DNA from: a virus
DNA: 52,846 nucleotides
IMG/VR virus record: IMGVR_UViG_3300047457_000684
Location: 1-52,846 of that record
Reading direction: 5' to 3' (one strand)
Within the stretch, counting starts at the first letter, position 1, and each line of letters starts with the position of its first letter. Positions 1-52,846 of the stretch are shown here, piece by piece. The translations under genes were made by a program, and so were the position numbers. A model generated the notes under the pieces. The model was not told the origin of the DNA. It saw only the letters and a list, made by a program, of their open reading frames with translations, and searched no databases.

Positions 1-429
1 GTTCCACAACCATAGGCCTGGGGAATCACTGTGGAAATCCCAGGATGCACTGTGCGTCAGAAACGCTGCGCACGATTCCAGAACACCCGCCAGCACTGGC
101 CACATGGTCCAGAAAACGCTGTTGTTCCGGAGTTGCACGGCCTGTTGATGACTTCACCTCCAGCGCCACAAACTGCGCCACCCCGCCCACGGTGCGGTAG
201 CCGATCAGGTCGGAGGATCCGACGCACAGCCCCGCATGGAGCGGCCGGCCGCCACGAACCACCACATCACCAGGCCGCAGTGCTGCCGCCACGGCGCGGA
301 TATTGCCCGCTGAGACCCGTGTGGATGGCCCAGCCCAGCCGGTGCCCACGTTGTTGCGCCACAGCCTGGTGGAACCGGATCCGCATGCCAACAGGATGCG
401 TTGCTGGGTCTCGTGTTCGCTCATGCATG
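1..429. repeat. Left anchor of allele A; diverged copy at 47053-47481
   Basis: The first 48 bases are identical to 47053-47100. After that the two copies stay very similar, with scattered substitutions, through the whole VRR-NUC gene. Together with the 116-bp identity between 3238-3353 and 52731-52846, this shows that the window is circular or redundant, with two alleles of one locus. I interpret it as a circular phage genome assembled once round plus an alternative allele; a true tandem arrangement is not excluded. Confidence 0.9.
26..424 (-). CDS. VRR-NUC domain nuclease (allele A copy)
   Basis: The protein has 132 residues. It shows the VRR-NUC (PD-(D/E)xK superfamily) pattern: GSSDLIG near residues 69-75 (D72), LEVK at 88-91 (E89, K91) and a later Q in PEQQRF (about 99-104). 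Such stand-alone domains in phages are predicted to cut structured DNA during replication or recombination. The start is the ATG at 424 because the near-identical copy at 47078-47476 has the same MSEHETQQ start; in-frame upstream codons are not conserved. It is transcribed leftwards and, on the circle, leads into the gene at 46286-47035. Family assignment is good; the biochemical role is inferred. Confidence 0.85.
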   Translation of the reverse strand: MSEHETQQRILLACGSGSTRLWRNNVGTGWAGPSTRVSAGNIRAVAAALRPGDVVVRGGRPLHAGLCVGSSDLIGYRTVGGVAQFVALEVKSSTGRATPEQQRFLDHVASAGGCSGIVRSVSDAQCILGFPQ

Positions 430-486
430 CCGGTGCTGCTGTTCCGTCAGTCAACGGATGGCGAGTGACGTTCTGTGTACCGGTCT

Positions 487-564
487 GCCAGGTCGGCCCT
501 ACCGGTAACGCGGGCGCCGTGGTCGGCTTCGATGGGGCCACCTGAAACGGTACCGAAGGCCTGG
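487..564. repeat. Intergenic block shared with 48356-48434
   Basis: About 78 bp beginning gccaggtcgg and ending ccgaaggcctgg recur at 48356-48434 with a few changes. In allele A the block lies just upstream of the HNH gene. In allele B it is bounded on the left by the inserted HNH cassette and on the right by the TnpB/Cas12-like cassette, so it fixes the break points of both insertions. Confidence 0.85.
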
Positions 565-596
565 CCCATAACCTGCAACCAACGGCCACTAGCCGG

Positions 597-977
597 ATGC
601 GGGCTCAGATCGTCGGCACTGAACTGCTCACCCGTCGATCATTTCGCGCCGACATCTTCCAGGCCTGGCAACACCGCTGCGCGTACTGCGGCGACCCAGC
701 ACAATCACTCGATCACATCATGCCCAAGGCCAGAGGCGGCCTCACCGTCCGTTCCAACCTGGCCGCAGCATGCCTCACCTGTAACCGCCGCAAGGGGCAC
801 AGGGAGGTGTTCTCGTGGTGGCGTGAGCAGCACTTTTGGTCCGAGATCGGTCAGTCACGCCTCATCGAATGGCTGACCTCAAACAACGAACAGTCAACAG
901 CAAACCCAGGCCCTTCTTCCCCTGGATCAGGAAAACCCATCCCGCAACGATCACGCGCCCAATGTTTGCAATCGTGA
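597..977 (+). CDS. HNH endonuclease, small, free-standing (intact in allele A)
   Basis: This 126-residue protein has a compact zinc-bound HNH (beta-beta-alpha metal) nuclease motif: C28-x2-C31, D39-H40, N54, C59-x2-C62 and H68 within about 45 residues. It opposes its neighbours, and its 3' end overlaps the end of the zinc-ribbon gene (851-1336) by 127 bp. Free-standing phage HNH proteins are typically homing nucleases or DNA-packaging partners; distance from the terminase favours a homing role. In allele B the same gene is cut: only codons from LTVRSN onward survive (50466-50627), fused to the repeat array. The start could also be slightly downstream. Confidence 0.8.
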   Translation: MRAQIVGTELLTRRSFRADIFQAWQHRCAYCGDPAQSLDHIMPKARGGLTVRSNLAAACLTCNRRKGHREVFSWWREQHFWSEIGQSRLIEWLTSNNEQSTANPGPSSPGSGKPIPQRSRAQCLQS

Positions 978-1336
978 CATGACGGCCCGCTCTGCCCTCG
1001 CCATCGCGGAATCTCTGGGCATGTATTCCGGTGCAATACACCGCGCCGTATAGCTGAGATCGCCTCCTTGGATCGCCCCAGCTGCCGCCCCAGTTGATAC
1101 GCCGGCAACTCACTGGTGAGCACCAACCTCACATCATCTGGCGTCAGCGGTGGCTTATTCCCACGCCCAACGCCACGAGCATGTGGCGCACGCCCTGGTT
1201 TAGGCCTTTCACCCTGCCAGACCGTCCAGCGAAAATCGCAGTCACGGCACCACACACGCTGACGCCTGCTGCCATTCAGCAACTTTCGGCTGTCAACCAC
1301 CTTCGTGCAACTACTACCGCAGCTCTTGCAGCTCAT
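851..1336 (-). CDS. Zinc-ribbon plus helix-turn-helix protein with C-terminal Cys motif
   Basis: The protein has 161 residues. It begins with a zinc ribbon (C3-x2-C6 and C30-x2-C33) followed by a basic linker. A helix-turn-helix-like stretch lies at about 66-95 (PDDVRLVLTS, YQLGRQLGRSKEAISAI). The C-terminus has a second Cys cluster, CHDCKHW...FPD...DC. The ATG at 1336 overlaps the stop of the IENR1 gene (ATGA), indicating translational coupling. A shorter relative without the C-terminal cluster is at 50599-50943. It is probably a DNA-binding accessory factor; the exact function is unknown to me. Confidence 0.7.
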   Translation of the reverse strand: MSCKSCGSSCTKVVDSRKLLNGSRRQRVWCRDCDFRWTVWQGERPKPGRAPHARGVGRGNKPPLTPDDVRLVLTSELPAYQLGRQLGRSKEAISAIRRGVLHRNTCPEIPRWRGQSGPSCHDCKHWARDRCGMGFPDPGEEGPGFAVDCSLFEVSHSMRRD

Positions 1337-2148
1337 TCGATTTCATGCATTGGCTTGAATGTCATTCCCAGTGATTGCACTGATCGGCCCTGTCGTATCG
1401 CAAGGCTGATCGTTGATTCATCAACATGCAAGCTACGCCCAGCATCAGCGCAGCTCTGCCATATCCTCCCGGTTTCTATGCATTTAATCCTGAAGTCACC
1501 CATTCGTCGCGGATACTCAGAAGCGATGGTATCTGCTAGTTCACGATCCTCCAGCAGGAGAAACAATGCATCAGCACTGAAACCACCTAACACCCTAGGC
1601 ATCTCACGTGCTAATCTCCGCCATGATGATCGTTTGATGTAATGATAGCTTTTGACCTTCCACGGCTTGAGGCATTCACGAATCTGTTTCCGTTTTGCCC
1701 ATGCCCATATTCTCGAAGCAGGGCAGCCTAAAATCCTAGCCGTTGATCCAAGCGTCAGCCATTCACCGTATCGACTGCCGCACCGATACCCATTACGTTT
1801 CAACCACTCAGATACTGAATTTTCAGATCGCAATGGCCACCCACATTCAACAGCTCGCTTCAGCATTCGCTGCATCATGATAGGAAACGGCACATCATCA
1901 ATCATTGATTCAAGGAAGGCAATCTCATCGGCCGACCACTTGGTGGGCGGTGTCTTCGTTGTAATCGCGTTGCCATAACCTACTGCTATTCCAGAACGTC
2001 GTAACCGTGCTGCAATAGATTTTTTTGATCGTACTGGCCAGCTATTCAGCCTCGCCAGTTGTTCCATTCGTTCCACAATCTGATTGAACGACATCCGCTG
2101 CGCTAGATCCTCCAGCGCTTTGCGTTCTTCTGGTAGCCAGTTACTCAT
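1333..2148 (-). CDS. DNA-binding protein with C-terminal IENR1/NUMOD-like repeat (allele A)
   Basis: The protein has 271 residues. The N-terminal third has a SANT/Myb-like pattern (LPEERKALEDLAQRM) followed by a second similar unit (KWSADEIAFLESM). The last about 50 residues (IKCIETGRIWQS...SLHVDESTISLAIRQGR) match the intron-encoded nuclease repeat used by homing enzymes for DNA binding. I see no GIY-YIG, HNH or LAGLIDADG catalytic domain, so it may be a solitary DNA-binding module. It overlaps the methyltransferase stop (ATGAGTAA region). A diverged relative occupies the same place in allele B (50940-51752). Confidence 0.7.
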   Translation of the reverse strand: MSNWLPEERKALEDLAQRMSFNQIVERMEQLARLNSWPVRSKKSIAARLRRSGIAVGYGNAITTKTPPTKWSADEIAFLESMIDDVPFPIMMQRMLKRAVECGWPLRSENSVSEWLKRNGYRCGSRYGEWLTLGSTARILGCPASRIWAWAKRKQIRECLKPWKVKSYHYIKRSSWRRLAREMPRVLGGFSADALFLLLEDRELADTIASEYPRRMGDFRIKCIETGRIWQSCADAGRSLHVDESTISLAIRQGRSVQSLGMTFKPMHEIE

Positions 2149-2876
2149 GCCACGCCCTCCAGCTCCAGAACCCGCGCCAACGGGATCGCTGCCACTTGCG
2201 GCACCACGGCATTGCCCAGTGCCTTCAGTCGGTCCATCCCGCTGGGTATCCCATCAGAGCCTCGGCATAGCTTGGGTGTACCAGGGGCGGGTCCGTCTCT
2301 GAGCATCTCAAACTCTCTGATGTTCTGACTCCGCGCCAGTGCGGGCTGCCAATGAATCGGTTTTTCGATGCACCCTTCCATTCGGTAGCTGTCGGGGTAG
2401 GAAATAGCCCACCAGCGATTGCGAACGTGCCAAGCTCCAAGATCGGCAGCTGATACGCATGCCCATTCGCAAGCACGCCCATCATTGGCCAGCTCTCCAA
2501 GAACAGCTGCCAACCCGTCAGAACAGATGCCTGCGACGTTCTCCATGACGAGGTATCTGGCTCCCACTTCGCGAACCACTCGGAGCAGTTCGTAAAACAG
2601 GCCGGAACGGGTCTCCAATCCAATACCAGCACGTTTGCCGGCGATCGAGACGTCTTGGCAGGGAAAACCTCCACACACAACGTCAGCTGATCCTGGCTCT
2701 GGTCTAAAGGTGCAGATGTCATCGTGAATGGGGACAGTGGGCCAGTGTTTCTTCAGGATGCGTTGGCAATAGGGATCCCGTTCCACAAACTGAACGGTCT
2801 GGAATCCACCGAGCCAGCGGGCGGCGAGGCTGAAACCGCCGATGCCGGAGAAGGTGTCAAGCAGGCGGAGGGTCAT
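2145..2876 (-). CDS. C5-cytosine DNA methyltransferase (allele A only)
   Basis: A compact, apparently complete m5C methyltransferase of 243 residues. Motif I (AdoMet binding) is LDTFSGIGGFSLA at 6-18. Motif IV is GGFPCQD with catalytic Cys73. Motif VI is ENV at 112-114, motif VIII is RNR, and motif X is RLKALGNAVVPQVA near the C-terminus. The target-recognition region is short, so the enzyme is small for the family. A strong ribosome-binding site (GGAGGTGG) sits just before the ATG. With no restriction enzyme beside it, it probably protects phage DNA from host restriction. Allele B has a D12-class adenine methyltransferase at the equivalent position in the operon. Confidence 0.92.
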   Translation of the reverse strand: MTLRLLDTFSGIGGFSLAARWLGGFQTVQFVERDPYCQRILKKHWPTVPIHDDICTFRPEPGSADVVCGGFPCQDVSIAGKRAGIGLETRSGLFYELLRVVREVGARYLVMENVAGICSDGLAAVLGELANDGRACEWACVSAADLGAWHVRNRWWAISYPDSYRMEGCIEKPIHWQPALARSQNIREFEMLRDGPAPGTPKLCRGSDGIPSGMDRLKALGNAVVPQVAAIPLARVLELEGVA

Positions 2877-2909
2877 GCCGCCACCTCCGCCTGCGCTGCG
2901 ACAAAACCT

Positions 2910-3143
2910 CTACATTTGCTCGTCGGTGTCGCTGAATTGTTGCTCGTACTCGGCGATGTGGTCCTCTGTCGCCTGCTCAGACAGGCAACTGAGCTGCAGA
3001 TCCAAGAACGTGGTGAGAGCGGCAAGATTGGCCACCATTTCAGACGCTTCAGGGCTGCTGGCATCACGAGCCAGCTGGGGGATCCAGTGAGCAATCCAGT
3101 CTTTGAGCGACTTCTTGGCGTTGAAGATCGTCGGGTGATACAT
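2910..3143 (-). CDS. Small acidic hypothetical protein with reiterated start region
   Basis: I choose this frame because its product (77 residues from MYHPTIFN, mixed charged helices, QFSDTDEQM end) looks like a natural protein, whereas the other frames are Ser/Pro/Arg-rich. The start codon lies in a 29-bp unit repeated three times (3120-3206), so several ATGs are possible; one frame stays open to 3233 and would give 107 residues. It sits between helicase and cytosine methyltransferase in allele A and has no counterpart in allele B. No recognised family. Confidence 0.5.
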   Translation of the reverse strand: MYHPTIFNAKKSLKDWIAHWIPQLARDASSPEASEMVANLAALTTFLDLQLSCLSEQATEDHIAEYEQQFSDTDEQM

Positions 3144-3206
3144 GGCAAGTTGAAGATCGTCGGGTGATACATGGCAAGTTGAAGATCGTCGGGTGATACA
3201 TGGCAA
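3120..3206. repeat. Three perfect 29-bp tandem repeats
   Basis: Units at 3120-3148, 3149-3177 and 3178-3206 are identical (each starts gttgaagatcgtcgggtgat and ends catggcaa). On the leftward strand each unit carries an ATG for MYHPTIFN, so the 5' end of the small gene has been copied. The 29-bp period shifts frame at every unit. There are no spacers, so it is not a CRISPR. Confidence 0.95.
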
Positions 3207-3237
3207 GCGGTTAACGCTGCCTTCTATTGCCATTGGC

Positions 3238-3353
3238 TCATGCCACCCTCCCCCAGTGCCCCTTCGCCTGCCGCGCCGCCATCACATGCCGGGCCCAGCC
3301 ACGGGGGTTCTTCATGCCGCGACGTTTCCCGATATCCACCAGCTGCTCCAGCG
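3238..3353. repeat. 116-bp segment identical to the last 116 bp of the window
   Basis: The end of the helicase gene here is identical to 52731-52846. Identity starts exactly at the helicase stop codon (TCA on the plus strand) and runs to the window end. It is the second anchor showing that alleles A and B join the same helicase gene. Confidence 0.95.
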
Positions 3354-4620
3354 TCTGCGCCTGGCCCTGTTCACGTTTCGCCTCTCGCCGCTGCACTTCC
3401 ACAAGCTCACCATCCACATGCACAAGCTCTCGACGCTCAGGCTGGAACTCGTGGCCGCAGTCCGGGCAAATCTGTTTCGCTGATGGCATCGCGGCGAAAC
3501 ACTTCGGGCAGACCCGCACGCTCGGGGCTGCCTGCCGGTCGCGCTTCGTCACGCCCTCCAGCGTCCATTCCCTCTCTTCGAGGTGATGGCCCAGTCGCTG
3601 GGTGTTCCCCACGTGGTCGAGGATCACCGCTTGCTTGCCCTCCTGTGGCCGCAGACAACGGCCGATCATCTGCAGGTGCAGGCTCAGCGATTGCGTTGGG
3701 CGCAGCAGAATGCAGCCGCTCACCGATGGCACGTCCACGCCCTCGCCGATCAGTGCGCAGCTGGTGAGCACCTTCAACCGGCCGGCGCCCAGGTCCGACA
3801 GAAGACGCTCCCGAGTGGCCGCATCCATGGTCCCGTCGATCGACGCGGCGGCCACGCCGTGACGATTGAACAACGCCGCCACCGCTGCGGCGTGGCTGAT
3901 GCTGCAGCAGAACGCAATCGCCGTCTGGCCCTCCAGATACTTCCGGTAGTGCGTTAGACAGTCGCCCATCGCTTGCCCCGTCTGCAGGGCCTGGCCGGCC
4001 TGCGTCATGTCGAAGTCGCCCATCCGCTTTCGCAGGCCACGCGCATCAAATCCGATCGGTGGCGCCAGCACACGCGCCGGGGCCAGATACCCAGCAGCCG
4101 TCAGCTCAGCTGGACTGGGGCCCATCACCATCGCTGAATACCACTCGCCAAGGCCTCGGCCATCACAACGGACCGGCGTTGCCGTCACACCCAGAACACG
4201 GGCACTGGAGTAGTGCGCCAGCACCTTCGCCCACGTGCCCGCGTTGCTGTGGTGGGCCTCATCCACCACCAACAGGTTGAACAACTCCTGGGGGATTCGA
4301 TGCAGCCGTCTGGCCAGGGTCTGCACTGAGGCCACCTGCACCGATGCCGACAGGTCCATCCCATGGCCCGCAGCGATCAGCCCATGGCGCACACCAAGGC
4401 CCCGCAGACTGGCGCTCGCCTGCCGTAGCAGTTCCTGCCGATGCACCAAGATGCAGATCCGTGAGCCCTTAGCCGCAGCCTGTTCGGCGATGTGGCTGAA
4501 TACCACAGTCTTACCGCCACCGGTCGGCAGCACGAACAGCACCGATCGATTCCTCGCCTGGTAAGCCTGGCGGATCTTGGCGACGGCTTCGGCCTGGTAG
4601 GGGCGGAGGGTGAGGGTCAT
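3238..4620 (-). CDS. SF2 DEAD/DEAH-box helicase with C-terminal zinc ribbon
   Basis: This 460-residue protein has the classical superfamily 2 motifs: Walker A PTGGGKT at 32-38, DEAH at 120-123, motif III-like TATP near 145, a C-terminal helicase domain with QMIGRCLR (motif VI), and a four-Cys ribbon CPKC...CPDC near 370-390. It resembles UvsW/RAD25-type phage helicases that act on replication or recombination intermediates. Its start (4620) overlaps the stop of the upstream coiled-coil gene (ATGA). It ends exactly where the variable methyltransferase locus begins, so it is the conserved right flank of that locus. A partial second copy is at the window end. Confidence 0.93.
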   Translation of the reverse strand: MTLTLRPYQAEAVAKIRQAYQARNRSVLFVLPTGGGKTVVFSHIAEQAAAKGSRICILVHRQELLRQASASLRGLGVRHGLIAAGHGMDLSASVQVASVQTLARRLHRIPQELFNLLVVDEAHHSNAGTWAKVLAHYSSARVLGVTATPVRCDGRGLGEWYSAMVMGPSPAELTAAGYLAPARVLAPPIGFDARGLRKRMGDFDMTQAGQALQTGQAMGDCLTHYRKYLEGQTAIAFCCSISHAAAVAALFNRHGVAAASIDGTMDAATRERLLSDLGAGRLKVLTSCALIGEGVDVPSVSGCILLRPTQSLSLHLQMIGRCLRPQEGKQAVILDHVGNTQRLGHHLEEREWTLEGVTKRDRQAAPSVRVCPKCFAAMPSAKQICPDCGHEFQPERRELVHVDGELVEVQRREAKREQGQAQTLEQLVDIGKRRGMKNPRGWARHVMAARQAKGHWGRVA

Positions 4621-5267
4621 GACTCAGACTCCTCGCTATTCATCAGAGCCGCTGCAATCTCACCCGCTTCGGTCATTAGCTCGTCAATCAGGGAGCGGCC
4701 GATACGATCTGCAAGCAACTCGTAGAAGATGCGCCGCTTGTGATACTCAAACTTGACCAGCTTATCTTGATGCTTTGCGTGTTCCCGTGCCTTGCGCTTT
4801 CGTTTCTCTTCGCGGAGTCGCTCAACTTCAGCCTTAAGGCGCAGCTTTTCCAGGTGCTTGCGATCGTTCTCTTCAGCTTTGGTCTGTTTGCGATGCTTTC
4901 TTTCCGCTATCAGACACTGCCTAAACAGAAGATTGATGAAATTCTTGAACCTTAGGCGTTTTGCGGTCGCTGGAGGCAGTGAATCTAGCAGTTCATTGAA
5001 TGAAGTGCTGCCGCCGCGAAGTTCGGCAATCTGAGCATCAACCTCCGAAAGCAACAGCGTGAGGTCGTCAGAGTGAAGCGATAGTAGCTCGGCAAGATAG
5101 ACATCCCTTCCCAGTGCCTTGCTTTTGTAAAAGAAATTTTTTACCTCTGGGTCTCGAACGACGCTGCGGTCGTTGAGCCAACGTTCGTTGTCGTGCGTCA
5201 TTGTGGTTTTTGCAGTTGCCGCCGCAATGGCTGTGGTGGTGGATTGGTAGTGCCGGAGTTCAATCAC
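4617..5267 (-). CDS. Charged coiled-coil hypothetical protein
   Basis: The GTG at 5267 overlaps the preceding stop and has an AGGGA-like site 8-10 bases upstream, giving 216 residues. An ATG at 5201 (MTHDNERW, 194 residues) is the alternative. Residues about 130-180 are a strongly basic/acidic helix rich in K, R and E (EKLRLKAEVERLREEKRKRK), predicted to be coiled coil. There are no catalytic motifs I recognise. Position between a secreted protein and the helicase gives no firm role. Confidence 0.65.
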   Translation of the reverse strand: MIELRHYQSTTTAIAAATAKTTMTHDNERWLNDRSVVRDPEVKNFFYKSKALGRDVYLAELLSLHSDDLTLLLSEVDAQIAELRGGSTSFNELLDSLPPATAKRLRFKNFINLLFRQCLIAERKHRKQTKAEENDRKHLEKLRLKAEVERLREEKRKRKAREHAKHQDKLVKFEYHKRRIFYELLADRIGRSLIDELMTEAGEIAAALMNSEESES

Positions 5268-5524
5268 CGACAGTCCCTCACCCAGCGAGACATATCAATC
5301 ACATCCACATAGACACTCTCGCCATTACGCATAACCATTACTGGTTCGCGTTGTGGTGCCCAGTTCTCACGTATCGCCACCCTGATCGCCTCAAGGTGAT
5401 CAACGCCACTCTGCCGTAACTGGCAGTAACGCTGACCGGCAAGATTTGGATAAAACGATTGCGCTGCCGCAGGCATCGCCCACAGCATCACTGAAATCAG
5501 AGCAAGCCTTTTCATGTGTTTCAT
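5264..5524 (-). CDS. Small exported hypothetical protein
   Basis: The product has 86 residues from MKHMKRLALIS. The start has a signal peptide: two Lys, a hydrophobic run (LALISVMLWAMP) and an AAAQ-S cleavage-like site near residue 22. The mature part is about 64 residues with two Cys (QRYCQLR, RDCR end), possibly a disulfide. It is the first gene of the leftward operon. Function unknown; export suggests an envelope or superinfection role, which is a guess. Confidence 0.6.
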   Translation of the reverse strand: MKHMKRLALISVMLWAMPAAAQSFYPNLAGQRYCQLRQSGVDHLEAIRVAIRENWAPQREPVMVMRNGESVYVDVIDMSRWVRDCR

Positions 5525-5788
5525 TGAATAGGGTGCCGCCACGTTCTCCCCGCTTAGAGCTGGCCCAGATGCCTAGACGCCCCAGGTTGGAACCACCAGC
5601 TCTCCTCGATGGGACCTAGACAGACCAGAGGCCATACCAACGGGCTATCACACCCGTAGGCACCCACCGCATGGTCCGGGCAGCGGATGGCATGGTCACG
5701 GAGCAGGGCTTGAACGCAACGACTCCGGAATCATACCCCTTCCCTTCCGAAACCGCACGGCTACCATGGGAGAACCACATCAGTTCCC
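5525..5788. promoter_or_regulatory. Divergent promoter region between leftward and rightward early operons
   Basis: This 264-bp gap separates divergent genes. It contains a short hairpin ACGGG-ctatcaca-CCCGT (5640-5657), one copy of the recurring GGAAG/CTTCC motif (5744-5758) and an inverted repeat ATGGGA...TCCCAT whose right arm overlaps the start codon at 5789. I cannot assign -35/-10 boxes with confidence. Confidence 0.45.
5744..5758. promoter_or_regulatory. Recurring early-gene motif, copy 1
   Basis: CTTCCGAAACCGCAC, 31 bp upstream of the RHH gene. The reverse complement fits the consensus GTGYGGTTTYGGAAG seen at 38687, 39300, 45164 and 46057, always close to the start of an early gene. 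Confidence 0.5.
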
Positions 5789-5959
5789 ATGCCCGACGAC
5801 CGCCGCACGATCACCCTTGAGCTCTCCGCTCAACACGTCCGTCACCTCGACGCTCAGGCCACCTACTACGGCTGTTCACGTGCCGCCTACATCCGTCAGC
5901 TCATCGTCCGCGACCAGGAACGCCAGGGCGCAGTAACCCGCACCACGGCTGCGGCCTGA
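5789..5959 (+). CDS. Ribbon-helix-helix (CopG/Arc-like) regulator
   Basis: A 56-residue gene (MPDDRRTITLELSAQHVRHL ... YYGCSRAAYIRQLIVRD). The pattern RRTITLELS (beta strand) followed by two amphipathic helices with G-C-S-R-A between them is typical of ribbon-helix-helix DNA-binding proteins. It ends four bases before the primase start, so the two are probably co-transcribed and coupled. It may autoregulate through the inverted repeat around its own start codon. Family from fold pattern only. Confidence 0.75.
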   Translation: MPDDRRTITLELSAQHVRHLDAQATYYGCSRAAYIRQLIVRDQERQGAVTRTTAAA

Positions 5960-5963
5960 TCCG

Positions 5964-8477
5964 GTGCCCTCCGCAATCGATGCCGCAGACGGCCAGTGGC
6001 CTCGTCTGTTACAGGAACTCGGCGGCCTCGCGCCTGAGCAGCTCACCAACACCCATCAGCCCTGCCCAGCCTGTGGTGGCACCGACCGTTACCGCTGGGA
6101 TCGTGATGACGGCCCCGGCGGCTGGTTCTGCAATCAGTGCGGCGGCAAAGATCACCGTGGCGGCGCTGGTTCCGGCATGGACCTGCTCACCCGCGTCACC
6201 GGCTGGCCCTTCGCTGATGCCTGCCGCCGCATTGAGCAGCACCTCGGCATCACCATCACCCCACCCATCCCCGAGCCGCCTACCGCTGGCGCTGAGCACG
6301 TCTGGCGCTACTCCGACACCTTCTACGTCTGCCGGTTCCCTCAGAAACGCATCCGGCCGCTCTGGTACGACGGCACCGCCTGGCGGTGGAAGGTGCCACC
6401 ATCCCCGCGCCCGCTCTACTGGGCCCGTCGTGCTGCTGGCGCTCCGGTACTCATCACCGAAGGCGAGAAGGCCGCTGATGCCGCCGCCACCCTTTTCCCC
6501 GATCACGCCATCGCCACTTGGCCATCGGGCTGCAAGGCCATCGACAAGGCCGACTGGAATCCACTCCGTGGCCGCTCCGTCGTCCTCTGGCCCGATGCCG
6601 ACCAGCCAGGCCGTGATGCCATGGCGAAACTCGCCACACGGCTCCTAGCCCTCAATTGCACTCTCCAGGTCGTCAACCCACCTGAATCTGCACCCAACGG
6701 ATGGGATCTCGCCGATGCCCTCGCCGAGGGCTGGACACCTGATCGCGCTGCACGCAACCTCCAGCAATTCGCTCGGACCATTGAGCCGCCTGAGCCGGAA
6801 ACCGTGCAAACCGTGCAGGCCGAGCCCGGAACCGTGCAAACCGTGCCGGCCGCCGCAACACCACCCGCTCACCAGCCTTTCACGTGCCTTGGATTCGACG
6901 AAGGCAACTACTACTACCAACCCTCCAGCACCGGACAGATCACACGCATCGGCCGCGGCAACCACACCGAGACGCATCTGCTGACCCTCTGTCCTGAACT
7001 CAGCTACTGGGAAACGCTCTATCCCAGCCGCAATGGCATCAACTGGACAGCAGCCAAAGCCTCACTCTTCGCTCAACAGGCGAAGGTCGGCATCTTCTCC
7101 CCAGACCGCATCCGTGGTCGCGGCGCCTGGTGGGATGACGGCCGCGCGGTCCTGCACCTCGGCGATCGCCTCATCGTTGACGGCGTGGCGCACAGCGTCA
7201 TGAAACCGCCGCCGTCGCGCTTCTCCTACCAGCGTCTAGCCGCCATCGACATTCCCGCTGACCTCCAGCCGCTCACTGATCAGCAAGGCGCTGAAATCCT
7301 CGACATCGCCTCTCGCTTCCTATGGGAGGTGCCCGCATCCGGCCTACTCATCGCTGGCTGGGCTGCCCTCGCACCCATCTGTGGCAGCCTCAGCTGGCGC
7401 CCACACATCTGGCTCACCGCTTCCGCAGGCTCCGGTAAGTCCGTCCTGCTGGATCGCTTCCTTGGCACCCTGCTGGACAGCCTCGCCCTCTGGCCTGAAG
7501 GCTCCACCAGCGAGGCCAGCATCCGCCAGGAACTCCGCGCTGACGCCCTGCCGGTGATCATGGATGAGGCCGAGTCCAACGAACTCGCGGACCGCAACCG
7601 GATTCAGAACATCCTCGCCCTAGCCCGTGTCGCCTCCAGCTCAGGCCGTGGCTTCGTCGGGCGTGGTGGTGCCGATGGCGCTGCACAGCGCTACGTGATC
7701 CGCTCCATGTTCCTGCTGTGCTCCATCTCAACCGCGCTGAAACAGGGAGCCGATGCGTCCCGCTTCGCACAGCTCACACTGCGCAACCCATCCTTCATGC
7801 CGCTGGAGCAGCGTCAGGCCCACTGGACCGAGCTAGATCGCGACCTCACCGCCATCATCACCCCAACACTGGGCCATCGGATGGCGCTGCGCTCCGTAGC
7901 CCAAATCCCAATCATCCGCGATTCCGTGGCCGCCTTCCGCCGTGCTGCGGCTAACCGCTTCGACTCCCAGCGCCAGGCCGATCAGTACGGCACCCTCCTA
8001 GCCGGCGCCTGGTCGCTCATGAACGACCGCGTAGCTACCGATCAGGACGCCTACGCCCTCATCGACGCCAACGACTGGACCCAGTACCGCGAAGCCACCG
8101 AGCAGTCCGATGAGGAACGCTGCCTGGCGCGCATCCTTCAACATCAGCTCAGGGTCGAGGCCGATCGCGGCGCCGCATATCAGCGCACCGTTTGGGAGCT
8201 CGTTGAGATCATCCGGGGCACCGCCACCTGCATTGAGATCACCGCAGCCGTCGCTGAGGCTCACCTAGGCCGCATCGGTCTGCGCGTCATGGATGGCCGC
8301 CTGCTGGTCGCCAACACCGCCCTGGGCCTGCAGCGCATCCTCGCCGATACCCCATGGGCCACCAGCTGGCCAACCATCCTGTCCCGCCTGCCCGATGCCC
8401 AAAAGCCCGGCAAGGTCCGCTTCCGTGGAATGGAGCGCAACAGCCGGGCCGTGTCCCTGCCGCTCGATCTGGGCTGA
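5964..8477 (+). CDS. Phage primase-helicase (zinc-ribbon, TOPRIM, P-loop ATPase)
   Basis: The protein has 837 residues from a GTG start. The N-terminus has a primase zinc ribbon (C34-x2-C37, C56-x2-C59). A TOPRIM-like primase segment follows from about 155 to 230 (LITEGEKAAD and LWPDADQPGR, with its acidic D-x-D). A linker contains a short repeated sequence (TVQTVQAEPGTVQTV, about 278-297). The C-terminal half is a DUF927-like helicase with Walker A ASAGSGKS near 484-491 and an acidic Walker B PVIMDEAE near 530. It should prime and unwind DNA at the phage origin; the iteron block directly downstream fits this. Confidence 0.88.
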   Translation: MPSAIDAADGQWPRLLQELGGLAPEQLTNTHQPCPACGGTDRYRWDRDDGPGGWFCNQCGGKDHRGGAGSGMDLLTRVTGWPFADACRRIEQHLGITITPPIPEPPTAGAEHVWRYSDTFYVCRFPQKRIRPLWYDGTAWRWKVPPSPRPLYWARRAAGAPVLITEGEKAADAAATLFPDHAIATWPSGCKAIDKADWNPLRGRSVVLWPDADQPGRDAMAKLATRLLALNCTLQVVNPPESAPNGWDLADALAEGWTPDRAARNLQQFARTIEPPEPETVQTVQAEPGTVQTVPAAATPPAHQPFTCLGFDEGNYYYQPSSTGQITRIGRGNHTETHLLTLCPELSYWETLYPSRNGINWTAAKASLFAQQAKVGIFSPDRIRGRGAWWDDGRAVLHLGDRLIVDGVAHSVMKPPPSRFSYQRLAAIDIPADLQPLTDQQGAEILDIASRFLWEVPASGLLIAGWAALAPICGSLSWRPHIWLTASAGSGKSVLLDRFLGTLLDSLALWPEGSTSEASIRQELRADALPVIMDEAESNELADRNRIQNILALARVASSSGRGFVGRGGADGAAQRYVIRSMFLLCSISTALKQGADASRFAQLTLRNPSFMPLEQRQAHWTELDRDLTAIITPTLGHRMALRSVAQIPIIRDSVAAFRRAAANRFDSQRQADQYGTLLAGAWSLMNDRVATDQDAYALIDANDWTQYREATEQSDEERCLARILQHQLRVEADRGAAYQRTVWELVEIIRGTATCIEITAAVAEAHLGRIGLRVMDGRLLVANTALGLQRILADTPWATSWPTILSRLPDAQKPGKVRFRGMERNSRAVSLPLDLG

Positions 8478-8593
8478 TCCGTCCCGCATGTCCCGGCCGT
8501 CCCGCTGGCTCGGGACGTGGGAAACGCCTGCAAATACTGGGTTTGTCCCGCTTGTCCCGCTTGTCCCGCTTTTTCGTGGGGGATAGCCCCTCA

Positions 8594-8637
8594 TGCGCGT
8601 GCGCGTGTGCGCGTGCGCGCGCGTGTGTGTGTGTATG
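8594..8637. repeat. Alternating purine-pyrimidine (GC/GT) tract
   Basis: About 44 bp of alternating G-C and G-T steps. Such tracts can form Z-DNA under supercoiling and melt easily. It lies at the centre of the iteron field. Confidence 0.85.
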
Positions 8638-8898
8638 TCTATCTGTAGAAACGGGACAAACGGGACAAAGCGCTCAGATCGCAGTGGTGGCGCGGTTTTT
8701 CGGCTGTCCCGCCTACCGGGACATGGCGGGACATGGCGGGACAGTCTTTGTGCTTCCGGAATCGCAGGGCTAGGATTCAGGCATCGGGCACAGCTACGCT
8801 GGCCCCGCCGGGTCGGTCCTACCCGCAAGGATGGACGCGGTGTCGGGGTTACGAGTGGCCCTGGCTGAAACCGCATCGGAGGCCCGGTTTCACGGGTT

Positions 8899-8926
8899 GG
8901 GGTCTATGGGATTTCCCATAGACCCC
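8899..8926. repeat. Perfect inverted repeat, 13-bp arms, TT centre
   Basis: GGGGTCTATGGGA, then TT, then its exact reverse complement. As RNA it would form a long hairpin; as DNA a cruciform. There is no following T-run, so a simple terminator is unlikely. It shares the central GGATTTCC with the palindrome at 8969-8990. Confidence 0.9.
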
Positions 8927-8968
8927 TTCTCGTTGGTGGGGTCGGCTCAGATCTCAATGCAGCCATAG

Positions 8969-8990
8969 GTCCGTCGGATTTCCGACGGAC
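8969..8990. repeat. Perfect inverted repeat, 10-bp arms, TT centre
   Basis: GTCCGTCGGA, then TT, then its exact reverse complement, 42 bp after the first palindrome. The centre GGATTTCC is identical in both, while the outer arms differ, suggesting one binding protein or one structural role. Confidence 0.9.
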
Positions 8991-9092
8991 GTACGCCGCG
9001 ATACAAAACCCAGGCCCTTGACGTGCTGCGGTCTGCTGTGCTTATGCTGCAGATGTCGGCAGCGATGCCGGCGCTCACTCGCTGCATTCACC

Positions 9093-9779
9093 ATGACCAA
9101 TACCGGCATCGTTGTCCGCACCTGGAACGACGCACCGATCAGCCGCCGCGATTCCGACGGCTACGCCGACGCCACAGCCATGTGCCAGGCCAACGCCAAG
9201 CACCTTCCGCATTACCTCAGCAACCAGCGCACCACCGAGTACATCGCCGCCCTGGCCGATGCCACCGGCCTCCAGCCCGCTCAGCTGGTGATCACAACCA
9301 CCACAGGCCCCAACCACCTTCGCGGCACCTGGATTCACCCGCGCCTCGCCGTAGACCTCGCACGCTGGATCTCACCCGCCTTCGCCGTTTGGATGGATGG
9401 CTGGTTCCTCGATGCCGCCCATCAGTCACCACAGCCCGCTGCTCTGCCTGACCATCACTGCCAATACTGCGGCAAGCCGATCGACAATCTCAACGGTCGC
9501 CGTTACTGCTCCGCTGCATGTCGCAAACGCGCCTGGCGCCGTGCTCACAATCCTGCACTGATGGCGTCTTCACCGCCGCCTGCTCTCTCCATCCACCAAC
9601 CAGCACCAACCCTCCCCCACGGCGTCCACGTCGTCGCCAACTCTCATCGTGAAGCAAGCTGGTTATGGGCTCTCGCTGTAGAAAAACACGTCGGCCAAGC
9701 ACTCATGGCCAAAATCGTCGATGAGCGACAACGCCACATCACTCCATCGGTCCAGCTTCATCTTCTCAACGCTGCCTAA
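9093..9779 (+). CDS. KilA-N domain protein with zinc-ribbon tail
   Basis: The protein has 228 residues from MTNTGIVVR. Residues about 1-105 form a KilA-N domain (DGYADATAMCQ, NQRTTEYIAALA, GTWIHPRLAVDLARWISPAFAVW), a DNA-binding fold common in phage regulators. Around 118-150 there is a Cys4 zinc ribbon (CQYCGKP...RYCSAACRKRAWR). I prefer the ATG at 9093 because upstream in-frame codons encode a Cys/Leu-rich run unlike protein. TTGACG at 9018-9023 with CTTATGCT about 18 bp downstream could be a promoter. A terminator follows directly. Confidence 0.85.
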   Translation: MTNTGIVVRTWNDAPISRRDSDGYADATAMCQANAKHLPHYLSNQRTTEYIAALADATGLQPAQLVITTTTGPNHLRGTWIHPRLAVDLARWISPAFAVWMDGWFLDAAHQSPQPAALPDHHCQYCGKPIDNLNGRRYCSAACRKRAWRRAHNPALMASSPPPALSIHQPAPTLPHGVHVVANSHREASWLWALAVEKHVGQALMAKIVDERQRHITPSVQLHLLNAA

Positions 9780-9788
9780 CGTCTCCAC

Positions 9789-9816
9789 AGCCTCGCCCTC
9801 CCAGGCGGGGCTTTTT
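9789..9816 (+). terminator. Rho-independent terminator after KilA-N gene
   Basis: AGCCTCGCC-ctccca-GGCGGGGCT followed by TTTTT: a GC-rich stem with one mismatch and a T-run, ten bases after the KilA-N stop codon. Confidence 0.85.
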
Positions 9817-9856
9817 ATTACCTCACCCAGCAGACTGAACCAGCTGCTCATCCACG

Positions 9857-10069
9857 GTGAAGCGCGCCCCCTCCCTGGCCCTGCTCCTCGATCGCCAAAC
9901 CCCCTGGCTCGCTTGGTGGCAGGAGCTCATCCTCAACTGGGTCGCCTCCTGGCCCAACGTCACCCAGCTCGAAGTCACCTCAGCCGATGGCCTCGAAACC
10001 ATCACCTGGCAGTCCCCATCCCCACTAGACCGCCAGCGCCAGCACCTCGAACAACTCCTCAGGCGCTGA
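9857..10069 (+). CDS. Small hypothetical protein
   Basis: 70 residues from a GTG start, ending two bases before the next start codon. The sequence has a Trp-rich hydrophobic patch (PWLAWWQELILNWVASW) and a polar C-terminal helix. Tight spacing to the gene at 10072 argues for co-translation. No family recognised. Confidence 0.55.
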   Translation: MKRAPSLALLLDRQTPWLAWWQELILNWVASWPNVTQLEVTSADGLETITWQSPSPLDRQRQHLEQLLRR

Positions 10070-10071
10070 AC

Positions 10072-10797
10072 ATGCTCGACATCAGGCTTGATACTGACCT
10101 ATCGACGCAGCTCGATCGGTTCTTCCTTCTGACCGAGCGAAACATTCGCTTTGCGACCGGCAAGGCGATGACCGCCACCGTTCGTCATGCTCAGGCTGCC
10201 CTCAAGGAAGACCTGCGTCGTACCTCCGGCGGCCCTATCCAAGGCGGTGCCACTCCCTGGACCATCGGCGGCACCTACATCCGCTTTGCGCGCCCTGATG
10301 ACCTCACAGCAGAGGTCGGCCTACGCACTGATCAGCCACGCGCTGCAGGCCGCTACATCTCCGTGCTCACCAAAGGTGGCAAGCCACGCACCAAGGCCGT
10401 AGACCTCAAGGCCTCATCTCTCACCGACGGCCGGCGCTACACACTCGTCCCATCCCCGGCCCAACCCCTCGACAGCCGCGGCAACATCAGCCGCTCCAAC
10501 CTCCGTAAGGCCCTTGAAAACCTCAACACCAGCGCCCTCAACCAGTCGCGCCCTAAGCAAGGCAACTCCCCGTTCTTCGCCCTCCCACTCCGCACCGGTG
10601 ACCGCATCGGAATCTTCCAGCGCACTGGCCGTGGTCGCCGAACTACCACCCTGCGACTAATCCTCGACCCCACACCCAAGCCACGCGCCTCCACCTACGA
10701 CCTGCGCGGTGATCTCAACCGCTCTGTGCAGCGTGTCTGGCCTGGTGAGATTCGCAAGGCCCTTGAAGCTGAGCTGCGGCGGGCCGGCTTCGGGTGA
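10072..10797 (+). CDS. Putative minor tail / virion morphogenesis protein (gpZ-like)
   Basis: 241 residues from MLDIRLDTDL. The basic, low-complexity layout resembles lambda gpZ-type tail completion proteins: N-terminal helix with repeated Ala/Thr, a central segment (GGTYIRFARPDDL), and a C-terminal GIFQRTGRGRRTTTLRLILDPT...LEAELRRAGF. gpZ normally sits between FII and U; here it is upstream of the terminase, and no other Z candidate exists in the tail module. Assignment rests on pattern only. Confidence 0.45.
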   Translation: MLDIRLDTDLSTQLDRFFLLTERNIRFATGKAMTATVRHAQAALKEDLRRTSGGPIQGGATPWTIGGTYIRFARPDDLTAEVGLRTDQPRAAGRYISVLTKGGKPRTKAVDLKASSLTDGRRYTLVPSPAQPLDSRGNISRSNLRKALENLNTSALNQSRPKQGNSPFFALPLRTGDRIGIFQRTGRGRRTTTLRLILDPTPKPRASTYDLRGDLNRSVQRVWPGEIRKALEAELRRAGFG

Positions 10798-11040
10798 TGG
10801 CCTATTGATTCTCAGTAGGCCACGCTGTTGTCTCTCAGTAAGCGGCTACTAATGAGAGCCATTGCACCGCAGGGGATCTCGGGTCCTACCAGGGCCTCGG
10901 CTGCGGTTATTTCCGACACCGCACGTATTTCCTAGCGGGGCTATTGAGAACTGCTTAAAGCTCAGGGCATAGAGCCCCCTGCCCCATCAGGCTCTTTTAA
11001 GCGGTCCGTAGCTTTAACTTAAACGCTTAAAGCCCGTTTC
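10798..11040. promoter_or_regulatory. Candidate cos/pac region before the small terminase
   Basis: The gap begins with inverted repeat GGCCTA/TAGGCC (10799-10821) and a longer hairpin CTCTCAGTA...TACTaaTGAGAG (10832-10858). It continues with three copies of the motif GCTTAAAG in alternating orientation: 10953-10960, reversed CTTTTAAGC 10994-11002, and 11025-11032; the last forms GCTTTAA...TTAAAGC (11011-11033). Repeats bound by the small terminase just upstream of its gene are known for lambda cosB. The cut site itself cannot be identified. Confidence 0.45.
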
Positions 11041-11601
11041 ATGCTTGTCAGCTTCAGCGACTTTGCTCGACTGAAAGGCGTCTCGCCGGCTGCGGTGACG
11101 ATCGCGAGCAAAGAGCGGATCAAAGACGCGATTGTGCTTCGAGACGGCAAGAAGTTGTTAGATCGGTCAAAGGCTTTGGAGCTATGGGACCGGAATACAA
11201 GCCGAAACGGCTCAGAGCGGCTGTCAAAACGAGCCAAGGAGCGTGATCGCAGGCCGTTCGATGGCCAGGTTGTTGATCAGCCGACCAAACAGGAGCTGCG
11301 AACGCTGATCATGGGCCTGCCTGAGGATCAGATTCCAGGGCTGGATGTGAGCAGGGAGCGTAGGGAGCACTACAACGCGGAGATTGCGCGGCTTGATGCG
11401 TTGGAGAAGCGGAAGGAGTTGGTGTCTAATGATGAGGTGGTCAGAGAAGCCAGCCGGCTAGCGCGGCAGGTGCGTGATCTGCTGCTGATGATCCCAGGCC
11501 GGAATGCGGCAAAGCTGGCCACGATGAGCGATACGGAAGCGGTACGCGCCTTGCTGAGTCAGGAGATTGAGGCAGCGCTGAGAGGGCTGGCCAATGCCTG
11601 A
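11041..11601 (+). CDS. Terminase small subunit (Nu1-like)
   Basis: 186 residues. The N-terminus is a winged-helix-like DNA-binding segment (SFSDFARLKGVSPAAVTIASKERIKDAIVLRDGKKLLD), as in lambda Nu1. A charged linker and long helices follow. It immediately precedes and overlaps the large subunit by 8 bp, with candidate binding repeats just upstream. It should recognise the packaging site. Codon usage changes here: upstream genes prefer C-ending codons, this one and those after it are much more mixed. Confidence 0.85.
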   Translation: MLVSFSDFARLKGVSPAAVTIASKERIKDAIVLRDGKKLLDRSKALELWDRNTSRNGSERLSKRAKERDRRPFDGQVVDQPTKQELRTLIMGLPEDQIPGLDVSRERREHYNAEIARLDALEKRKELVSNDEVVREASRLARQVRDLLLMIPGRNAAKLATMSDTEAVRALLSQEIEAALRGLANA

Positions 11602-13459
11602 TGGTGCAGCGATCTATCGGCAGGCGTTCATCGATGCGATTCAGCCCCCACTGGATCTCACGGTTAGCGAGTGGGCAGATGCTGAACGTGTGCTGACGAG
11701 GCGCAGTAGCTCAGAGCCTGGAGCATGGCGAACTGATCGGGTGCCATATCTGCGTGAGCCAATGGACCTGTTGAGCCCGCGAGAGAAGCAGATCAAACGT
11801 GTGATTCTGATGTTCGGCAGCCAGTCAGCTAAGACCGAAGCTGGATTGAACTGGTTAGGGCGAACGATTGCACTGGATCCAGCGCCATTTCTGTGCATGT
11901 TTCCAACAGAGAGCTTTGCTAAGCGTCAGATTCGGCAACGACTTGTGCCATTGTTTAATGATTCACCAGCGGTGAAGGCTAAGCAGATAAGTAGCAAGTC
12001 TCGCGATGCTGCTAATTCGATGTTTTTGAAAGAGTTTCAGGGAGATATGCTGCTCAGCATTATTGGCGGCAATAGCGGAAGTGCAGCGCAGGGGATGCCA
12101 GCCCAGAACGTATGGGCTGATGAGGTGTCTAGCTTGCCGCTGGAGATTGATGATAAGGGTGACCCGTTAGAGAATGCAGAGGCTAGGCAGACAAACTTTC
12201 CAGATCGAAAAGCACTGATTACGAGCACACCAGGAACACGTGGAGCATGTCGGATTACATGGGAGTTTGAAACCAGATCAGATCGTCGACGTTATGGAGC
12301 ACTGATGCCATGTTGTAGCAAGCATGTATTTCTGGAATGGAAGCACATGGTATGGAATCGACCTGATGGAGAGGTATTTTGCGAGTGTCCAGAGTGTGGT
12401 GAACGTGTTGAGCAGCACCATAAGGGAACGATGTTGGCTGGTGGTATCTGGATACCGACAGCAAAGGGAGATGGTGAGACAGCTGGCTTCCATCTACCAG
12501 GCTGGTATGCACCATATGGCTGGTTGAGCTGGGAGAAGATACGAGACGAGTTTCTAAGGGCAAAAGGTGATCCGCTACTGCTTAAGGGCTGGGTGAATAA
12601 GCGTGCTGCAGAGGCATGGGAGGATGAGAATCTGGCGAGGGTTACGGCTGAGGGACTGTTAGCGCGGATTGGCGATGGTGCACACGATTCTGGTATGTGT
12701 CCATCTGGTGTTTTAGCTGTGCTAATGGCAGTTGATACACAAGACAGCTGGCTTGAGGTAAGTGTGTGGGGATATGGTAAAGGCGAAGAGAAGTGGAGGA
12801 TATGGCATCAGAAGATAGAAGGTGATCCTGGTAAAGATGATGTATGGGAGCAGGTAAGCACGATTCGGCGGATAGAATGGCCGCATGAAAGCGGAACAAA
12901 GATGAAAGCAACTTTCTGTGCTGTTGATACGGGTGGGCATTATACGGGCGAAGCGTATGAGTATTGCAGACAGCATGCGAACGAGGGCGTTGTAGCGATT
13001 AAGGGGAGCAATCAGAAGAATGCACCGGTATTAGGCAAGCCAAGTAAGCAGGATGTGAATTTCCGTGGTCGAGTGGTTAAGAACGGCGTGAATCTGTACA
13101 TGGTTGGAACTCATGCTATTAAGCGAACAATCTACAGCCGTCTGAAGATTGAAGAACCAGGGGCTGGATACGTCCATTTTGATCGTGGTACTACTGAGGA
13201 ATACTTGAAGGGTCTGACTTGTGAACGGCTGCAGCCAAGGTACGTGAAAGGGTTTCAGGTGCTGGAGTGGGTGAAACCAGCGGGTGCGAGAAATGAGCCG
13301 CTTGACCTCGCTGTGTATTGCGACGCAATGCTTGAGCTACTGAAACGCCGCTACAACCGCGCAACGATGTGGGATCAGCTGGAGGCGCAGCTTGAGGCAG
13401 CACGTGAGCGGCCTGGTGCTGGTGGGTTGCTGTCGAGGTCTAAACGGTTTGGTTCATAG
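11594..13459 (+). CDS. Terminase large subunit (lambda gpA family)
   Basis: 621 residues, near the size of lambda gpA (641). Early conserved blocks include PYLREPMDLLSP and the ATP-binding region ILMFGSQSAKTE near 73-84, followed by FPTESFAKRQIRQRL. A zinc-finger-like Cys group (CECPECGE) lies near 260. The C-terminal nuclease part has DTQDSWLEV and CAVDTGGHYTGEAY. It is the ATPase and endonuclease packaging motor and would make gpA-type cohesive ends. The gpA-type ATP site is atypical, as in the family. Confidence 0.93.
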   Translation: MPDGAAIYRQAFIDAIQPPLDLTVSEWADAERVLTRRSSSEPGAWRTDRVPYLREPMDLLSPREKQIKRVILMFGSQSAKTEAGLNWLGRTIALDPAPFLCMFPTESFAKRQIRQRLVPLFNDSPAVKAKQISSKSRDAANSMFLKEFQGDMLLSIIGGNSGSAAQGMPAQNVWADEVSSLPLEIDDKGDPLENAEARQTNFPDRKALITSTPGTRGACRITWEFETRSDRRRYGALMPCCSKHVFLEWKHMVWNRPDGEVFCECPECGERVEQHHKGTMLAGGIWIPTAKGDGETAGFHLPGWYAPYGWLSWEKIRDEFLRAKGDPLLLKGWVNKRAAEAWEDENLARVTAEGLLARIGDGAHDSGMCPSGVLAVLMAVDTQDSWLEVSVWGYGKGEEKWRIWHQKIEGDPGKDDVWEQVSTIRRIEWPHESGTKMKATFCAVDTGGHYTGEAYEYCRQHANEGVVAIKGSNQKNAPVLGKPSKQDVNFRGRVVKNGVNLYMVGTHAIKRTIYSRLKIEEPGAGYVHFDRGTTEEYLKGLTCERLQPRYVKGFQVLEWVKPAGARNEPLDLAVYCDAMLELLKRRYNRATMWDQLEAQLEAARERPGAGGLLSRSKRFGS

Positions 13460-13468
13460 ACTCGGGAT

Positions 13469-13711
13469 ATGGCAGGAATCACGCTCGTTACGGCACAGAC
13501 TCGGCTAGATGATTATCTAGCGGCAGAGCTTGCTGTGCTTGGGAACCAGGAATATACGATCGGCAGCGGCACAGCAGGCGCTAGGAAGCTACGGCGTGCT
13601 GATCTGGCTGAGATCCGTAAGGGAATTGAGTATTGGGAAGCGAAGGTTAAGGACTTGACGATGCGTAGCCAGGGCCGTGGGCGGTCGATTACGTTGCGTC
13701 CGAGGTTCTGA
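13469..13711 (+). CDS. Head-tail joining protein, gpW-like
   Basis: 80 residues, between the terminase and portal genes, where lambda gpW lies. The pattern of a helical N-terminus, a short loop (YTIGSGTAGARKLRRADLAEI) and a second helix with a basic C-terminus (RGRSITLRPRF) fits gpW/DUF6148-like small connectors. Its stop overlaps the portal start by one base. Confidence 0.75.
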   Translation: MAGITLVTAQTRLDDYLAAELAVLGNQEYTIGSGTAGARKLRRADLAEIRKGIEYWEAKVKDLTMRSQGRGRSITLRPRF

Positions 13712-15279
13712 TGGGTCGTAGCAAACGGCGACAGAAGGATGTTGCAGCTATCGCTGCACAGCAGGAACCAGCGGCGATGTTGTCGTGGGGCTTCGGGATG
13801 GGAATGCCCGGCACCTCACGGCTAGCTGGTAATGATCGGTTTGTGAATTGGCGGCCGATCGTTACTGATGCTGATGGCCAGGCTCAGTTTGATCTGGCTG
13901 ATCAGCGTGCGTTTTCACGTGATCTAGAGCGTACGGCGCCGATCGCTACAGCTGGCATCGAGACTAAGGCATCGTATGTCATTGGCGGCGGGTTGACGCT
14001 GCAAAGCCGTATCGATGCGGAAGAATTGGGCCTTAGCGCAGAGGAAGCTAGCGCATGGCAACGTAGAACAGAGCGGCGTTTCAATATCTGGGCATCAGAT
14101 CGGCGTTCTTCGACGAATCGTAGGCATGATTTCTACGATTCGCAGGATTTAGCGTATCGCGGCAGGCTTGTAAGCGGTGATTCGTTTGTGTTGTTGGCAG
14201 ATCGGGAGCGTAGGGACTGGCCATTTCGGTTAGCGCTGCAGGTTATTGAGGCTGATCGTGTTTGTAATAGGGATAATGCAATGAATACAGCCACGATGGT
14301 GGATGGTATTGAGTATGACACGTCTGGAGAGCCTGTAAAAGCATGGATTGCAGCGCATCATCCTGGCCGGTTGCTGCCTGGTGGTGCTCAGAGCTGGTCT
14401 GAAGTGCCGTTTTACGGTAATTCAGGCCGTTGTAACCTGATTCAGGTAGCCAGGATTCTGAGGCCTGGTCAAACACGCGGCATTCCTGATCTGGCGCCGA
14501 TTATCGCCACGATTAAGCAGCTGGATCGTTATAGCAATGCTGAGGTTGACGCCGCTGTCAATAGTGCAGCGCTGGCGTTGTTCTCTACGATGGATGCGGA
14601 GGCGTTTCGGGACGTATTTTCGGATCCAGCAGACCAGGCTTCGTATATTCAGAAAGCAGCAGAGTGGGATGGGACGGTAAATAGCGGCAAGGCTATCAAT
14701 TTGTTCCCTGGTGAGAGCATCACATCACCAACACCAGGGCGACCGAATCCTAATTATGACCCGTTCTTTAACTCATTCCTGAATTTGGTTGGGATGGGTC
14801 TGAATATCCCTAAAGAGGTGCTGCAGAAGGCGTTCAATTCGAGCTATTCAGCCAGTCGAGCGGCATTGATGGATGCATGGCGGACGTTCAGGATTGAGCG
14901 TACGAGGTTTGCACGGCAGTTCTGCCAGGTGGTATATCAGGAATGGCTGGCGGATGCTGTAGCACTTGGGTTGATTGAGGCGCCTGGATTCTTTGCTGAT
15001 CCGTTTATTCGTGCCGCATGGTGCGGTGCGCAGTGGAGTGGTGATGGCCCTGGGGCGCTGGATCCGAAGAAAGAGGCGGAAGCTGCTGAGATTCGGATGC
15101 GATCTGGTGTGACGACGCTGGCGAAGGAAACGGTGGCATACGACGGTTCGGATTGGGAGGATAACCACCGGCAGCGTGCCGAGGAAGTGCGGCGTCGTAC
15201 TGCGGACAATCTGGAGATGCCTGCACCGGTTGATGCTACGAATCAGGCGCAGGACAATACCGATAACACACCTCCCTAG
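13711..15279 (+). CDS. Portal protein (lambda gpB family)
   Basis: 522 residues, the usual size for lambda-type portals. Recognisable family blocks are the N-terminal NWRPIVTDAD...RDLERTAPIATAGIETKASYVIGGGL, the central wing with FEADRV-like IEADRVCNR and HPGRLLPGG, the RPGQTRGIPDLAPIIATIKQLDRYSNAEVDAA helix segment, and LNIPKEVLQKAFNSSYSASRAALMDAW. The dodecameric ring is the DNA gate and head-tail joint. It is followed at 9 bp by the protease gene. Confidence 0.93.
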   Translation: MGRSKRRQKDVAAIAAQQEPAAMLSWGFGMGMPGTSRLAGNDRFVNWRPIVTDADGQAQFDLADQRAFSRDLERTAPIATAGIETKASYVIGGGLTLQSRIDAEELGLSAEEASAWQRRTERRFNIWASDRRSSTNRRHDFYDSQDLAYRGRLVSGDSFVLLADRERRDWPFRLALQVIEADRVCNRDNAMNTATMVDGIEYDTSGEPVKAWIAAHHPGRLLPGGAQSWSEVPFYGNSGRCNLIQVARILRPGQTRGIPDLAPIIATIKQLDRYSNAEVDAAVNSAALALFSTMDAEAFRDVFSDPADQASYIQKAAEWDGTVNSGKAINLFPGESITSPTPGRPNPNYDPFFNSFLNLVGMGLNIPKEVLQKAFNSSYSASRAALMDAWRTFRIERTRFARQFCQVVYQEWLADAVALGLIEAPGFFADPFIRAAWCGAQWSGDGPGALDPKKEAEAAEIRMRSGVTTLAKETVAYDGSDWEDNHRQRAEEVRRRTADNLEMPAPVDATNQAQDNTDNTPP

Positions 15280-15288
15280 GTTGAGAGT

Positions 15289-16611
15289 ATGACTACTGTT
15301 CTCGACATCCTGTCTTCACCGTGGGCGATTGAGCCTGAGCGGTTGCAGCAGATTCACGCGATCTACGATGCGCGTGTCAGAGGTGAGCAGCCTGATTTTG
15401 AGGCGATCGAGGCGCGGCTTGGTAGGCAACTGAGCAATGAGCGTCAGCAGGCTTATGAGGTGCGCAATGGAGCAGCGTTGATCCCGCTGCGAGGCGTGCT
15501 TGGCCGCCGCATGAATCTCATGTCCAACATGAGCGGCGGCACGTCTACTGAGTTGTTTGCACGTGATGTGCAGGCAGCGGTTGCAGATCCAGAGGTGCAG
15601 TCAATCGTGTTGATGGTTGACAGCCCTGGCGGGACTGTAGCCGGTACGCAGGCTGCTGCATCGGTGGTGATGGCAGCCAGGGGCACCAAACCCATTGCGG
15701 CAATGGTGGAGGGCACGATGGCCAGTGCTGCGTACTGGATCGGCAGCGCTGCTGATGTAGTGGTGTTGGATTCGACCACTGCGCAGGTCGGCTCGATTGG
15801 TGTGGTGGCTACGCACACGGACATCAGTAAGGCTGAGGAAGCAGCCGGCGTGAAGACTACCGAGATTGTTGCTGGATCCTACAAACGGATTGCATCGCAA
15901 CATGGTCCGCTGACTGAGGCAGGGCGTAAGTCGATCCAGGATCAGGTGGACTATCTATATGCGCAGTTTGTGCAGGACGTAGCCATGCAGCGTGGCGTGA
16001 GTGAGGAAAAAGTGCTCAGCGATATGGCTGATGGTCGGGTGTTTATCGGTCAACAGGCTATCGATGCTGGATTGGCAGATGGGGTCAATACATTGGATGG
16101 TGTAATCGCTTTGCTTAACGAGCGGGTGCAGTCCCGTTCAATTCTGCCCACCGCAACCTTTTCTATGACTCCTGAAGATCTGGCCGCTGAATGGGCGGCC
16201 GAAAACCCTGAGGCTGCAGCAGTTCTGCGAGCTGAGGGTGCTGCTGCTGAAACCCAGCGTGTTAATGATGTGCGCGCCCAGCTGGTGCCTGGTCACGAGG
16301 CTCTGATTGAAGAGCTCGCATCCGACGGCCACACGACTGGTGACGAAGCCGCCCGTGCGATTGTGAAAGCAGAGCGCCAGGTTCGTGCTTCGCAAGCGCA
16401 GGAGCGTGTTAGCGAAGCCGTTGCACCGCTGCCTGATGCCCCTGCCCCTGAGGGTCTGGAGGCTAAGGAGCAGGAGCCTGCGCCTGAGATCAATCCGCAT
16501 GAGCTCGCCGCACGTGCGCGCGAAATCGTTGATGAAGCCCAAGCGAAGGGCCGGTCTATTTCGCTGCCTAACGCCGTGGCTCAGGCCCGGCGTGAACTCA
16601 CCGCCGCCTGA
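15289..16611 (+). CDS. Capsid maturation protease with scaffold domain (S49/SppA, lambda gpC-like)
   Basis: 440 residues. Residues about 60-250 form a ClpP/SppA fold: SIVLMVDSPGGTVAG, nucleophile Ser in GTMASAAYWIG near 146, and Lys in the SYKRIASQ segment near 199, the Ser-Lys dyad of family S49. After about 285 the sequence becomes Ala/Glu-rich and helical (DLAAEWAAENPEAAAVLRAEG... to the end), like the internal scaffolding domain that lambda makes from the 3' end of C (Nu3). An internal start could yield free scaffold; the Met near residue 291 (FSMTPEDLAAEW) is a candidate. Confidence 0.9.
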   Translation: MTTVLDILSSPWAIEPERLQQIHAIYDARVRGEQPDFEAIEARLGRQLSNERQQAYEVRNGAALIPLRGVLGRRMNLMSNMSGGTSTELFARDVQAAVADPEVQSIVLMVDSPGGTVAGTQAAASVVMAARGTKPIAAMVEGTMASAAYWIGSAADVVVLDSTTAQVGSIGVVATHTDISKAEEAAGVKTTEIVAGSYKRIASQHGPLTEAGRKSIQDQVDYLYAQFVQDVAMQRGVSEEKVLSDMADGRVFIGQQAIDAGLADGVNTLDGVIALLNERVQSRSILPTATFSMTPEDLAAEWAAENPEAAAVLRAEGAAAETQRVNDVRAQLVPGHEALIEELASDGHTTGDEAARAIVKAERQVRASQAQERVSEAVAPLPDAPAPEGLEAKEQEPAPEINPHELAARAREIVDEAQAKGRSISLPNAVAQARRELTAA

Positions 16612-16619
16612 GGTTCATT

Positions 16620-17009
16620 ATGACTCTCCGCAATCAAGGACTTACCAAAACCTATAACGCTGGCGGCACCGTCAACCCGTCGCGTTTCGTGAAGCTGAAC
16701 GACGATGAAACCGTCGTGCAATCAGCTGCAGCTGCTGATCTGACGATCGGCGTGTCGGACTACAACCCGAACGCCACCGCTGCCGTAAGCGGTGAGCGTG
16801 TGGATGTGGTGATGGAAGGCATTGTGACCGTGACCTATGGCGGCACTGTGACTCGCGGCCAGATTGTGATGGCTGACTCCCAAGGTCGGGCCGTCAATGC
16901 CACTGCTGCAGCTGGAACCAACATCCGTGGCTGTGGCATTGCGCTGATTAGCGGTGTTTCCGGTGATCTCGGCGCGGTGCTGCTCTCTCCTGGTTCGTTC
17001 CAGGGCTGA
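16620..17009 (+). CDS. Head decoration / cement protein (gpD position, DUF2190-like)
   Basis: 129 residues with a beta-rich, small-residue composition: VNPSRFVKLNDDETVVQSAAA, MEGIVTVTYGGTVTRGQIVMADSQGRAV and a GAVLLSPG end. This matches DUF2190-type capsid cement proteins that stabilise the expanded shell. Its position between protease and major capsid is that of lambda gpD. Confidence 0.8.
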   Translation: MTLRNQGLTKTYNAGGTVNPSRFVKLNDDETVVQSAAAADLTIGVSDYNPNATAAVSGERVDVVMEGIVTVTYGGTVTRGQIVMADSQGRAVNATAAAGTNIRGCGIALISGVSGDLGAVLLSPGSFQG

Positions 17010-17031
17010 CCTTTTCTCTGAGGATTGAACC

Positions 17032-17994
17032 ATGGCGAACATGAATTTTCCGTTTCCTATTCAGCAGGAACTGACCGCCATTGCATTGGCGTATCAGAAC
17101 CGCAGCCTGATTGCTGATCTCGTGCTGCCCCGCACTCCTGCCCCTGCGCGGGAGTTTAAGTGGCTGCAGATGAATCGTGATCAGATGTTCACCGTGCCTG
17201 AAACCACGGTGGGCCGTAAAGGTCAGCCCAATGAGGTTGAGTTCGGCGGCACTGAAGTTCCGGGCTTTGTCCGTGATTACGGTCTGGATGACGTTGTACC
17301 GAATGAGGACATCTCATCTGCTCCTGCAGGGTATGACCCTCTTGGGATGGCTGTTACCGGAATCTCTGAGCTGATCGCGCTTGACCGTGAGAAGCGAGTG
17401 GCTGATACGGTTTTCAACCTGAATACCTATCCGGCTGCTAACCGCACCACGCTGAGTGGTACAAGCCAGTGGAGTGATTACACCAACTCGGATCCATATA
17501 CCGCCATTATGACGGCGATGGATGGGATGCTGATGCGCCCCAATATTGGTGTGATCGGTCGTCTGGCATTTTCCAGGCTGCGTGTTCACCCGAAGATCAC
17601 TGCGGCCTTGGCGCCGAGCTCTAACGGCAATAGCTCGACTGTGAACGCTGGTGGTGCACCTGCTACAGCACAGGCGATCGCTGATCTTCTTGAGCTGGAT
17701 CAGATCATCATCGGCGAGGCGTTTATCAACACCGCTAAGCCCGGCCAGACCGCCAGCCTGAGCCGTTGCTGGGGCAATCACATGGCTCTGTTGCATCAGA
17801 ACCCGATTGCCACTATTCGCGGTAACGCGATCACGTTCGGCTTTACGGCTGAGTGGGGCAATCGTGTGGCGGGTAGCATGCCTGAGCCGAAGGTTGGTCT
17901 TCGCGGTGCTCAGCGTGTGCGCGTTGGCGAGAGCGTCAACGAGCTGATCGTGGCCTCTGATGTGGGCTACTACTTCCAGAACGTGGTGGCCTGA
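17032..17994 (+). CDS. Major capsid protein (lambda gpE family)
   Basis: 320 residues, similar to lambda gpE (341). Family-like blocks: the N-terminal LIADLVLPRTPAPAREFKWLQMNRDQMFTVPET, then VRDYGLDDVVPNEDI, the DREKRVADTVFN helix, GVIGRLAFSRLRVHPKI, and a C-terminal AEWGNRVAGSMPEPKVGLRGAQRVRVGESVNELIVASDVGYYFQNVV. It forms the HK97-fold shell. Confidence 0.92.
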   Translation: MANMNFPFPIQQELTAIALAYQNRSLIADLVLPRTPAPAREFKWLQMNRDQMFTVPETTVGRKGQPNEVEFGGTEVPGFVRDYGLDDVVPNEDISSAPAGYDPLGMAVTGISELIALDREKRVADTVFNLNTYPAANRTTLSGTSQWSDYTNSDPYTAIMTAMDGMLMRPNIGVIGRLAFSRLRVHPKITAALAPSSNGNSSTVNAGGAPATAQAIADLLELDQIIIGEAFINTAKPGQTASLSRCWGNHMALLHQNPIATIRGNAITFGFTAEWGNRVAGSMPEPKVGLRGAQRVRVGESVNELIVASDVGYYFQNVVA

Positions 17995-17996
17995 TC

Positions 17997-18164
17997 ATGA
18001 CTGCTTACACGGTGTTGATTGGTCCCATTGATCACGATGGGGAGCGACATGAAGAAGGCGCTCATCTGAGTATGAGTGCAGAAGAAGCCGAGCTGTTGGT
18101 GTCGCAAGGCATCATCAGCGAAGCTGAGGCGCCAAAGCGTCGGCGTGCTGAGGCGGAGGGCTAA
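17997..18164 (+). CDS. Small phage protein (DUF7210-like), between capsid and FII
   Basis: 55 residues beginning MTAYTVLIGPIDHDG. The layout of a short beta hairpin (DGERHEEGAHLSM), an acidic helix (SAEEAELLVSQGIIS) and a basic tail resembles small proteins often encoded after the capsid gene in lambda-like phages (FI position). The stop overlaps the next ATG (TAATG). Role unknown. Confidence 0.65.
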   Translation: MTAYTVLIGPIDHDGERHEEGAHLSMSAEEAELLVSQGIISEAEAPKRRRAEAEG

Positions 18165-18520
18165 TGGCATTTGTCGAGGATCTCAGCATCTTCCTGGCTG
18201 ATTTCGGTAAGCCAGTGGTTGCAGGGGCTCAAGCGGGCCTCGGGATCCTCGATATGCCTGGGGAGTACGTGCTGGGTGATCGTGTGATCAATAACCAGCA
18301 CGTACTCACCGCCGAAGCATCCAAGTTTGGTGGCCTGTCATACGGTGATTCGCTTACGGTTGATGGGCAACCATATGCTGTAAAGGAAGGACCTCTGAGT
18401 CTGGCGGATGGGGCATTCTGCGCCATTTTGCTTGAGGTATTGGAGGCAATTGAAAGCATCGGAATGATCTACGTCGAGACGATCATTCAAGCCAGCACGA
18501 CAATCAGAGCGCAGCCATGA
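18164..18520 (+). CDS. Head-tail attachment protein (gpFII-like)
   Basis: 118 residues. The segments FLADFGKPVVAG, ILDMPGEYVLGDRVINNQHVLT and FGGLSYGDSLTVDGQPYAVKEGPLSLADGAFCAILLE match the compact beta-barrel of lambda FII-type connectors joining the portal complex to the tail. It overlaps the next gene by 4 bp (ATGA). Confidence 0.85.
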   Translation: MAFVEDLSIFLADFGKPVVAGAQAGLGILDMPGEYVLGDRVINNQHVLTAEASKFGGLSYGDSLTVDGQPYAVKEGPLSLADGAFCAILLEVLEAIESIGMIYVETIIQASTTIRAQP

Positions 18521-18915
18521 CAAACATTCCTCAGCTACCGTTTAGTGGCCAGCAGCTGCGGGATACGCTGAGCGCGCTGGATACAGCGATAGATGGTAAG
18601 GAAGCAGCTGGAGCGGCTACAGCTGCTGTAGCGGCGCACGTTGCAGCTGCAGATCCTCATCCTGCTTATCTAACTCAGGGTGAGGGTGATGCGAGGTATG
18701 CGCCTATTGGCACTGGCGGCCTTGCTGCCTACACGCATACGCAATCCACGCCAGCAACGACGTGGACAATCAATCACAATCTGGGTTATCGCCCGAGCGT
18801 TGAACTGTTCAACAGTGGAATGCAAGAGATTGACGCGGAGATTGCACATCCGAGCGTGAATCAAACCGTCGTTACACTGAACCCAGCAACAGCTGGACTC
18901 GCCCGCCTGATCTGA
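18517..18915 (+). CDS. Fibre-type structural protein (extra cassette)
   Basis: 132 residues. An Ala-rich coiled segment with AAADPHPAYLTQGEGDARYAP, a motif common in phage tail fibres, is followed by a beta-rich C-terminus (TWTINHNLGYRPSVELFNSG...NQTVVTLNPATAGLARLI) that resembles receptor-binding tips. It is the first of three or four genes that interrupt the usual FII-Z-U order. Specific role inferred. Confidence 0.65.
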   Translation: MTNIPQLPFSGQQLRDTLSALDTAIDGKEAAGAATAAVAAHVAAADPHPAYLTQGEGDARYAPIGTGGLAAYTHTQSTPATTWTINHNLGYRPSVELFNSGMQEIDAEIAHPSVNQTVVTLNPATAGLARLI

Positions 18916-18922
18916 GGTCATC

Positions 18923-19714
18923 ATGCCCCGCAACGTTTTCACCGACTTCGACTTCCAGGGAGTCTCGAAGCCCATCAATCTTCCGGCCCCGACCAATAGC
19001 GGTGACGCAGCGAACAAGGCCTACGTGGATTCGGCCGTTGAGGGCCTCGCGTGGAAGGATTCGTGCCGTGTTGCGACGCAGGCGAACCTGAACCTGGCCA
19101 GCCCTGGCGCGACGATCGACGGCATCACGATGGCCAGCGGGGATCGGGTGTTGGTGCGTGCGCAGACAGCGGGCGCTGAGAACGGCATCTACGTGTGGAA
19201 CGGCGCCGCGACGGCAATGGTCCGGTCGCTCGATGCCAACACGTTCCCTGAGCTGGAGCAGGCCACCACGACCGTGGAGGAAGGCACCGGCGCTGGCGTG
19301 ACCTACCGGCAGACAGCGGTGAACGGCACGCTGGGCACTACGGCGGTGAGCTGGACCACGCTGGGCACCAGTGCGCCGACGGCCAGCACCACCCAGGCCG
19401 GCATCATGCGCCTGGCGACCCAGGCTGAGGTCGACACTGGCACCGCTGCTGATCTGGCAGTGTCGCCGCAGACGCTGACAAGCTGGAGCGGTCGACTGCG
19501 GAAGGTCTCCGCAAACGTAGGCGACGGTAGCGCTACCAGCTACACGGTGACGCACAACCTGAACACCCGCGATGTGATCGTGCGTGTGTTCCCCAACTCA
19601 GGCACCTTCGATGATGTGGAGGTGGATGTGCAGCGCACCAGTGTGAACGCGGTGGCGGTGGTATTTGCAACGGCTCCAGCTGCTAATGCTTACCGCGTGG
19701 TGGTGCTCGGCTGA
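18923..19714 (+). CDS. Tail fibre-like protein
   Basis: 263 residues. The N-terminus (GVSKPINLPAPTNSGDAANKAYVDSAVEGLAWKDSCRVAT) is the common fibre-repeat start. The centre (ENGIYVWNGAATAMVRSLDANTFPEL) is a beta-repeat seen in many short tail fibres. The C-terminus again has the tip pattern TSYTVTHNLNTRDVIVRVFPNSGTF...YRVVVLG, related to the preceding gene. It probably belongs to a side fibre. Confidence 0.75.
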   Translation: MPRNVFTDFDFQGVSKPINLPAPTNSGDAANKAYVDSAVEGLAWKDSCRVATQANLNLASPGATIDGITMASGDRVLVRAQTAGAENGIYVWNGAATAMVRSLDANTFPELEQATTTVEEGTGAGVTYRQTAVNGTLGTTAVSWTTLGTSAPTASTTQAGIMRLATQAEVDTGTAADLAVSPQTLTSWSGRLRKVSANVGDGSATSYTVTHNLNTRDVIVRVFPNSGTFDDVEVDVQRTSVNAVAVVFATAPAANAYRVVVLG

Positions 19715-20403
19715 TGACCAGAGAGTTTCTCACACCACTTGATTTGAAGACTGAGCTGCTGCTGAGCGGTTCGGCCGGCACGTCTGGTCAGCAGGTCACG
19801 TCACAAGGCCCTGGGCTGCCGCCGGTGTGGGGTGCGCCTGGGAGTGGCGGCGGCGGCCTGCCATCCCCCGGCGTGGCGCCATGGAGCGGCGGCAGCGGGT
19901 CGATAATCGCGCCGAATAGCTGTTCTGGCACGCTTTCAACTGCCAACGCCCAAGCAAGCACTATTTATTTCCATCAGATCTTCATACCTGAGACGATTAC
20001 CGTCACTCAGTTGATCTGCCGCACAAGCTCAACATATTCCGGAACCAATGACGTACTGCTTGGCATCTATGCAAATACCCAATCACGTCCGACCACAAAG
20101 ATTGTTGAGGCATCGCTGCAGATAACAGCAAGTGGGGCGGCAACGTATGCGGTAGCAATTAGCCAATCTTTGTCAACCGGTTGGTACTGGCTGGCGTTTT
20201 TATCAACATTAAACGGCACGCCGAATTTTGCCGCCAACACCGCTAGCGCAGCTGGTATTAGTGGCGGCATGTTTGGTGAATATACCAATGCTGGTGCTCC
20301 AATCAGCTTTGTTCAGCAAACCGGCACGTCCGTGCTGCCCGCCACCGTGGGAACGGTTACAGGAGTATCTGGAAACCGCCCTGTCTGTTTCTTGGGGGTG
20401 TAA
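19714..20403 (+). CDS. Putative fibre or receptor-binding protein
   Basis: 229 residues. It has a short helical N-terminus (FLTPLDLKTELLLSGSAGTSGQQVTSQGPG), a Gly/Pro/Ser-rich hinge (SGGGGLPSPGVAPWSGGSGS) and a C-terminal beta-sandwich-like domain of about 150 residues, as in adhesins. It overlaps the preceding stop. Because the N-terminus resembles that of fibre partners, I infer attachment to the neighbouring fibre. Confidence 0.6.
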   Translation: MTREFLTPLDLKTELLLSGSAGTSGQQVTSQGPGLPPVWGAPGSGGGGLPSPGVAPWSGGSGSIIAPNSCSGTLSTANAQASTIYFHQIFIPETITVTQLICRTSSTYSGTNDVLLGIYANTQSRPTTKIVEASLQITASGAATYAVAISQSLSTGWYWLAFLSTLNGTPNFAANTASAAGISGGMFGEYTNAGAPISFVQQTGTSVLPATVGTVTGVSGNRPVCFLGV

Positions 20404-20405
20404 GC

Positions 20406-20756
20406 ATGAACCGCGTGGTCTTGATTGATAGCAACGGGCAGACCATTCAGACACTTGAGACTGAAGGTGACGCGCCAGCGCCTAACTACCAGGACTTCTA
20501 TAACAGCTTGCTGGGGAGCATGACCTATCAGGCGGTTCTTCAGACACCCGCCACTGCAGAGCAAGCCAAGGCACTGGCCATTTTTGTGAGCGCGATGCAG
20601 GACGCAATGGCGGGCCGGGTGAACCCTCCGGCGCTGCAAGGCGCAATCTGGCTACTGCTGAGCCAGGTGGCGCTCACTGAAGCTCACGTTGTTGAGCTCT
20701 CGGAACTGATGACCAGATACCACCTGAGCAGCACGTACACGCTGTCCCCGCAATGA
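20406..20756 (+). CDS. Small helical protein of the fibre cassette
   Basis: 116 residues: a short beta start (NRVVLIDSNGQTIQTLETEG) followed by helices (DFYNSLLGSMTYQAVL..., AEQAKALAIFVSAMQDAMAG, IWLLLSQVALTEAHVVELSELM). It may be a fibre chaperone or cap. It overlaps the gpU-like gene by 4 bp. Not a family I can name. Confidence 0.6.
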   Translation: MNRVVLIDSNGQTIQTLETEGDAPAPNYQDFYNSLLGSMTYQAVLQTPATAEQAKALAIFVSAMQDAMAGRVNPPALQGAIWLLLSQVALTEAHVVELSELMTRYHLSSTYTLSPQ

Positions 20757-21202
20757 CCGCCAGCATTCGCGAGCAGATCCTGAACCGGATTCATACGGTT
20801 ACGTTGCCCGGCACAGTGCAGGTTGGTAGCAGAATCTATCGCTCCAGGGCGCAAGCGTACGCTCGCAGCGAAGCACCGGCCATAACGATCAGCCCCGGCG
20901 AGGAAAAGCCGATCAACGCACCGCGCACGATCGGTGCCAGCATGGGCCGTTTAGACCTTTACCTACCGGTGCTGATCGAGGTCTACGTTCGTGGTGACGT
21001 ACCGGATCAGCTAGCAGATCCGATCGGCGTTGATATTCATGCCCGGATGATGGCCGATCGCACGATGGGTGGTCTGGCCATTGATGTGCAACCCGATGGC
21101 TGGCGGCCTGACTACGAGCAGGCTGATGCCACTGCTGGATGGATGGGCTCCAAATTCCTGATCCGCTATCGCTGCCTCGACGATGCGATCAATCAACAAT
21201 GA
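20753..21202 (+). CDS. Tail terminator / minor tail protein (gpU-like)
   Basis: 149 residues. SIREQILNRIHTVTL, a conserved PAITISPGEE patch and the DLYLPVLIEVYVRGDVPDQLADPIGVDIHARMMAD strand-helix unit fit minor tail proteins that cap the tail tube (gpU fold). Position before the major tail protein supports the call. Confidence 0.7.
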   Translation: MTASIREQILNRIHTVTLPGTVQVGSRIYRSRAQAYARSEAPAITISPGEEKPINAPRTIGASMGRLDLYLPVLIEVYVRGDVPDQLADPIGVDIHARMMADRTMGGLAIDVQPDGWRPDYEQADATAGWMGSKFLIRYRCLDDAINQQ

Positions 21203-21241
21203 GGTGGTCCATAGGCTGATGCAGTAACGCTTGCTGAGCTA

Positions 21242-21394
21242 ATGGCTGAGCACTATCAAAACCATGGACGCAGTGGAGAGTATGTGATGCTCCCTACTGG
21301 CGAGGTTGTGCCAGCCGCAGAGGCTGCGAAGGTTAAGCCTGCTGCTCCAGCAAAGGCTGTTACAGAGTCCACTGATAAGGCTGGAGACAAATGA
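21242..21394 (+). CDS. Very small hypothetical protein before the major tail protein
   Basis: 50 residues (MAEHYQNHGRSGEYVMLPTG followed by an Ala/Lys/Pro-rich tail). It overlaps the next start as ATGA and resembles, in layout, the small protein at 17997 (short structured part and charged tail). Upstream codons stay open for seven residues without a good start. Function unknown. Confidence 0.5.
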   Translation: MAEHYQNHGRSGEYVMLPTGEVVPAAEAAKVKPAAPAKAVTESTDKAGDK

Positions 21395-22566
21395 GCCTCC
21401 TCATTCGTAACTCGTTTCTGCTGGTCAAGAGCGAAGCAACCTACAGCACAGCTGGCAGTTTGGCGGCCACTGACGCCATGCGGATTATCTCATTGGAGGT
21501 GAATCCGATTACCGGCGATCGTATCCAGCGGAACCAGATCAAGGGCTTCCTCGGTGCTGATCGTGCTGCCCTGGCCCGCGAGCATGTTGCTGTCACCATC
21601 ACGTTTGAATGGGGCGGAAGTGGTGCAGCTGCTACTGCTCCCAGGTTCTCGCCGCTGCTGCTGGCCTGTGGGATGAACCTAACCAGTTCAGCGGAGCTTG
21701 CCGGTAGCGCCGTCGCTGGATCAGCCAACACCATCACGCTGGCGGCAACTGCAAGCGCTACAAGCGGCATTTACGTTGGCTATCCGATCATCATTACCAG
21801 CGGCACCGGTAATGGCCATGCTGGCATCATCACGGCCTACAACGGCACTACAAAGGTAGCCACTGTGGTTCCGACTACAGCTACATTTGTGCCTGGTGCC
21901 AGCAGTGGGTACAAGATCCCAGCAGTATCGCTGTATCAACCGATCAGTACCTTTGGCGCTAACTCCAGCGCAACGCTGATCGCCGTGAAGGATCAGAACG
22001 TGCATCGTATTGAGGGCTTCAGGGGTAGCATTGCACTTAATGCACCTCTGAATCAGTACGGTACATTCACTGTTACTGGGCTTGGTCGTTATACGACACC
22101 AACCGCGCGCACCACTGAGTCGTTCACGTTTGGCAACCAAGCCGATCCTGTGCCCGTGACCCCGCGTCACACCAGGGCGTTGCAGTTCCAGGGTTATGGG
22201 CCGTGTGCTGAAGGTTTCACATTTGACTGGGGCCTGAGCACCACGTTCCGCAGTCTGATTGGTTGCACGCCAGAGGCTGAGATTACCGATCGTGCAAACC
22301 CGAACGGTACGCTCACAATCGAAAATCCGCCTGTAGCAACGAAGGATTTCTTCACTGCTGCAGCAGATAGCACGGGTGCTAGTGATGGTCCCTTCATGGT
22401 GCAGCAGGGCACTGTTGAAACGCAGAGCTCGATTTTCTATGCACCACGAACGGCAATCAGTGGTGACCTGTCATTCTCTGATTCAGAGGGGGTTGACATG
22501 CTGAACATTCCGTTTACTGCACTGCCGACCAGTGGCAACGACGAAACCCGCCTGATTTTCTTCTGA
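21391..22566 (+). CDS. Major tail tube protein (gpV position)
   Basis: 391 residues. N-terminal blocks MSLLIRNSFLLVKSEATYST and DAMRIISLEVNPITGDRIQRNQIKGFLGA are typical of phage major tail proteins of this branch. A beta-rich centre (residues about 110-170, TITLAATASATSGIYVGYPIIITSG) looks like an added Ig/adhesion-type domain, which makes the protein longer than lambda gpV (246). Confidence 0.8.
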   Translation: MSLLIRNSFLLVKSEATYSTAGSLAATDAMRIISLEVNPITGDRIQRNQIKGFLGADRAALAREHVAVTITFEWGGSGAAATAPRFSPLLLACGMNLTSSAELAGSAVAGSANTITLAATASATSGIYVGYPIIITSGTGNGHAGIITAYNGTTKVATVVPTTATFVPGASSGYKIPAVSLYQPISTFGANSSATLIAVKDQNVHRIEGFRGSIALNAPLNQYGTFTVTGLGRYTTPTARTTESFTFGNQADPVPVTPRHTRALQFQGYGPCAEGFTFDWGLSTTFRSLIGCTPEAEITDRANPNGTLTIENPPVATKDFFTAAADSTGASDGPFMVQQGTVETQSSIFYAPRTAISGDLSFSDSEGVDMLNIPFTALPTSGNDETRLIFF

Positions 22567-22570
22567 TCTC

Positions 22571-23008
22571 ATGTTTGTACTCGATCAGTCTGATTCCTAT
22601 TTCTGGCCGGTTAGCATCGAGCTGCCGGAGAACGGAAAGAAGAAGACCTTTACCTTTGATGCGGAGTTTAAGCGGCTGCCGCAGGAGGATGTAGAGAAAC
22701 TACGGCAGCGTCATACAATCCAGATCAAACGGATTGTAGAGGCGATGGACAGTTACAAAGATGAGGATGGTCTAGGCATCAATGATGCTGGCGATGAAAC
22801 GCGCGAGCTTTGTGATGCCGTGATTTGCGGCTGGGCAAAGGTTAAGGATGCCGCTGGTGATGATGTGCCGTTTACGGAAGCATCCAAGCGGCGGATGTAT
22901 CAGGTGCAGGGTGCCCCGGCTGCGATTTTTGACGCCTGGATTGAAAGCCTGGGCCAGCCCAGTGAGAAAGGCGCTGCGAGAGCTGGAGGATTTCGGGCAA
23001 AAAACTAA
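22571..23008 (+). CDS. Tail assembly chaperone (gpG-like)
   Basis: 145 residues. It begins with a beta stretch (KKKTFTFDAEFKRLPQEDVEKLRQRHTIQIKRI), then a helical domain containing LCDAVICGWAKVKDAAGDDVPFTEASKRRMYQVQGAPAAIFDAWIESL, the gpG-type chaperone pattern. It ends just after a canonical slippery heptamer, giving a GT fusion by -1 frameshift (next entry). The chaperone coats the tape measure during tail assembly and is absent from the virion. Confidence 0.85.
   Translation: MFVLDQSDSYFWPVSIELPENGKKKTFTFDAEFKRLPQEDVEKLRQRHTIQIKRIVEAMDSYKDEDGLGINDAGDETRELCDAVICGWAKVKDAAGDDVPFTEASKRRMYQVQGAPAAIFDAWIESLGQPSEKGAARAGGFRAKN
22999..23005 (+). promoter_or_regulatory. Programmed -1 ribosomal frameshift site (A AAA AAC)
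   Basis: In the gpG frame the codons are gcA AAA AAC taa. A AAA AAC is a classic X XXY YYZ slippery heptamer and lies immediately before the stop. Slipping back one base continues translation to 23349. The G-GT frameshift at this position is conserved across lambda-type phages. Confidence 0.9.
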
Positions 23009-23349
23009 GGGACGCGGCGCGGTTCATAGCTGACGCCGCGAAACAGTCGGAACCTGATGATGGCAAGGATGCCGAGGATGCAGCAGCAGTCTTCGGCATC
23101 CCGCTTGATACTGAACCGCGAACAGAGCAGCCAGCTGAGTTTGCGATTGTGCCAGACAATGCTGCTGTTGTTGGATGGTTCATGCGAATGCAGACGCAGT
23201 GGCGTGTGGGCATGAACGGCCCGATTGGTCTGGATTATGGCCTATTTCTAATGTGGGCTAAAGATGAGGGTGTGAAGCGTAAGGATCGGCTATGGCTGCT
23301 GGATGATCTCCGATTGATGGAGAGCGAGTATCTGAAAGCGATCCGTTGA
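23005..23349 (+). CDS. T part of the tail assembly chaperone fusion (DUF1799-like), made by -1 frameshift
   Basis: There is no credible independent start at the beginning of this frame. After the slip it reads LRDAARFIADAAKQ and runs 114 codons to 23349. The C-terminal domain (VVGWFMRMQTQWRVGMNGPIGLDYGLFLMWAKDEG...LWLLDDLRLMESEYLKAIR) resembles DUF1799, the GT-extension family in lambda-like phages. The GT fusion links the tape measure to tail tube subunits. It extends the gpG product from 145 to about 259 residues. Confidence 0.85.
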   Translation, partial: LRDAARFIADAAKQSEPDDGKDAEDAAAVFGIPLDTEPRTEQPAEFAIVPDNAAVVGWFMRMQTQWRVGMNGPIGLDYGLFLMWAKDEGVKRKDRLWLLDDLRLMESEYLKAIR

Positions 23350-23380
23350 TCCGTAATCTGTAGTAGGGACGGCCTGGTGT

Positions 23381-26300
23381 ATGGCGCTGAATCTGGACAC
23401 TGCGATTCGGCTGAGTGCTCAGGTAAAGGGTCTTGATCAGTTCAAGGCGTTGGCTGATCGGCTGCTTGGCGTTAAGTCTGGCTCTGAGTCAGCGAGCGGT
23501 GCTGTTCAGCAGCTATCAGGCGAATCAACGCGGCTGGGGCAAGAAGCGGTCAAGGCGGCCAGTGGTGTCAAGGTTCAAGGTGCAGCGCTGCAGGATTTGC
23601 AGGCAAAGACCAGGGCCAGTGGCGCAGAGGCCCGCCGCACCGGTAGCGAGTTCGGATCGCTGGGCGGTGTGTTTCAGCGGCTGCGTAGCCAGAGTGCTGG
23701 TGTACTTGATGGCGTCACCCAGTCCAGCGGGAAGGCCGCCAATGGGATCAGGGAGTTTCAGCGGACGATTCAGCTCACCGACGGCGATCTCGTGCGGATG
23801 CGTGAGCAGCAGCTGCAGCTGGCGGCATCAAGCAAGACGACCGAGCTATCGCTGAAGCAGCAAGCGGAAGCGTTGAAGCGGCTGCGAGAGCATGCCGAGG
23901 TTGGTGGTGGCGTCTACAAAGCACTCAGTGGCGATATTGCCAGGCTGCAGGCGGCAAACAAGGGTCTCGATGGCGCTGCGCAACAGAGCAGCCAGTCGAT
24001 TGCGCAGCAGATCCAATCGCTGACGGCGCTTCAGGCCAGCCTGCAGCGGACCGGGCATGACTTCGGCGCCACCGGCCAGCAAATCAATGCGTTGAAGCAA
24101 CGCGCCGCCGAGCTTGGCCAGGCATGGGAGCCAGGCATTCGTGGCCTGAAGTTGCTTGGCAAGGCAACAGAGGAAATGACAAGTCAGCAGTCCAGCCAAA
24201 TGGACAAGCTGAAAGGTGTGCTGGCGCAGGCGGGCGAAGGTTACAAAGCACTGGGACAACAGATCCAAGACCTGAAGGCAAAGGCCGCAGGGCTGGATCT
24301 GAGCAAGGGCCTCACCGTTGGCAACGTTGCTCAGGGCACCACCAGCGCGATTCAAAGCATCGTGCAGATGCGTCGCGACTTAGCCAAGTCAATGACTGGT
24401 CGTGTGCTTTTGACCGGTGAAGGCTTGGCCACTGCTGGTGTTGCGGGTGCTGCTGGTATGGGAGCTGCATCCGGTCTCGGCGGACTGGCTGGTGGTGCTC
24501 AGTCAGTTGCTAGCAGTCTTGATGCAATTGCCGCTAAAGCCGCAGCACTACCTGGCTTGCTTAAGCCGTTGGGTGGGCTGCTGTCTGAACCTGCAGCAGC
24601 TGCGGCAGGGGGGATTGCTGATCTGGCATCTAATCTCACCGCAGCACAGGCGAAGCTGGCGGCATTGTCCGCGCCGTTTGAAGCAATCGGCACAGCTATC
24701 AGTGCGATTGGCCCTGAAGCATCTGCTGCCGCTGGCGTGGCGTCACTGGCGATCGCTGGTGTGTATCAAGTGCTTAGCCGGCAAGCGGATGAAGCACAAG
24801 CTGATCTGGAGCGGTCGTTTAAGGGAATCAGTGACAGTGCTCAAGAGGTATTGCAGAACCTTACACGTCTGTATGACAAAGTTCCTGCTGCTCGACTTGC
24901 GGCACAAGAAGAACTGAGGCAGCGGAATCTACAGCGATTGGGTGAGCTGCCTTCTGATTCAGTTGAAGCGCGCCGGGCAGCAAATGCAGTCGCCACCGCA
25001 GAACGCGAGATTGAGCGAATCCAGATCCAGCAGCAGAACCTGCTGGAGCGGGCCAGGGGCGAGGAGAACCGCCGAACAGATGCGGTTCGCGAGCAGATCA
25101 ACCTGGCTCGCCAGCGGCTGTTTCAGCAGCAGGCCGAGACTCGTCTCGCTCAGGAGGCCTACAACTGGGAATGGCTGCGCAATCGCGAGGCTGCAGCGCG
25201 GACCCGTGCCAGCAGCGGCAATTCTGCCGCCGTTCAGGATGCACGGCTACGGCTGGAGGATCAACGCCGCGCGACGGCTGAAGCCCAGTCTTCACGCAAC
25301 TGGGAATGGCTCCGCAACCGCGAATCACGCGCCAAGATCGGCCAGGACGAAGCCCTGATGGCGCGATCAGCGGCGGCCGATGCTGCAGCTGCTGCCGACC
25401 TGCGCCGCCGCGCTGCAGCAGCATTCCCGGCGCCTACCACCCTTGCGCTACCAGCTGCAGGGCAGACCAGCTTCCAGGGTGCCATTGACAGCAGAGGCTT
25501 TGGTGGTGGTGCAAGGGCTCGCGTCAACAGTGGCGAAACGCCTCTGATCATGGCCACCGATCGCCCAAGTCGTCAGGCATTCCGTGGTGGCAACGACTAC
25601 GCGGGGCCTGGATTTGGCATCAACAGCAATACTGCCAATGCAACGACCCAAGCGGCAGGCCGCACCCGTGGCGCTTTGGCGGAGCTGTTCCTGACCATTG
25701 ATCGAGTCACAAGCTCAAGCAACGGCAGCATCAATAGCCTCCAGCGGCAACGGTCGGCATGGGAAGCGCTGCGTAACGCGGTGAACCCTGCGGCGCCGGC
25801 TTATGCCAAGGCCACGCGAGAGGTGGAAGCCCTCGATAAACGGCTGCAAGCGCTGACCGCTACCCAGCAGAAACAGGAGCGCCAGGGCATCGGCCGTGAG
25901 GTATTTGGTAGCGCTATTGGCTCACTCGCTGCTGGTGGTGGGTTCCAGGGTGCTGTGGGTGCTCTAGCTGGTGGTCTGGCGTTTAGCGGTGGCCCTGCTG
26001 GGATTGCTGCTGGTGCTGGCATCAGCGCAGCGCTGGGTGTTGGTGCGTTGGCCAGCCGGGTTGGTGTGGACGCTGAGATGGCTCAGGTGCGGCTGAAGGC
26101 TCTGACCGATCAGTTCGGAGAGTACAACCAGGCGCAAGCTGCAGCGGCACGGATCGCTAGCACGCTGCGGATCAGCACGGTGGAGGCGCAGGATAGCTTC
26201 GGCAAGCTGTATGCGGCGCTACGGCCTACTGGAGTGACGCTGCAGGAGGTGGAGGATGCATTCATTGGGTTTACCGCTGCTGCCAGAGCCAGTGGTGCCA

Positions 26301-28471
26301 CGGCTCAAGAATCGAGTTATGCGTTGCTCCAGCTGAAGCAAGCGCTGGGTTCTGGGATTCTGCAGGGCGATGAACTGCGGTCTATCAGGGAGCAGGCTCC
26401 GGCAGTGGGGCAGGCGATTGCTAAGGAGATGGGCGTCACGATCGGTGAGCTGAAGAAACTAGGTGAACAGGGCAAGATCACCACGGATATTGTGCTGCGT
26501 GCATTAGCGAAGCTGAAAGGCGAGAAGCTGGATCAGCTTAATGAACAGTTCAATACCAGCGCTCAGGCTATTAAAGACCTACAGATTGCTACTGAGAACT
26601 TTGGGAGGATTGTCGCTCAAGTATTTGGCCCTACCGCTGTTGCGCTGTTGAAAGGTTTTACTTTTGCCCTTCAAGGTGTAAATGCAGCTGCTACGGATGC
26701 TGCAAACGCACTTACAAAACCGAAGGCATATGCGGCTGAAGTCTCAATTCGGCAGGGACGCCTGCCTATGGGCATTGATGGAGCTGCTGAACTATTTAAG
26801 GGTTCTAGCGGTACTGGTGGAGTTGGTCTTACTGGATTGATTGCTGAGGCAAAAGAACTATCAAGGATGCGCAGGCAACCATACAACGATGTACTTCTGA
26901 AGCTAATGCAAGATAGGCTCAACCGTCTAGACACGCAGCAACAAGGAGGAACAACTCTGCAGCAGCAGGAGCGTGATGCTGCAGCAGGCGAGCGATCCGC
27001 CCCCCGTCGACGTGCTGCCGCTGCTGCTGCTGAAGATGCTGCCAAGAAGGCTGAAAAAAACAAGCCATCAGTAGAGGAACGGATCGCCGCACGCCCCTTC
27101 GGCCGCCAGATCATCGCTGCCGCACGTGCCAACAGCCTTGACCCAGCGCTGCTCGCTGCTGTGGTGTCCCAAGAGTCTGGTGGCAATCCACGCGCAATCA
27201 GCCGTTCCGGTGCCATCGGCCTTACCCAGCTCATGCCTGGCACTGCCCGTGAGCTCGGTGTGAACCCATACGATCCGCTCCAGAACCTCATGGGCGGTGC
27301 TCGATACCTCCGTCAGCAGATCAGCCGCTTTGGGCTGGAGGGTGGTTTGCGGGCCTACAACCAAGGCCCTGGCGCACAGATGCGTACGCCTAGCGGCAAC
27401 AGCCGCGAATCACGGGAATATCCCGGCAAAGTGCTGGCTCGCTACCGCCAGCTCACTGGTGGAGAGGGTGATCTCACCGGGATGGATACCGAAGCGCTGC
27501 AGGCGCGGATCGAAGAACAGAAACGCATACAAGAGATCCTGCGCAGCCGTACCGCTGAAATTGATCTCCTAGGAGTCAAGGTAAACCTAGAAGATCAGAT
27601 CGCTCAAGCACAGGGCCAGGGTGATCAGCTGCTGGCCCGCAGGCTGCAGGGTGAACAGAATATCGTAGATGTTCAGTCTCGTTACACTGAACTGCTGGCT
27701 GATCCGCAGAATCAAGATGCACAGATTCAGGAGCTGCTGACACGCCAAGGATTGCTTGAAGTGCAGGCCGAACAGCTTCGCACCGAACGTGAGCTACAGG
27801 ATCTGCAGCGTCAGCGCGCCCAGGAACAGATGCAAGCGCTGCAGCAATACATCGAAAAACAGTATGAGCTGAACACTGCGGTACAGCAGCAGAAGGCGAT
27901 GGCGGAGAGCATCTCCGGCACGATCGGCCAGGGTATGACCTCGGCTTTCGATGTACTAATCAGTGGCGCTGAGAACTGGGGTGAAAGCCTGAAACGTATC
28001 GCATCCGAAGCGCTGGTGGAGATCGCTAACCAGCTCATAAGGATCTACGTGATTGAGCAGGCTGTTAGTGCTATCAAGAGCTTCCTGTCGCCATTTAGTT
28101 CATCGACACCGATCGGCGCTGGTGGTGGCCAGGTTGGCAAGTTTGGCACTCTCGGCCCTAACTACGGTATACGGCAGTTTGAAGGCGGTGGTTTTACTGG
28201 CTACGGCTCTAGAAGCGGCGGAATTGATGGTCGTGGGGGTTTCCCTGCAATTTTGCATCCGAACGAAACGGTAATCGACCATACGCGCACTCGCGCTCCT
28301 GCTGGTGGCAGCTCTGCAGCACCGATCACCGTGAACGTCAGCGTCGATGCCACCGGTAGCAAGGTGCAGGGCGATGCCGGCAATAGTCAACAGCTTGGCC
28401 GTGCTGTTGCTGCTGCTGTGCAGGCTGAACTGGTTAGACAGAAACGACCTGGAGGGCTGCTGGCGAGCTGA
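23381..28471 (+). CDS. Tape measure protein with embedded lytic transglycosylase
   Basis: 1696 residues, the longest gene. Long coiled-coil stretches carry duplicated segments (NWEWLRNRE occurs twice, near 595 and 645). A tape-measure core domain lies at about 890-1090 (VRLKALTDQFG..., LLQLKQALGSGILQGDELRSIREQAPAVGQAIAKEMG). An SLT-type transglycosylase is at about 1240-1335 (DPALLAAVVSQESGGNPRAISRSGAIGLTQLMPGTARELG, catalytic Glu in QESGG). The C-terminus has IGQGMTSAFDVLISGAENWGESL. It fixes tail length; by lambda-type scaling (about 1.5 angstrom per residue) a tail near 250 nm is predicted. The muralytic domain should cut peptidoglycan at DNA entry. Confidence 0.93.
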   Translation: MALNLDTAIRLSAQVKGLDQFKALADRLLGVKSGSESASGAVQQLSGESTRLGQEAVKAASGVKVQGAALQDLQAKTRASGAEARRTGSEFGSLGGVFQRLRSQSAGVLDGVTQSSGKAANGIREFQRTIQLTDGDLVRMREQQLQLAASSKTTELSLKQQAEALKRLREHAEVGGGVYKALSGDIARLQAANKGLDGAAQQSSQSIAQQIQSLTALQASLQRTGHDFGATGQQINALKQRAAELGQAWEPGIRGLKLLGKATEEMTSQQSSQMDKLKGVLAQAGEGYKALGQQIQDLKAKAAGLDLSKGLTVGNVAQGTTSAIQSIVQMRRDLAKSMTGRVLLTGEGLATAGVAGAAGMGAASGLGGLAGGAQSVASSLDAIAAKAAALPGLLKPLGGLLSEPAAAAAGGIADLASNLTAAQAKLAALSAPFEAIGTAISAIGPEASAAAGVASLAIAGVYQVLSRQADEAQADLERSFKGISDSAQEVLQNLTRLYDKVPAARLAAQEELRQRNLQRLGELPSDSVEARRAANAVATAEREIERIQIQQQNLLERARGEENRRTDAVREQINLARQRLFQQQAETRLAQEAYNWEWLRNREAAARTRASSGNSAAVQDARLRLEDQRRATAEAQSSRNWEWLRNRESRAKIGQDEALMARSAAADAAAAADLRRRAAAAFPAPTTLALPAAGQTSFQGAIDSRGFGGGARARVNSGETPLIMATDRPSRQAFRGGNDYAGPGFGINSNTANATTQAAGRTRGALAELFLTIDRVTSSSNGSINSLQRQRSAWEALRNAVNPAAPAYAKATREVEALDKRLQALTATQQKQERQGIGREVFGSAIGSLAAGGGFQGAVGALAGGLAFSGGPAGIAAGAGISAALGVGALASRVGVDAEMAQVRLKALTDQFGEYNQAQAAAARIASTLRISTVEAQDSFGKLYAALRPTGVTLQEVEDAFIGFTAAARASGATAQESSYALLQLKQALGSGILQGDELRSIREQAPAVGQAIAKEMGVTIGELKKLGEQGKITTDIVLRALAKLKGEKLDQLNEQFNTSAQAIKDLQIATENFGRIVAQVFGPTAVALLKGFTFALQGVNAAATDAANALTKPKAYAAEVSIRQGRLPMGIDGAAELFKGSSGTGGVGLTGLIAEAKELSRMRRQPYNDVLLKLMQDRLNRLDTQQQGGTTLQQQERDAAAGERSAPRRRAAAAAAEDAAKKAEKNKPSVEERIAARPFGRQIIAAARANSLDPALLAAVVSQESGGNPRAISRSGAIGLTQLMPGTARELGVNPYDPLQNLMGGARYLRQQISRFGLEGGLRAYNQGPGAQMRTPSGNSRESREYPGKVLARYRQLTGGEGDLTGMDTEALQARIEEQKRIQEILRSRTAEIDLLGVKVNLEDQIAQAQGQGDQLLARRLQGEQNIVDVQSRYTELLADPQNQDAQIQELLTRQGLLEVQAEQLRTERELQDLQRQRAQEQMQALQQYIEKQYELNTAVQQQKAMAESISGTIGQGMTSAFDVLISGAENWGESLKRIASEALVEIANQLIRIYVIEQAVSAIKSFLSPFSSSTPIGAGGGQVGKFGTLGPNYGIRQFEGGGFTGYGSRSGGIDGRGGFPAILHPNETVIDHTRTRAPAGGSSAAPITVNVSVDATGSKVQGDAGNSQQLGRAVAAAVQAELVRQKRPGGLLAS

Positions 28472-28473
28472 TT

Positions 28474-28809
28474 ATGGCCACATTTACCTGGGCACCGAGC
28501 TTTGAGGCTACTGAATCCAACCGGCCTCGTGTCACTAAAGCTCAATTTGGAGACGGATATGAACAACGTGTCAGATTCGGGCTAAATACCAACCCAAAAG
28601 AATGGAGTCTCGTGTTTGAAGGTTGCAGCGATGCTGAGCGAGATGAGATCTGCGCCTTTCTTGAGGCGCGTGGTGGTTCAGATTCTTTCGACTGGACACC
28701 ACCACGAGGCACTGCTGGGAAGTACGTCTGCGAAGACTGGCAGGTGACGCTACAGGTTTTCAACTACAGCAACATTCGGGCTACGTTCCGCCAGGTGTTT
28801 GAGCCGTAA
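28474..28809 (+). CDS. Minor tail protein M-like
   Basis: 111 residues. ATFTWAPSFEATESNRPRVTKAQFGDGYEQRVRFGLNTNPKEWSLVF and the C-terminal WTPPRG...YVCEDWQVTLQVFNYSNIRATFRQVFE match the phage minor tail M family. It joins the distal tail tip ring and precedes L, as in lambda. Confidence 0.88.
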   Translation: MATFTWAPSFEATESNRPRVTKAQFGDGYEQRVRFGLNTNPKEWSLVFEGCSDAERDEICAFLEARGGSDSFDWTPPRGTAGKYVCEDWQVTLQVFNYSNIRATFRQVFEP

Positions 28810-28845
28810 GCGGTCATTAGTCTGTAGCTAAATCTGTCCATCGTA

Positions 28846-29268
28846 ATGAGCACCATCGTTACCCGCTCTGGTAAGGGCTCGCCGCTCACCCATAACGAGC
28901 TGGACGCGAACTTCAATAACCTCAACAACGACAAAGCAGGTTATATCGCTGGCGAAGGTGGCGCCGTAGTTCAGGCCACCAGTAAGGCTACTGGCGTCAC
29001 GCTTAACAAGCGTTGCGGTGACATCACGCTGAATGGCGCTGCACTTGCGGCTAGCACCAACGTTACATTTACGCTGACCAATAACACAATCGCCGCAACC
29101 GATTTGCTGGTGATCCAGCATGTCTCTGCTGGTACTGCTGGAGCCTATACGCTCACAGCTCAGCCAGCTGCGGGTAGCGCCACAATCACCCTGCGAAACG
29201 TGACGGCAGGCAGCTTAAGCGAAGCAATCGTTCTGCGGTTTGCAGTCATTAAAGCTGCTAACACCTGA
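28846..29268 (+). CDS. Small fibre-like / tail-associated protein between M and L
   Basis: 140 residues. TRSGKGSPLTHNELDANFNNLNNDKAGYIAGEGGAVVQATSKATGVTLNK is a common start in structural proteins of marine and cyanobacterial phages. The rest is a beta-sandwich-like Ala/Thr-rich domain. Not present in lambda at this place. Its stop (TGATG) overlaps the L start. Confidence 0.65.
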   Translation: MSTIVTRSGKGSPLTHNELDANFNNLNNDKAGYIAGEGGAVVQATSKATGVTLNKRCGDITLNGAALAASTNVTFTLTNNTIAATDLLVIQHVSAGTAGAYTLTAQPAAGSATITLRNVTAGSLSEAIVLRFAVIKAANT

Positions 29269-30047
29269 TGTATGTAATCAGCGGCTATTGGATCGCTGGG
29301 TATGTCATCAGCGATAGCCAGGCAGCAGTCGTTAGCAATCTGCAGGGCGTTGCACCAAGTGCCATCATTGAGCTGTTTCAGCTTGAGCTGAACCAATCAC
29401 AGCATGGCGTCAATGAAACGTATTATTTTCATGCTGGCGTTAACGGTGCTAGTCAGGCGATCGTATGGGCAGGGCAGGAGTACATGGCGCTACCCATCGA
29501 GGCCGATGGTTTTGCTTGGAATGGTCAGGGCACCCTCCCGCGTCCGACATTGAGGGTAGCCAACGCACTCGGGACGATCACCACGCTGCTGTTGACGCTG
29601 CCTGACGGCTTGGAAGGCGCCAAGGTTACGCGGATCAGAACGCTAGCCAGATACCTAGATGAGTTTTCGTATGTTGCTGTTCAGTACGTCGAAGTAGGTT
29701 ACGCAGAAAGCGGCGACGAATACGCAGAATGGCCCCGTGAGGTGTATTACATCGACCGGATGTCAAATGAAACGCCCGATGTTGTTGAGTTTGAACTGTG
29801 TAGCATCTTTGACTTGGCCGGCATTAGAGCGCCGAAACGCCAGTGTATCACCCGCTGCCAGTGGAAATATCGCTCTGCAGAATGCAGCTACAACGACAAC
29901 AAATACTTTGATTCGACAGATAAACCAGTAGCAAATCTAAGTCAGGACGTATGCGGCAAACGTATCAGCAGCTGTGAAGCAAGGTTCGGCGTCAATCGGC
30001 GGCTTCCGTTTGGCGGCTATCCGGGCATCGGAGCGTATTCAGCATGA
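29268..30047 (+). CDS. Minor tail protein L-like with Fe-S cysteines
   Basis: 259 residues. The C-terminal domain has the cysteine layout of gpL ([19 protein letters not shown] ... [15 protein letters not shown]), known in lambda to bind an iron-sulfur cluster at the tail tip. The N-terminal part has the family block ELFQLEL...YYFHAGVN and [27 protein letters not shown]. It overlaps K by 4 bp. Confidence 0.9.
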
Positions 30048-30751
30048 CCTGGCGTGATGCTGCTCTGGAGCACGCCAGAACTGAGGCGCCGCGTGAATCG
30101 TGCGGCCTGGTGGTGGTTATCAAGGGCCGTGAGCGGTATGTGCCATGTCGCAATATAGCCGCGCAGCCTGACCAGATGTTCGTGATCGCCCCCGAGGACT
30201 ACGCCGCTGCCGAAGACCTGGGCGAGGTGGTTGCGATCGTGCATTCGCATCCTGTGACCGCTGCAGTGCCCAGTGAGGCTGATCGGGTCGCGTGTGAAGC
30301 CAGCGGCTTGCCCTGGCACATTGTCAACCCAGCCCTGAAGAGCTGGGGTACATGCACACCCTGTGGCTACAAGGCCCCGCTGATCGGTCGCCAGTGGGTG
30401 TGGGGCATTACCGACTGCTGGAGCCTCGCTCGTGATTGGTACGCCGAACAGGGGATCATGCTGCGCGACTGGGACCGCCCGAGCGATCCGGCCGAATTTC
30501 TGGCGGCTCCGATGTTTGATCAGTGCTGGGCTGCGACTGGATTCCGCCAGCTCTCCGATAGCGAACCACTGGAGCATGGCGACTTGTTATTGATGAGCCT
30601 GAATGCGCCAGGCCTGAATCACTGTGGTGTGTTTCTTGAGGATGGCACCGTGCTGCATCACATTCAGGGCCGTCTGAGCAGCAGGGATTTGTTAGGCGGC
30701 TGGCTCCTAAAGTGTGTAGGTAGGAGGCTGCGTTATGCTGCGCAAGATTAA
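30044..30751 (+). CDS. Tail tip peptidase K-like (JAMM plus NlpC/P60)
   Basis: 235 residues with two domains. The first has a JAB/MPN metalloprotease signature: Glu in APRESCG (about 18), HSHP near 66-69, then S-x2-D (SEAD). The second is an NlpC/P60 amidase: Cys in [10 protein letters not shown] near 126 and His in LNHCGVFL near 188. This is the two-domain design of lambda gpK, thought to cleave cell-wall peptides during tail assembly or infection. The reading frame overlaps I by 17 bp. Confidence 0.9.
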
Positions 30752-31334
30752 GCTCTACGGCCAGCTGGCGAAGTTTATTGGTCGTCGTGTTCTGCAGGCT
30801 GATGTTGCTACTGCTGCTGAAGCTGTGCGGTTTCTGCTGTCGAACTGGCCGGAGCTGGAGCAGCACATGGCGGATCAGCATTACCGGGTGAGTGTTGGTC
30901 GTTATGACGTATCAGTTGATGAGCTGCATGATCCAGCAGGTCGAGCAGATATTGAGATCGTGCCGGTGATTGCAGGAGCTGGAGCGACTGCACGGATTAT
31001 TGCTGGTGTTGTATTACTAGCTGTTAGCTTTCTCGCAACTGCAGGTGGTGGCGCAATCTTTGGAGCTGCATTCGCAAAGAATCTAGGATTACTGGCCGCT
31101 GGACAGGCTATCGGCGCTAGTCTCATTCTCGGCGGCGTTGCCCAACTCCTAACGCCTGTCCCCAAGATTCCTCAAGGCCCAGATACTCAATCAGACCCTA
31201 GAAAAACGTTCAATTTCTCAGGCCTACAGAACTCCAGCCGCGCCGGTACTCCGGTGCCGCTGGTGTTTGGAAAGACGCTTACCGGCAGTGTTGTGATCTC
31301 TGCTGGCATTGATACCGTTCAGGTGAAAGTATGA
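30735..31334 (+). CDS. Tail assembly protein I-like
   Basis: 199 residues. The N-terminal ubiquitin-like domain ([42 protein letters not shown]) and the Gly/Ala-rich hydrophobic middle ([52 protein letters not shown]) followed by [13 protein letters not shown] are diagnostic for the lambda gpI family. Confidence 0.88.
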
Positions 31335-34300
31335 AGATCAGTGGCGCTGGTGGCGGCGGCAAGGGTGGCGGTGGCGGTAGTGCTCGTACACCGTCTACTG
31401 CACCAGATAGCCTTGATTCGCGCCAGTACGCAACGGTCATAGACCTGATCTCAGCTGGTGAGATCGAAGGGATCGTCTCAGACGGCAGCGCTGACGACGC
31501 CTATCTGAAGTCTGTATATTTCAACGACACACCAATCAAGAGTCAGGTTGGTAATTACAACTTTAAGGATGTAGAAATATACACACGCAATGGTACGCAG
31601 ACACAAGATCCGATCCCGTTTGCAGTTGGCACTGAAAACACAATCGGCCTAGGGGTCACAGTCCGCCAGGGTGTCCCTGCAGTCGTCACTGTGACTGATC
31701 AGGAAGTCGATGCCGTACGAGTTACGATCTCGATTCCAGCTCTCCAGCGGATTGATACGAAGACCGGCGACACCTCTGGATCATCGGTCACCATTGAACT
31801 TGCCGTATCGTATGCAGGTGGCAGCTACACAACAGTCGTTAATAGCGCTAACGGTGGCACGATCTCAGGCCGTACCGGTGATGAATATCGCAAGGACTAC
31901 CTAATCAACCTAAAGCGTCCGAATCCTACCGATAATGTCAGCATCAGAGTTACACGTGTCACACCAGACAGCACTGATCAGCTACTGAGCAATGATACAC
32001 AGTTTCTTAGCTATACAGAAATCGTCTACGCCAAGTTGGCCTATCCCAACTCTGCACTGGTTGGCCTGCGTGTTGACGCCGAACAGTTTAGCAGCATCCC
32101 ATCGCGCAAATACTTAGTTAAGGGAATCAAGGTACGAATTCCGAATGGCGTTACAGTTGATCCTGATAATGGCCGCATTATCTATCCTGCTAATTTTGTG
32201 TGGGATGGAACGTTTGCACCAGCGACATGGACAGCATGCCCAGCCTGGATCTTGTATCACCTGCTTACCGACACAACGGATGGATTTGGTGATCACATTC
32301 TCACGCCATCTGAGCGGGCATCCTTTACAGGTAATGCTGCTAACCTCGACAAGTGGGCTTTCTACGCAGCGAGCAAATACGCCAATCAGCTCGTTGATAC
32401 GGGCCTTGGTGATGGCAAGAAGGAAGCACGGTTCTCCTGTAACTGCACGATCCAGACTGCAGAGGAAGCCTACAAGCTAATCAATGATCTGCTTTCAGTG
32501 ATGCGTTGCCAGGGCTTTTGGAGCAATGGCGGCCTCACGATTGCGCAGGATGCACCAGCAGATCCGAGCTACCTATTCACTAACGCAAATGTCATCGATG
32601 GTGTTTTCCGTTATAGCGGTAGCAGTCTTAAGACCCGGCCTAATGTTGCGATCGTTAGTTACCTAGACCTGGATCTCAAAGACATCGCCTACGAGGTGGT
32701 GGAGGATGCCGAGGCTATCGAAAAGTACGGTGCGGTTCGTACTGAAATCTCGGCGTTTGCCTGCACCAGTCGCGGACAGGCAAACCGCATCGGTCGCATG
32801 CTGCTCTATACCGAGCGGTACGAGAAGCAAGTTGTAGCGTTCACCGTTGGCGTCGATGCTGGTATCGCTGTACGACCTGGACAGGTAATCAAAATTGCCG
32901 ATCGAATGAAAGCCGGATCGCGGCGTGCTGGGCGGATCGCTGCCGCCACGCTTACGACCGTGACAGTAGACGATACAGCAGAAACAGATTTGTCTGCTCC
33001 TGGTGGCTCTACGTTCAGCGTGGTGTTGCCGGATGGCAGCGTTGAAAGCCGCGAGGTGTCGTCTATTCAGGGGAATATAGTGACGGTCCAGGCACCATAT
33101 TCAACAGTGCCAAATAGAAACTCAATCTGGATGCTGGAATCACCGGCATTGCAAAGCTCGCTGTGGCGTGTGTTGGCTATCGAAGAACAGGATGGGATTA
33201 ACTATGCGGTTACAGCACTTGCGCATAACCCGAGTAAATACGCCTACATTGAAAACGGTGAGCCGTTGCAGCAGCGTGATATTACGAATCTGAACCAGAT
33301 TCCGCCTTCTCCTGAAGCGCTAGCGCTTAACACCAGCAATGGTGCTGAGCAGCAGTATGTTCTAAATGGTCGTGTTGCTGTACGGATTACGTTCAGCTGG
33401 AAGCCGGTTGCTGGCATCAAATACTACCGTGTGAAGTACCGCCACGAAGATGATAATTTCACCACTGTTCAGTCACAGGGGCCGGTTTTCAATATCGAAG
33501 ATGTAAAGCCTGGTGTTTATGAGATTCAGGTTTCAAGCATAAGCGCAAGCGGCATCTTATTTAGCGAGCCAGCCATTGCGCAATATACCGTCCAAGGTAT
33601 TGGAGCAGCGCCTAGCAATGTTACAGGCTTGAGTCTTACGGCAATCAGTGAAACACAAGCCATTCTGACCTGGAACGAAGCCACTGATCTTGATGTCCGT
33701 GTTGGTGGCCGCGTGATTATCCGCCATGACCCGAGATCGGCAGCACAAGCGGAATGGGGTGCTTCTAACCAGGTCGTTGATGGTGTTGCTGGCACTTCTA
33801 CTCAAAAACAGGTGCCGCTTATCCCTGGCACCTATCTGGTGAAGTTTGAGGACTATACCGGAGCACGATCAGTTAATGCGGCTATGCTGTACGTGAACCT
33901 GCCACAGTATCAGGCGAGGCTACACCTTGGGTTATACGTCGCTGAGAACTATGTCCTTGATTACTACGCTGGCGGCGTGCGATGGCGCGATGATCTGCGG
34001 CCTACACCGTTTGACGGGACCAAGCTGAACGTTGCCTATGACAATGCTGAGACGGCGTTGCTGCTGGCGCCTGATCTGTATGTTGCTGCAGATTATGCCG
34101 ACGAATACTACGTCCTAGGCGGCCAGGCTGGTGAATACACGTTCGCTGAGACTCTGGATATGGGCGCAGTGTATGACGTGTTCTTCTATCGCAATATCCT
34201 AAGCCGCACTATTTCATCTGGCACGTTGTTTGATAGCACGTCTGGCCTCTTCGATTCTCAGGTTGGGTTGTTTGATGGTGTCAGTGAAGATGTCTCTAAC

Positions 34301-34714
34301 GTTACGGTCTACATCCGTACCACGAACGACGACCCGAGCGGTTCTCCGAGCTGGGGCAACTGGAACGAGCTGGTTCATTCCACGATTCGTGGCAGGGGAT
34401 TCCAATGCAAGGCGGTCCTCACCATCGCCAGTCAGCAGGCGAAGCTGGCGGTCGAGGAACTGGGCGTGATCCCGTACCTGCAGCAGCGCTCGGAGGTGAG
34501 CGTGGCGCCGACTCAGGAGTCTGCTATCACGTATCCTGCCGCGTTCTATGACGTAAACGCACTGGGGATCACACCACTGGATCTGCAGGTTGGTGATCTG
34601 TATTCAATCAGTAGCTCTAGCGCTACTGGCTTCTCAGTGAATTTCACATCAGGCGGTCTCCCTATAGTGAAGGCATATAACTATGCTGCGACGGGCTTTG
34701 GTCGGAGGATCTAA
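31331..34714 (+). CDS. Central tail tip / host specificity protein J-like
   Basis: 1127 residues, near lambda J (1132). The start has a Gly-rich segment and PDSLDSRQYATVIDLISAGEIEGI, the usual J block. Middle blocks include WILYHLLTDTTDGFGDHI and KYGAVRTEISAFACTSRGQANRIGRMLLYTERYEKQVVAFTVG. A fibronectin-III-like unit lies at about 665-755 (FSWKPVAGIKYYRVKYRHEDDN). The C-terminal part (after about 860) is expected to contact the receptor and is the least conserved. Confidence 0.9.
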   Translation: MKISGAGGGGKGGGGGSARTPSTAPDSLDSRQYATVIDLISAGEIEGIVSDGSADDAYLKSVYFNDTPIKSQVGNYNFKDVEIYTRNGTQTQDPIPFAVGTENTIGLGVTVRQGVPAVVTVTDQEVDAVRVTISIPALQRIDTKTGDTSGSSVTIELAVSYAGGSYTTVVNSANGGTISGRTGDEYRKDYLINLKRPNPTDNVSIRVTRVTPDSTDQLLSNDTQFLSYTEIVYAKLAYPNSALVGLRVDAEQFSSIPSRKYLVKGIKVRIPNGVTVDPDNGRIIYPANFVWDGTFAPATWTACPAWILYHLLTDTTDGFGDHILTPSERASFTGNAANLDKWAFYAASKYANQLVDTGLGDGKKEARFSCNCTIQTAEEAYKLINDLLSVMRCQGFWSNGGLTIAQDAPADPSYLFTNANVIDGVFRYSGSSLKTRPNVAIVSYLDLDLKDIAYEVVEDAEAIEKYGAVRTEISAFACTSRGQANRIGRMLLYTERYEKQVVAFTVGVDAGIAVRPGQVIKIADRMKAGSRRAGRIAAATLTTVTVDDTAETDLSAPGGSTFSVVLPDGSVESREVSSIQGNIVTVQAPYSTVPNRNSIWMLESPALQSSLWRVLAIEEQDGINYAVTALAHNPSKYAYIENGEPLQQRDITNLNQIPPSPEALALNTSNGAEQQYVLNGRVAVRITFSWKPVAGIKYYRVKYRHEDDNFTTVQSQGPVFNIEDVKPGVYEIQVSSISASGILFSEPAIAQYTVQGIGAAPSNVTGLSLTAISETQAILTWNEATDLDVRVGGRVIIRHDPRSAAQAEWGASNQVVDGVAGTSTQKQVPLIPGTYLVKFEDYTGARSVNAAMLYVNLPQYQARLHLGLYVAENYVLDYYAGGVRWRDDLRPTPFDGTKLNVAYDNAETALLLAPDLYVAADYADEYYVLGGQAGEYTFAETLDMGAVYDVFFYRNILSRTISSGTLFDSTSGLFDSQVGLFDGVSEDVSNVTVYIRTTNDDPSGSPSWGNWNELVHSTIRGRGFQCKAVLTIASQQAKLAVEELGVIPYLQQRSEVSVAPTQESAITYPAAFYDVNALGITPLDLQVGDLYSISSSSATGFSVNFTSGGLPIVKAYNYAATGFGRRI

Positions 34715-35670
34715 TGGCGCAGTCTGATCAGATTGTCCAGGACGCGACATTTCCGACCGTACGGGCGGACATCAACGACAACCTGGCGGCGCTGTTTTCG
34801 CAATCCAGTGGGCCGAGCGCACCCGCGACAACGGTTGCATTCCAGCCGTGGGTGGATACCTCATCCACGCCTCCGGTTTGGAAGGTGCGCAATGCCAGCA
34901 ATAATGGCTGGATCACAGTTGGCGTCCTAGATCCTGCAGGGTTCAAGACTGGTGGGGTCACGCCGATTGTCAATGGTGGCACTGGCGCGACGACGGCAGC
35001 AGCGGCGTTAGCTGCATTGTTGCCATCGCAGACTGGTCAAGCTGGCAAGGGTCTTACGACTGATGGAACGGTCGCCAGCTGGGGCACAATTGCCGCTGGA
35101 GCCAGTATTCAGATATTTACAGGATCTGGCACCTATACGCCAACAGCAGGCAAGACTACGTTCTTGGTATTTGCTACGGGTGGTGGTGGTGGTGGTGGTG
35201 GTGGTTCTTCTTCAGGGACAACATACACATCTGGAGGCGGAGGCGGAGGCGGAGGTACTGGTATTCAACTGTTCACATCATTAAGCCTTGGCGCTAGCGC
35301 AACTATCACCATCGGAAATGGTGGAGCAGGTGGAACTACTGCCTTTTCAACTTCTTCAACAGCGGGTTCAAATGGTGGATCATCTAGTGTCACTCCTGCA
35401 AACGGATCTACTCCTATTCTGACTGGTCAAGGCGGCGCAGGTGGTGGACGCGGTGTTGCCTCTTCGACTCCTCCCGTAAATGGCAGTGGTGGCAATGGCG
35501 GCGGAACTATAAATAGCATTCTGAATATCACAGGTTCTGCCGGTAATGATCGCCTTGCAGGTGTTTCTTTTTGGGGCTCTACGATTGCTGGAGGGGGTAC
35601 GGGTGGCATTGGTCCAGGCATAAATGGCACTGCTGGTCAGCCTGGCGTCGTCTTGATTCTGGAATGGTAA
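34714..35670 (+). CDS. Glycine-rich tail fibre protein
   Basis: 318 residues. The N-terminal 80 residues are a phage attachment-like domain (ATFPTVRADINDNLAALFSQSSGPSAPATTVAFQPWVDTS). Further on is the common fibre block TPIVNGGTGATTAAAALAALLPSQTGQAGKGLTTDG. The C-terminal 180 residues are Gly-rich, with nine consecutive GGT codons (35179-35205) and eight Gly codons in GGAGGC units (35233-35256). The end is GGGTGGIGPGINGTAGQPGVVLILEW, like the Gly-loop adhesins of T-even phages. It probably decides host receptor range. Confidence 0.8.
   Translation: MAQSDQIVQDATFPTVRADINDNLAALFSQSSGPSAPATTVAFQPWVDTSSTPPVWKVRNASNNGWITVGVLDPAGFKTGGVTPIVNGGTGATTAAAALAALLPSQTGQAGKGLTTDGTVASWGTIAAGASIQIFTGSGTYTPTAGKTTFLVFATGGGGGGGGGSSSGTTYTSGGGGGGGGTGIQLFTSLSLGASATITIGNGGAGGTTAFSTSSTAGSNGGSSSVTPANGSTPILTGQGGAGGGRGVASSTPPVNGSGGNGGGTINSILNITGSAGNDRLAGVSFWGSTIAGGGTGGIGPGINGTAGQPGVVLILEW
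35179..35256 (+). repeat. In-frame glycine codon microsatellites
   Basis: (GGT)9 at 35179-35205 and alternating GGA/GGC at 35233-35256 inside the fibre gene. Slippage in units of three would change Gly-run length without loss of frame. Confidence 0.9.
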
Positions 35671-35855
35671 TGAACTACGCCATCATTGACACCTCTACCA
35701 ATCTCGTTGTTAATGTCATCATCTGGGATGGCAACCCACCATGGCAGCCGCCTACAGACACCATCGCCGTTCCACTCAGCGACGGCGCAGGAATCGGCTG
35801 GTCCTATGTCGATGGCGTCTTCAACCCACCTGAGCCGGCGGCTGTTGATCCTTAG
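35670..35855 (+). CDS. Small tail-associated protein
   Basis: 61 residues (MNYAIIDTSTNLVVNVIIWDG...). The start overlaps the fibre stop (TAATG). The YAIID-x-TNLVVNVI-x-WDG pattern is frequent in small proteins encoded behind tail fibres, often annotated as tail fibre assembly-like. Function inferred from position. Confidence 0.7.
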   Translation: MNYAIIDTSTNLVVNVIIWDGNPPWQPPTDTIAVPLSDGAGIGWSYVDGVFNPPEPAAVDP

Positions 35856-35879
35856 CCTTTTGGTAGGCACTTCTAAGCG

Positions 35880-36125
35880 ATGGCTGACAACCATTCCCCG
35901 CCATCGTTCAGCTGGGCGGGCGTCAAACAAGAAGCAATTGCTGGCTTGATCACCATTGCGGCAGCATCAGCCGTTGGCGGTATTGGTTACATAGCCTACA
36001 CTGTACCTAGCAAACTTGATCACGTCATTAAAAACCAAGAAGAGTACAGAGGCCGATTGATCAAACTCGAAGCACAGAACGAAGAGCAAGAGGTAAGAAT
36101 CATCAAACTGGAGATGCGAAAATGA
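35880..36125 (+). CDS. Membrane protein with coiled coil, holin/spanin-like
   Basis: 81 residues. One transmembrane segment (about 19-42, IAGLITIAAASAVGGIGYIAY) is followed by a charged coiled coil (KLDHVIKNQEEYRGRLIKLEAQNEEQEVRIIKLEMRK). The topology fits an i-spanin or a class III holin. It sits two genes before the endolysin. It overlaps the next start as ATGA. Confidence 0.65.
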   Translation: MADNHSPPSFSWAGVKQEAIAGLITIAAASAVGGIGYIAYTVPSKLDHVIKNQEEYRGRLIKLEAQNEEQEVRIIKLEMRK

Positions 36126-36331
36126 CCATCACTCCTGATCACGTTGATGTGCTGATTGGTTTCGGCTTATTCTTTCTCTCTGAGTATTGCGGAATCAACA
36201 GCAAGCTGAAATCTAACAGCGTTCTGCAGCTTCTCTTTGCCGTGGCATTGAGGGCGTTCCCGTATGAGGTGCGCCGCAAGCAGCCGCCGGAATCGGCGAA
36301 AAGCAGCATTCTGAACGTATTCCGCCGATGA
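36122..36331 (+). CDS. Small hydrophobic protein in the lysis cluster
   Basis: 69 residues with a hydrophobic segment (VLIGFGLFFLSEYC) and a second (VLQLLFAVALRAF). It overlaps both neighbours by 4 bp. A holin role is possible because it lies directly before the endolysin; this is inference. Confidence 0.6.
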   Translation: MTITPDHVDVLIGFGLFFLSEYCGINSKLKSNSVLQLLFAVALRAFPYEVRRKQPPESAKSSILNVFRR

Positions 36332-37494
36332 CCATTGCAACCGTTCGCGCTGCTGCGGAGCACATTGCCCGCACCGGCACCATCACGCCGCATCAGCTGG
36401 CCGCTCTGACAGCGCATGACGAGCGCCTCACCGACGAGCAGCGCCAGGCCTTCAGCGCCGACTGGAGAGCACAGGGCAGCCCAGCAGCACCATCGCCACC
36501 GCCGCCGTGGTTGGCGCCAGCACTCCAGATCATCCGAGAGTTTGAAGGCTGCAGGCTCACCGCCTACCAGGATTCCGTAGGGATTTGGACGATCGGATGG
36601 GGCTCGACTCGGCTGATTGATCGGCCAGTTCAACAGGGCGATGTGATCACCCGCGAACTGGCTGATGATCTGCTGCAGAACGATGTTGAGATCCGCTACC
36701 GGCAGCTGCTCGGCCTCATGCCGGTGCTCAGCTACTGGAGCGCTAACCGGATCGCCGCGCTGCTCAGCTGGGCCTACAACGTCGGCATGACCGCCGTGGC
36801 TGAATCCAGCCTGCGGCGGCGCATCATCGATCGCGAAGACCCGCTAACTGTGATTCGCGAGGAACTGCCGCGATGGAATAAGGCCAATGGCCAGCCGCTG
36901 GAGGGCCTCACCCGCAGACGCACGGCTGAGGTGGCGTTATTCGTCGGCGGCTCAGCCAAACCATTCAAAGCACCTGCCAACATGATCGGCCCAACAAAAC
37001 GACCTGATCTCAAGCCCGGCGATCACCACCTAATCGCCAACGACGTGGCTGAAACCATGACGGCCTACAGCCATGATGGAAAACGGCTATGGCAGATCCC
37101 CTGCCTCTGCCGTGGCCAGGGCCGTGAAGCCGAATGGAACACCACCGGCACCGATACACCTCCAGGCCTGTATCTGGTGGGCACGGTGCATCGCGACTAT
37201 GAGAAGGATCCATCGGCCACATTCACCGCTGATCGCCGTGCCTACGGCTGGTTCTCATTTGATCTGCTGGGCCAGGAAGGTCAAGAAGGTCCCGGCAGCC
37301 GCTACGGCCGTGACGGGATCATGATTCACGGCGGCGGTACAGCCTGCGGCTGGCCTGGGGCTTGGGCGCCGCGGCAGGCGTTGCATCCCACCCTCGGCTG
37401 CATCCGGTTGCACAATGCGGATCTGCGCGATCGAATCCTGCCGTTGCTGGGGTTGGGCAGGATCTGGGTGTCGGTGTATCAGGAGGCTGGCTAG
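36328..37494 (+). CDS. Endolysin: GH24 lysozyme fused to L,D-transpeptidase-like (YkuD) domain
   Basis: 388 residues. Residues about 60-215 are a T4-type lysozyme with the E-D-T triad: E73 (EFEG), D82 (YQDSVG), T88 (WTIGWG). A Lys/Pro linker follows. Residues about 235-388 match the YkuD fold: PPGLYLVGTV, H334 in MIHGGG and C358 in HPTLGCIRLHN, where the family motif is S/T-x-G-C-I-R. A phage lysin that carries an L,D-transpeptidase fold is uncommon; the second domain could bind or cut peptide cross-links. The N-terminal about 55 residues are an extra helical region. It is the last gene of the rightward operon. Confidence 0.88.
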   Translation: MTIATVRAAAEHIARTGTITPHQLAALTAHDERLTDEQRQAFSADWRAQGSPAAPSPPPPWLAPALQIIREFEGCRLTAYQDSVGIWTIGWGSTRLIDRPVQQGDVITRELADDLLQNDVEIRYRQLLGLMPVLSYWSANRIAALLSWAYNVGMTAVAESSLRRRIIDREDPLTVIREELPRWNKANGQPLEGLTRRRTAEVALFVGGSAKPFKAPANMIGPTKRPDLKPGDHHLIANDVAETMTAYSHDGKRLWQIPCLCRGQGREAEWNTTGTDTPPGLYLVGTVHRDYEKDPSATFTADRRAYGWFSFDLLGQEGQEGPGSRYGRDGIMIHGGGTACGWPGAWAPRQALHPTLGCIRLHNADLRDRILPLLGLGRIWVSVYQEAG

Positions 37495-37661
37495 GGCACC
37501 ACGCCTCCACCGCTGCGGCACATTGCCTCCAGCACCGCTAACGCTCGGACGCCGCTTGCGCATTCCACACGCTGGCCACCACCTACCACAACCCAGCAAA
37601 CCGACCCACGATCATCAACATCAACCGTCAGATAAGGCTGCTCCACATCTGAGGCTGTCAT
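37491..37661 (-). CDS. Small hypothetical protein downstream of the sigma factor
   Basis: 56 residues (MTASDVEQPYLTVDVDDRGS... to RSGGGVVP). The frame is open with acidic N-terminus and a beta pattern (CWVVVGGGQRVECASGVRALAVLEAM). It lies 23 bp beyond the sigma factor stop and its end overlaps the endolysin stop by 4 bp on the opposite strand. It could be an anti-sigma or accessory factor, which is only a positional guess. Confidence 0.45.
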   Translation of the reverse strand: MTASDVEQPYLTVDVDDRGSVCWVVVGGGQRVECASGVRALAVLEAMCRSGGGVVP

Positions 37662-37684
37662 TGCTACCAAGGCTCATACCCTTA

Positions 37685-38653
37685 TCAGCCTGCTGACAGA
37701 AGCCGTATTGGCAAGCACAACTGGCCATCTACTACCGTCAGCCGCCGCCGCCGTTTCCAGCATGGCCTGATCGTATTGGCGGATCGTGTCGTAGGAATTG
37801 CCACCAATACCAGCTGAAGTGCCATCCCGCGAAGCTGCTGCTCCAGCAGCCGCAGCCGGGCTTCAACACGGCGAACACTCCAGCCCACAGCACGCGCCAC
37901 ATCCTGCGGAGTGCGTTCTTCGCCATCCAACTGATAAGCCAGGCTCACGAGTTGGCGATCTGCTGGCGGTAGCCGATTCACCAAGCCCCGTAGCTGCTCC
38001 GCCTGCCGCAGCCGTTCTGCCCGTTCCTCAAGATCCTCCAGGCTTGGGTCATGACAGGCGATCGTCTCACCCAGCTCCAGCCCGTCATCACTCACGATCA
38101 AATCCAGTGATGCCACCGGCCTGGCGTTGATCGCTAGCTGCTCGAACACCGCCATGCTCACACCGAGCTCAGCTGCGATTTCCTCCCTGGTGGGCGTGCG
38201 GTTCAGCTCAAGCTCTAACCGCTGCACCACCGGGCCCAGGCGGCTGAGGTGTTGGGAGTGGCTGCCCGGTATCGCCACGATCCGGCCATGGCGATCACAC
38301 CATGCGTTGACGCTCTGTCGAATCCACCAATAGGCGTAGGTGGAGAACCGGTATCCCCTGGTGGGATCAAACCGCTCAACTGCTTTGATCACGCCCTCGT
38401 TTGCCGCCTGGATCAGCTCGTCGGTGTCGTATGCGCGCGCTAGGCGCTGACAGCGTTTCTGGACGTAGGAAACCGCCAGCCTGAGATTGGCGGTGATGAA
38501 TCGTTCCCGCGCCCGCTGCCCGCGCCGTCTGATGCCCGGCGGACAGGGTTCGGGGTGATTGAGCCAGCGCTGAATGGCGGTGCCCAGTTCGATTTCCTCA
38601 GCTGGCGTGAGGAGCGGCACGCGGCCGATGGTGTTCAGCCACCACTGGGACAT
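37685..38653 (-). CDS. Phage-encoded sigma-70 family factor
   Basis: 322 residues. Region 1.2 is PLLTPAEEIELGTAIQRWL. Region 2 (about 48-118) includes RERFITANLRLAVSYVQKR, DELIQAANEGVIKAVERFDPTRGYRFSTYAYWWIRQSVNAW, with the aromatic melting residues. Region 3 is ELNRTPTREEIAAELGV. Region 4 (about 220-275) is PPADRQLVSLAYQLDGEERTPQDVARAVGWSVRRVEARL. It resembles cyanobacterial group-2 sigma factors. About 50 extra C-terminal residues follow region 4. It should redirect host RNA polymerase to phage promoters. It is divergent from the Gp157 gene. Confidence 0.9.
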   Translation of the reverse strand: MSQWWLNTIGRVPLLTPAEEIELGTAIQRWLNHPEPCPPGIRRRGQRARERFITANLRLAVSYVQKRCQRLARAYDTDELIQAANEGVIKAVERFDPTRGYRFSTYAYWWIRQSVNAWCDRHGRIVAIPGSHSQHLSRLGPVVQRLELELNRTPTREEIAAELGVSMAVFEQLAINARPVASLDLIVSDDGLELGETIACHDPSLEDLEERAERLRQAEQLRGLVNRLPPADRQLVSLAYQLDGEERTPQDVARAVGWSVRRVEARLRLLEQQLRGMALQLVLVAIPTTRSANTIRPCWKRRRRLTVVDGQLCLPIRLLSAG

Positions 38654-38686
38654 GGTTCACCGCATTGCTGTCCGCCCATCGTAGCC

Positions 38687-38703
38687 GTGCGGATCTGGAA
38701 GTG
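38687..38703. promoter_or_regulatory. Recurring early-gene motif, copy 2 (sigma/Gp157 intergenic)
   Basis: GTGCGGATCTGGAAGTG, followed by AACTGCTAGGGT. The same string GGAAGTGAACTGCTA lies before the recT-like gene (46051-46073 region). A TAGGGT box about 25 bp upstream of the ATG at 38739 could be a -10. Confidence 0.5.
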
Positions 38704-38738
38704 AACTGCTAGGGTTCCGCTGTTGTTTTGATTGGTTC

Positions 38739-39287
38739 ATGCCGTCACTGTTTGACCTAACCGGCGAGGCGCTCGCCATCCAGCGCCAGATCAATGAATC
38801 CGCTGAGCTCCTGTTTTCTGACGATCCGGCCGAGGTAGCTCAGGCCACGGCCACCCTTGAAACCCTCATCAGCGCTGAGGCGGACACACGCCAGGCGGTG
38901 CGGACCAAGGCCGATGCCTGGTGTTGGGTGATCGATCACCTCCGGGCGCAGGCGGCCACTCGCGTGGCTCACTCCAAGCGGCTGGCCGATCTCGCAGCAG
39001 CAGCCGAGCAACAGGCCAATGCCCTGCAGGATCGGCTAATCACCGCGCTGCAGCGGGTTGATCCTGATGCCACTAGCTGGGAACTGCCGGATCACAAGCT
39101 GAGCAGCAGGCTCAGCACCGCCGTGGAGATTGAGCCCAACGTGGCCGCCACTGATCTGCCAGATCGTTTTCAGCGCGCCCGTACCACATACACACCCGAC
39201 AAAACCGCCCTCAAGGCTGCTCTGCAGGCTGGTGAGCAGATTGAAGGTGTCGCCCTGGTGCAGCGCCGTAACTGGAAAATCGGCTGA
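38739..39287 (+). CDS. Gp157-like (siphovirus Gp157 family) protein
   Basis: 182 residues. SLFDLTGEALAIQRQINESAELL...LETLISAEADTRQAVRTKADAWCWVIDHLRAQAATRVAHSKRLADLAAAAEQQANALQDRLITAL matches the helical Gp157 family. The C-terminal beta part (DHKLSSRLSTAVEIE...RTTYTPDKTALKAALQAGEQIEGVALVQRRNWKIG) is also typical. Members are often near recombination genes; one has been linked to phage resistance, but the mechanism is unclear. It is divergent from the sigma factor. Confidence 0.8.
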   Translation: MPSLFDLTGEALAIQRQINESAELLFSDDPAEVAQATATLETLISAEADTRQAVRTKADAWCWVIDHLRAQAATRVAHSKRLADLAAAAEQQANALQDRLITALQRVDPDATSWELPDHKLSSRLSTAVEIEPNVAATDLPDRFQRARTTYTPDKTALKAALQAGEQIEGVALVQRRNWKIG

Positions 39288-39299
39288 TCTCATTTCATC

Positions 39300-39316
39300 C
39301 ACTTCCGAAACCACAT
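39300..39316. promoter_or_regulatory. Recurring early-gene motif, copy 3
   Basis: CACTTCCGAAACCACAT, 7 bp before the ATG at 39324. The ssb gene has an almost identical leader (reverse of 45164-45180), so the two share an untranslated leader sequence. Confidence 0.5.
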
Positions 39317-39323
39317 CACCACA

Positions 39324-39668
39324 ATGCCGAAACCGCTCCACTGCGAAACCGTGATCTCTGATGCCGTGCTCCAGGCGGCACGAAACGCTATCCCTGCTGA
39401 CCCATCTCGATGGGTCAACCTGCCTCCTGTGGGTGTGCGCAATCAGCCATTGTTGCCACTCTTGGTAGCACTTATTGACGCCACGCGATGCACTGCTGCT
39501 GCGGTGGCTGATAACGCCTGGGATGATTGCCACCCGCTCCCTTACAGCCTGGCGGAAGAGCTAGCCAAAACACTCCGCTCCACAGCAGATGATCTGATCA
39601 ACGCCACACAGTGCCCTGATTCAAGCGGCTGGTCGCTGCCTTCCTTCAGTGGTAAGGAGTTGGTATGA
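39324..39668 (+). CDS. Hypothetical early protein
   Basis: 114 residues (MPKPLHCETVISDAVL...). It is helical, with an SLAEELAKTLRSTADDLINATQC segment. The end overlaps the next start by 4 bp. No family recognised. Confidence 0.6.
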   Translation: MPKPLHCETVISDAVLQAARNAIPADPSRWVNLPPVGVRNQPLLPLLVALIDATRCTAAAVADNAWDDCHPLPYSLAEELAKTLRSTADDLINATQCPDSSGWSLPSFSGKELV

Positions 39669-39928
39669 ACCACGTTCTTAGCGAGTCTTCGCTGCAATTT
39701 ATTCGTAGCACACCGACACCAGCGCGAATCCTGGCCGACGGTTATCGCGTGCCTACAAGCGTGATCTACAAAATCAAGAACGGCACCTATCGTTTTCCAG
39801 ACATTAAGGAACCGGCACCACAGAAACGCATCGGTGCATCGTGTGATCAATGCATCCATTGGTCGAATCGTTGCACACTTGATTTCCCTGATGCCAACGC
39901 AGAGGACTGCGGAGCATATCAGCCATGA
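39665..39928 (+). CDS. Small HTH-like protein with Cys motif
   Basis: 87 residues. The N-terminal half looks like a helix-turn-helix (PARILADGYRVPTSVIYKIKNGTYRFPD). The C-terminal part is C-x2-C-IHW-x4-C-x2-DFPDANAEDCGAYQP, the same arrangement as the C-terminus of the zinc-ribbon gene at 851-1336 (C-x2-C-KHW...FPD...DC). It is probably a DNA-binding regulator. Confidence 0.65.
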   Translation: MNHVLSESSLQFIRSTPTPARILADGYRVPTSVIYKIKNGTYRFPDIKEPAPQKRIGASCDQCIHWSNRCTLDFPDANAEDCGAYQP

Positions 39929-40122
39929 CCGCACGTGAAGCGCTACGCCGCATCGCCGCTCGTGCCCTGGCGAACCTGGATTTCAACGCGGTTGGGATCA
40001 CCGATGTAAACAATCTCCGCGACGAACTCCAGCGCGAGCACCCGGAGTTCTTCATCGGTGGCGGCATCAAGAGCGCCCGATCTCATGAACACCTCAGCCA
40101 GCCCTTGCCAGTCAGGTCCTGA
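39925..40122 (+). CDS. Possible small protein overlapping the recombinase 3' end
   Basis: 65 residues starting at an ATGA overlap with the previous stop. The first 45 residues (REALRRIAARALANLDFNAVGITDVNNLRDELQREHPEFF) look natural. It overlaps the recombinase gene by 180 bp on the opposite strand, so it may be only a mirror frame. Confidence 0.3.
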   Translation: MTAREALRRIAARALANLDFNAVGITDVNNLRDELQREHPEFFIGGGIKSARSHEHLSQPLPVRS

Positions 40123-41217
40123 TTCCGGTGGCGGCATTACCAACGACCGCTCCAGCCGTTCGATTGAATCATCCAGCCCCGGCACCCCCTGGTCCTGCAG
40201 CGCCCGTAGCTGCTCCAGCTGCCGCTGACGTTGCTGTTGCTGCTGATCCATAACCGGCGCTGCCGGTGCAGCGGCAACGGCGCCCAGCTGTTGTGCAGCG
40301 CTGCGCAATGCATCCACCAGTTGCCCGCGAATCTTGAACTCCGCCAAGCCACGCGCGTACCACTGGCACAAGTTGTTGCTGCAACGAAGCCGTGGTTTGC
40401 CTGCTGCCTGGATGTAGTGCATCCGCTTCCCGCAGCATCCGCAGCGCACCAACCCGGTAAGCAGGCGCACGGTTCGTGGTGACCGGATGCGCACCGCCTT
40501 GCGCTGGTCCAGCAGACGGCGCGCTCGATGCCATTCATCCCAGCTGATCAACGCCTGCACCCGATCGGGCTCGTTGTTCACCACGCCGCGCAGGATCGGG
40601 TTATTCAGCCACCGCCCCAGGCCTGGAATAGACCAGTCGAGGCGGCGCTGGCGGATCGTGCGGCCCAGCATGAACTCGTTGGCCTCCAGCGCATCCCACA
40701 GCTGCCGCGCCGCCTGAAACTCCGTTGGGTGTGGCGCCACCTGCGAGCCGTCGTAGATGTAGCCGTATGGCACACGGCCGCAGGCGTAGTGACCCTCGGC
40801 CTTGCGGCGTTTCAGGCCGTTGCGCACGTTGATTGATTTGATCATCGAATCGACCTCGTTCACGGTGGAGAGCACACCGGTCAGCAGCCGCCCTGCTGGA
40901 TCCGCTAGGTCGCTGGGCGTGCCATCCAGAAACCGCACGGTCACGCCTCGCCGGGCGCACATCCGCAGGAATGGGAGCTCTTCGCCGCGGCGACTGAGGC
41001 GCGACTGAGACACGGCGATCACCTCACGGCAGCGACCGGCCGCTACCAGGGCCTGCAGTTCCTCCCAGCCAGGGCGGCGTGCATCCTCCCGGTAGGCGGT
41101 GCCGCGCTCACGAATCACGCGATCGCAGCCGGCCGCCATCAGCTGCTGCACCTGGGCATCGATGCTGATGTCCTGCTCAGCCTTGTCGGTGGAAACCCTG
41201 GCGTAGCCAACGATCAC
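39943..41217 (-). CDS. Large serine recombinase / integrase (XisF-like)
   Basis: 424 residues. The N-terminal catalytic domain begins MIVGYARVSTDKAEQDIS with nucleophile Ser9, followed by AVSQSRLSRRGEELPFL (Arg residues) and a long helix with INVRNGLKRRKAEG. The recombinase domain has GRVPYGYIYDG. A zinc ribbon lies at about 250-285 (CGCCGKRMHY...RCSNNLC), then a Gln-rich coiled coil (QQQQRQRQLEQLRALQ). It resembles XisF-type recombinases of cyanobacteria. This would be the phage integrase; attP should be near. It indicates a temperate lifestyle. Confidence 0.9.
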   Translation of the reverse strand: MIVGYARVSTDKAEQDISIDAQVQQLMAAGCDRVIRERGTAYREDARRPGWEELQALVAAGRCREVIAVSQSRLSRRGEELPFLRMCARRGVTVRFLDGTPSDLADPAGRLLTGVLSTVNEVDSMIKSINVRNGLKRRKAEGHYACGRVPYGYIYDGSQVAPHPTEFQAARQLWDALEANEFMLGRTIRQRRLDWSIPGLGRWLNNPILRGVVNNEPDRVQALISWDEWHRARRLLDQRKAVRIRSPRTVRLLTGLVRCGCCGKRMHYIQAAGKPRLRCSNNLCQWYARGLAEFKIRGQLVDALRSAAQQLGAVAAAPAAPVMDQQQQQRQRQLEQLRALQDQGVPGLDDSIERLERSLVMPPPESGPDWQGLAEVFMRSGALDAATDEELRVLALEFVAEIVYIGDPNRVEIQVRQGTSGDAA

Positions 41218-41305
41218 AGCCGCTCTGAGGCATAGTGCAGAACGAACCTACAGCAAGCTGAAGTTGCCTTATGTACTACGGCATGCGGGCAGGAGGGCGC
41301 ATGCC

Positions 41306-41338
41306 AAAAGCCCCCCGGGAACACGACTTCCCGAGGGG
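41306..41338 (-). terminator. Rho-independent terminator after dcd (leftward)
   Basis: On the leftward strand the stem is CCCCTCGGGAA-gtcgtg-TTCCCGGGGGG, followed by CTTTT. It separates the dcd operon from the recombinase gene. Confidence 0.8.
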
Positions 41339-41381
41339 CCCGTAGATGGCGGTTGCAAGCCAGCAACCTGTTTCTATCGTA

Positions 41382-41894
41382 TCACCCCTTGCTCGGCTCC
41401 ACCGTTTCCGCTAGGTGGTATCGCCCAGTCTCCGCATAACCACGTAGCGGCACCGCTGACATCTCCAGGAACGTCAGCTGACCAATCCGCATCCCAGGCC
41501 ACAGCGGCACCCGATGGAGCTGGCGGCTATTGACCAGCTCCAGTGTGATCACGCCATGGAATCCGGGATCAATCCATCCGGCCAATAGGTGTTCGATCGC
41601 CTCACGTGCCCGCGAGGATTTCAGGGAGAATTGAGCGGAGAGGTGATTAGGCACCCGCACATACTCCAGCGTGTGGCCTAGTACGAACTGCCCCGGCACT
41701 AGCCAGTACGGATCCTCTGCTGTGTGCCGCTTTAGTGGATATGGCACCAGTTCTGGTGATTCGGCAGATTCAATGAGCAGCGTGTCTCCAAGCCGTACAT
41801 CAAGGCTGGCGGGGTTGATGAGTTCGGGCAGGAATGGTGTCACCATGCCTGATTCACACAGGCTGGTGATCTGCCAGTCGGCTAGTGGGCTCAT
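41382..41894 (-). CDS. dcd: dCTP deaminase / dUTPase-family protein
   Basis: 170 residues from MSPLADWQI; the longer in-frame upstream extension runs into the previous gene and is rejected. Family blocks: NPASLDVRLGDTLLIE, FVLGHTLEYVRVPNHLSAQFSLKSSRARE, then AGWIDPGFHGVITLELVNS with the conserved Glu, and PGMRIGQLTFLEM. It makes dUMP precursors for DNA synthesis and keeps dUTP low. The start overlaps the upstream stop. A terminator lies downstream. The symbol is given for the family; bifunctionality cannot be judged. Confidence 0.87.
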   Translation of the reverse strand: MSPLADWQITSLCESGMVTPFLPELINPASLDVRLGDTLLIESAESPELVPYPLKRHTAEDPYWLVPGQFVLGHTLEYVRVPNHLSAQFSLKSSRAREAIEHLLAGWIDPGFHGVITLELVNSRQLHRVPLWPGMRIGQLTFLEMSAVPLRGYAETGRYHLAETVEPSKG

Positions 41895-42610
41895 TGTTGG
41901 TTGGTTGGCACCGGCAGGGCATGGTGGGGGAGCCAGTGGGAGAAGCAGTATTTGAGCTGCGGCATTCCGGTGTTGGAATGATCCATCAATCTCCAGTCGC
42001 CCTCTACGATCCCGCAGAGCCAACACCTCCCCTCCGCGTCACAATCCTCAGGCCCCGGCAGCCGCTCAGCGACGGGCACCGGCTTGATGGCGGGGCGGCA
42101 CCAGCGATGCGACACAGGAACAACTGCATCAAGCAGTCGATCGGCCAGCTCGATGTTACCAACGGTGCGACCACCAGAAGACCGAGCGACGCACAGGATT
42201 CTCTCAAAGTGGCCCCGCAGTTCAGGTAGCCAGTCGTGTTCCAGCGGCCCCTGCGGCTCGGGCTGGGCTAGGCGCTCCAGGAGGTCTGCGGCGCGGGTTA
42301 GACGGCTGACGCGAAGGTGAGACTCTTTCTCAGGGTCGCCCTGATGAATGCTGTAAATGTTCTCAGGGTCAAGGCCACGCATTTTCTGATACTCATTGAC
42401 AAAATGACGCAGCTCGGCCACTAACTCACTTACCTCTCCATTGGCAGTCGGCTCGGGCTGGGCCAGTTCGGCGCGGGCGCGGTTAAAAATCTCTCGGCAC
42501 TTCCACATATCACGCTGGTGATAGTGCCCGCAGTTGACGCCCCCAACAAGGGAGCCAATCACGTCCAGCAACTCAGCGCACAGCGCTCGCCAGTCGGTTG
42601 GTGTGGTCAT
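41891..42610 (-). CDS. DUF551-type early protein
   Basis: 239 residues. The C-terminus (PVPVAERLPGPEDCDAEGRCWLCG...WRLMDHSNTGMPQLKYCFSHWLPHHALPVPTN) is a DUF551-like module found in many phages. The N-terminal part is helical (LLDVIGSLVGGVNCGHYHQRDMWKCREIFNRARAEL). Function unknown. It is coupled to both neighbours by 4-bp overlaps. Confidence 0.7.
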   Translation of the reverse strand: MTTPTDWRALCAELLDVIGSLVGGVNCGHYHQRDMWKCREIFNRARAELAQPEPTANGEVSELVAELRHFVNEYQKMRGLDPENIYSIHQGDPEKESHLRVSRLTRAADLLERLAQPEPQGPLEHDWLPELRGHFERILCVARSSGGRTVGNIELADRLLDAVVPVSHRWCRPAIKPVPVAERLPGPEDCDAEGRCWLCGIVEGDWRLMDHSNTGMPQLKYCFSHWLPHHALPVPTNQQ

Positions 42611-42783
42611 GGTGTGTCGGTGGTGGTGGAATCATGCTGCGCCAGCGCCTGCTGCACCAGCGGTCTTAGCTCCTGCAATTCACGCCAGATGTGACGATCC
42701 TCCGGGTCGCCATAGTCGTACTCCAGGGCCTCATTTACAGCCAGCTCAGCCAGGGCCAGCAGGCGGGTGAGTAAGGCAGTCAT
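42607..42783 (-). CDS. Small early protein
   Basis: 58 residues (MTALLTRLLALAELAVNEAL...STTTDTP). Helical and acidic. It overlaps its neighbours by 4 bp on both sides and shares the C-terminal STTTDTP with the gene at 42780, so the 3' ends of the two genes were duplicated. Too short for family assignment. Confidence 0.6.
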   Translation of the reverse strand: MTALLTRLLALAELAVNEALEYDYGDPEDRHIWRELQELRPLVQQALAQHDSTTTDTP

Positions 42784-43019
42784 GGTGTGTCGGTGGTAGT
42801 GGAGCCGCGCAGCTCGGCGGCGATGGCGAGGATTTCAGCGCGGATTTGGACTGCAAATGGGCTCCAACTTGCCCGATCAAGCGGACTGGCCGCAGGTAAC
42901 ACCTGATCCGCAGCAGCCTCCAGGACGGCGGCGGCAGAGAGCCGGTAGGTGTCGCCTTCGTCGGGCGCGTTGTAGGCGGCATCCAGCACCGCCTGCGCGG
43001 CGGGGGAGAGGTCATTCAT
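42780..43019 (-). CDS. Small early protein, MNDLSPAAQAVLDAAYN type
   Basis: 79 residues, chosen start 43019. The segment MNDLSPAAQAVLDAAYNAP with RLSAAAVLEAAADQVLP looks like small helical proteins of cyanobacterial phages. It ends with STTTDTP, as does 42607-42783. Confidence 0.65.
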   Translation of the reverse strand: MNDLSPAAQAVLDAAYNAPDEGDTYRLSAAAVLEAAADQVLPAASPLDRASWSPFAVQIRAEILAIAAELRGSTTTDTP

Positions 43020-43221
43020 TACGGCTCTTGTGTATTGCGATGATGTGACTGTTGTACTGCTCGGCAGCATGGCGAAGCTTTTTGGCCAGATCAGAGAATC
43101 TGTCTGGATGTACCGGATGAATGACTCCGTTCAATCCCATGCCGCCAACGAGCGCTAGCGAATGCTCTGCCATTTGACCAGCCCAAGCCAAAGCCTGTTC
43201 CTCGTGAGTTAGTTCAGTCAT
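43012..43221 (-). CDS. Small early protein
   Basis: 69 residues from MTELTHEEQALAW. It includes a Gly/His segment (LVGGMGLNGVIHPVHPDRF) and a C-terminal basic helix. It overlaps the next gene by 8 bp. No family recognised. Confidence 0.55.
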   Translation of the reverse strand: MTELTHEEQALAWAGQMAEHSLALVGGMGLNGVIHPVHPDRFSDLAKKLRHAAEQYNSHIIAIHKSRNE

Positions 43222-43552
43222 CTGGCAGGGCCTCCACGGCGCGGCGGATGGTATCAAGATCCTTCATGCCGTCAGAGAAAAACTCTCCGGTCGATTCAAT
43301 ACGACTCAACCCCATCAGCGCCTGCTCTTTCAAGCTCAGCGGCTTCGGGCGGCGCATTTCACGCATCCAATCAGCTCGGCCCTTGCCGTACATCGTGTGG
43401 ATGCTGGCTACACACGCCTCCAGCTCTTGGTCTGCGCCCCATTGGGCGGCGCGGCTAGCTAGGTGCTCACCAAAGATGTTTCCTTCATCTACTTCGTTGA
43501 GCCACTGCTGCACCAGCTCCGGTGGCGGGTTGATGGGGTGTTCATTGGCCAT
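43214..43552 (-). CDS. Hypothetical early protein
   Basis: 112 residues (MANEHPINPPPELVQQWLNEVDEG...). The segment ELVQQWLNE and QWGADQELEACVASI recur in phage proteins of unknown function. Overlaps both neighbours. Helical and acidic. Confidence 0.6.
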   Translation of the reverse strand: MANEHPINPPPELVQQWLNEVDEGNIFGEHLASRAAQWGADQELEACVASIHTMYGKGRADWMREMRRPKPLSLKEQALMGLSRIESTGEFFSDGMKDLDTIRRAVEALPDD

Positions 43553-43742
43553 TGATCTTCTCCAGTAGTTTCCTGAGTTGTTGAACTTTGGGCGGCACTA
43601 AATGCCAGCTGCTCACCGTGCCGCATACGTCACCAAAGCAGATACGAATTGGACCGTCGTCGAGTTGGTGGTAGGTGGGACAGTTGGCGTTGCCGACTGT
43701 TGCTCTCAGCGCTGGCATGGTTAGTTGAATTTGTCGGCTCAT
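43542..43742 (-). CDS. Small hypothetical protein
   Basis: 66 residues (MSRQIQLTMPALRATVGNAN...). Mixed beta and helix with three Cys. No family recognised. Confidence 0.5.
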   Translation of the reverse strand: MSRQIQLTMPALRATVGNANCPTYHQLDDGPIRICFGDVCGTVSSWHLVPPKVQQLRKLLEKINGQ

Positions 43743-43772
43743 TGCTCGGCCTTGTGCTGTTCAGTCATGGCG

Positions 43773-44018
43773 TCAATCCGTTGTGGTGGTTTGCAATACG
43801 CTCTCAACTTCACGCCTGATAGCATCAGGCACCATCGGATGTGATGGTCGCCAGCGGCTACCACACCAATGATCACCGCGCCATCGTGCTGTTTGATCCA
43901 GCAGCTTGCCCCTGGTGCCCCATTTTCGCCAGTGAATCAGATCAGGCATCGCAGCGGAATATCTGGTAACGATCCAGTGGTTGCCGCGATGGTCTTCGCC
44001 GTCCCAAAGTGTTGTCAT
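43773..44018 (-). CDS. Hypothetical protein rich in Trp
   Basis: 81 residues with eight Trp (MTTLWDGEDHRGNHWIVTRYS...IHWRKWGTRG...HWCGSRWRPSH). A very short leader-like frame of nine codons (43740-43769) follows it. Its start overlaps the membrane gene stop. No family recognised. Confidence 0.5.
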   Translation of the reverse strand: MTTLWDGEDHRGNHWIVTRYSAAMPDLIHWRKWGTRGKLLDQTARWRGDHWCGSRWRPSHPMVPDAIRREVESVLQTTTTD

Positions 44019-44140
44019 GGTGTCAACTCTTCCTCAATCAAACGTTCACATAATGCCCACCACACTGATGTGGCGATCGTTGCAATGCCAACAATCATCA
44101 GCACTGCAAAAATTTCGATGATGCCGGCTAGGTAAATCAT
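44015..44140 (-). CDS. Tiny membrane protein
   Basis: 41 residues (MIYLAGIIEIFAVLMIVGIA...). One transmembrane helix fills residues 4-30. Both ends overlap neighbours by 4 bp, arguing that it is real. Function unknown. Confidence 0.55.
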   Translation of the reverse strand: MIYLAGIIEIFAVLMIVGIATIATSVWWALCERLIEEELTP

Positions 44141-44337
44141 TTGGGCATCCACTCACCACACCACTGATCAACCGCAACATGGGGCCAGAATCCCCATGTC
44201 ATCGTTTCATTCTCTATGTCCAGCAACTCCGGCACAATCACAGGTGGCGAGATATGACACGACATGAGATTTTCTAGTTCCCCGCTCCATCTCAGCGGTC
44301 GGCTGAATTTGCAGTTCTCGCAGCGTTCCTCAGTCAT
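44137..44337 (-). CDS. Small Cys-rich phage protein
   Basis: 66 residues from MTEERCENCKFSRPLRW. The pattern RCENCKFS...CHISPP...VAVDQWCGEWMP is a small zinc-type motif found in many phages with unknown function. It shares its overlaps with the tiny genes on both sides. Confidence 0.65.
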   Translation of the reverse strand: MTEERCENCKFSRPLRWSGELENLMSCHISPPVIVPELLDIENETMTWGFWPHVAVDQWCGEWMPK

Positions 44338-44444
44338 CGACACTTCTCCCAGTTCGTAGGTGAACACTGATCAGCATAAACCTTATACAGCCAGCCGCTG
44401 AATGGCATAATCACCATCAGCGCGGCAATTAATGTGATTCTCAT
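44334..44444 (-). CDS. Tiny exported or membrane peptide
   Basis: 36 residues: MRITLIAALMVIMPFSGWLY is a signal-peptide or membrane-anchor sequence, then VYADQCSPTNWEKCR with two Cys. Overlaps neighbours by 4 bp. Confidence 0.45.
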   Translation of the reverse strand: MRITLIAALMVIMPFSGWLYKVYADQCSPTNWEKCR

Positions 44445-44713
44445 TGCTGCGTCTCCAATATCTGACGCCGCAGGGTGTCAAGACACGTTGCATTGACGCC
44501 ACCGCGATGCAACTCAGCACGCATGTGGTCGATCATTGCCACGATCTGACCCTGCTTTGATGCTGCACCCTGACGCCAAGCCGCCTGCACCGCCTGATCC
44601 TGGCTCAGCTGTTCACTAGCAGCAGCAATAGCCTGCTCGCGTTGTTCAATCTCCCGAGCAGCGGCCTCAATGATCGTATTGAGCTGCTGCCGCAGTGTGG
44701 TGAGGGTCGCCAT
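44441..44713 (-). CDS. Coiled-coil early protein
   Basis: 90 residues, almost all helical, with Ala/Gln/Glu heptads (LNTIIEAAAREIEQREQAIAAASEQLSQDQAVQAAW). It lies directly after ssb (1-bp overlap), so it may be a recombination accessory factor. Inference only. Confidence 0.6.
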   Translation of the reverse strand: MATLTTLRQQLNTIIEAAAREIEQREQAIAAASEQLSQDQAVQAAWRQGAASKQGQIVAMIDHMRAELHRGGVNATCLDTLRRQILETQQ

Positions 44714-45156
44714 CAGAACGGCACCTCATCAGAGCTGAGCCAATCCGGCTCGGTCTTGGCGGGTGCTGGAGCAGCGGCAGGTTGAGCCGCTGCAGCGGTT
44801 GCACCAGATTGCGGCTTGGCTACGAGCTCCCAGTTCTGCACCAGCACGGTTAGACCATGCTGTTCTTCCCCAGTGCGATCGGTCCAGCTCTCGATCTTCA
44901 CCTGGCCGCTCACGCTGATCAGGTCGCCTTTACTGACAGCATCAGCAAAGGCCTGTGCCTTTTCGCCCCATAGCTCCAGCTTGAAACCGTCCGGCTCTTT
45001 GCCATCGTCGCGCTTGGCACCAGGCTGGTTGATCAGGATTCGAGCATTACAAACGCAGTTGCCAGACTCGAAAAACCGGACTTCAGGATCACGAGCAAGA
45101 CGGCCCACGAAATGCCACTGGCTGGCGCGCAGCAGCTGCTTAATCAGTTCGTTCAT
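44713..45156 (-). CDS. ssb: Single-stranded DNA-binding protein
   Basis: 147 residues. The OB-fold occupies residues 10-115 (FVGRLARDPEVRFFESGNCVCNARILIN, FKLELWGEKAQAFADAVSKGDLISVSGQVKIESWTDRTGEEQHGLTVLVQNWEL). A Gln/Ala/Pro linker precedes the acidic tip DWLSSDEVPF, the protein-interaction tail of bacterial SSBs. It coats ssDNA in replication and recombination. The leader carries the recurring motif. It lies next to the recT-like gene. Confidence 0.92.
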   Translation of the reverse strand: MNELIKQLLRASQWHFVGRLARDPEVRFFESGNCVCNARILINQPGAKRDDGKEPDGFKLELWGEKAQAFADAVSKGDLISVSGQVKIESWTDRTGEEQHGLTVLVQNWELVAKPQSGATAAAAQPAAAPAPAKTEPDWLSSDEVPF

Positions 45157-45163
45157 AACGGTG

Positions 45164-45180
45164 GTGTGGTTTCGGAAGTG
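45164..45180. promoter_or_regulatory. Recurring early-gene motif, copy 4 (recT-like/ssb gap)
   Basis: GTGTGGTTTCGGAAGTG on the plus strand, i.e. CACTTCCGAAACCACAC reading into ssb, 7 bp before its ATG. Confidence 0.5.
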
Positions 45181-45183
45181 CAG

Positions 45184-46023
45184 TTATGCCGCCCACGCGG
45201 CAGGAAGATCGCCTGGGTCTTCGGCGCCGTTGCAGCGCGCCACGGTTTCGGCGCTTACGCCGGCGCTGGCCAGCCGCTCCAGCGTCGCCTTAGGCAGCTG
45301 GTCCAGTGTTGATGCTGCTCCATTGCTGATCTCGCCGATCAGTGCCATCAAGCCATCATCCGAGAGGCCAGCATCAGCACAGGCCGCATAGGCGCTGGCG
45401 ATCAGCTCAGCCGTTGGCTCTGCTGCTGGAGCTGGAGCAGGTGGTGCCTCAACGACCGTCACCGGTACGACATCACCACCGCCTAGTTCCTCTGGTGTGT
45501 ACGCCGTATGGCCACCGAGAGCGTCTGGGCAATGGGTGCGTATCCCGGCCGTGAGCGCCCTGGAGAACAGCATCGACTCTGGGTACTTCTTCCAGATCGA
45601 CTTGTCCGCCAAGCCGGCACGCCTGGCCATCTCAATCGTGAACTCGCTCACGCCCATCGGCTTGCCGTTGGCGGTGAACTGGATTCGGCAGGTGGTCGCT
45701 GTGTTCTCCAGCACTTGGTAGTCGTACACCGGATGACGGCGGACGGCCTGGGCCAACAGGTTGGAGCTGAACGCCGGCTTGCCCTCAATGATGTGCACGC
45801 CAGTGGCCGATGCAAACGGGCTGAATCCTGCCTCCATACCGGCCATCAGCCGGATAGCGCATTCAGCTACCTGCGTTTCTTGGTTGCCATTACGGCCAAA
45901 CAAGCCTGATGCGGCAAACACCCGCGCTAGGCGGGCGAGATCGTCGACGCTCTGAACCTGAAGGCTCAGAGTTGGTGTGGTGGCGTTTGGCGCCGTTAGC
46001 GCCGAGCTGGTTGGTGGTGCCAT
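45184..46023 (-). CDS. RecT-like ssDNA annealing/recombination protein
   Basis: 279 residues from MAPPTSSALT. The core is CAIRLMAGMEAGFSPFASATGVHIIEGKPAFSSNLLAQAVRRHPVYDYQV...IEMARRAGLADKSIWKKYPESMLFSRALTAGIRTHCPDALGGHTAYTPEEL, a RecT-type pattern found in siphoviruses (GxxIxEGKP, WKKYP, RALxxGIR). An Ala/Pro-rich linker and a small helical C-terminal domain follow. It should anneal strands with SSB. The start at 46023 is preferred because upstream in-frame codons fall inside the regulatory region. Confidence 0.8.
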   Translation of the reverse strand: MAPPTSSALTAPNATTPTLSLQVQSVDDLARLARVFAASGLFGRNGNQETQVAECAIRLMAGMEAGFSPFASATGVHIIEGKPAFSSNLLAQAVRRHPVYDYQVLENTATTCRIQFTANGKPMGVSEFTIEMARRAGLADKSIWKKYPESMLFSRALTAGIRTHCPDALGGHTAYTPEELGGGDVVPVTVVEAPPAPAPAAEPTAELIASAYAACADAGLSDDGLMALIGEISNGAASTLDQLPKATLERLASAGVSAETVARCNGAEDPGDLPAAWAA

Positions 46024-46056
46024 GCCGGTGTGCGTGGTTCCCGTACAGTAGCAGTT

Positions 46057-46073
46057 CACTTCCAAAACCGCAC
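46057..46073. promoter_or_regulatory. Recurring early-gene motif, copy 5 (upstream of recT-like)
   Basis: CACTTCCAAAACCGCAC; reading leftward GTGCGGTTTTGGAAGTG is followed by AACTGCTACTGT, the same continuation as at 38704-38715. TACTGT may be a -10 box about 20 bp before the ATG. Confidence 0.5.
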
Positions 46074-46158
46074 GGATCTCCCAGTGTTTCACCACGAAAA
46101 CCACTCCGCCACTAATGCATACAAGTGTTCTAGAACCGGCGCCAGCGGTTCCACTGCC

Positions 46159-46326
46159 ATGCCAATCACCGTCAACTGCACCACCCGCCAGCAGGTCGAT
46201 TCCCTCTGGCGCATGCTCTGCCATGTCCCTGATGGGGACTTCGAGCCTGTGGTGGTGCAGCTGGAGGGCAAGCTGCTCTATCGCATCATTCGCGCGAACG
46301 GCGAGCAGACAACAGTTCCGCTCTGA
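46159..46326 (+). CDS. Small hypothetical protein on the opposite strand
   Basis: 55 residues (MPITVNCTTRQQVDSLWRML...). It has a strand-helix-strand pattern (DFEPVVVQLEGKLLYRIIRANGEQTTVPL). Its end overlaps the 3' end of the 46286-47035 gene on the other strand. Plausible but not confirmed. Confidence 0.45.
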   Translation: MPITVNCTTRQQVDSLWRMLCHVPDGDFEPVVVQLEGKLLYRIIRANGEQTTVPL

Positions 46327-47035
46327 GCTCCGCAGGGCCGTAGCGGCCGACCTGATCGCCGCGAATCACCCGGATCATCTCGGCCAGTGCTGCCATCTCA
46401 AGCTCCAGCTCGCCGGGGCTGAGCAGCGCATCACCGAGCACGATCCGTCTCAGCATCTGCTGCCGGCCAGCGGACTGCGACGGATAGGCCTCGGTGAACG
46501 CCTCCATGGCTTCGCGTGGCGCCCATCCCTGTTCACGCGCCAAATCCTGAAGAAGGTCCGACAGCTGTCGGGTTGCGTGGCTCGATTCAGCTGGCGACAT
46601 CGCCTCACCGAGATACGGCAGCGTGAGCCGGCCAGCGGCCACCATCGCCAGATCGCCCAGATCCAGCGGGTGGCCAGCGTCGTCAGCCTTGGGCAGCCAC
46701 ACCGCAGCGTCAAGCCACTCCGGGTGAACGCCCCAGTTTGAGTGAGGGCCAAACTGCCTGATGGCGGCTTCTGGCCCTTGGGTCTGCCAGGTCCAGATCG
46801 CTCGATTGGCCTCCGCGAGCGAGTCGAGGTATTTCAAACCCACCGGCCGAACGTGGCGCGCATTCCGCAGGCGGCTGAGCTGGCCGCCAACGATGCCGGT
46901 TGGCTCGCCGTACGCCCACTCCAGAATCGTCGCCATCCGTTCCTGGCTGAGCGGCACCAGCCAGCGGCCGACCAGCTGGCCGATGGCGAGGACGCCACGG
47001 TTCAGGCGCTCCTGTGCGGTTTCGGATCTGTCCAT
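46286..47035 (-). CDS. Hypothetical early protein
   Basis: 249 residues from MDRSETAQERLNRGVLAIGQL. Helical; segments RMATILEWAYGEPTGIVGGQLSRLRNARHVRPVGLKYLDSLAEANRAIWTWQ suggest a helix-turn-helix-like DNA-binding part. The C-terminal half is Leu/Glu-rich. It is the common downstream gene of the VRR-NUC in both alleles. Unknown function. Confidence 0.65.
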   Translation of the reverse strand: MDRSETAQERLNRGVLAIGQLVGRWLVPLSQERMATILEWAYGEPTGIVGGQLSRLRNARHVRPVGLKYLDSLAEANRAIWTWQTQGPEAAIRQFGPHSNWGVHPEWLDAAVWLPKADDAGHPLDLGDLAMVAAGRLTLPYLGEAMSPAESSHATRQLSDLLQDLAREQGWAPREAMEAFTEAYPSQSAGRQQMLRRIVLGDALLSPGELELEMAALAEMIRVIRGDQVGRYGPAELRAELLSARRSRE

Positions 47036-47052
47036 GGTTGGGAAACGCTGTG

Positions 47053-47481
47053 GTTCCACAACCATAGGCCTGGGGAATCACTGTGGAAATCCCAGGATGC
47101 GCTGTGCGTCAGAAACGCTGCGCACGATTCCAGAACACCCGCCAGCACTGGCCACATGGTCCAGAAAACGCTGCTGTTCCGGAGTTGCACGGCCTGTTGA
47201 TGACTTCACCTCCAGCGCCACGAACTGCGCGATGCCGTTCGTGGTGCGGTAGCCGATCAGGTCGGAGGATCCGACGCACAGCCCCGCATGGAGCGGTCGC
47301 CCGTTACGAACCACCACGTCACCAGGCCGCAGTGCTGCTGCTACGGCGCGGATATTGCCCGCTGAGACCCGTGTGGATGGCCCAGCCCAGCCGGTGCCGA
47401 CGTTGTTTCTCCACAGCCGGGCGTCTCCATGACCGCAGGCCATGAGGATGCGCTGCTGGGTTTCGTGTTCGCTCATGCCGT
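47053..47481. repeat. Left anchor of allele B; diverged copy of 1-429
   Basis: The first 48 bases are identical to the window start. Substitutions then appear at a low, steady rate through the VRR-NUC gene, as expected of two related strains, not of a sequencing duplicate. Confidence 0.9.
47078..47476 (-). CDS. VRR-NUC domain nuclease (allele B copy)
   Basis: 132 residues, nearly identical to the copy at 26-424; changes cluster around residues 15-19 (CGHGDARLW against CGSGSTRLW), 57-59 and 78-81. The catalytic GSSDLIG and LEVK blocks are unchanged. The two copies are allelic. Confidence 0.85.
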   Translation of the reverse strand: MSEHETQQRILMACGHGDARLWRNNVGTGWAGPSTRVSAGNIRAVAAALRPGDVVVRNGRPLHAGLCVGSSDLIGYRTTNGIAQFVALEVKSSTGRATPEQQRFLDHVASAGGCSGIVRSVSDAQRILGFPQ

Positions 47482-47613
47482 CCGTGCGTTTCCGACAGTC
47501 AACGGATGGCGAGTGACGTTCTGTGAACCGGCCCTGAGGTGGCGGTGATGCCGTCAGGCTGTGCGCAGCAACAGTAGGCAAACGAAACTATTCCATCGAA
47601 ATGACGGCAGTTA

Positions 47614-47636
47614 GCTATACGTTAGTAGCGTATAGC
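47614..47636. promoter_or_regulatory. Perfect 8-bp inverted repeat before the HNH gene
   Basis: GCTATACG-ttagtag-CGTATAGC, 46 bp before the HNH start and followed by an AT-rich stretch (gttatattttc). It is operator- or promoter-like in a GC-rich genome. Confidence 0.55.
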
Positions 47637-47681
47637 ATAGCGGCATGTTATATTTTCTAGGTTGATAGAATCGCAAATCAA

Positions 47682-48302
47682 ATGGCGGATCCCCGCAGCG
47701 CTGAGTACAGCCGCCGCTACCGCGAGCGCAAGGCCGGCCGGCTGCCTCCTCCCACGCTGCCTAAATGCCTGACATGCGGTAAGGAGCACAGGGGCGCACG
47801 CGGTCAATACTGCTCTAGATGCTGGCTGAAAACAGAAGAAGGGCGAGAATGGCAGCGGAATAGAGTTAAAGACTTTCGAGTCAGCAATCCTGAGTCAACG
47901 GCAAGAAATACGTTTGAAAACAACCGCAAGCGGGGGGCATTCCGTCGGGCTGGTCGCCGCAAAGCACTGGTGCCACTAACGCGAGAGCAGCTAAGAGCGC
48001 GATTTGCGTTGTTTGGAGATTCATGCGCCTACTGCGGTAAAGGTGGGAAGGTGTCAATTGATCATGTCATGCCACTGAGCAAAGGCGGGCTAGACGAATA
48101 CAGAAACGTTGTGCCAGCTTGCAAAACATGCAACAGCAGCAAGAACGCAAAAGACGTACAAGCTTGGTATTTACAGCAGCCGTTCTTTTCGCAGGCAAGA
48201 TGGGCAAGGCTACAGCGTCACTGTGTAGAAAGAGTTTGCGGTCAATTGTCATTGGCAATTTCGGATGCGACGCAACAAGCCAGATTGGAAGCTGTCACCT
48301 GA
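47682..48302 (+). CDS. HNH endonuclease, larger free-standing type
   Basis: 206 residues. An N-terminal zinc finger (CLTCGKEHRGARGQYCSRC) precedes a basic region. The HNH motif is CAYCGKGGKVSIDHVMPLSKGGLDEYRNVVPACKTCNSSKN, with D-H, N and C-x2-C pairs. It has its own AT-rich promoter region and terminator and is absent from allele A, so it behaves like a homing gene. It is not closely similar to the HNH at 597-977. Confidence 0.85.
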   Translation: MADPRSAEYSRRYRERKAGRLPPPTLPKCLTCGKEHRGARGQYCSRCWLKTEEGREWQRNRVKDFRVSNPESTARNTFENNRKRGAFRRAGRRKALVPLTREQLRARFALFGDSCAYCGKGGKVSIDHVMPLSKGGLDEYRNVVPACKTCNSSKNAKDVQAWYLQQPFFSQARWARLQRHCVERVCGQLSLAISDATQQARLEAVT

Positions 48303-48310
48303 CCAATTTC

Positions 48311-48333
48311 GCCCCTCACCCGAGGGGCTTTTT
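48311..48333 (+). terminator. Rho-independent terminator after HNH gene
   Basis: GCCCCTC-accc-GAGGGGC followed by TTTTT, 8 bp after the HNH stop codon. Confidence 0.9.
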
Positions 48334-48437
48334 CATGCCGTGCCACACTGGCACCGCCAGGTCGGCCCTACCGGTAACGCGGGCGCCGTGGTCGGCTTCG
48401 ATGGGGCCGATCTGTAACGGTACCGAAGGCCTGGTTA

Positions 48438-49916
48438 CTACGCAGGCAATGACAGCTGCTGCCACTGGCTGGCTGTGACTGTGCGGGCAACGCGGCGTTT
48501 TGGCCTCGCTGCAGCAGGCACAGCAGGACAGGTAATCGCCTCTAGCTGGTGCATGCCAGCTCCCATTGGCGCCGGGGCCATAGGGATCACGGCATCGGGC
48601 TTGGCACGCCGCAGGATGTTCACCGCTGCGTTGTGGTCGGCATTCATCGTGTGCCCGCAGCTGGTGCAGCGGAACAGCGACTGGCTGACGCGGCTGGCAC
48701 CGTCAACCACGCCGCACGCTGGACACGAACGGCTTGTATTGGTAGGGCTGACGCGCTCCACCGTGCGACCCAGGTCGCCAGCCTTCGCCTCCAGCATCGA
48801 ATACAGCCCGCCAATCCCTGCATCATGCAGTGCACGGTTCAGGCCAGCCTTCGACGCTGCATTGTTCGGCAGGTATCCGGTCCCATCCTTGTTCGGCTTT
48901 GCCGCCGGCCGCCGCACCATGTTCGCCAGCTTTAGATCCTCAACCACCACCGTCCCGTAGGTACGCAGCAGGTAGGTAGTGGTCTTGTGAGCGAACAGCT
49001 TTCGCGTGCGCCGGATTCGCTCATGCAGCAGCGCCAACTTCGCCACGGTCTTTTGCCAGTTGGCGCTGCCCTTCTGCTGCCGTGCCATCTGCTGTTGCAG
49101 CCGCTTCAGCTTGCGCAGCCCAGCAGCCAAAGCCGCAGGGCCGTCAATGTGCTTCCCGGTGCTGGTGGTGAGCGTGTGCGCCACGCCAGCATCGATACCA
49201 ACCGCTAACGACGTCTCGCGCACCTTCGGCGCTGCCACGTTGCCCACCAGCAGCAGATACCAGCCGGAGGGCTCGCGGCTCACCCTGAAGGTGCAGCACT
49301 CCAGACCGTCGGGCCATCGCCGACCATCACGGTTGCCCTTAATCCGCAGCTCGCCCAACACCGGCAACTTCACGATGTCGCCATGCACCGCCGTGGATTT
49401 CTTGCAGTCCTGATCGCTCAGTGTGGTGATCGGAAACCGATCAGACTTGAATCGCGGCATCTTCCGCTTGCCCTTGCGATACTCGCCCCACGCCGTAGCA
49501 AGAGCCTTCAGCGTACCGCGCAGCAGATTGTTGGGGCAGCCCTGCAGCTCCGGCCAGCTGGGGTGGTTCTTCTTGGCGAAGAACGACGCCAGGCTGAAAT
49601 AGCTGTCATTGCTCAGCCGCGGCTGCCGGTAATCCTGCGGGATCGGACAGCTCAGGCCGGCGCGACGATGCGTCCTGATCGTGCTGTATGGGATGGCCTG
49701 CCAGCTGTCGTCCGGGGCCTTCTGCCAGCGGTAGGACCACGGCACCGGGCAGCAGGGCGCTAGGGCCTTATCGGCTTTGTTGTAGTGACTGAAGGCCTCG
49801 ATCTCCTGCAGCAGGGCTAGGCCGTAGTTCCAAACCCGCCGCTGGAGCAGCAGCCAGGCCTCCAGCTGAGCCTCCTGGCTGCGGGTTGGGTAGGCTCTAA
49901 ACTCCAATGTGCGCAT
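48438..49916 (-). CDS. TnpB/Cas12-family RNA-guided nuclease candidate
   Basis: 492 residues from MRTLEFRAYPTRSQEAQL, a start that matches TnpB N-termini; a longer frame runs to 50081 but crosses the divergent gene. Expected RuvC residues are all present: D242 in VGIDAGV, E326 in VVVEDLK, D427 in MNADHNAAVNIL. A four-Cys zinc finger (C398, C401, C417, C420) follows SPTNTSRSC. The region 40-150 has an extra segment and the last 60 residues are an additional basic tail, making it longer than usual TnpB (about 350-420). No tnpA transposase is adjacent. A repeat mini-array and RHH gene lie upstream. It could be a TnpB or a miniature type V-U effector. Confidence 0.85.
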   Translation of the reverse strand: MRTLEFRAYPTRSQEAQLEAWLLLQRRVWNYGLALLQEIEAFSHYNKADKALAPCCPVPWSYRWQKAPDDSWQAIPYSTIRTHRRAGLSCPIPQDYRQPRLSNDSYFSLASFFAKKNHPSWPELQGCPNNLLRGTLKALATAWGEYRKGKRKMPRFKSDRFPITTLSDQDCKKSTAVHGDIVKLPVLGELRIKGNRDGRRWPDGLECCTFRVSREPSGWYLLLVGNVAAPKVRETSLAVGIDAGVAHTLTTSTGKHIDGPAALAAGLRKLKRLQQQMARQQKGSANWQKTVAKLALLHERIRRTRKLFAHKTTTYLLRTYGTVVVEDLKLANMVRRPAAKPNKDGTGYLPNNAASKAGLNRALHDAGIGGLYSMLEAKAGDLGRTVERVSPTNTSRSCPACGVVDGASRVSQSLFRCTSCGHTMNADHNAAVNILRRAKPDAVIPMAPAPMGAGMHQLEAITCPAVPAAARPKRRVARTVTASQWQQLSLPA

Positions 49917-49939
49917 GGCCCCTTGCCATCTGACGCGCA

Positions 49940-49950
49940 TCGTACTACGA
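49940..49950. promoter_or_regulatory. Operator-like palindrome between nuclease and RHH genes
   Basis: TCGTA-C-TACGA in the 41-bp divergent gap. Small two-fold symmetric sites are typical targets for RHH repressors, so the adjacent RHH protein may repress both genes. Confidence 0.5.
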
Positions 49951-49957
49951 TTGGAAC

Positions 49958-50137
49958 ATGGCTGAGGGGGTTCGGATCCAGCTTGTCGTTCCTGAAGGAC
50001 TGGCGACCGCTCTACGCGAGCGTGCAAAAGCCGAAGGGCGCACCGTCTCCAATCTGGGGGCGTTCCTACTGGAAACCGCACTCCGTCAACTACCTCCCCT
50101 GTTCGGGGGCTCGCCTGGGTTGGACCGGGAGAGTTGA
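49958..50137 (+). CDS. Ribbon-helix-helix protein divergent from the nuclease
   Basis: 59 residues (MAEGVRIQLVVPEGLATALR...). VRIQLVVPE forms the DNA-contacting strand, followed by GLATALRERAKAEGR and TVSNLGAFLLETALRQL as the two helices, a CopG/Arc-type pattern. Only 41 bp separate it from the divergent nuclease start, with a palindrome between. Such a gene next to tnpB-like genes suggests control of nuclease level. It is not closely similar to the RHH at 5789. Confidence 0.75.
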   Translation: MAEGVRIQLVVPEGLATALRERAKAEGRTVSNLGAFLLETALRQLPPLFGGSPGLDRES

Positions 50138-50312
50138 AACGCCTGCCCCTGGCCGCTTGCGGTGTCAGCAGGAAGCCACCTCAGTGGCATCTGCTCCCAT
50201 GGGGAGCACCCATCCCACAACGATCACATGCCCTCGATCGTTAGCTCATTTCCTGAGCTGCGCGCAGATGGCCCTGAAAGCCACTGCACTGCAACGGTTT
50301 TCAACACAGGGG
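50138..50312. ncRNA. Hairpin-rich stretch between RHH gene and array (tracr/omega-like candidate)
   Basis: Four consecutive inverted repeats: GCCAC-ctca-GTGGC (50175-50188), TGCTCCC-atg-GGGAGCA (50192-50208), ACGATC...GATCGT (50220-50241) and AGCTCA-tttcc-TGAGCT (50243-50259). No convincing frame crosses it. It could encode a structured guide-RNA scaffold. Against this, 50208-50233 matches 935-960 of allele A at 23 of 26 bases, so part may be a decayed fragment of the zinc-ribbon gene. Confidence 0.35.
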
Positions 50313-50465
50313 GTCTCTACTGTTGCTCTTGGGCAATAAGAAAGGGCTGATTCAGCAGTCTCTACTGTTGCTCTTGGGCAATTGATGGGCAACGGTGGGC
50401 AAGTGAGTGCTCGACACCAGGCAGGCCTGGTCTCTACTGTTGCTCTTGGGCAATTGATGGGCAAC
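50313..50465 (-). CRISPR. Mini repeat array, two perfect 36-bp repeats plus one partial
   Basis: Perfect 36-bp copies lie at 50358-50393 and 50430-50465, separated by a 36-bp unique spacer (50394-50429). A third copy (50313-50337) keeps 25 bp exactly, then 20 unrelated bases. On the strand of the nuclease the repeat starts GTTGCCCATCAATTGCC and ends GCAACAGTAGAGAC, and the kept 25 bp are its 3' part, the end that forms the crRNA handle in type V systems. GTTGC and GCAAC can pair within it. The small copy number means tandem duplication cannot be excluded. No cas1/cas2 are seen. Confidence 0.5.
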
Positions 50466-50627
50466 CTCACCGTCCGTTCCAACCTGGCCGCAGCATGCCT
50501 CACCTGTAACCGCCGCAAGGGGCACAGGGAGGTGTTCTCGTGGTGGCGTGAGCAACCCTACTGGAGCGAGCTTGGGCAGGCCCGCCTGATCGACTGGATC
50601 ACACATGCGTCCAGGTCTTGCGGTTGA
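50466..50627 (+). pseudogene. 3' remnant of the small HNH gene
   Basis: Bases 50466-50554 are identical to 741-829 and continue as a similar but diverged HNH tail (SWWREQPYWSELGQARLIDWI). The first half of the nuclease motif (C-x2-C and DH) is missing, replaced by the array. It overlaps the zinc-ribbon gene at 50599-50943, as in allele A. Confidence 0.85.
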
Positions 50628-50943
50628 CGATCCTGCTCACCGTGGCGGGGGCAATGCCGTATTCGGCAGCCAGCTGGTAGTTCGGCACGCCATCAGCAGC
50701 CTGCTGCCGCATCCGCCTTACGTCTTCCTCCAGCAGCACCGCAGCACCATTACGGCTGCCCGGCGCCTTCGGTCGCCCCAGCTGCGTGCCTGGCACGGGG
50801 CCAGGCTTGGTTGAGAACGGCCGCTCGATGGTGCGCTGCCTGAACCCGCAGCGACACCGATACCAGCGGTGCGTGCCATCGCTACGACGTTCGGTAACAA
50901 TCACCCGTAGCGCATTCACTGCGCCGCACTTCGGGCAGTTCAT
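50599..50943 (-). CDS. Zinc-ribbon plus HTH protein (allele B relative)
   Basis: 114 residues. N-terminal zinc ribbon (MNCPKCGAVNALRVIV...HRWYRCRCGF), basic linker (KPGPVPGTQLGRPKAPGSRNG) and HTH-like C-terminus (LEEDVRRMRQQAADGVPNYQLAAEYGIAPATVSRIVNRKTW). It corresponds in place and architecture to 851-1336 but is shorter, lacking the CxxC-HW-FPD end, and the sequence is strongly diverged. Start overlaps the upstream stop. Confidence 0.7.
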   Translation of the reverse strand: MNCPKCGAVNALRVIVTERRSDGTHRWYRCRCGFRQRTIERPFSTKPGPVPGTQLGRPKAPGSRNGAAVLLEEDVRRMRQQAADGVPNYQLAAEYGIAPATVSRIVNRKTWTHV

Positions 50944-51752
50944 TTACGACGCAATAATTCAAACGTCAGTCCCAACACTGGTACTGACCGGCCTTGCACA
51001 ATCGCATTGCTAATCGTTGCATGTGATACATGCAACTCACTTGCAGCAGCAGTCTGACTAGGCCATACCCTCCCAGTCTCTATGCACCGCACTCGATAAT
51101 CACTACTCCGCAATGGATGCTCACTGGCAACCTGTTCGGCCAACTCACGATCTTCCAGTAACGCGTATAACTGATCTACGCTGTATCCTCCAAGGATATG
51201 AGGCATCTCATGCGCAAGACGTCGCCATGCTGACCGCTTGACATACCACACATTACCAACCCTCAACGGCTCCAGTATCCTCTTAACTCCGTGCTGATGT
51301 ATCCATTTATTGACGCGTGAGTTTTTACAATTCAATATCTCAGCAACGACTCCAGTTGTTACCCACTCACCATTACGACCGCTGCACTGGTGACCCAGCT
51401 TGTATAGACGCACTGCAATCGCCTTAGGTGTGCGTACCGGCCAGCCGTGTTCCGCCGCTCGCTTTGCCATACGTTTGCACAGCAACGGAAACGGGACATC
51501 ACCAACGATTTTCTCAAGATACGCAGTCTCATCAGCTAACCATTTAGCCGCTGGTATTTTCGCTGTAATCGCGTTGCCATAACCTACTGCTATCCCAGAC
51601 CGTCGTAACCGTGCTGCAATAGATTTCCGCGTTCGTACTGGCCAGCTATTCACCTGGGCTAGCTCAGTCATCTGTTCCACGATCTCATCGAATCGCATCC
51701 GCCGCGCCAGATCCTCCAGCGCTTCCCGTTCTTCTGGCAGCCAGTTACTCAT
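50940..51752 (-). CDS. DNA-binding protein with IENR1/NUMOD-like C-terminus (allele B)
   Basis: 270 residues from MSNWLPEEREAL; a GGGGGAGGG ribosome-binding site precedes this ATG, so an upstream in-frame ATG is less likely. Similar to 1333-2148 in N-terminus (SWPVR-x-KSIAARLRRSGIAVGYGNAIT almost identical) and in the IENR1 end (YRVRCIETGRVWPSQTAAASELHVSHATISNAIVQGR), but diverged in the middle. It overlaps the methyltransferase stop by 8 bp. Confidence 0.7.
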   Translation of the reverse strand: MSNWLPEEREALEDLARRMRFDEIVEQMTELAQVNSWPVRTRKSIAARLRRSGIAVGYGNAITAKIPAAKWLADETAYLEKIVGDVPFPLLCKRMAKRAAEHGWPVRTPKAIAVRLYKLGHQCSGRNGEWVTTGVVAEILNCKNSRVNKWIHQHGVKRILEPLRVGNVWYVKRSAWRRLAHEMPHILGGYSVDQLYALLEDRELAEQVASEHPLRSSDYRVRCIETGRVWPSQTAAASELHVSHATISNAIVQGRSVPVLGLTFELLRRK

Positions 51753-52734
51753 GCCACCCTCCCCCGTTAAACAGTGTTTGTTGCTCATTGCCAATGCAGG
51801 CAGGCGACAGCCAAAGCCGCTCGCGGCGGCCGTTGAAGCTGTTAGTGCTGTAGCCAGCGCCTCCGCCCGCCTTGCCCTCAGTCACGGTCCAGCCGTGGCT
51901 CAGCAGCGGGTCGTGTTCGTCGTCGTAGCCGCAGAGGATGATCCGCAGCTCACGCGGTGCAGTGATGCACCACTCGCGCACGGCGATGGCGACATCACCA
52001 CCGGCATGGGCATAGAGATCGCCGCTGGTGGCGTAGGGCGGGTCAAGGAATATGGCGCGGCTGCCATCTCCTCCTGTCCCCGATCGGATTACGGATGGTT
52101 TCACCACCCGTTCCCATGATCCGCAGGTAATGCGCACGCGATGCAGCCGATTCGCCAACGCTTTCAAGTAGGCCTGCAGTTGGCCTCTCCCGGCGTTGCC
52201 CAGGTGGGGCAGCTCTCGATTCACGCCTTGCCCGGCGTCGCCCAGGTGGGGCAGCTCTCGATTCACGCCTCTCCCGGCGTCGCCTACTTTCCGCAGGTGG
52301 CCATCGACGACCCGCCACGGGCCAGGGCCGAACGGGTCACCGATGCCGCAGGCCAAGACGTATAGCCACCAGCCTGCGGCCTTCGCGTCGTGCGCTTCAG
52401 GATCGCCCTCCAGCCATGCCACAAGGTCGGGCGTTCGGCGTTCTTGTAGCCAGGCCAACCGGGCGTGATAGTCGATCTCCGCCACCGGACCCCATGCCGC
52501 AGCGGCGACGGCATCAGGGCTTAGCTGAATCGCGCGCCAGGCATTGATCAGCCAGCCGTCGACATCGTTCAGGGTCTCGACGCGGCGGCCCGTGAATGGC
52601 GGGCGGGCCAGCAACACGGCGGCAGATCCGGCGAACGGCTCGACATAGCCGGACGGATCACCCAGCGCCTGCCAGATGCGCGGCGCGGCGCGGCGTTTGC
52701 CGCCGAAATATGGAAACGGTGCAGCGAGAGTCAT
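51745..52734 (-). CDS. D12-class N6-adenine DNA methyltransferase (allele B only)
   Basis: 329 residues. FPYFGGKRRAA (residues 7-17), VEPFAGSAAVLL (motif I) and LDPPYATSG (motif IV, DPPY) define a Dam/D12-class adenine methyltransferase. A tandem duplication of 14 residues (GDAGRGVNRELPHL) lies near 175-205 in the target-recognition side. The start overlaps the helicase stop (ATGA). It occupies the slot of the cytosine methyltransferase in allele A. No restriction partner is seen. Confidence 0.92.
   Translation of the reverse strand: MTLAAPFPYFGGKRRAAPRIWQALGDPSGYVEPFAGSAAVLLARPPFTGRRVETLNDVDGWLINAWRAIQLSPDAVAAAAWGPVAEIDYHARLAWLQERRTPDLVAWLEGDPEAHDAKAAGWWLYVLACGIGDPFGPGPWRVVDGHLRKVGDAGRGVNRELPHLGDAGQGVNRELPHLGNAGRGQLQAYLKALANRLHRVRITCGSWERVVKPSVIRSGTGGDGSRAIFLDPPYATSGDLYAHAGGDVAIAVREWCITAPRELRIILCGYDDEHDPLLSHGWTVTEGKAGGGAGYSTNSFNGRRERLWLSPACIGNEQQTLFNGGGWHE
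52187..52290. repeat. 42-bp in-frame tandem repeats in the adenine methyltransferase
   Basis: Two nearly perfect 42-bp units plus a partial third (recurring ggcagctctcgattcacgcc) encode the GVNRELPHLGDAG-type repeat. The length is divisible by three, so the frame stays open. Confidence 0.85.
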
Positions 52735-52846
52735 GCCACCCTCCCCCAGTGCCCCTTCGCCTGCCGCGCCGCCATCACATGCCGGGCCCAGCCACGGGGG
52801 TTCTTCATGCCGCGACGTTTCCCGATATCCACCAGCTGCTCCAGCG
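52731..52846 (-). CDS. Partial SF2 helicase (second copy of its 3' end), cut by the window end
   Basis: Identical to 3238-3353. Only the last 37 or so codons and the stop are present. It marks the return of the circle to the helicase gene after allele B. Confidence 0.9.
   Translation of the reverse strand, partial: LEQLVDIGKRRGMKNPRGWARHVMAARQAKGHWGRVA

Follow-up and report, generated by a model that had tools for sequence, protein, structure and literature searches.

The window analyzed here is the whole 52,846-nucleotide stretch of DNA from virus record IMGVR_UViG_3300047457_000684. It encodes a GpA terminase, portal, protease, major head protein, tape measure protein, central tail fibre, and endolysin, together with a large serine recombinase-type integrase, RecT, SSB, a Gam-like protein, and a sigma factor. 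This gene content indicates a tailed phage that is probably temperate. Among annotated phages, Synechococcus phage S-H1 (MK105819; 51% identity) is closest to it in primase sequence. A 358-aa open reading frame at 9721-10797 matches phrog_1924, annotated as a minor tail protein; at a comparable place, S-H1 has a gene annotated as the DNA polymerase III beta subunit. At 50313-50465 there are three 36-nt direct repeats, two of them identical and the third 72%, with starts 45 and 72 apart; they precede a - strand gene (48438-50081) by about 230 bp. With a score of 361.9, this gene exceeded the cut-off of 350 for NCBIfam type V C2c8, and it matched PADLOC Cas12f/Cas12u2. Repeats and gene may together represent a mini CRISPR array carried by the phage and its TnpB-like effector; the exact 36-nt repeat did not turn up in other viral contigs.

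A field of short repeats (iterons) follows the gene of a predicted primase-helicase, the first iteron lying 3 bp past the stop at 8477. The field contains 13 exact GTCCCG/CGGGAC hexamers within the 262 bp from 8481 to 8742, where approximately 0.14 are expected. The gene and the field comprise the following features.

5964..8477, + strand: primase-helicase gene (837 aa), proposed initiator.
8079..8474, + strand: C-terminal domain of the primase-helicase (residues 706-837), winged-helix-like, proposed iteron reader.
8412..8414, + strand: codon of K817, which covaries with iteron base 3.
8418..8420, + strand: codon of R819, which covaries with iteron base 6.
8481..8516, no strand: outer-left iterons, GTCCCG at 8481, 8490, and 8499 (+ strand) plus CGGGAC at 8511.
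8517..8544, no strand: left spacer between the outer and inner arrays, containing an AAC..GGGTTT element.
8545..8568, - strand: inner-left array, three iterons in 9-bp steps (8545, 8554, 8563).
8569..8651, no strand: centre between the inner arrays (83 bp), proposed opening region.
About 8594-8632: GC/GT alternating tract inside the centre.
8623..8652, no strand: proposed unwinding element GTGTGTGTGTGTATGTCTATCTGTAGAAAC, the least stable 30 bp of the field in a nearest-neighbour scan.
8652..8666, + strand: inner-right array, two iterons (8652, 8661), inverted relative to the inner-left array.
8706..8742, no strand: outer-right array, one reversed iteron (8706), then iterons at 8717, 8727, and 8737.

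The initial annotation, made from the sequence alone, had described at least twelve iterons directly after the primase-helicase gene, with direct copies facing inverted ones at spacings of 9 and 10 bp, and this description proved accurate. All eleven positions that it listed are exact matches on the + strand (GTCCCG at 8481, 8490, 8499, 8545, 8554, and 8563; CGGGAC at 8652, 8661, 8717, 8727, and 8737), and their start-to-start spacings are 9/9, 9/9, 9, and 10/10 bp. Two further copies, CGGGAC at 8511 and GTCCCG at 8706, complete the 13. In the 400 bp 3' of the primase stop the best hexamer reached 13 copies, compared with at most five for any hexamer in 200 dinucleotide shuffles. There is no overall enrichment across the window (24 hexamer copies versus a shuffle mean of 27.3); 13 of the 24 sit in 8481-8742, and the remaining 11 GTCCCG sites are isolated, so that the window has a single cluster. 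The centre is modestly enriched in AT (0.41 versus 0.34 in the gene), with 0.51 in its last 35 bp. A search of Rfam gave no match at gathering score. A terminator-like hairpin with a 12-bp stem lies at 8899-8926, between the iteron field and a KilA-N gene. Cumulative GC skew, which had been suggested as a check on the origin proposal, lent it no support: the minimum lies near 11 kb, away from the field, where the skew does not flip, and we rejected GC skew as origin evidence.

The primase-helicase is predicted to consist of a zinc-ribbon primase domain, a TOPRIM domain, an AAA+ helicase core, and a C-terminal DNA-binding domain. Its sequence matched Pfam Zn_Ribbon_Prim (3e-12) and phrog_35358 DNA primase (4.5e-132); Toprim_3 fell below the cut-off, and a search against the PDB gave nothing useful. 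The full-length structural model shows likeness to DnaG/T7 primase, the AAA+ domain of MCM, SCCmec Cch, and SaPI PriRep1. By Foldseek its best match was SCCmec Cch (5dgk; E, 9e-8), followed by NrS-1, PriRep1, SaPI5, and the poxvirus D5/E5 helicases, and residues 97-287 adopt a DnaG/T7 primase fold in the model. The C-terminal domain was modeled by AF2 as a winged-helix-like fold (pLDDT, 92.3; pTM, 0.86). Its structural matches are weak: the C-terminal domains of SaPIBov1 Rep (8tch; Z, 4.5), Cch (5dgk; 3.3), and PriRep1 (7pds; 2.9) rank among the best matches of residues 706-837 (VIA best Z, 4.5), and Foldseek with this domain alone returned none at E ≤ 0.001 and none below E 0.9. The P4 origin-binding domain was absent among the structural matches shown, which excludes nothing. 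Residues 817 to 819 form the first strand and turn of the terminal beta hairpin, or wing, of the C-terminal model.

Distribution of the field was analyzed around relatives of the primase. Eighty loci were fetched first, and a second viral scan and a genome scan added more. Among the 76 loci (window included) with sufficient downstream sequence for the shuffle test, 65 had a best post-primase hexamer that was never equalled by 200 shuffles. A hexamer with at least six copies was present in 98 of 147 unique 350-bp downstream regions, versus 3 of 147 same-size stretches inside the primase gene; fields were weak or mixed at some loci, the best hexamer having fewer than five copies in 32 of the 147. 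The iteron letters vary (CGGGAC, CGTAAC, CGTTAC, CGTTAG, CGGAAC, CGGTAC, CGTGAG, and CGTAAG), usually with one hexamer per lineage and some CGTAAC/CGTTAC mixtures. As in the window, the fields of the relatives begin directly behind the primase gene, and the order of the parts is kept: an outer array, approximately 30 to 45 bp, an inner array, the centre, an inverted inner array, approximately 45 bp, and an inverted outer array. In the relatives the inner arrays run in 8- to 9-bp steps, and 42 to 46 bp after the inner-right array comes a reversed iteron followed by forward iterons at 9 to 13 bp, an outer-right order common to many of them. An element like the AAC..GGGTTT of the left spacer was noticed in relatives by eye only. 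A search for the same layout in related phages had been proposed together with the origin, with a lack of conservation in iteron spacing and number as the evidence that would speak against it; iteron number, orientation, and spacing are conserved.

Both inner arrays and the centre were detected automatically in 68 of 95 nonredundant labelled fields, with a centre of 61 to 112 bp (median, 98 bp). The centre was AT-richer than the gene in 67 of these 68 fields, as were the 35 bp preceding the inner-right array in all 68 (mean AT, 0.64 versus 0.37; in the window, 0.51 versus 0.34). In the relatives the spacer within it is simple sequence of varying kind, with alternating GC/GT, CT, GA, or AT. The GC/GT tract to which the initial annotation had drawn attention is real, but its sequence is not conserved; it is the local form of a variable simple-sequence spacer and incidental in its letters. 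A functional Z-DNA role of the tract was considered and rejected, as relatives carry CT/GA, AT, or mixed simple sequence at this place.

Genomic relatives were mostly found in assemblies of Cyanobium, Synechococcus, and Vulcanococcus, and the layout also occurs beside primase homologues in Paraburkholderia and Pararobbsia genomes (L212 and L213). Bdellovibrio phage phi1422 has the same layout, with 12 copies of GGTAAC, after a primase that is just 34% identical. No field followed the primase homologue in 10 of 13 annotated phages inspected. In Acinetobacter phage Acjo_20 (L089, 49-400), 11 GTTACA copies lie on the upstream rather than the downstream side of the primase homologue, within 300 bp. 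Several primase-origin modules were present in single assemblies, namely Cyanobium sp. Cruz-8D1 (L188, L190, L200, L201, and L209) and Synechococcus sp. HJ21-Hayes (L176, L182, L191, and L206). Within one host assembly the iterons of these modules are partly different and partly the same, which bears on incompatibility.

We compared the iteron bases with the residues of the adjacent primases. The discovery set comprised 47 representatives drawn from the first 81 primases; in it, R stood at position 819 in 37 of 37 with C at iteron base 6, and W, H, or Y in 10 of 10 with G. The full set comprised 139 labelled loci, reduced to 84 representatives at 95% identity. R819 was found in 62/62 representatives with C at base 6 and W, H, or Y in 21/21 with G, and one field had T. 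The rule holds in 83 of the 84. Among these 84 are 39 that were not used for finding it, of which 18 were labelled automatically (18/18 fit) and 21 by hand (20/21 fit). Overall, 26 loci were labelled by hand after residue 819 was visible; the automatic labels presuppose CG[GT]NA[CG], leaving base 6 free between C and G. The misfit is L214, where base 6 is T and the choice of alignment decides whether residue 819 reads as R or S. Several loci were dropped before the count of 84: L207 (mixed iterons), L192 (short), L193 and L194 (weak), the fieldless L215 and ten phage-collection loci (L085-L090 and L093-L096), L208, L210, and L211 (no clear field), L109, L122, and L203 (stop absent), L151 (hardly any downstream sequence), L217 (no tblastn hit), re-fetched copies of earlier contigs, and the near-copies L118-L121, L166, and L167.

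Residue 819 ranked first of 458 variable columns by normalized mutual information (nMI) with iteron base 6 (0.78; next, 0.44; label-shuffle maximum, 0.29). On a helicase-core tree, from which L183 fell out, base 6 and residue 819 each change 10 times, and independent pairs agree in 8 of 8 cases (p = 0.0078). A second association links residue 817 to base 3: K817 occurs in 7/7 representatives with G at this base and in 0/77 others, an association that amounts to two independent pairs only. Base 3 is C in L105 and L106 and A in L132, and none of these has K817. Five supposed exceptions with P or S at 817 and an apparent G at base 3 (L184, L187, L191, L196, and L202) fit the rule, since their fields read CGTCCC or CGTTCC, with T at base 3, in the layout orientation; this re-orientation was made after the conflict with the 817 rule was seen. 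For bases 4 and 5, no comparable residue was found. An arginine opposite a C-G pair makes a chemically familiar contact to G, and we infer that R819 contacts base pair 6 directly.

The covariation could in principle reflect genetic linkage only, with the field being the origin of the same module but bound by another phage factor or a host factor. The linkage itself is real, in that the C-terminal domain and the field do travel together. Linkage predicts a similar association for many columns of the C-terminal domain, however, and residue 819 alone stands out: none of the other 119 columns exceeds 0.44, and the median over all 120 is 0.17, which makes linkage alone a poor account of the covariation. 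The non-R residues W, H, and Y differ among lineages yet pair only with G, and the fold in whose wing residue 819 lies is predicted to bind DNA. We consider an unrelated binder very unlikely.

It is similarly improbable that the iterons form an operator array, bound by a regulator and controlling the downstream or primase operon rather than replication. Short-repeat arrays can act as operators, and a KilA-N gene follows the field at 9018-9779, its product being one of two candidate binders named by the initial annotation. In none of 159 loci covering at least 1.5 kb beyond the primase, however, was a KilA-N homologue (E ≤ 1e-5) found, and the KilA-N protein was rejected as the iteron binder. 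No sigma-70-like promoter was found in 8300-9150, and the iteron bases track residues of the primase, the other named candidate, which the covariation strongly supports. Autoregulation by the primase-helicase is possible as a second role of the field. A packaging (pac) site or partition centromere is extremely unlikely: such sites are also built from repeated short motifs, and the terminase genes begin 2.3 kb downstream of the field (11041), but the position of the field after the primase is shared by records with two different terminase families (GpA in 6 of 17 contigs or records tested, phrog_2 in 8 others, one of them weak, and neither in 3), the covariation is with the primase, and the scanned window proteins included no partition gene, which counts against a centromere.

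The C-terminal domain and the field appear, from sequence comparison, to be inherited and sometimes exchanged as lock and key. In one clear pair, L059 and L074, DNA identity is approximately 90% on both flanks; between -300 and +300 around the primase stop it drops to approximately 0.43 to 0.74, and beyond this it recovers to 0.91. Where one contig has CGTAAC iterons and R819, the other has CGTAAG and Y, and the alignment indicates that domain and field were replaced jointly, as a segment of approximately 600 bp. L105 and L123 have helicase cores that are 97.7% identical, C-terminal domains that are 46.9% identical, and different iterons. The pairs L176/L178 and L026/L028 have the look of gradual divergence instead.

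Because the layout is conserved and the iteron bases covary with C-terminal residues of the primase, the origin reading survives. We conclude, with a probability of roughly 0.9, that the iteron field is a phage replication origin read by the C-terminal domain of the upstream primase-helicase, with a recognition code at residues 817 and 819 and a specificity cassette of approximately 600 bp; that replication starts here and that the domain binds directly are what we infer from this pattern. The iterons would be binding sites for the C-terminal domain of the primase-helicase encoded directly upstream, and the two inverted arrays would seat two helicase rings in opposite orientation around the centre of approximately 83 bp. 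The weak stretch beside the inner-right array would melt, the rings would load on single strands and depart in both directions, and the DnaG-like (TOPRIM) half of the same polypeptide would prime. Specificity would reside in the wing, with residue 819 reading base pair 6 and residue 817 reading base pair 3, and the adjacent domain and origin would form a single cassette.

The field is most likely an origin of the SaPI/PICI type, and the symmetric design, which the initial annotation had called unusual, is the one described for PICI/SaPI origins in PMC6092414. According to PMC7581432, the C-terminal domain of SaPI Rep acts on iterons directly downstream, the protein apparently working as two hexamers. 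As in the rep-ori of SaPIBov1 Rep and SaPI5 PriRep1 (PMC6092414 and PMC7581432), the origin directly adjoins the 3' end of the initiator-helicase gene, two sets of iterons flank a meltable AT-rich centre (the enrichment being modest in the window), and an AAA+/D5-like helicase carries a C-terminal DNA-binding domain, to which the structural matches and the covariation point here; self-loading is predicted. The helicase and C-terminal domain also resemble the PriRep1 and Rep structures. Unlike a PICI satellite, the phage in the window has a terminase, portal, protease, major head protein, tape measure protein, tail fibre, and endolysin, and its SaPI/PICI-type origin would be that of a complete tailed phage. 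Its primase half is of the DnaG-like Zn_Ribbon_Prim/TOPRIM kind, unlike the AEP primase of SaPI, the hosts are mainly picocyanobacteria, and a base-residue code and cassette exchange are visible.

Phage P4 alpha is likewise a single-polypeptide primase-helicase with a C-terminal origin-binding domain and iterons, which lie in two separate regions, ori and crr. The window differs in having one hexamer cluster, although the record may be incomplete. P4 is also mentioned in PMC6092414. In SCCmec, as described in PMC7581432, an iteron site downstream of the gene is bound by the C-terminal domain of Cch2, as proposed here; SCC elements differ in being chromosomal cassettes, the iterons of Cch2 are three copies of AAGTG, and its primase is separate and polymerase-based. 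The PLE satellites of Vibrio cholerae (PMC8263062) provide a parallel for the covariation and modular exchange: the DNA-binding domain of the initiator RepA and the origin covary and are exchanged as a module, with an origin-cutting phage nuclease as a selective agent. PLE uses RepA_N and three iterons of approximately 30 bp and is a satellite. In S-H1 a CGTTAG field follows the primase and residue 819 is W, as the rule predicts; its primase gene bears only the annotation hypothetical protein, and the stretch seen has no annotated origin. Searches of the open-licence full-text literature listed no such origin in a cyanophage. SaPI-type organization and PLE covariation and exchange are already known; what our comparisons would add is their occurrence in full phages, with a base-residue code.

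These results point to an origin type in complete tailed phages of picocyanobacteria, locate probable origins in unannotated cyanophages, and provide a testable base-to-residue recognition code for a putative self-loading replicative helicase. The natural cassette swaps in nearly identical backgrounds (L059/L074 and L105/L123) make it testable why initiator-origin pairs diversify. Tentatively, a group of tailed phages may carry a SaPI-type origin whose lock-and-key code diversifies, each iteron base being matched by one wing residue and altered either by point change or by a swap of the cassette. In this way, related phages sharing a host population might maintain replicons that differ in specificity; the pressure to do so could come from origin-cutting nucleases, satellites, or co-resident replicons, as described for PLE.

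What the first reader, a model, noticed from the sequence alone, without database searches (positions are those of the whole stretch)
50313..50465. 36-bp repeat / 36-bp spacer mini-array with a 25-bp conserved third copy
Two perfect 36-bp repeats, equal spacer length and an eroded terminal repeat are CRISPR-like. On the nuclease strand the preserved 25 bp are the repeat's 3' end (ending AGTAGAGAC), which is the functional handle in type V crRNAs. The repeat start and internal GCAAC can pair.
Basis: seen in the sequence. Interest (0 to 1): 0.75.

Follow-up and report, generated by a model that had tools for sequence, protein, structure and literature searches.

The report
Phage CRISPR-like element inside HNH gene
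A cyanophage carries a small RNA-guided DNA-cutting element whose short CRISPR-like array ends exactly at the gene it interrupts, so its last guide matches the uninterrupted version of that gene and could help the element spread between phages.

Summary
The repeats are real (two perfect 36-mers, one 36-nt spacer, a 25-nt partial copy). They form the right end of a 2,031-bp element (48435-50465) holding a compact type V nuclease of the C2c8/V-U2 family, a ribbon-helix-helix protein and a covarying ~98-nt structured RNA (50111-50208). In the closest IMG/VR relatives the same RNA flanks the nuclease cassette as inverted copies, the 3' copy followed by hairpin repeats, mostly ending GGCAAC. The window RNA is a left/right chimera, so recombination between inverted copies probably flipped the cassette. 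Distant homologues of the RNA lie between gene and array in array-bearing C2c8 loci, followed by anti-repeats: probably a tracrRNA. The last repeat abuts the 3' half of an HNH gene; that flank matches perfectly (89/89 nt) an intact HNH copy at the contig's other end, which shows the element-free site. Best reading: a V-U2-like element joining a CRISPR mini-array to a TnpB-style terminal guide and spreading by RNA-guided homing. Not shown: expression, cleavage, an anti-repeat in the window, a target for the internal spacer.

The parts
48435..50465 (.). Whole element; it replaces 176 bp of target (equivalent of 565-740) in the HNH gene
   Evidence: Homology to the element-free copy stops at 48434 and resumes at 50466
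48438..49916 (-). C2c8 (V-U2) Cas12-type nuclease, 492 aa from ATG
   Evidence: NF038192 361.9 bits vs cut-off 350; RuvC D/E/D aligned with ISDra2 TnpB; C2c8 clade 100/100
49923..49951 (+). Promoter-like site ahead of the RHH gene; could also drive RNA and array
   Evidence: Consensus match only, 0.4 expected by chance
49958..50137 (+). Ribbon-helix-helix protein, 59 aa, divergent from the nuclease
   Evidence: PF07878, E=1.2e-12; an RHH gene is annotated in the same place beside Microcystis c2c8
50111..50208 (+). Structured scaffold RNA (tracrRNA-like); left/right chimera with breakpoint between 50136 and 50148
   Evidence: 26 pairs, 14 with compensatory changes over 12 copies; model hit 115 bits, the window copy being one of the 12 in the model; chimera
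50209..50312 (+). Linker between scaffold RNA and array; place where relatives have the anti-repeat, none detected here
   Evidence: Anti-repeat not better than shuffles in the window, 21 of 60 as good
50313..50337 (+). Partial repeat, first 25 nt only
50358..50393 (+). Repeat 1 (36 nt)
50394..50429 (+). Internal spacer, 36 nt, no target found
50430..50465 (+). Repeat 2 (36 nt); right end of the element
50466..50627 (+). 3' part of the interrupted HNH gene; its first bases are the terminal guide; first 89 nt identical to 741-829
597..977 (+). Intact HNH gene in the element-free version of the module
741..776 (+). Perfect match to the terminal guide, preceded by GCCAGAGGCGGC
   Evidence: 36/36

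Best explanation
The repeats are the guide array of a small mobile element related to type V-U2 (C2c8) CRISPR-Cas. A + strand transcript supplies a tracrRNA-like scaffold and one or two crRNAs, which the C2c8 nuclease uses to cut DNA. Because the element's right end is the 3' end of a repeat, the last guide is simply the flank of the insertion site, as in TnpB omegaRNA. It matches HNH genes that lack the element but not the element's own site, where the sequence 5' of the protospacer has been replaced by the repeat. Cutting an element-free phage genome in a co-infected cell, and repair from the element-bearing genome, would copy the element across (homing) and inactivate the HNH gene. Shown by sequence: element limits, nuclease family, conserved RNA, chimeric RNA, last repeat flush with the target gene, perfect protospacer in the element-free copy. 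Inferred: cassette inversion as the cause of the chimera, transcription, guide loading, cleavage, homing.
For: C2c8 family with intact RuvC residues. Covarying RNA co-directional with the array. Homologous RNA between gene and array in L010 (E=1.6e-5) and CL131 (E=0.012), with anti-repeats right after it in L010 (0 of 60 shuffles), CL131 (2 of 60) and one L005 repeat (0 of 60). Hairpin repeats after the right-hand RNA in L004, L005, L007, L008, L009, most ending GGCAAC. Chimeric RNA explains the opposite strands of array and nuclease. Array end exactly at the HNH break, and 89/89 identity to the element-free copy, then a sharp fall.
Against: No detectable anti-repeat in the window. No target for the internal spacer. 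No relative could be checked for an exact flank-equals-guide relation (L009's nearest element-free allele is too diverged). Expression and cutting untested. The two versions of the module in one contig may come from two strains. The window RNA alone is not more stable than shuffles. With only one internal spacer, spacer variation cannot be judged.
Confidence: 0.55

Rival explanations
1. A decayed relic: a V-U2-derived element inserted earlier; the array has shrunk, the second RNA copy was lost, and nothing is used now.
For: Only two full repeats, one partial copy, no detectable anti-repeat, second RNA copy missing.
Against: Nuclease open and with catalytic residues, the two full repeats identical, the RNA keeps all stems, and the flank still matches an element-free allele perfectly.
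Confidence: 0.22
2. A phage-borne V-U2 CRISPR array used against rival phages or to regulate genes, the HNH flank being an accidental insertion site with no role as guide.
For: Published V-U2 arrays in cyanophage CL131 with several spacers; relatives here carry one to five units with different spacers; one L007 spacer matches 18/20 in phages L013, L014 and L033, weak by my estimate (about 0.02 expected by chance).
Against: The last repeat ends exactly at the HNH break, so any processing of the last unit gives a guide to HNH. The internal spacer has no match in the collections searched.
Confidence: 0.17
3. A mini-array that uses the host's CRISPR-Cas proteins.
For: Viral mini-arrays with host-like repeats are known (PMC11656645).
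Against: A C2c8 gene and scaffold RNA lie next to it; the repeat resembles the C2c8-linked repeat of L010; no match in plasmid or phage collections. Host chromosomes could not be searched for the repeat.
Confidence: 0.03
4. Not a guide array: operator sites for the RHH protein, or a product of mis-assembly.
For: RHH proteins often bind repeated operators (general knowledge); the 89-nt identical block could let an assembler switch between strains.
Against: The repeats lie about 350 bp from the start of the RHH gene, are 36 nt with a 36-nt spacer, and follow the scaffold RNA as arrays do in relatives. A false join would itself need shared bases right after the last repeat, so the first part of the terminal guide would still be real.
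Confidence: 0.03

Closest known systems
Type V-U2 CRISPR-Cas (C2c8), e.g. cyanophage vB_AphaS-CL131 (PMC6293099) and Microcystis plasmid p1
   Same: Effector family, minimal locus without adaptation genes, repeats of about 36 nt, divergent RHH gene (Microcystis), homologous scaffold RNA between gene and array (CL131, E=0.012)
   Different: Array on the opposite strand and on the 5' side of the nuclease; two repeats only; inverted scaffold copies flank the cassette in close relatives; last guide equals the insertion flank
TnpB/omegaRNA of IS200/IS605 elements (gene drive of TnpB in plasmids, PMC11870625)
   Same: Element right end flush with the target, so the guide is the flank; guide addresses element-free copies
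   Different: Nuclease is in the C2c8 clade, not TnpB; no TnpA; separate repeats and a tracrRNA-like scaffold; target sequence deleted on insertion
Phage homing endonuclease genes (free-standing HNH type)
   Same: Interrupts a gene at the site it would recognise; short block of high identity beside the insertion, as co-conversion would leave
   Different: Recognition would be by RNA; the element sits in an HNH gene of the kind often thought of as homing genes
TnpB-to-Cas12 intermediates with split guide RNA (from memory: TranC systems; paper not held in the library)
   Same: Scaffold RNA plus separate repeat units next to a TnpB-like nuclease

Membership tests
Type V-U2 CRISPR-Cas (C2c8) | C2c8 effector with RuvC residues | tested here: met
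Type V-U2 CRISPR-Cas (C2c8) | CRISPR array beside the effector gene, 3' of it on the same strand (as in L010, CL131, Microcystis, Gloeobacter) | tested here: not met
   Array present but on the opposite strand, 5' of the gene; accounted for by the chimeric RNA, i.e. cassette inversion
Type V-U2 CRISPR-Cas (C2c8) | Several identical repeats with unique spacers | tested here: inconclusive
   Two full repeats, one internal spacer
Type V-U2 CRISPR-Cas (C2c8) | tracrRNA with anti-repeat (proposed here, not an established criterion) | tested here: inconclusive
   Scaffold present; anti-repeat found in L010, CL131 and L005 but not in the window
IS200/IS605 TnpB (OMEGA) | Nuclease in the TnpB clade | tested here: not met
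   C2c8 side of a 100/100 branch
IS200/IS605 TnpB (OMEGA) | Guide equals the sequence flanking the element's right end | tested here: met
   (by sequence; use as guide not shown)
IS200/IS605 TnpB (OMEGA) | TnpA transposase in the element | tested here: not met
   Element holds only the nuclease and RHH genes as recognisable ORFs
Homing element | Inserted at its own recognition site, which is intact in element-free alleles and broken in bearing ones | tested here: met
Homing element | Cleaves the element-free allele and is copied into it | not testable with these tools
   Needs biochemistry or co-infection; the block of 89/89 identity is only suggestive
Viral mini-array using host Cas proteins | Repeat identical to a host CRISPR repeat | not tested
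   Host chromosomes not searched for the repeat; no match in plasmids, only chance-level in phages

The most novel reading that the evidence does not exclude
A family of cyanophage elements in which one structured RNA serves both as the inverted ends of a nuclease cassette and as tracrRNA for a CRISPR-like array whose last guide is always the insertion flank: a living intermediate between TnpB omegaRNA homing and V-U2 CRISPR, able to flip its nuclease cassette by recombination between the RNA copies and to knock out HNH endonuclease genes.
Probability: 0.33. Interest if true: 0.88.

Novelty: new variant of a known kind. Interest (0 to 1): 0.73.

Why it matters
The published phage V-U2 locus (PMC6293099) had no tracrRNA, no array direction and no function assigned. 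This locus and its relatives give a covarying scaffold RNA, an array direction, a probable cassette inversion and, unusually, a natural perfect target together with its element-free allele in the same contig. That makes RNA-guided homing by a Cas12-type protein in phages directly testable and bears on how CRISPR arrays arose from TnpB guides.

Tried and rejected
A simple 72-bp tandem duplication: rejected. My first reading, that the array lies outside the mobile element because homology to relatives stops near 50202: dropped once the element-free site and the chimeric RNA were found. Resemblance to CasPhi repeats, from memory: not pursued. Integron attC-like ends: core motif does not fit. Further scaffold copies L070 and L071: chance pattern hits that fail the covariance model. 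Searches that gave nothing: repeat or spacer in IMG/VR; spacer in phage and plasmid collections beyond chance; nuclease relatives in genome contigs (only two strict peptide patterns were used); scaffold pattern in genome contigs; Rfam. Papers: no held text on TranC-type intermediates, and two classification papers were not held.

Full report
Observation. The unit GTCTCTACTGTTGCTCTTGGGCAATTGATGGGCAAC (+ strand) occurs at 50358-50393 and 50430-50465, 36 bp apart, and its first 25 bases again at 50313-50337. Nothing like it occurs elsewhere in the contig, in IMG/VR as an exact 25-mer, or convincingly in phage or plasmid records.

Neighbourhood. The window is a 52.8-kb virus record whose large terminase is closest to Synechococcus phages S-CBS1 and S-CBS3, about 62%. 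The - strand gene at 48438-49916 is a C2c8 (V-U2) effector just above NCBI's curated cut-off (361.9 vs 350) with the RuvC D/E/D residues. It falls in a C2c8 clade (100/100) apart from four TnpB proteins, and forms a supported group (100/99) with five IMG/VR phage relatives. A 59-aa ribbon-helix-helix gene runs divergently at 49958-50137.

A conserved RNA. In the close IMG/VR relatives (L004-L009) the nuclease and RHH genes are flanked by inverted copies of a ~98-nt sequence. Twelve copies align with 26 pairs, 14 of which show changes on both sides that keep the pair, so it acts as RNA. The window copy alone is not more stable than shuffles; covariation is the evidence. A covariance model finds these copies, a solo copy in another phage (L060), and distant homologues in array-bearing C2c8 loci: L010 (E=1.6e-5) and cyanophage CL131 (E=0.012), each between the conserved part of the nuclease gene and the array, on the same strand. 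Just 3' of it lies an anti-repeat in L010 (0 of 60 shuffles as good), in CL131 (2 of 60) and for one of two L005 repeats tested (0 of 60). One repeat each of L007 and L009 is suggestive (5 of 60), L004 and L008 are not significant, and neither is the window (21 of 60). I read it as a tracrRNA, the split form of an omegaRNA scaffold.

Relatives have arrays. Past the right-hand RNA copy, L004, L005, L007, L008 and L009 carry one to five short hairpin repeats, in L007, L008 and L009 mostly ending GGCAAC or AGCAAC, with unrelated spacers. The window repeat shares the GGCAAC end, shares GCTCTT-GGGC(A/G)ATTG with the L010 repeat in the + orientation only (shuffle p=0.00075 before allowing for eight comparisons), and is predicted to fold into a stem-loop with a free AAC.

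Why array and nuclease are on opposite strands. Inside the window RNA, the diagnostic positions up to 50136 are of left type (one, at 50133, is ambiguous) and those from 50148 on are of right type. Recombination between the inverted copies would invert the nuclease cassette relative to the array and leave exactly this chimera. The other copy is not found; the element's left limit lies 3 nt past the nuclease stop codon.

The insertion site. The two ends of the contig are two versions of one module: resolvase 93%, HNH 87%, regulator 58% amino-acid identity, in the same order. The version at 1-2160 lacks the element. Comparison gives limits 48434/48435 and 50465/50466, with 176 bp of target (565-740, including the first 48 HNH codons) replaced. 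The base after the last repeat begins the HNH 3' half. Its first 36 bases match 741-776 without mismatch, and identity runs to 89 of 89 before falling. HNH genes of this family are frequent in phage contigs and uninterrupted at this position in the 22 loci I translated of 36 found. L011 is co-linear with the sequence to the right of the insertion.

Mechanism. The terminal guide would be the insertion flank, as in TnpB elements. It would address element-free HNH alleles, whereas in the element-bearing allele the 5' flank (PAM position) is repeat sequence. Cutting in a mixed infection followed by repair on the element-bearing genome gives homing; the sharply limited block of identity beside the insertion is what co-conversion would leave. 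Expression, cutting and homing are inferred. The internal spacer has no known target. The presence of both module versions in one contig may reflect two strains in the assembly; even a false join would need the shared bases to follow the last repeat.

Known or new. V-U2 in a cyanophage is published (CL131, PMC6293099; no tracrRNA and no function assigned there), and TnpB gene drive on plasmids is described (PMC11870625). I found no description in the held library of a C2c8 element with inverted tracrRNA-like flanks, a flank-derived terminal guide or an element-free allele. The library lacks most subscription papers, so novelty is provisional.

Noticed in passing
window 1-2160 and 47053-51762: Two diverged versions of the same module (resolvase, HNH, HTH, regulator, methyltransferase) lie at the two ends of the contig; either a real duplication or a circular genome assembled through two strain variants.
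   Followed up: partly
L060 7451-7543: A solo copy of the scaffold RNA in another phage, between two genes, with no C2c8 gene on the contig.
   Followed up: partly
L004 2013-2108, L005 1955-2049, L007 3867-3962, L008 2712-2809, L009 1934-2031 (- strand): The left-hand RNA copies have no array; several end within a few bases of the neighbouring gene's stop codon, reading antisense into that gene. They might act as omegaRNA-like single guides or just as element ends.
   Followed up: no
L007 5833: First spacer of the L007 array matches 18 of 20 bases in phage contigs L013, L014 and L033 (5' flank GCATCGGA); weak after allowing for the number of spacers tested.
   Followed up: no
L008 and L005, flanks of the elements: Sequence around the left-flank stop codon (GGGAACCCTGA in L008; similar in L005) recurs after the last repeat on the right, like a target duplication.
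   Followed up: no
window 47682-48302 (+): A second, different HNH gene sits in the element-bearing version of the module only, just left of the element.
   Followed up: partly
window 52183-52284 and 3120-3207: Tandem repeats: a 42-bp unit inside the D12-type methyltransferase gene, and three perfect 29-bp copies at 3120-3207.
   Followed up: no
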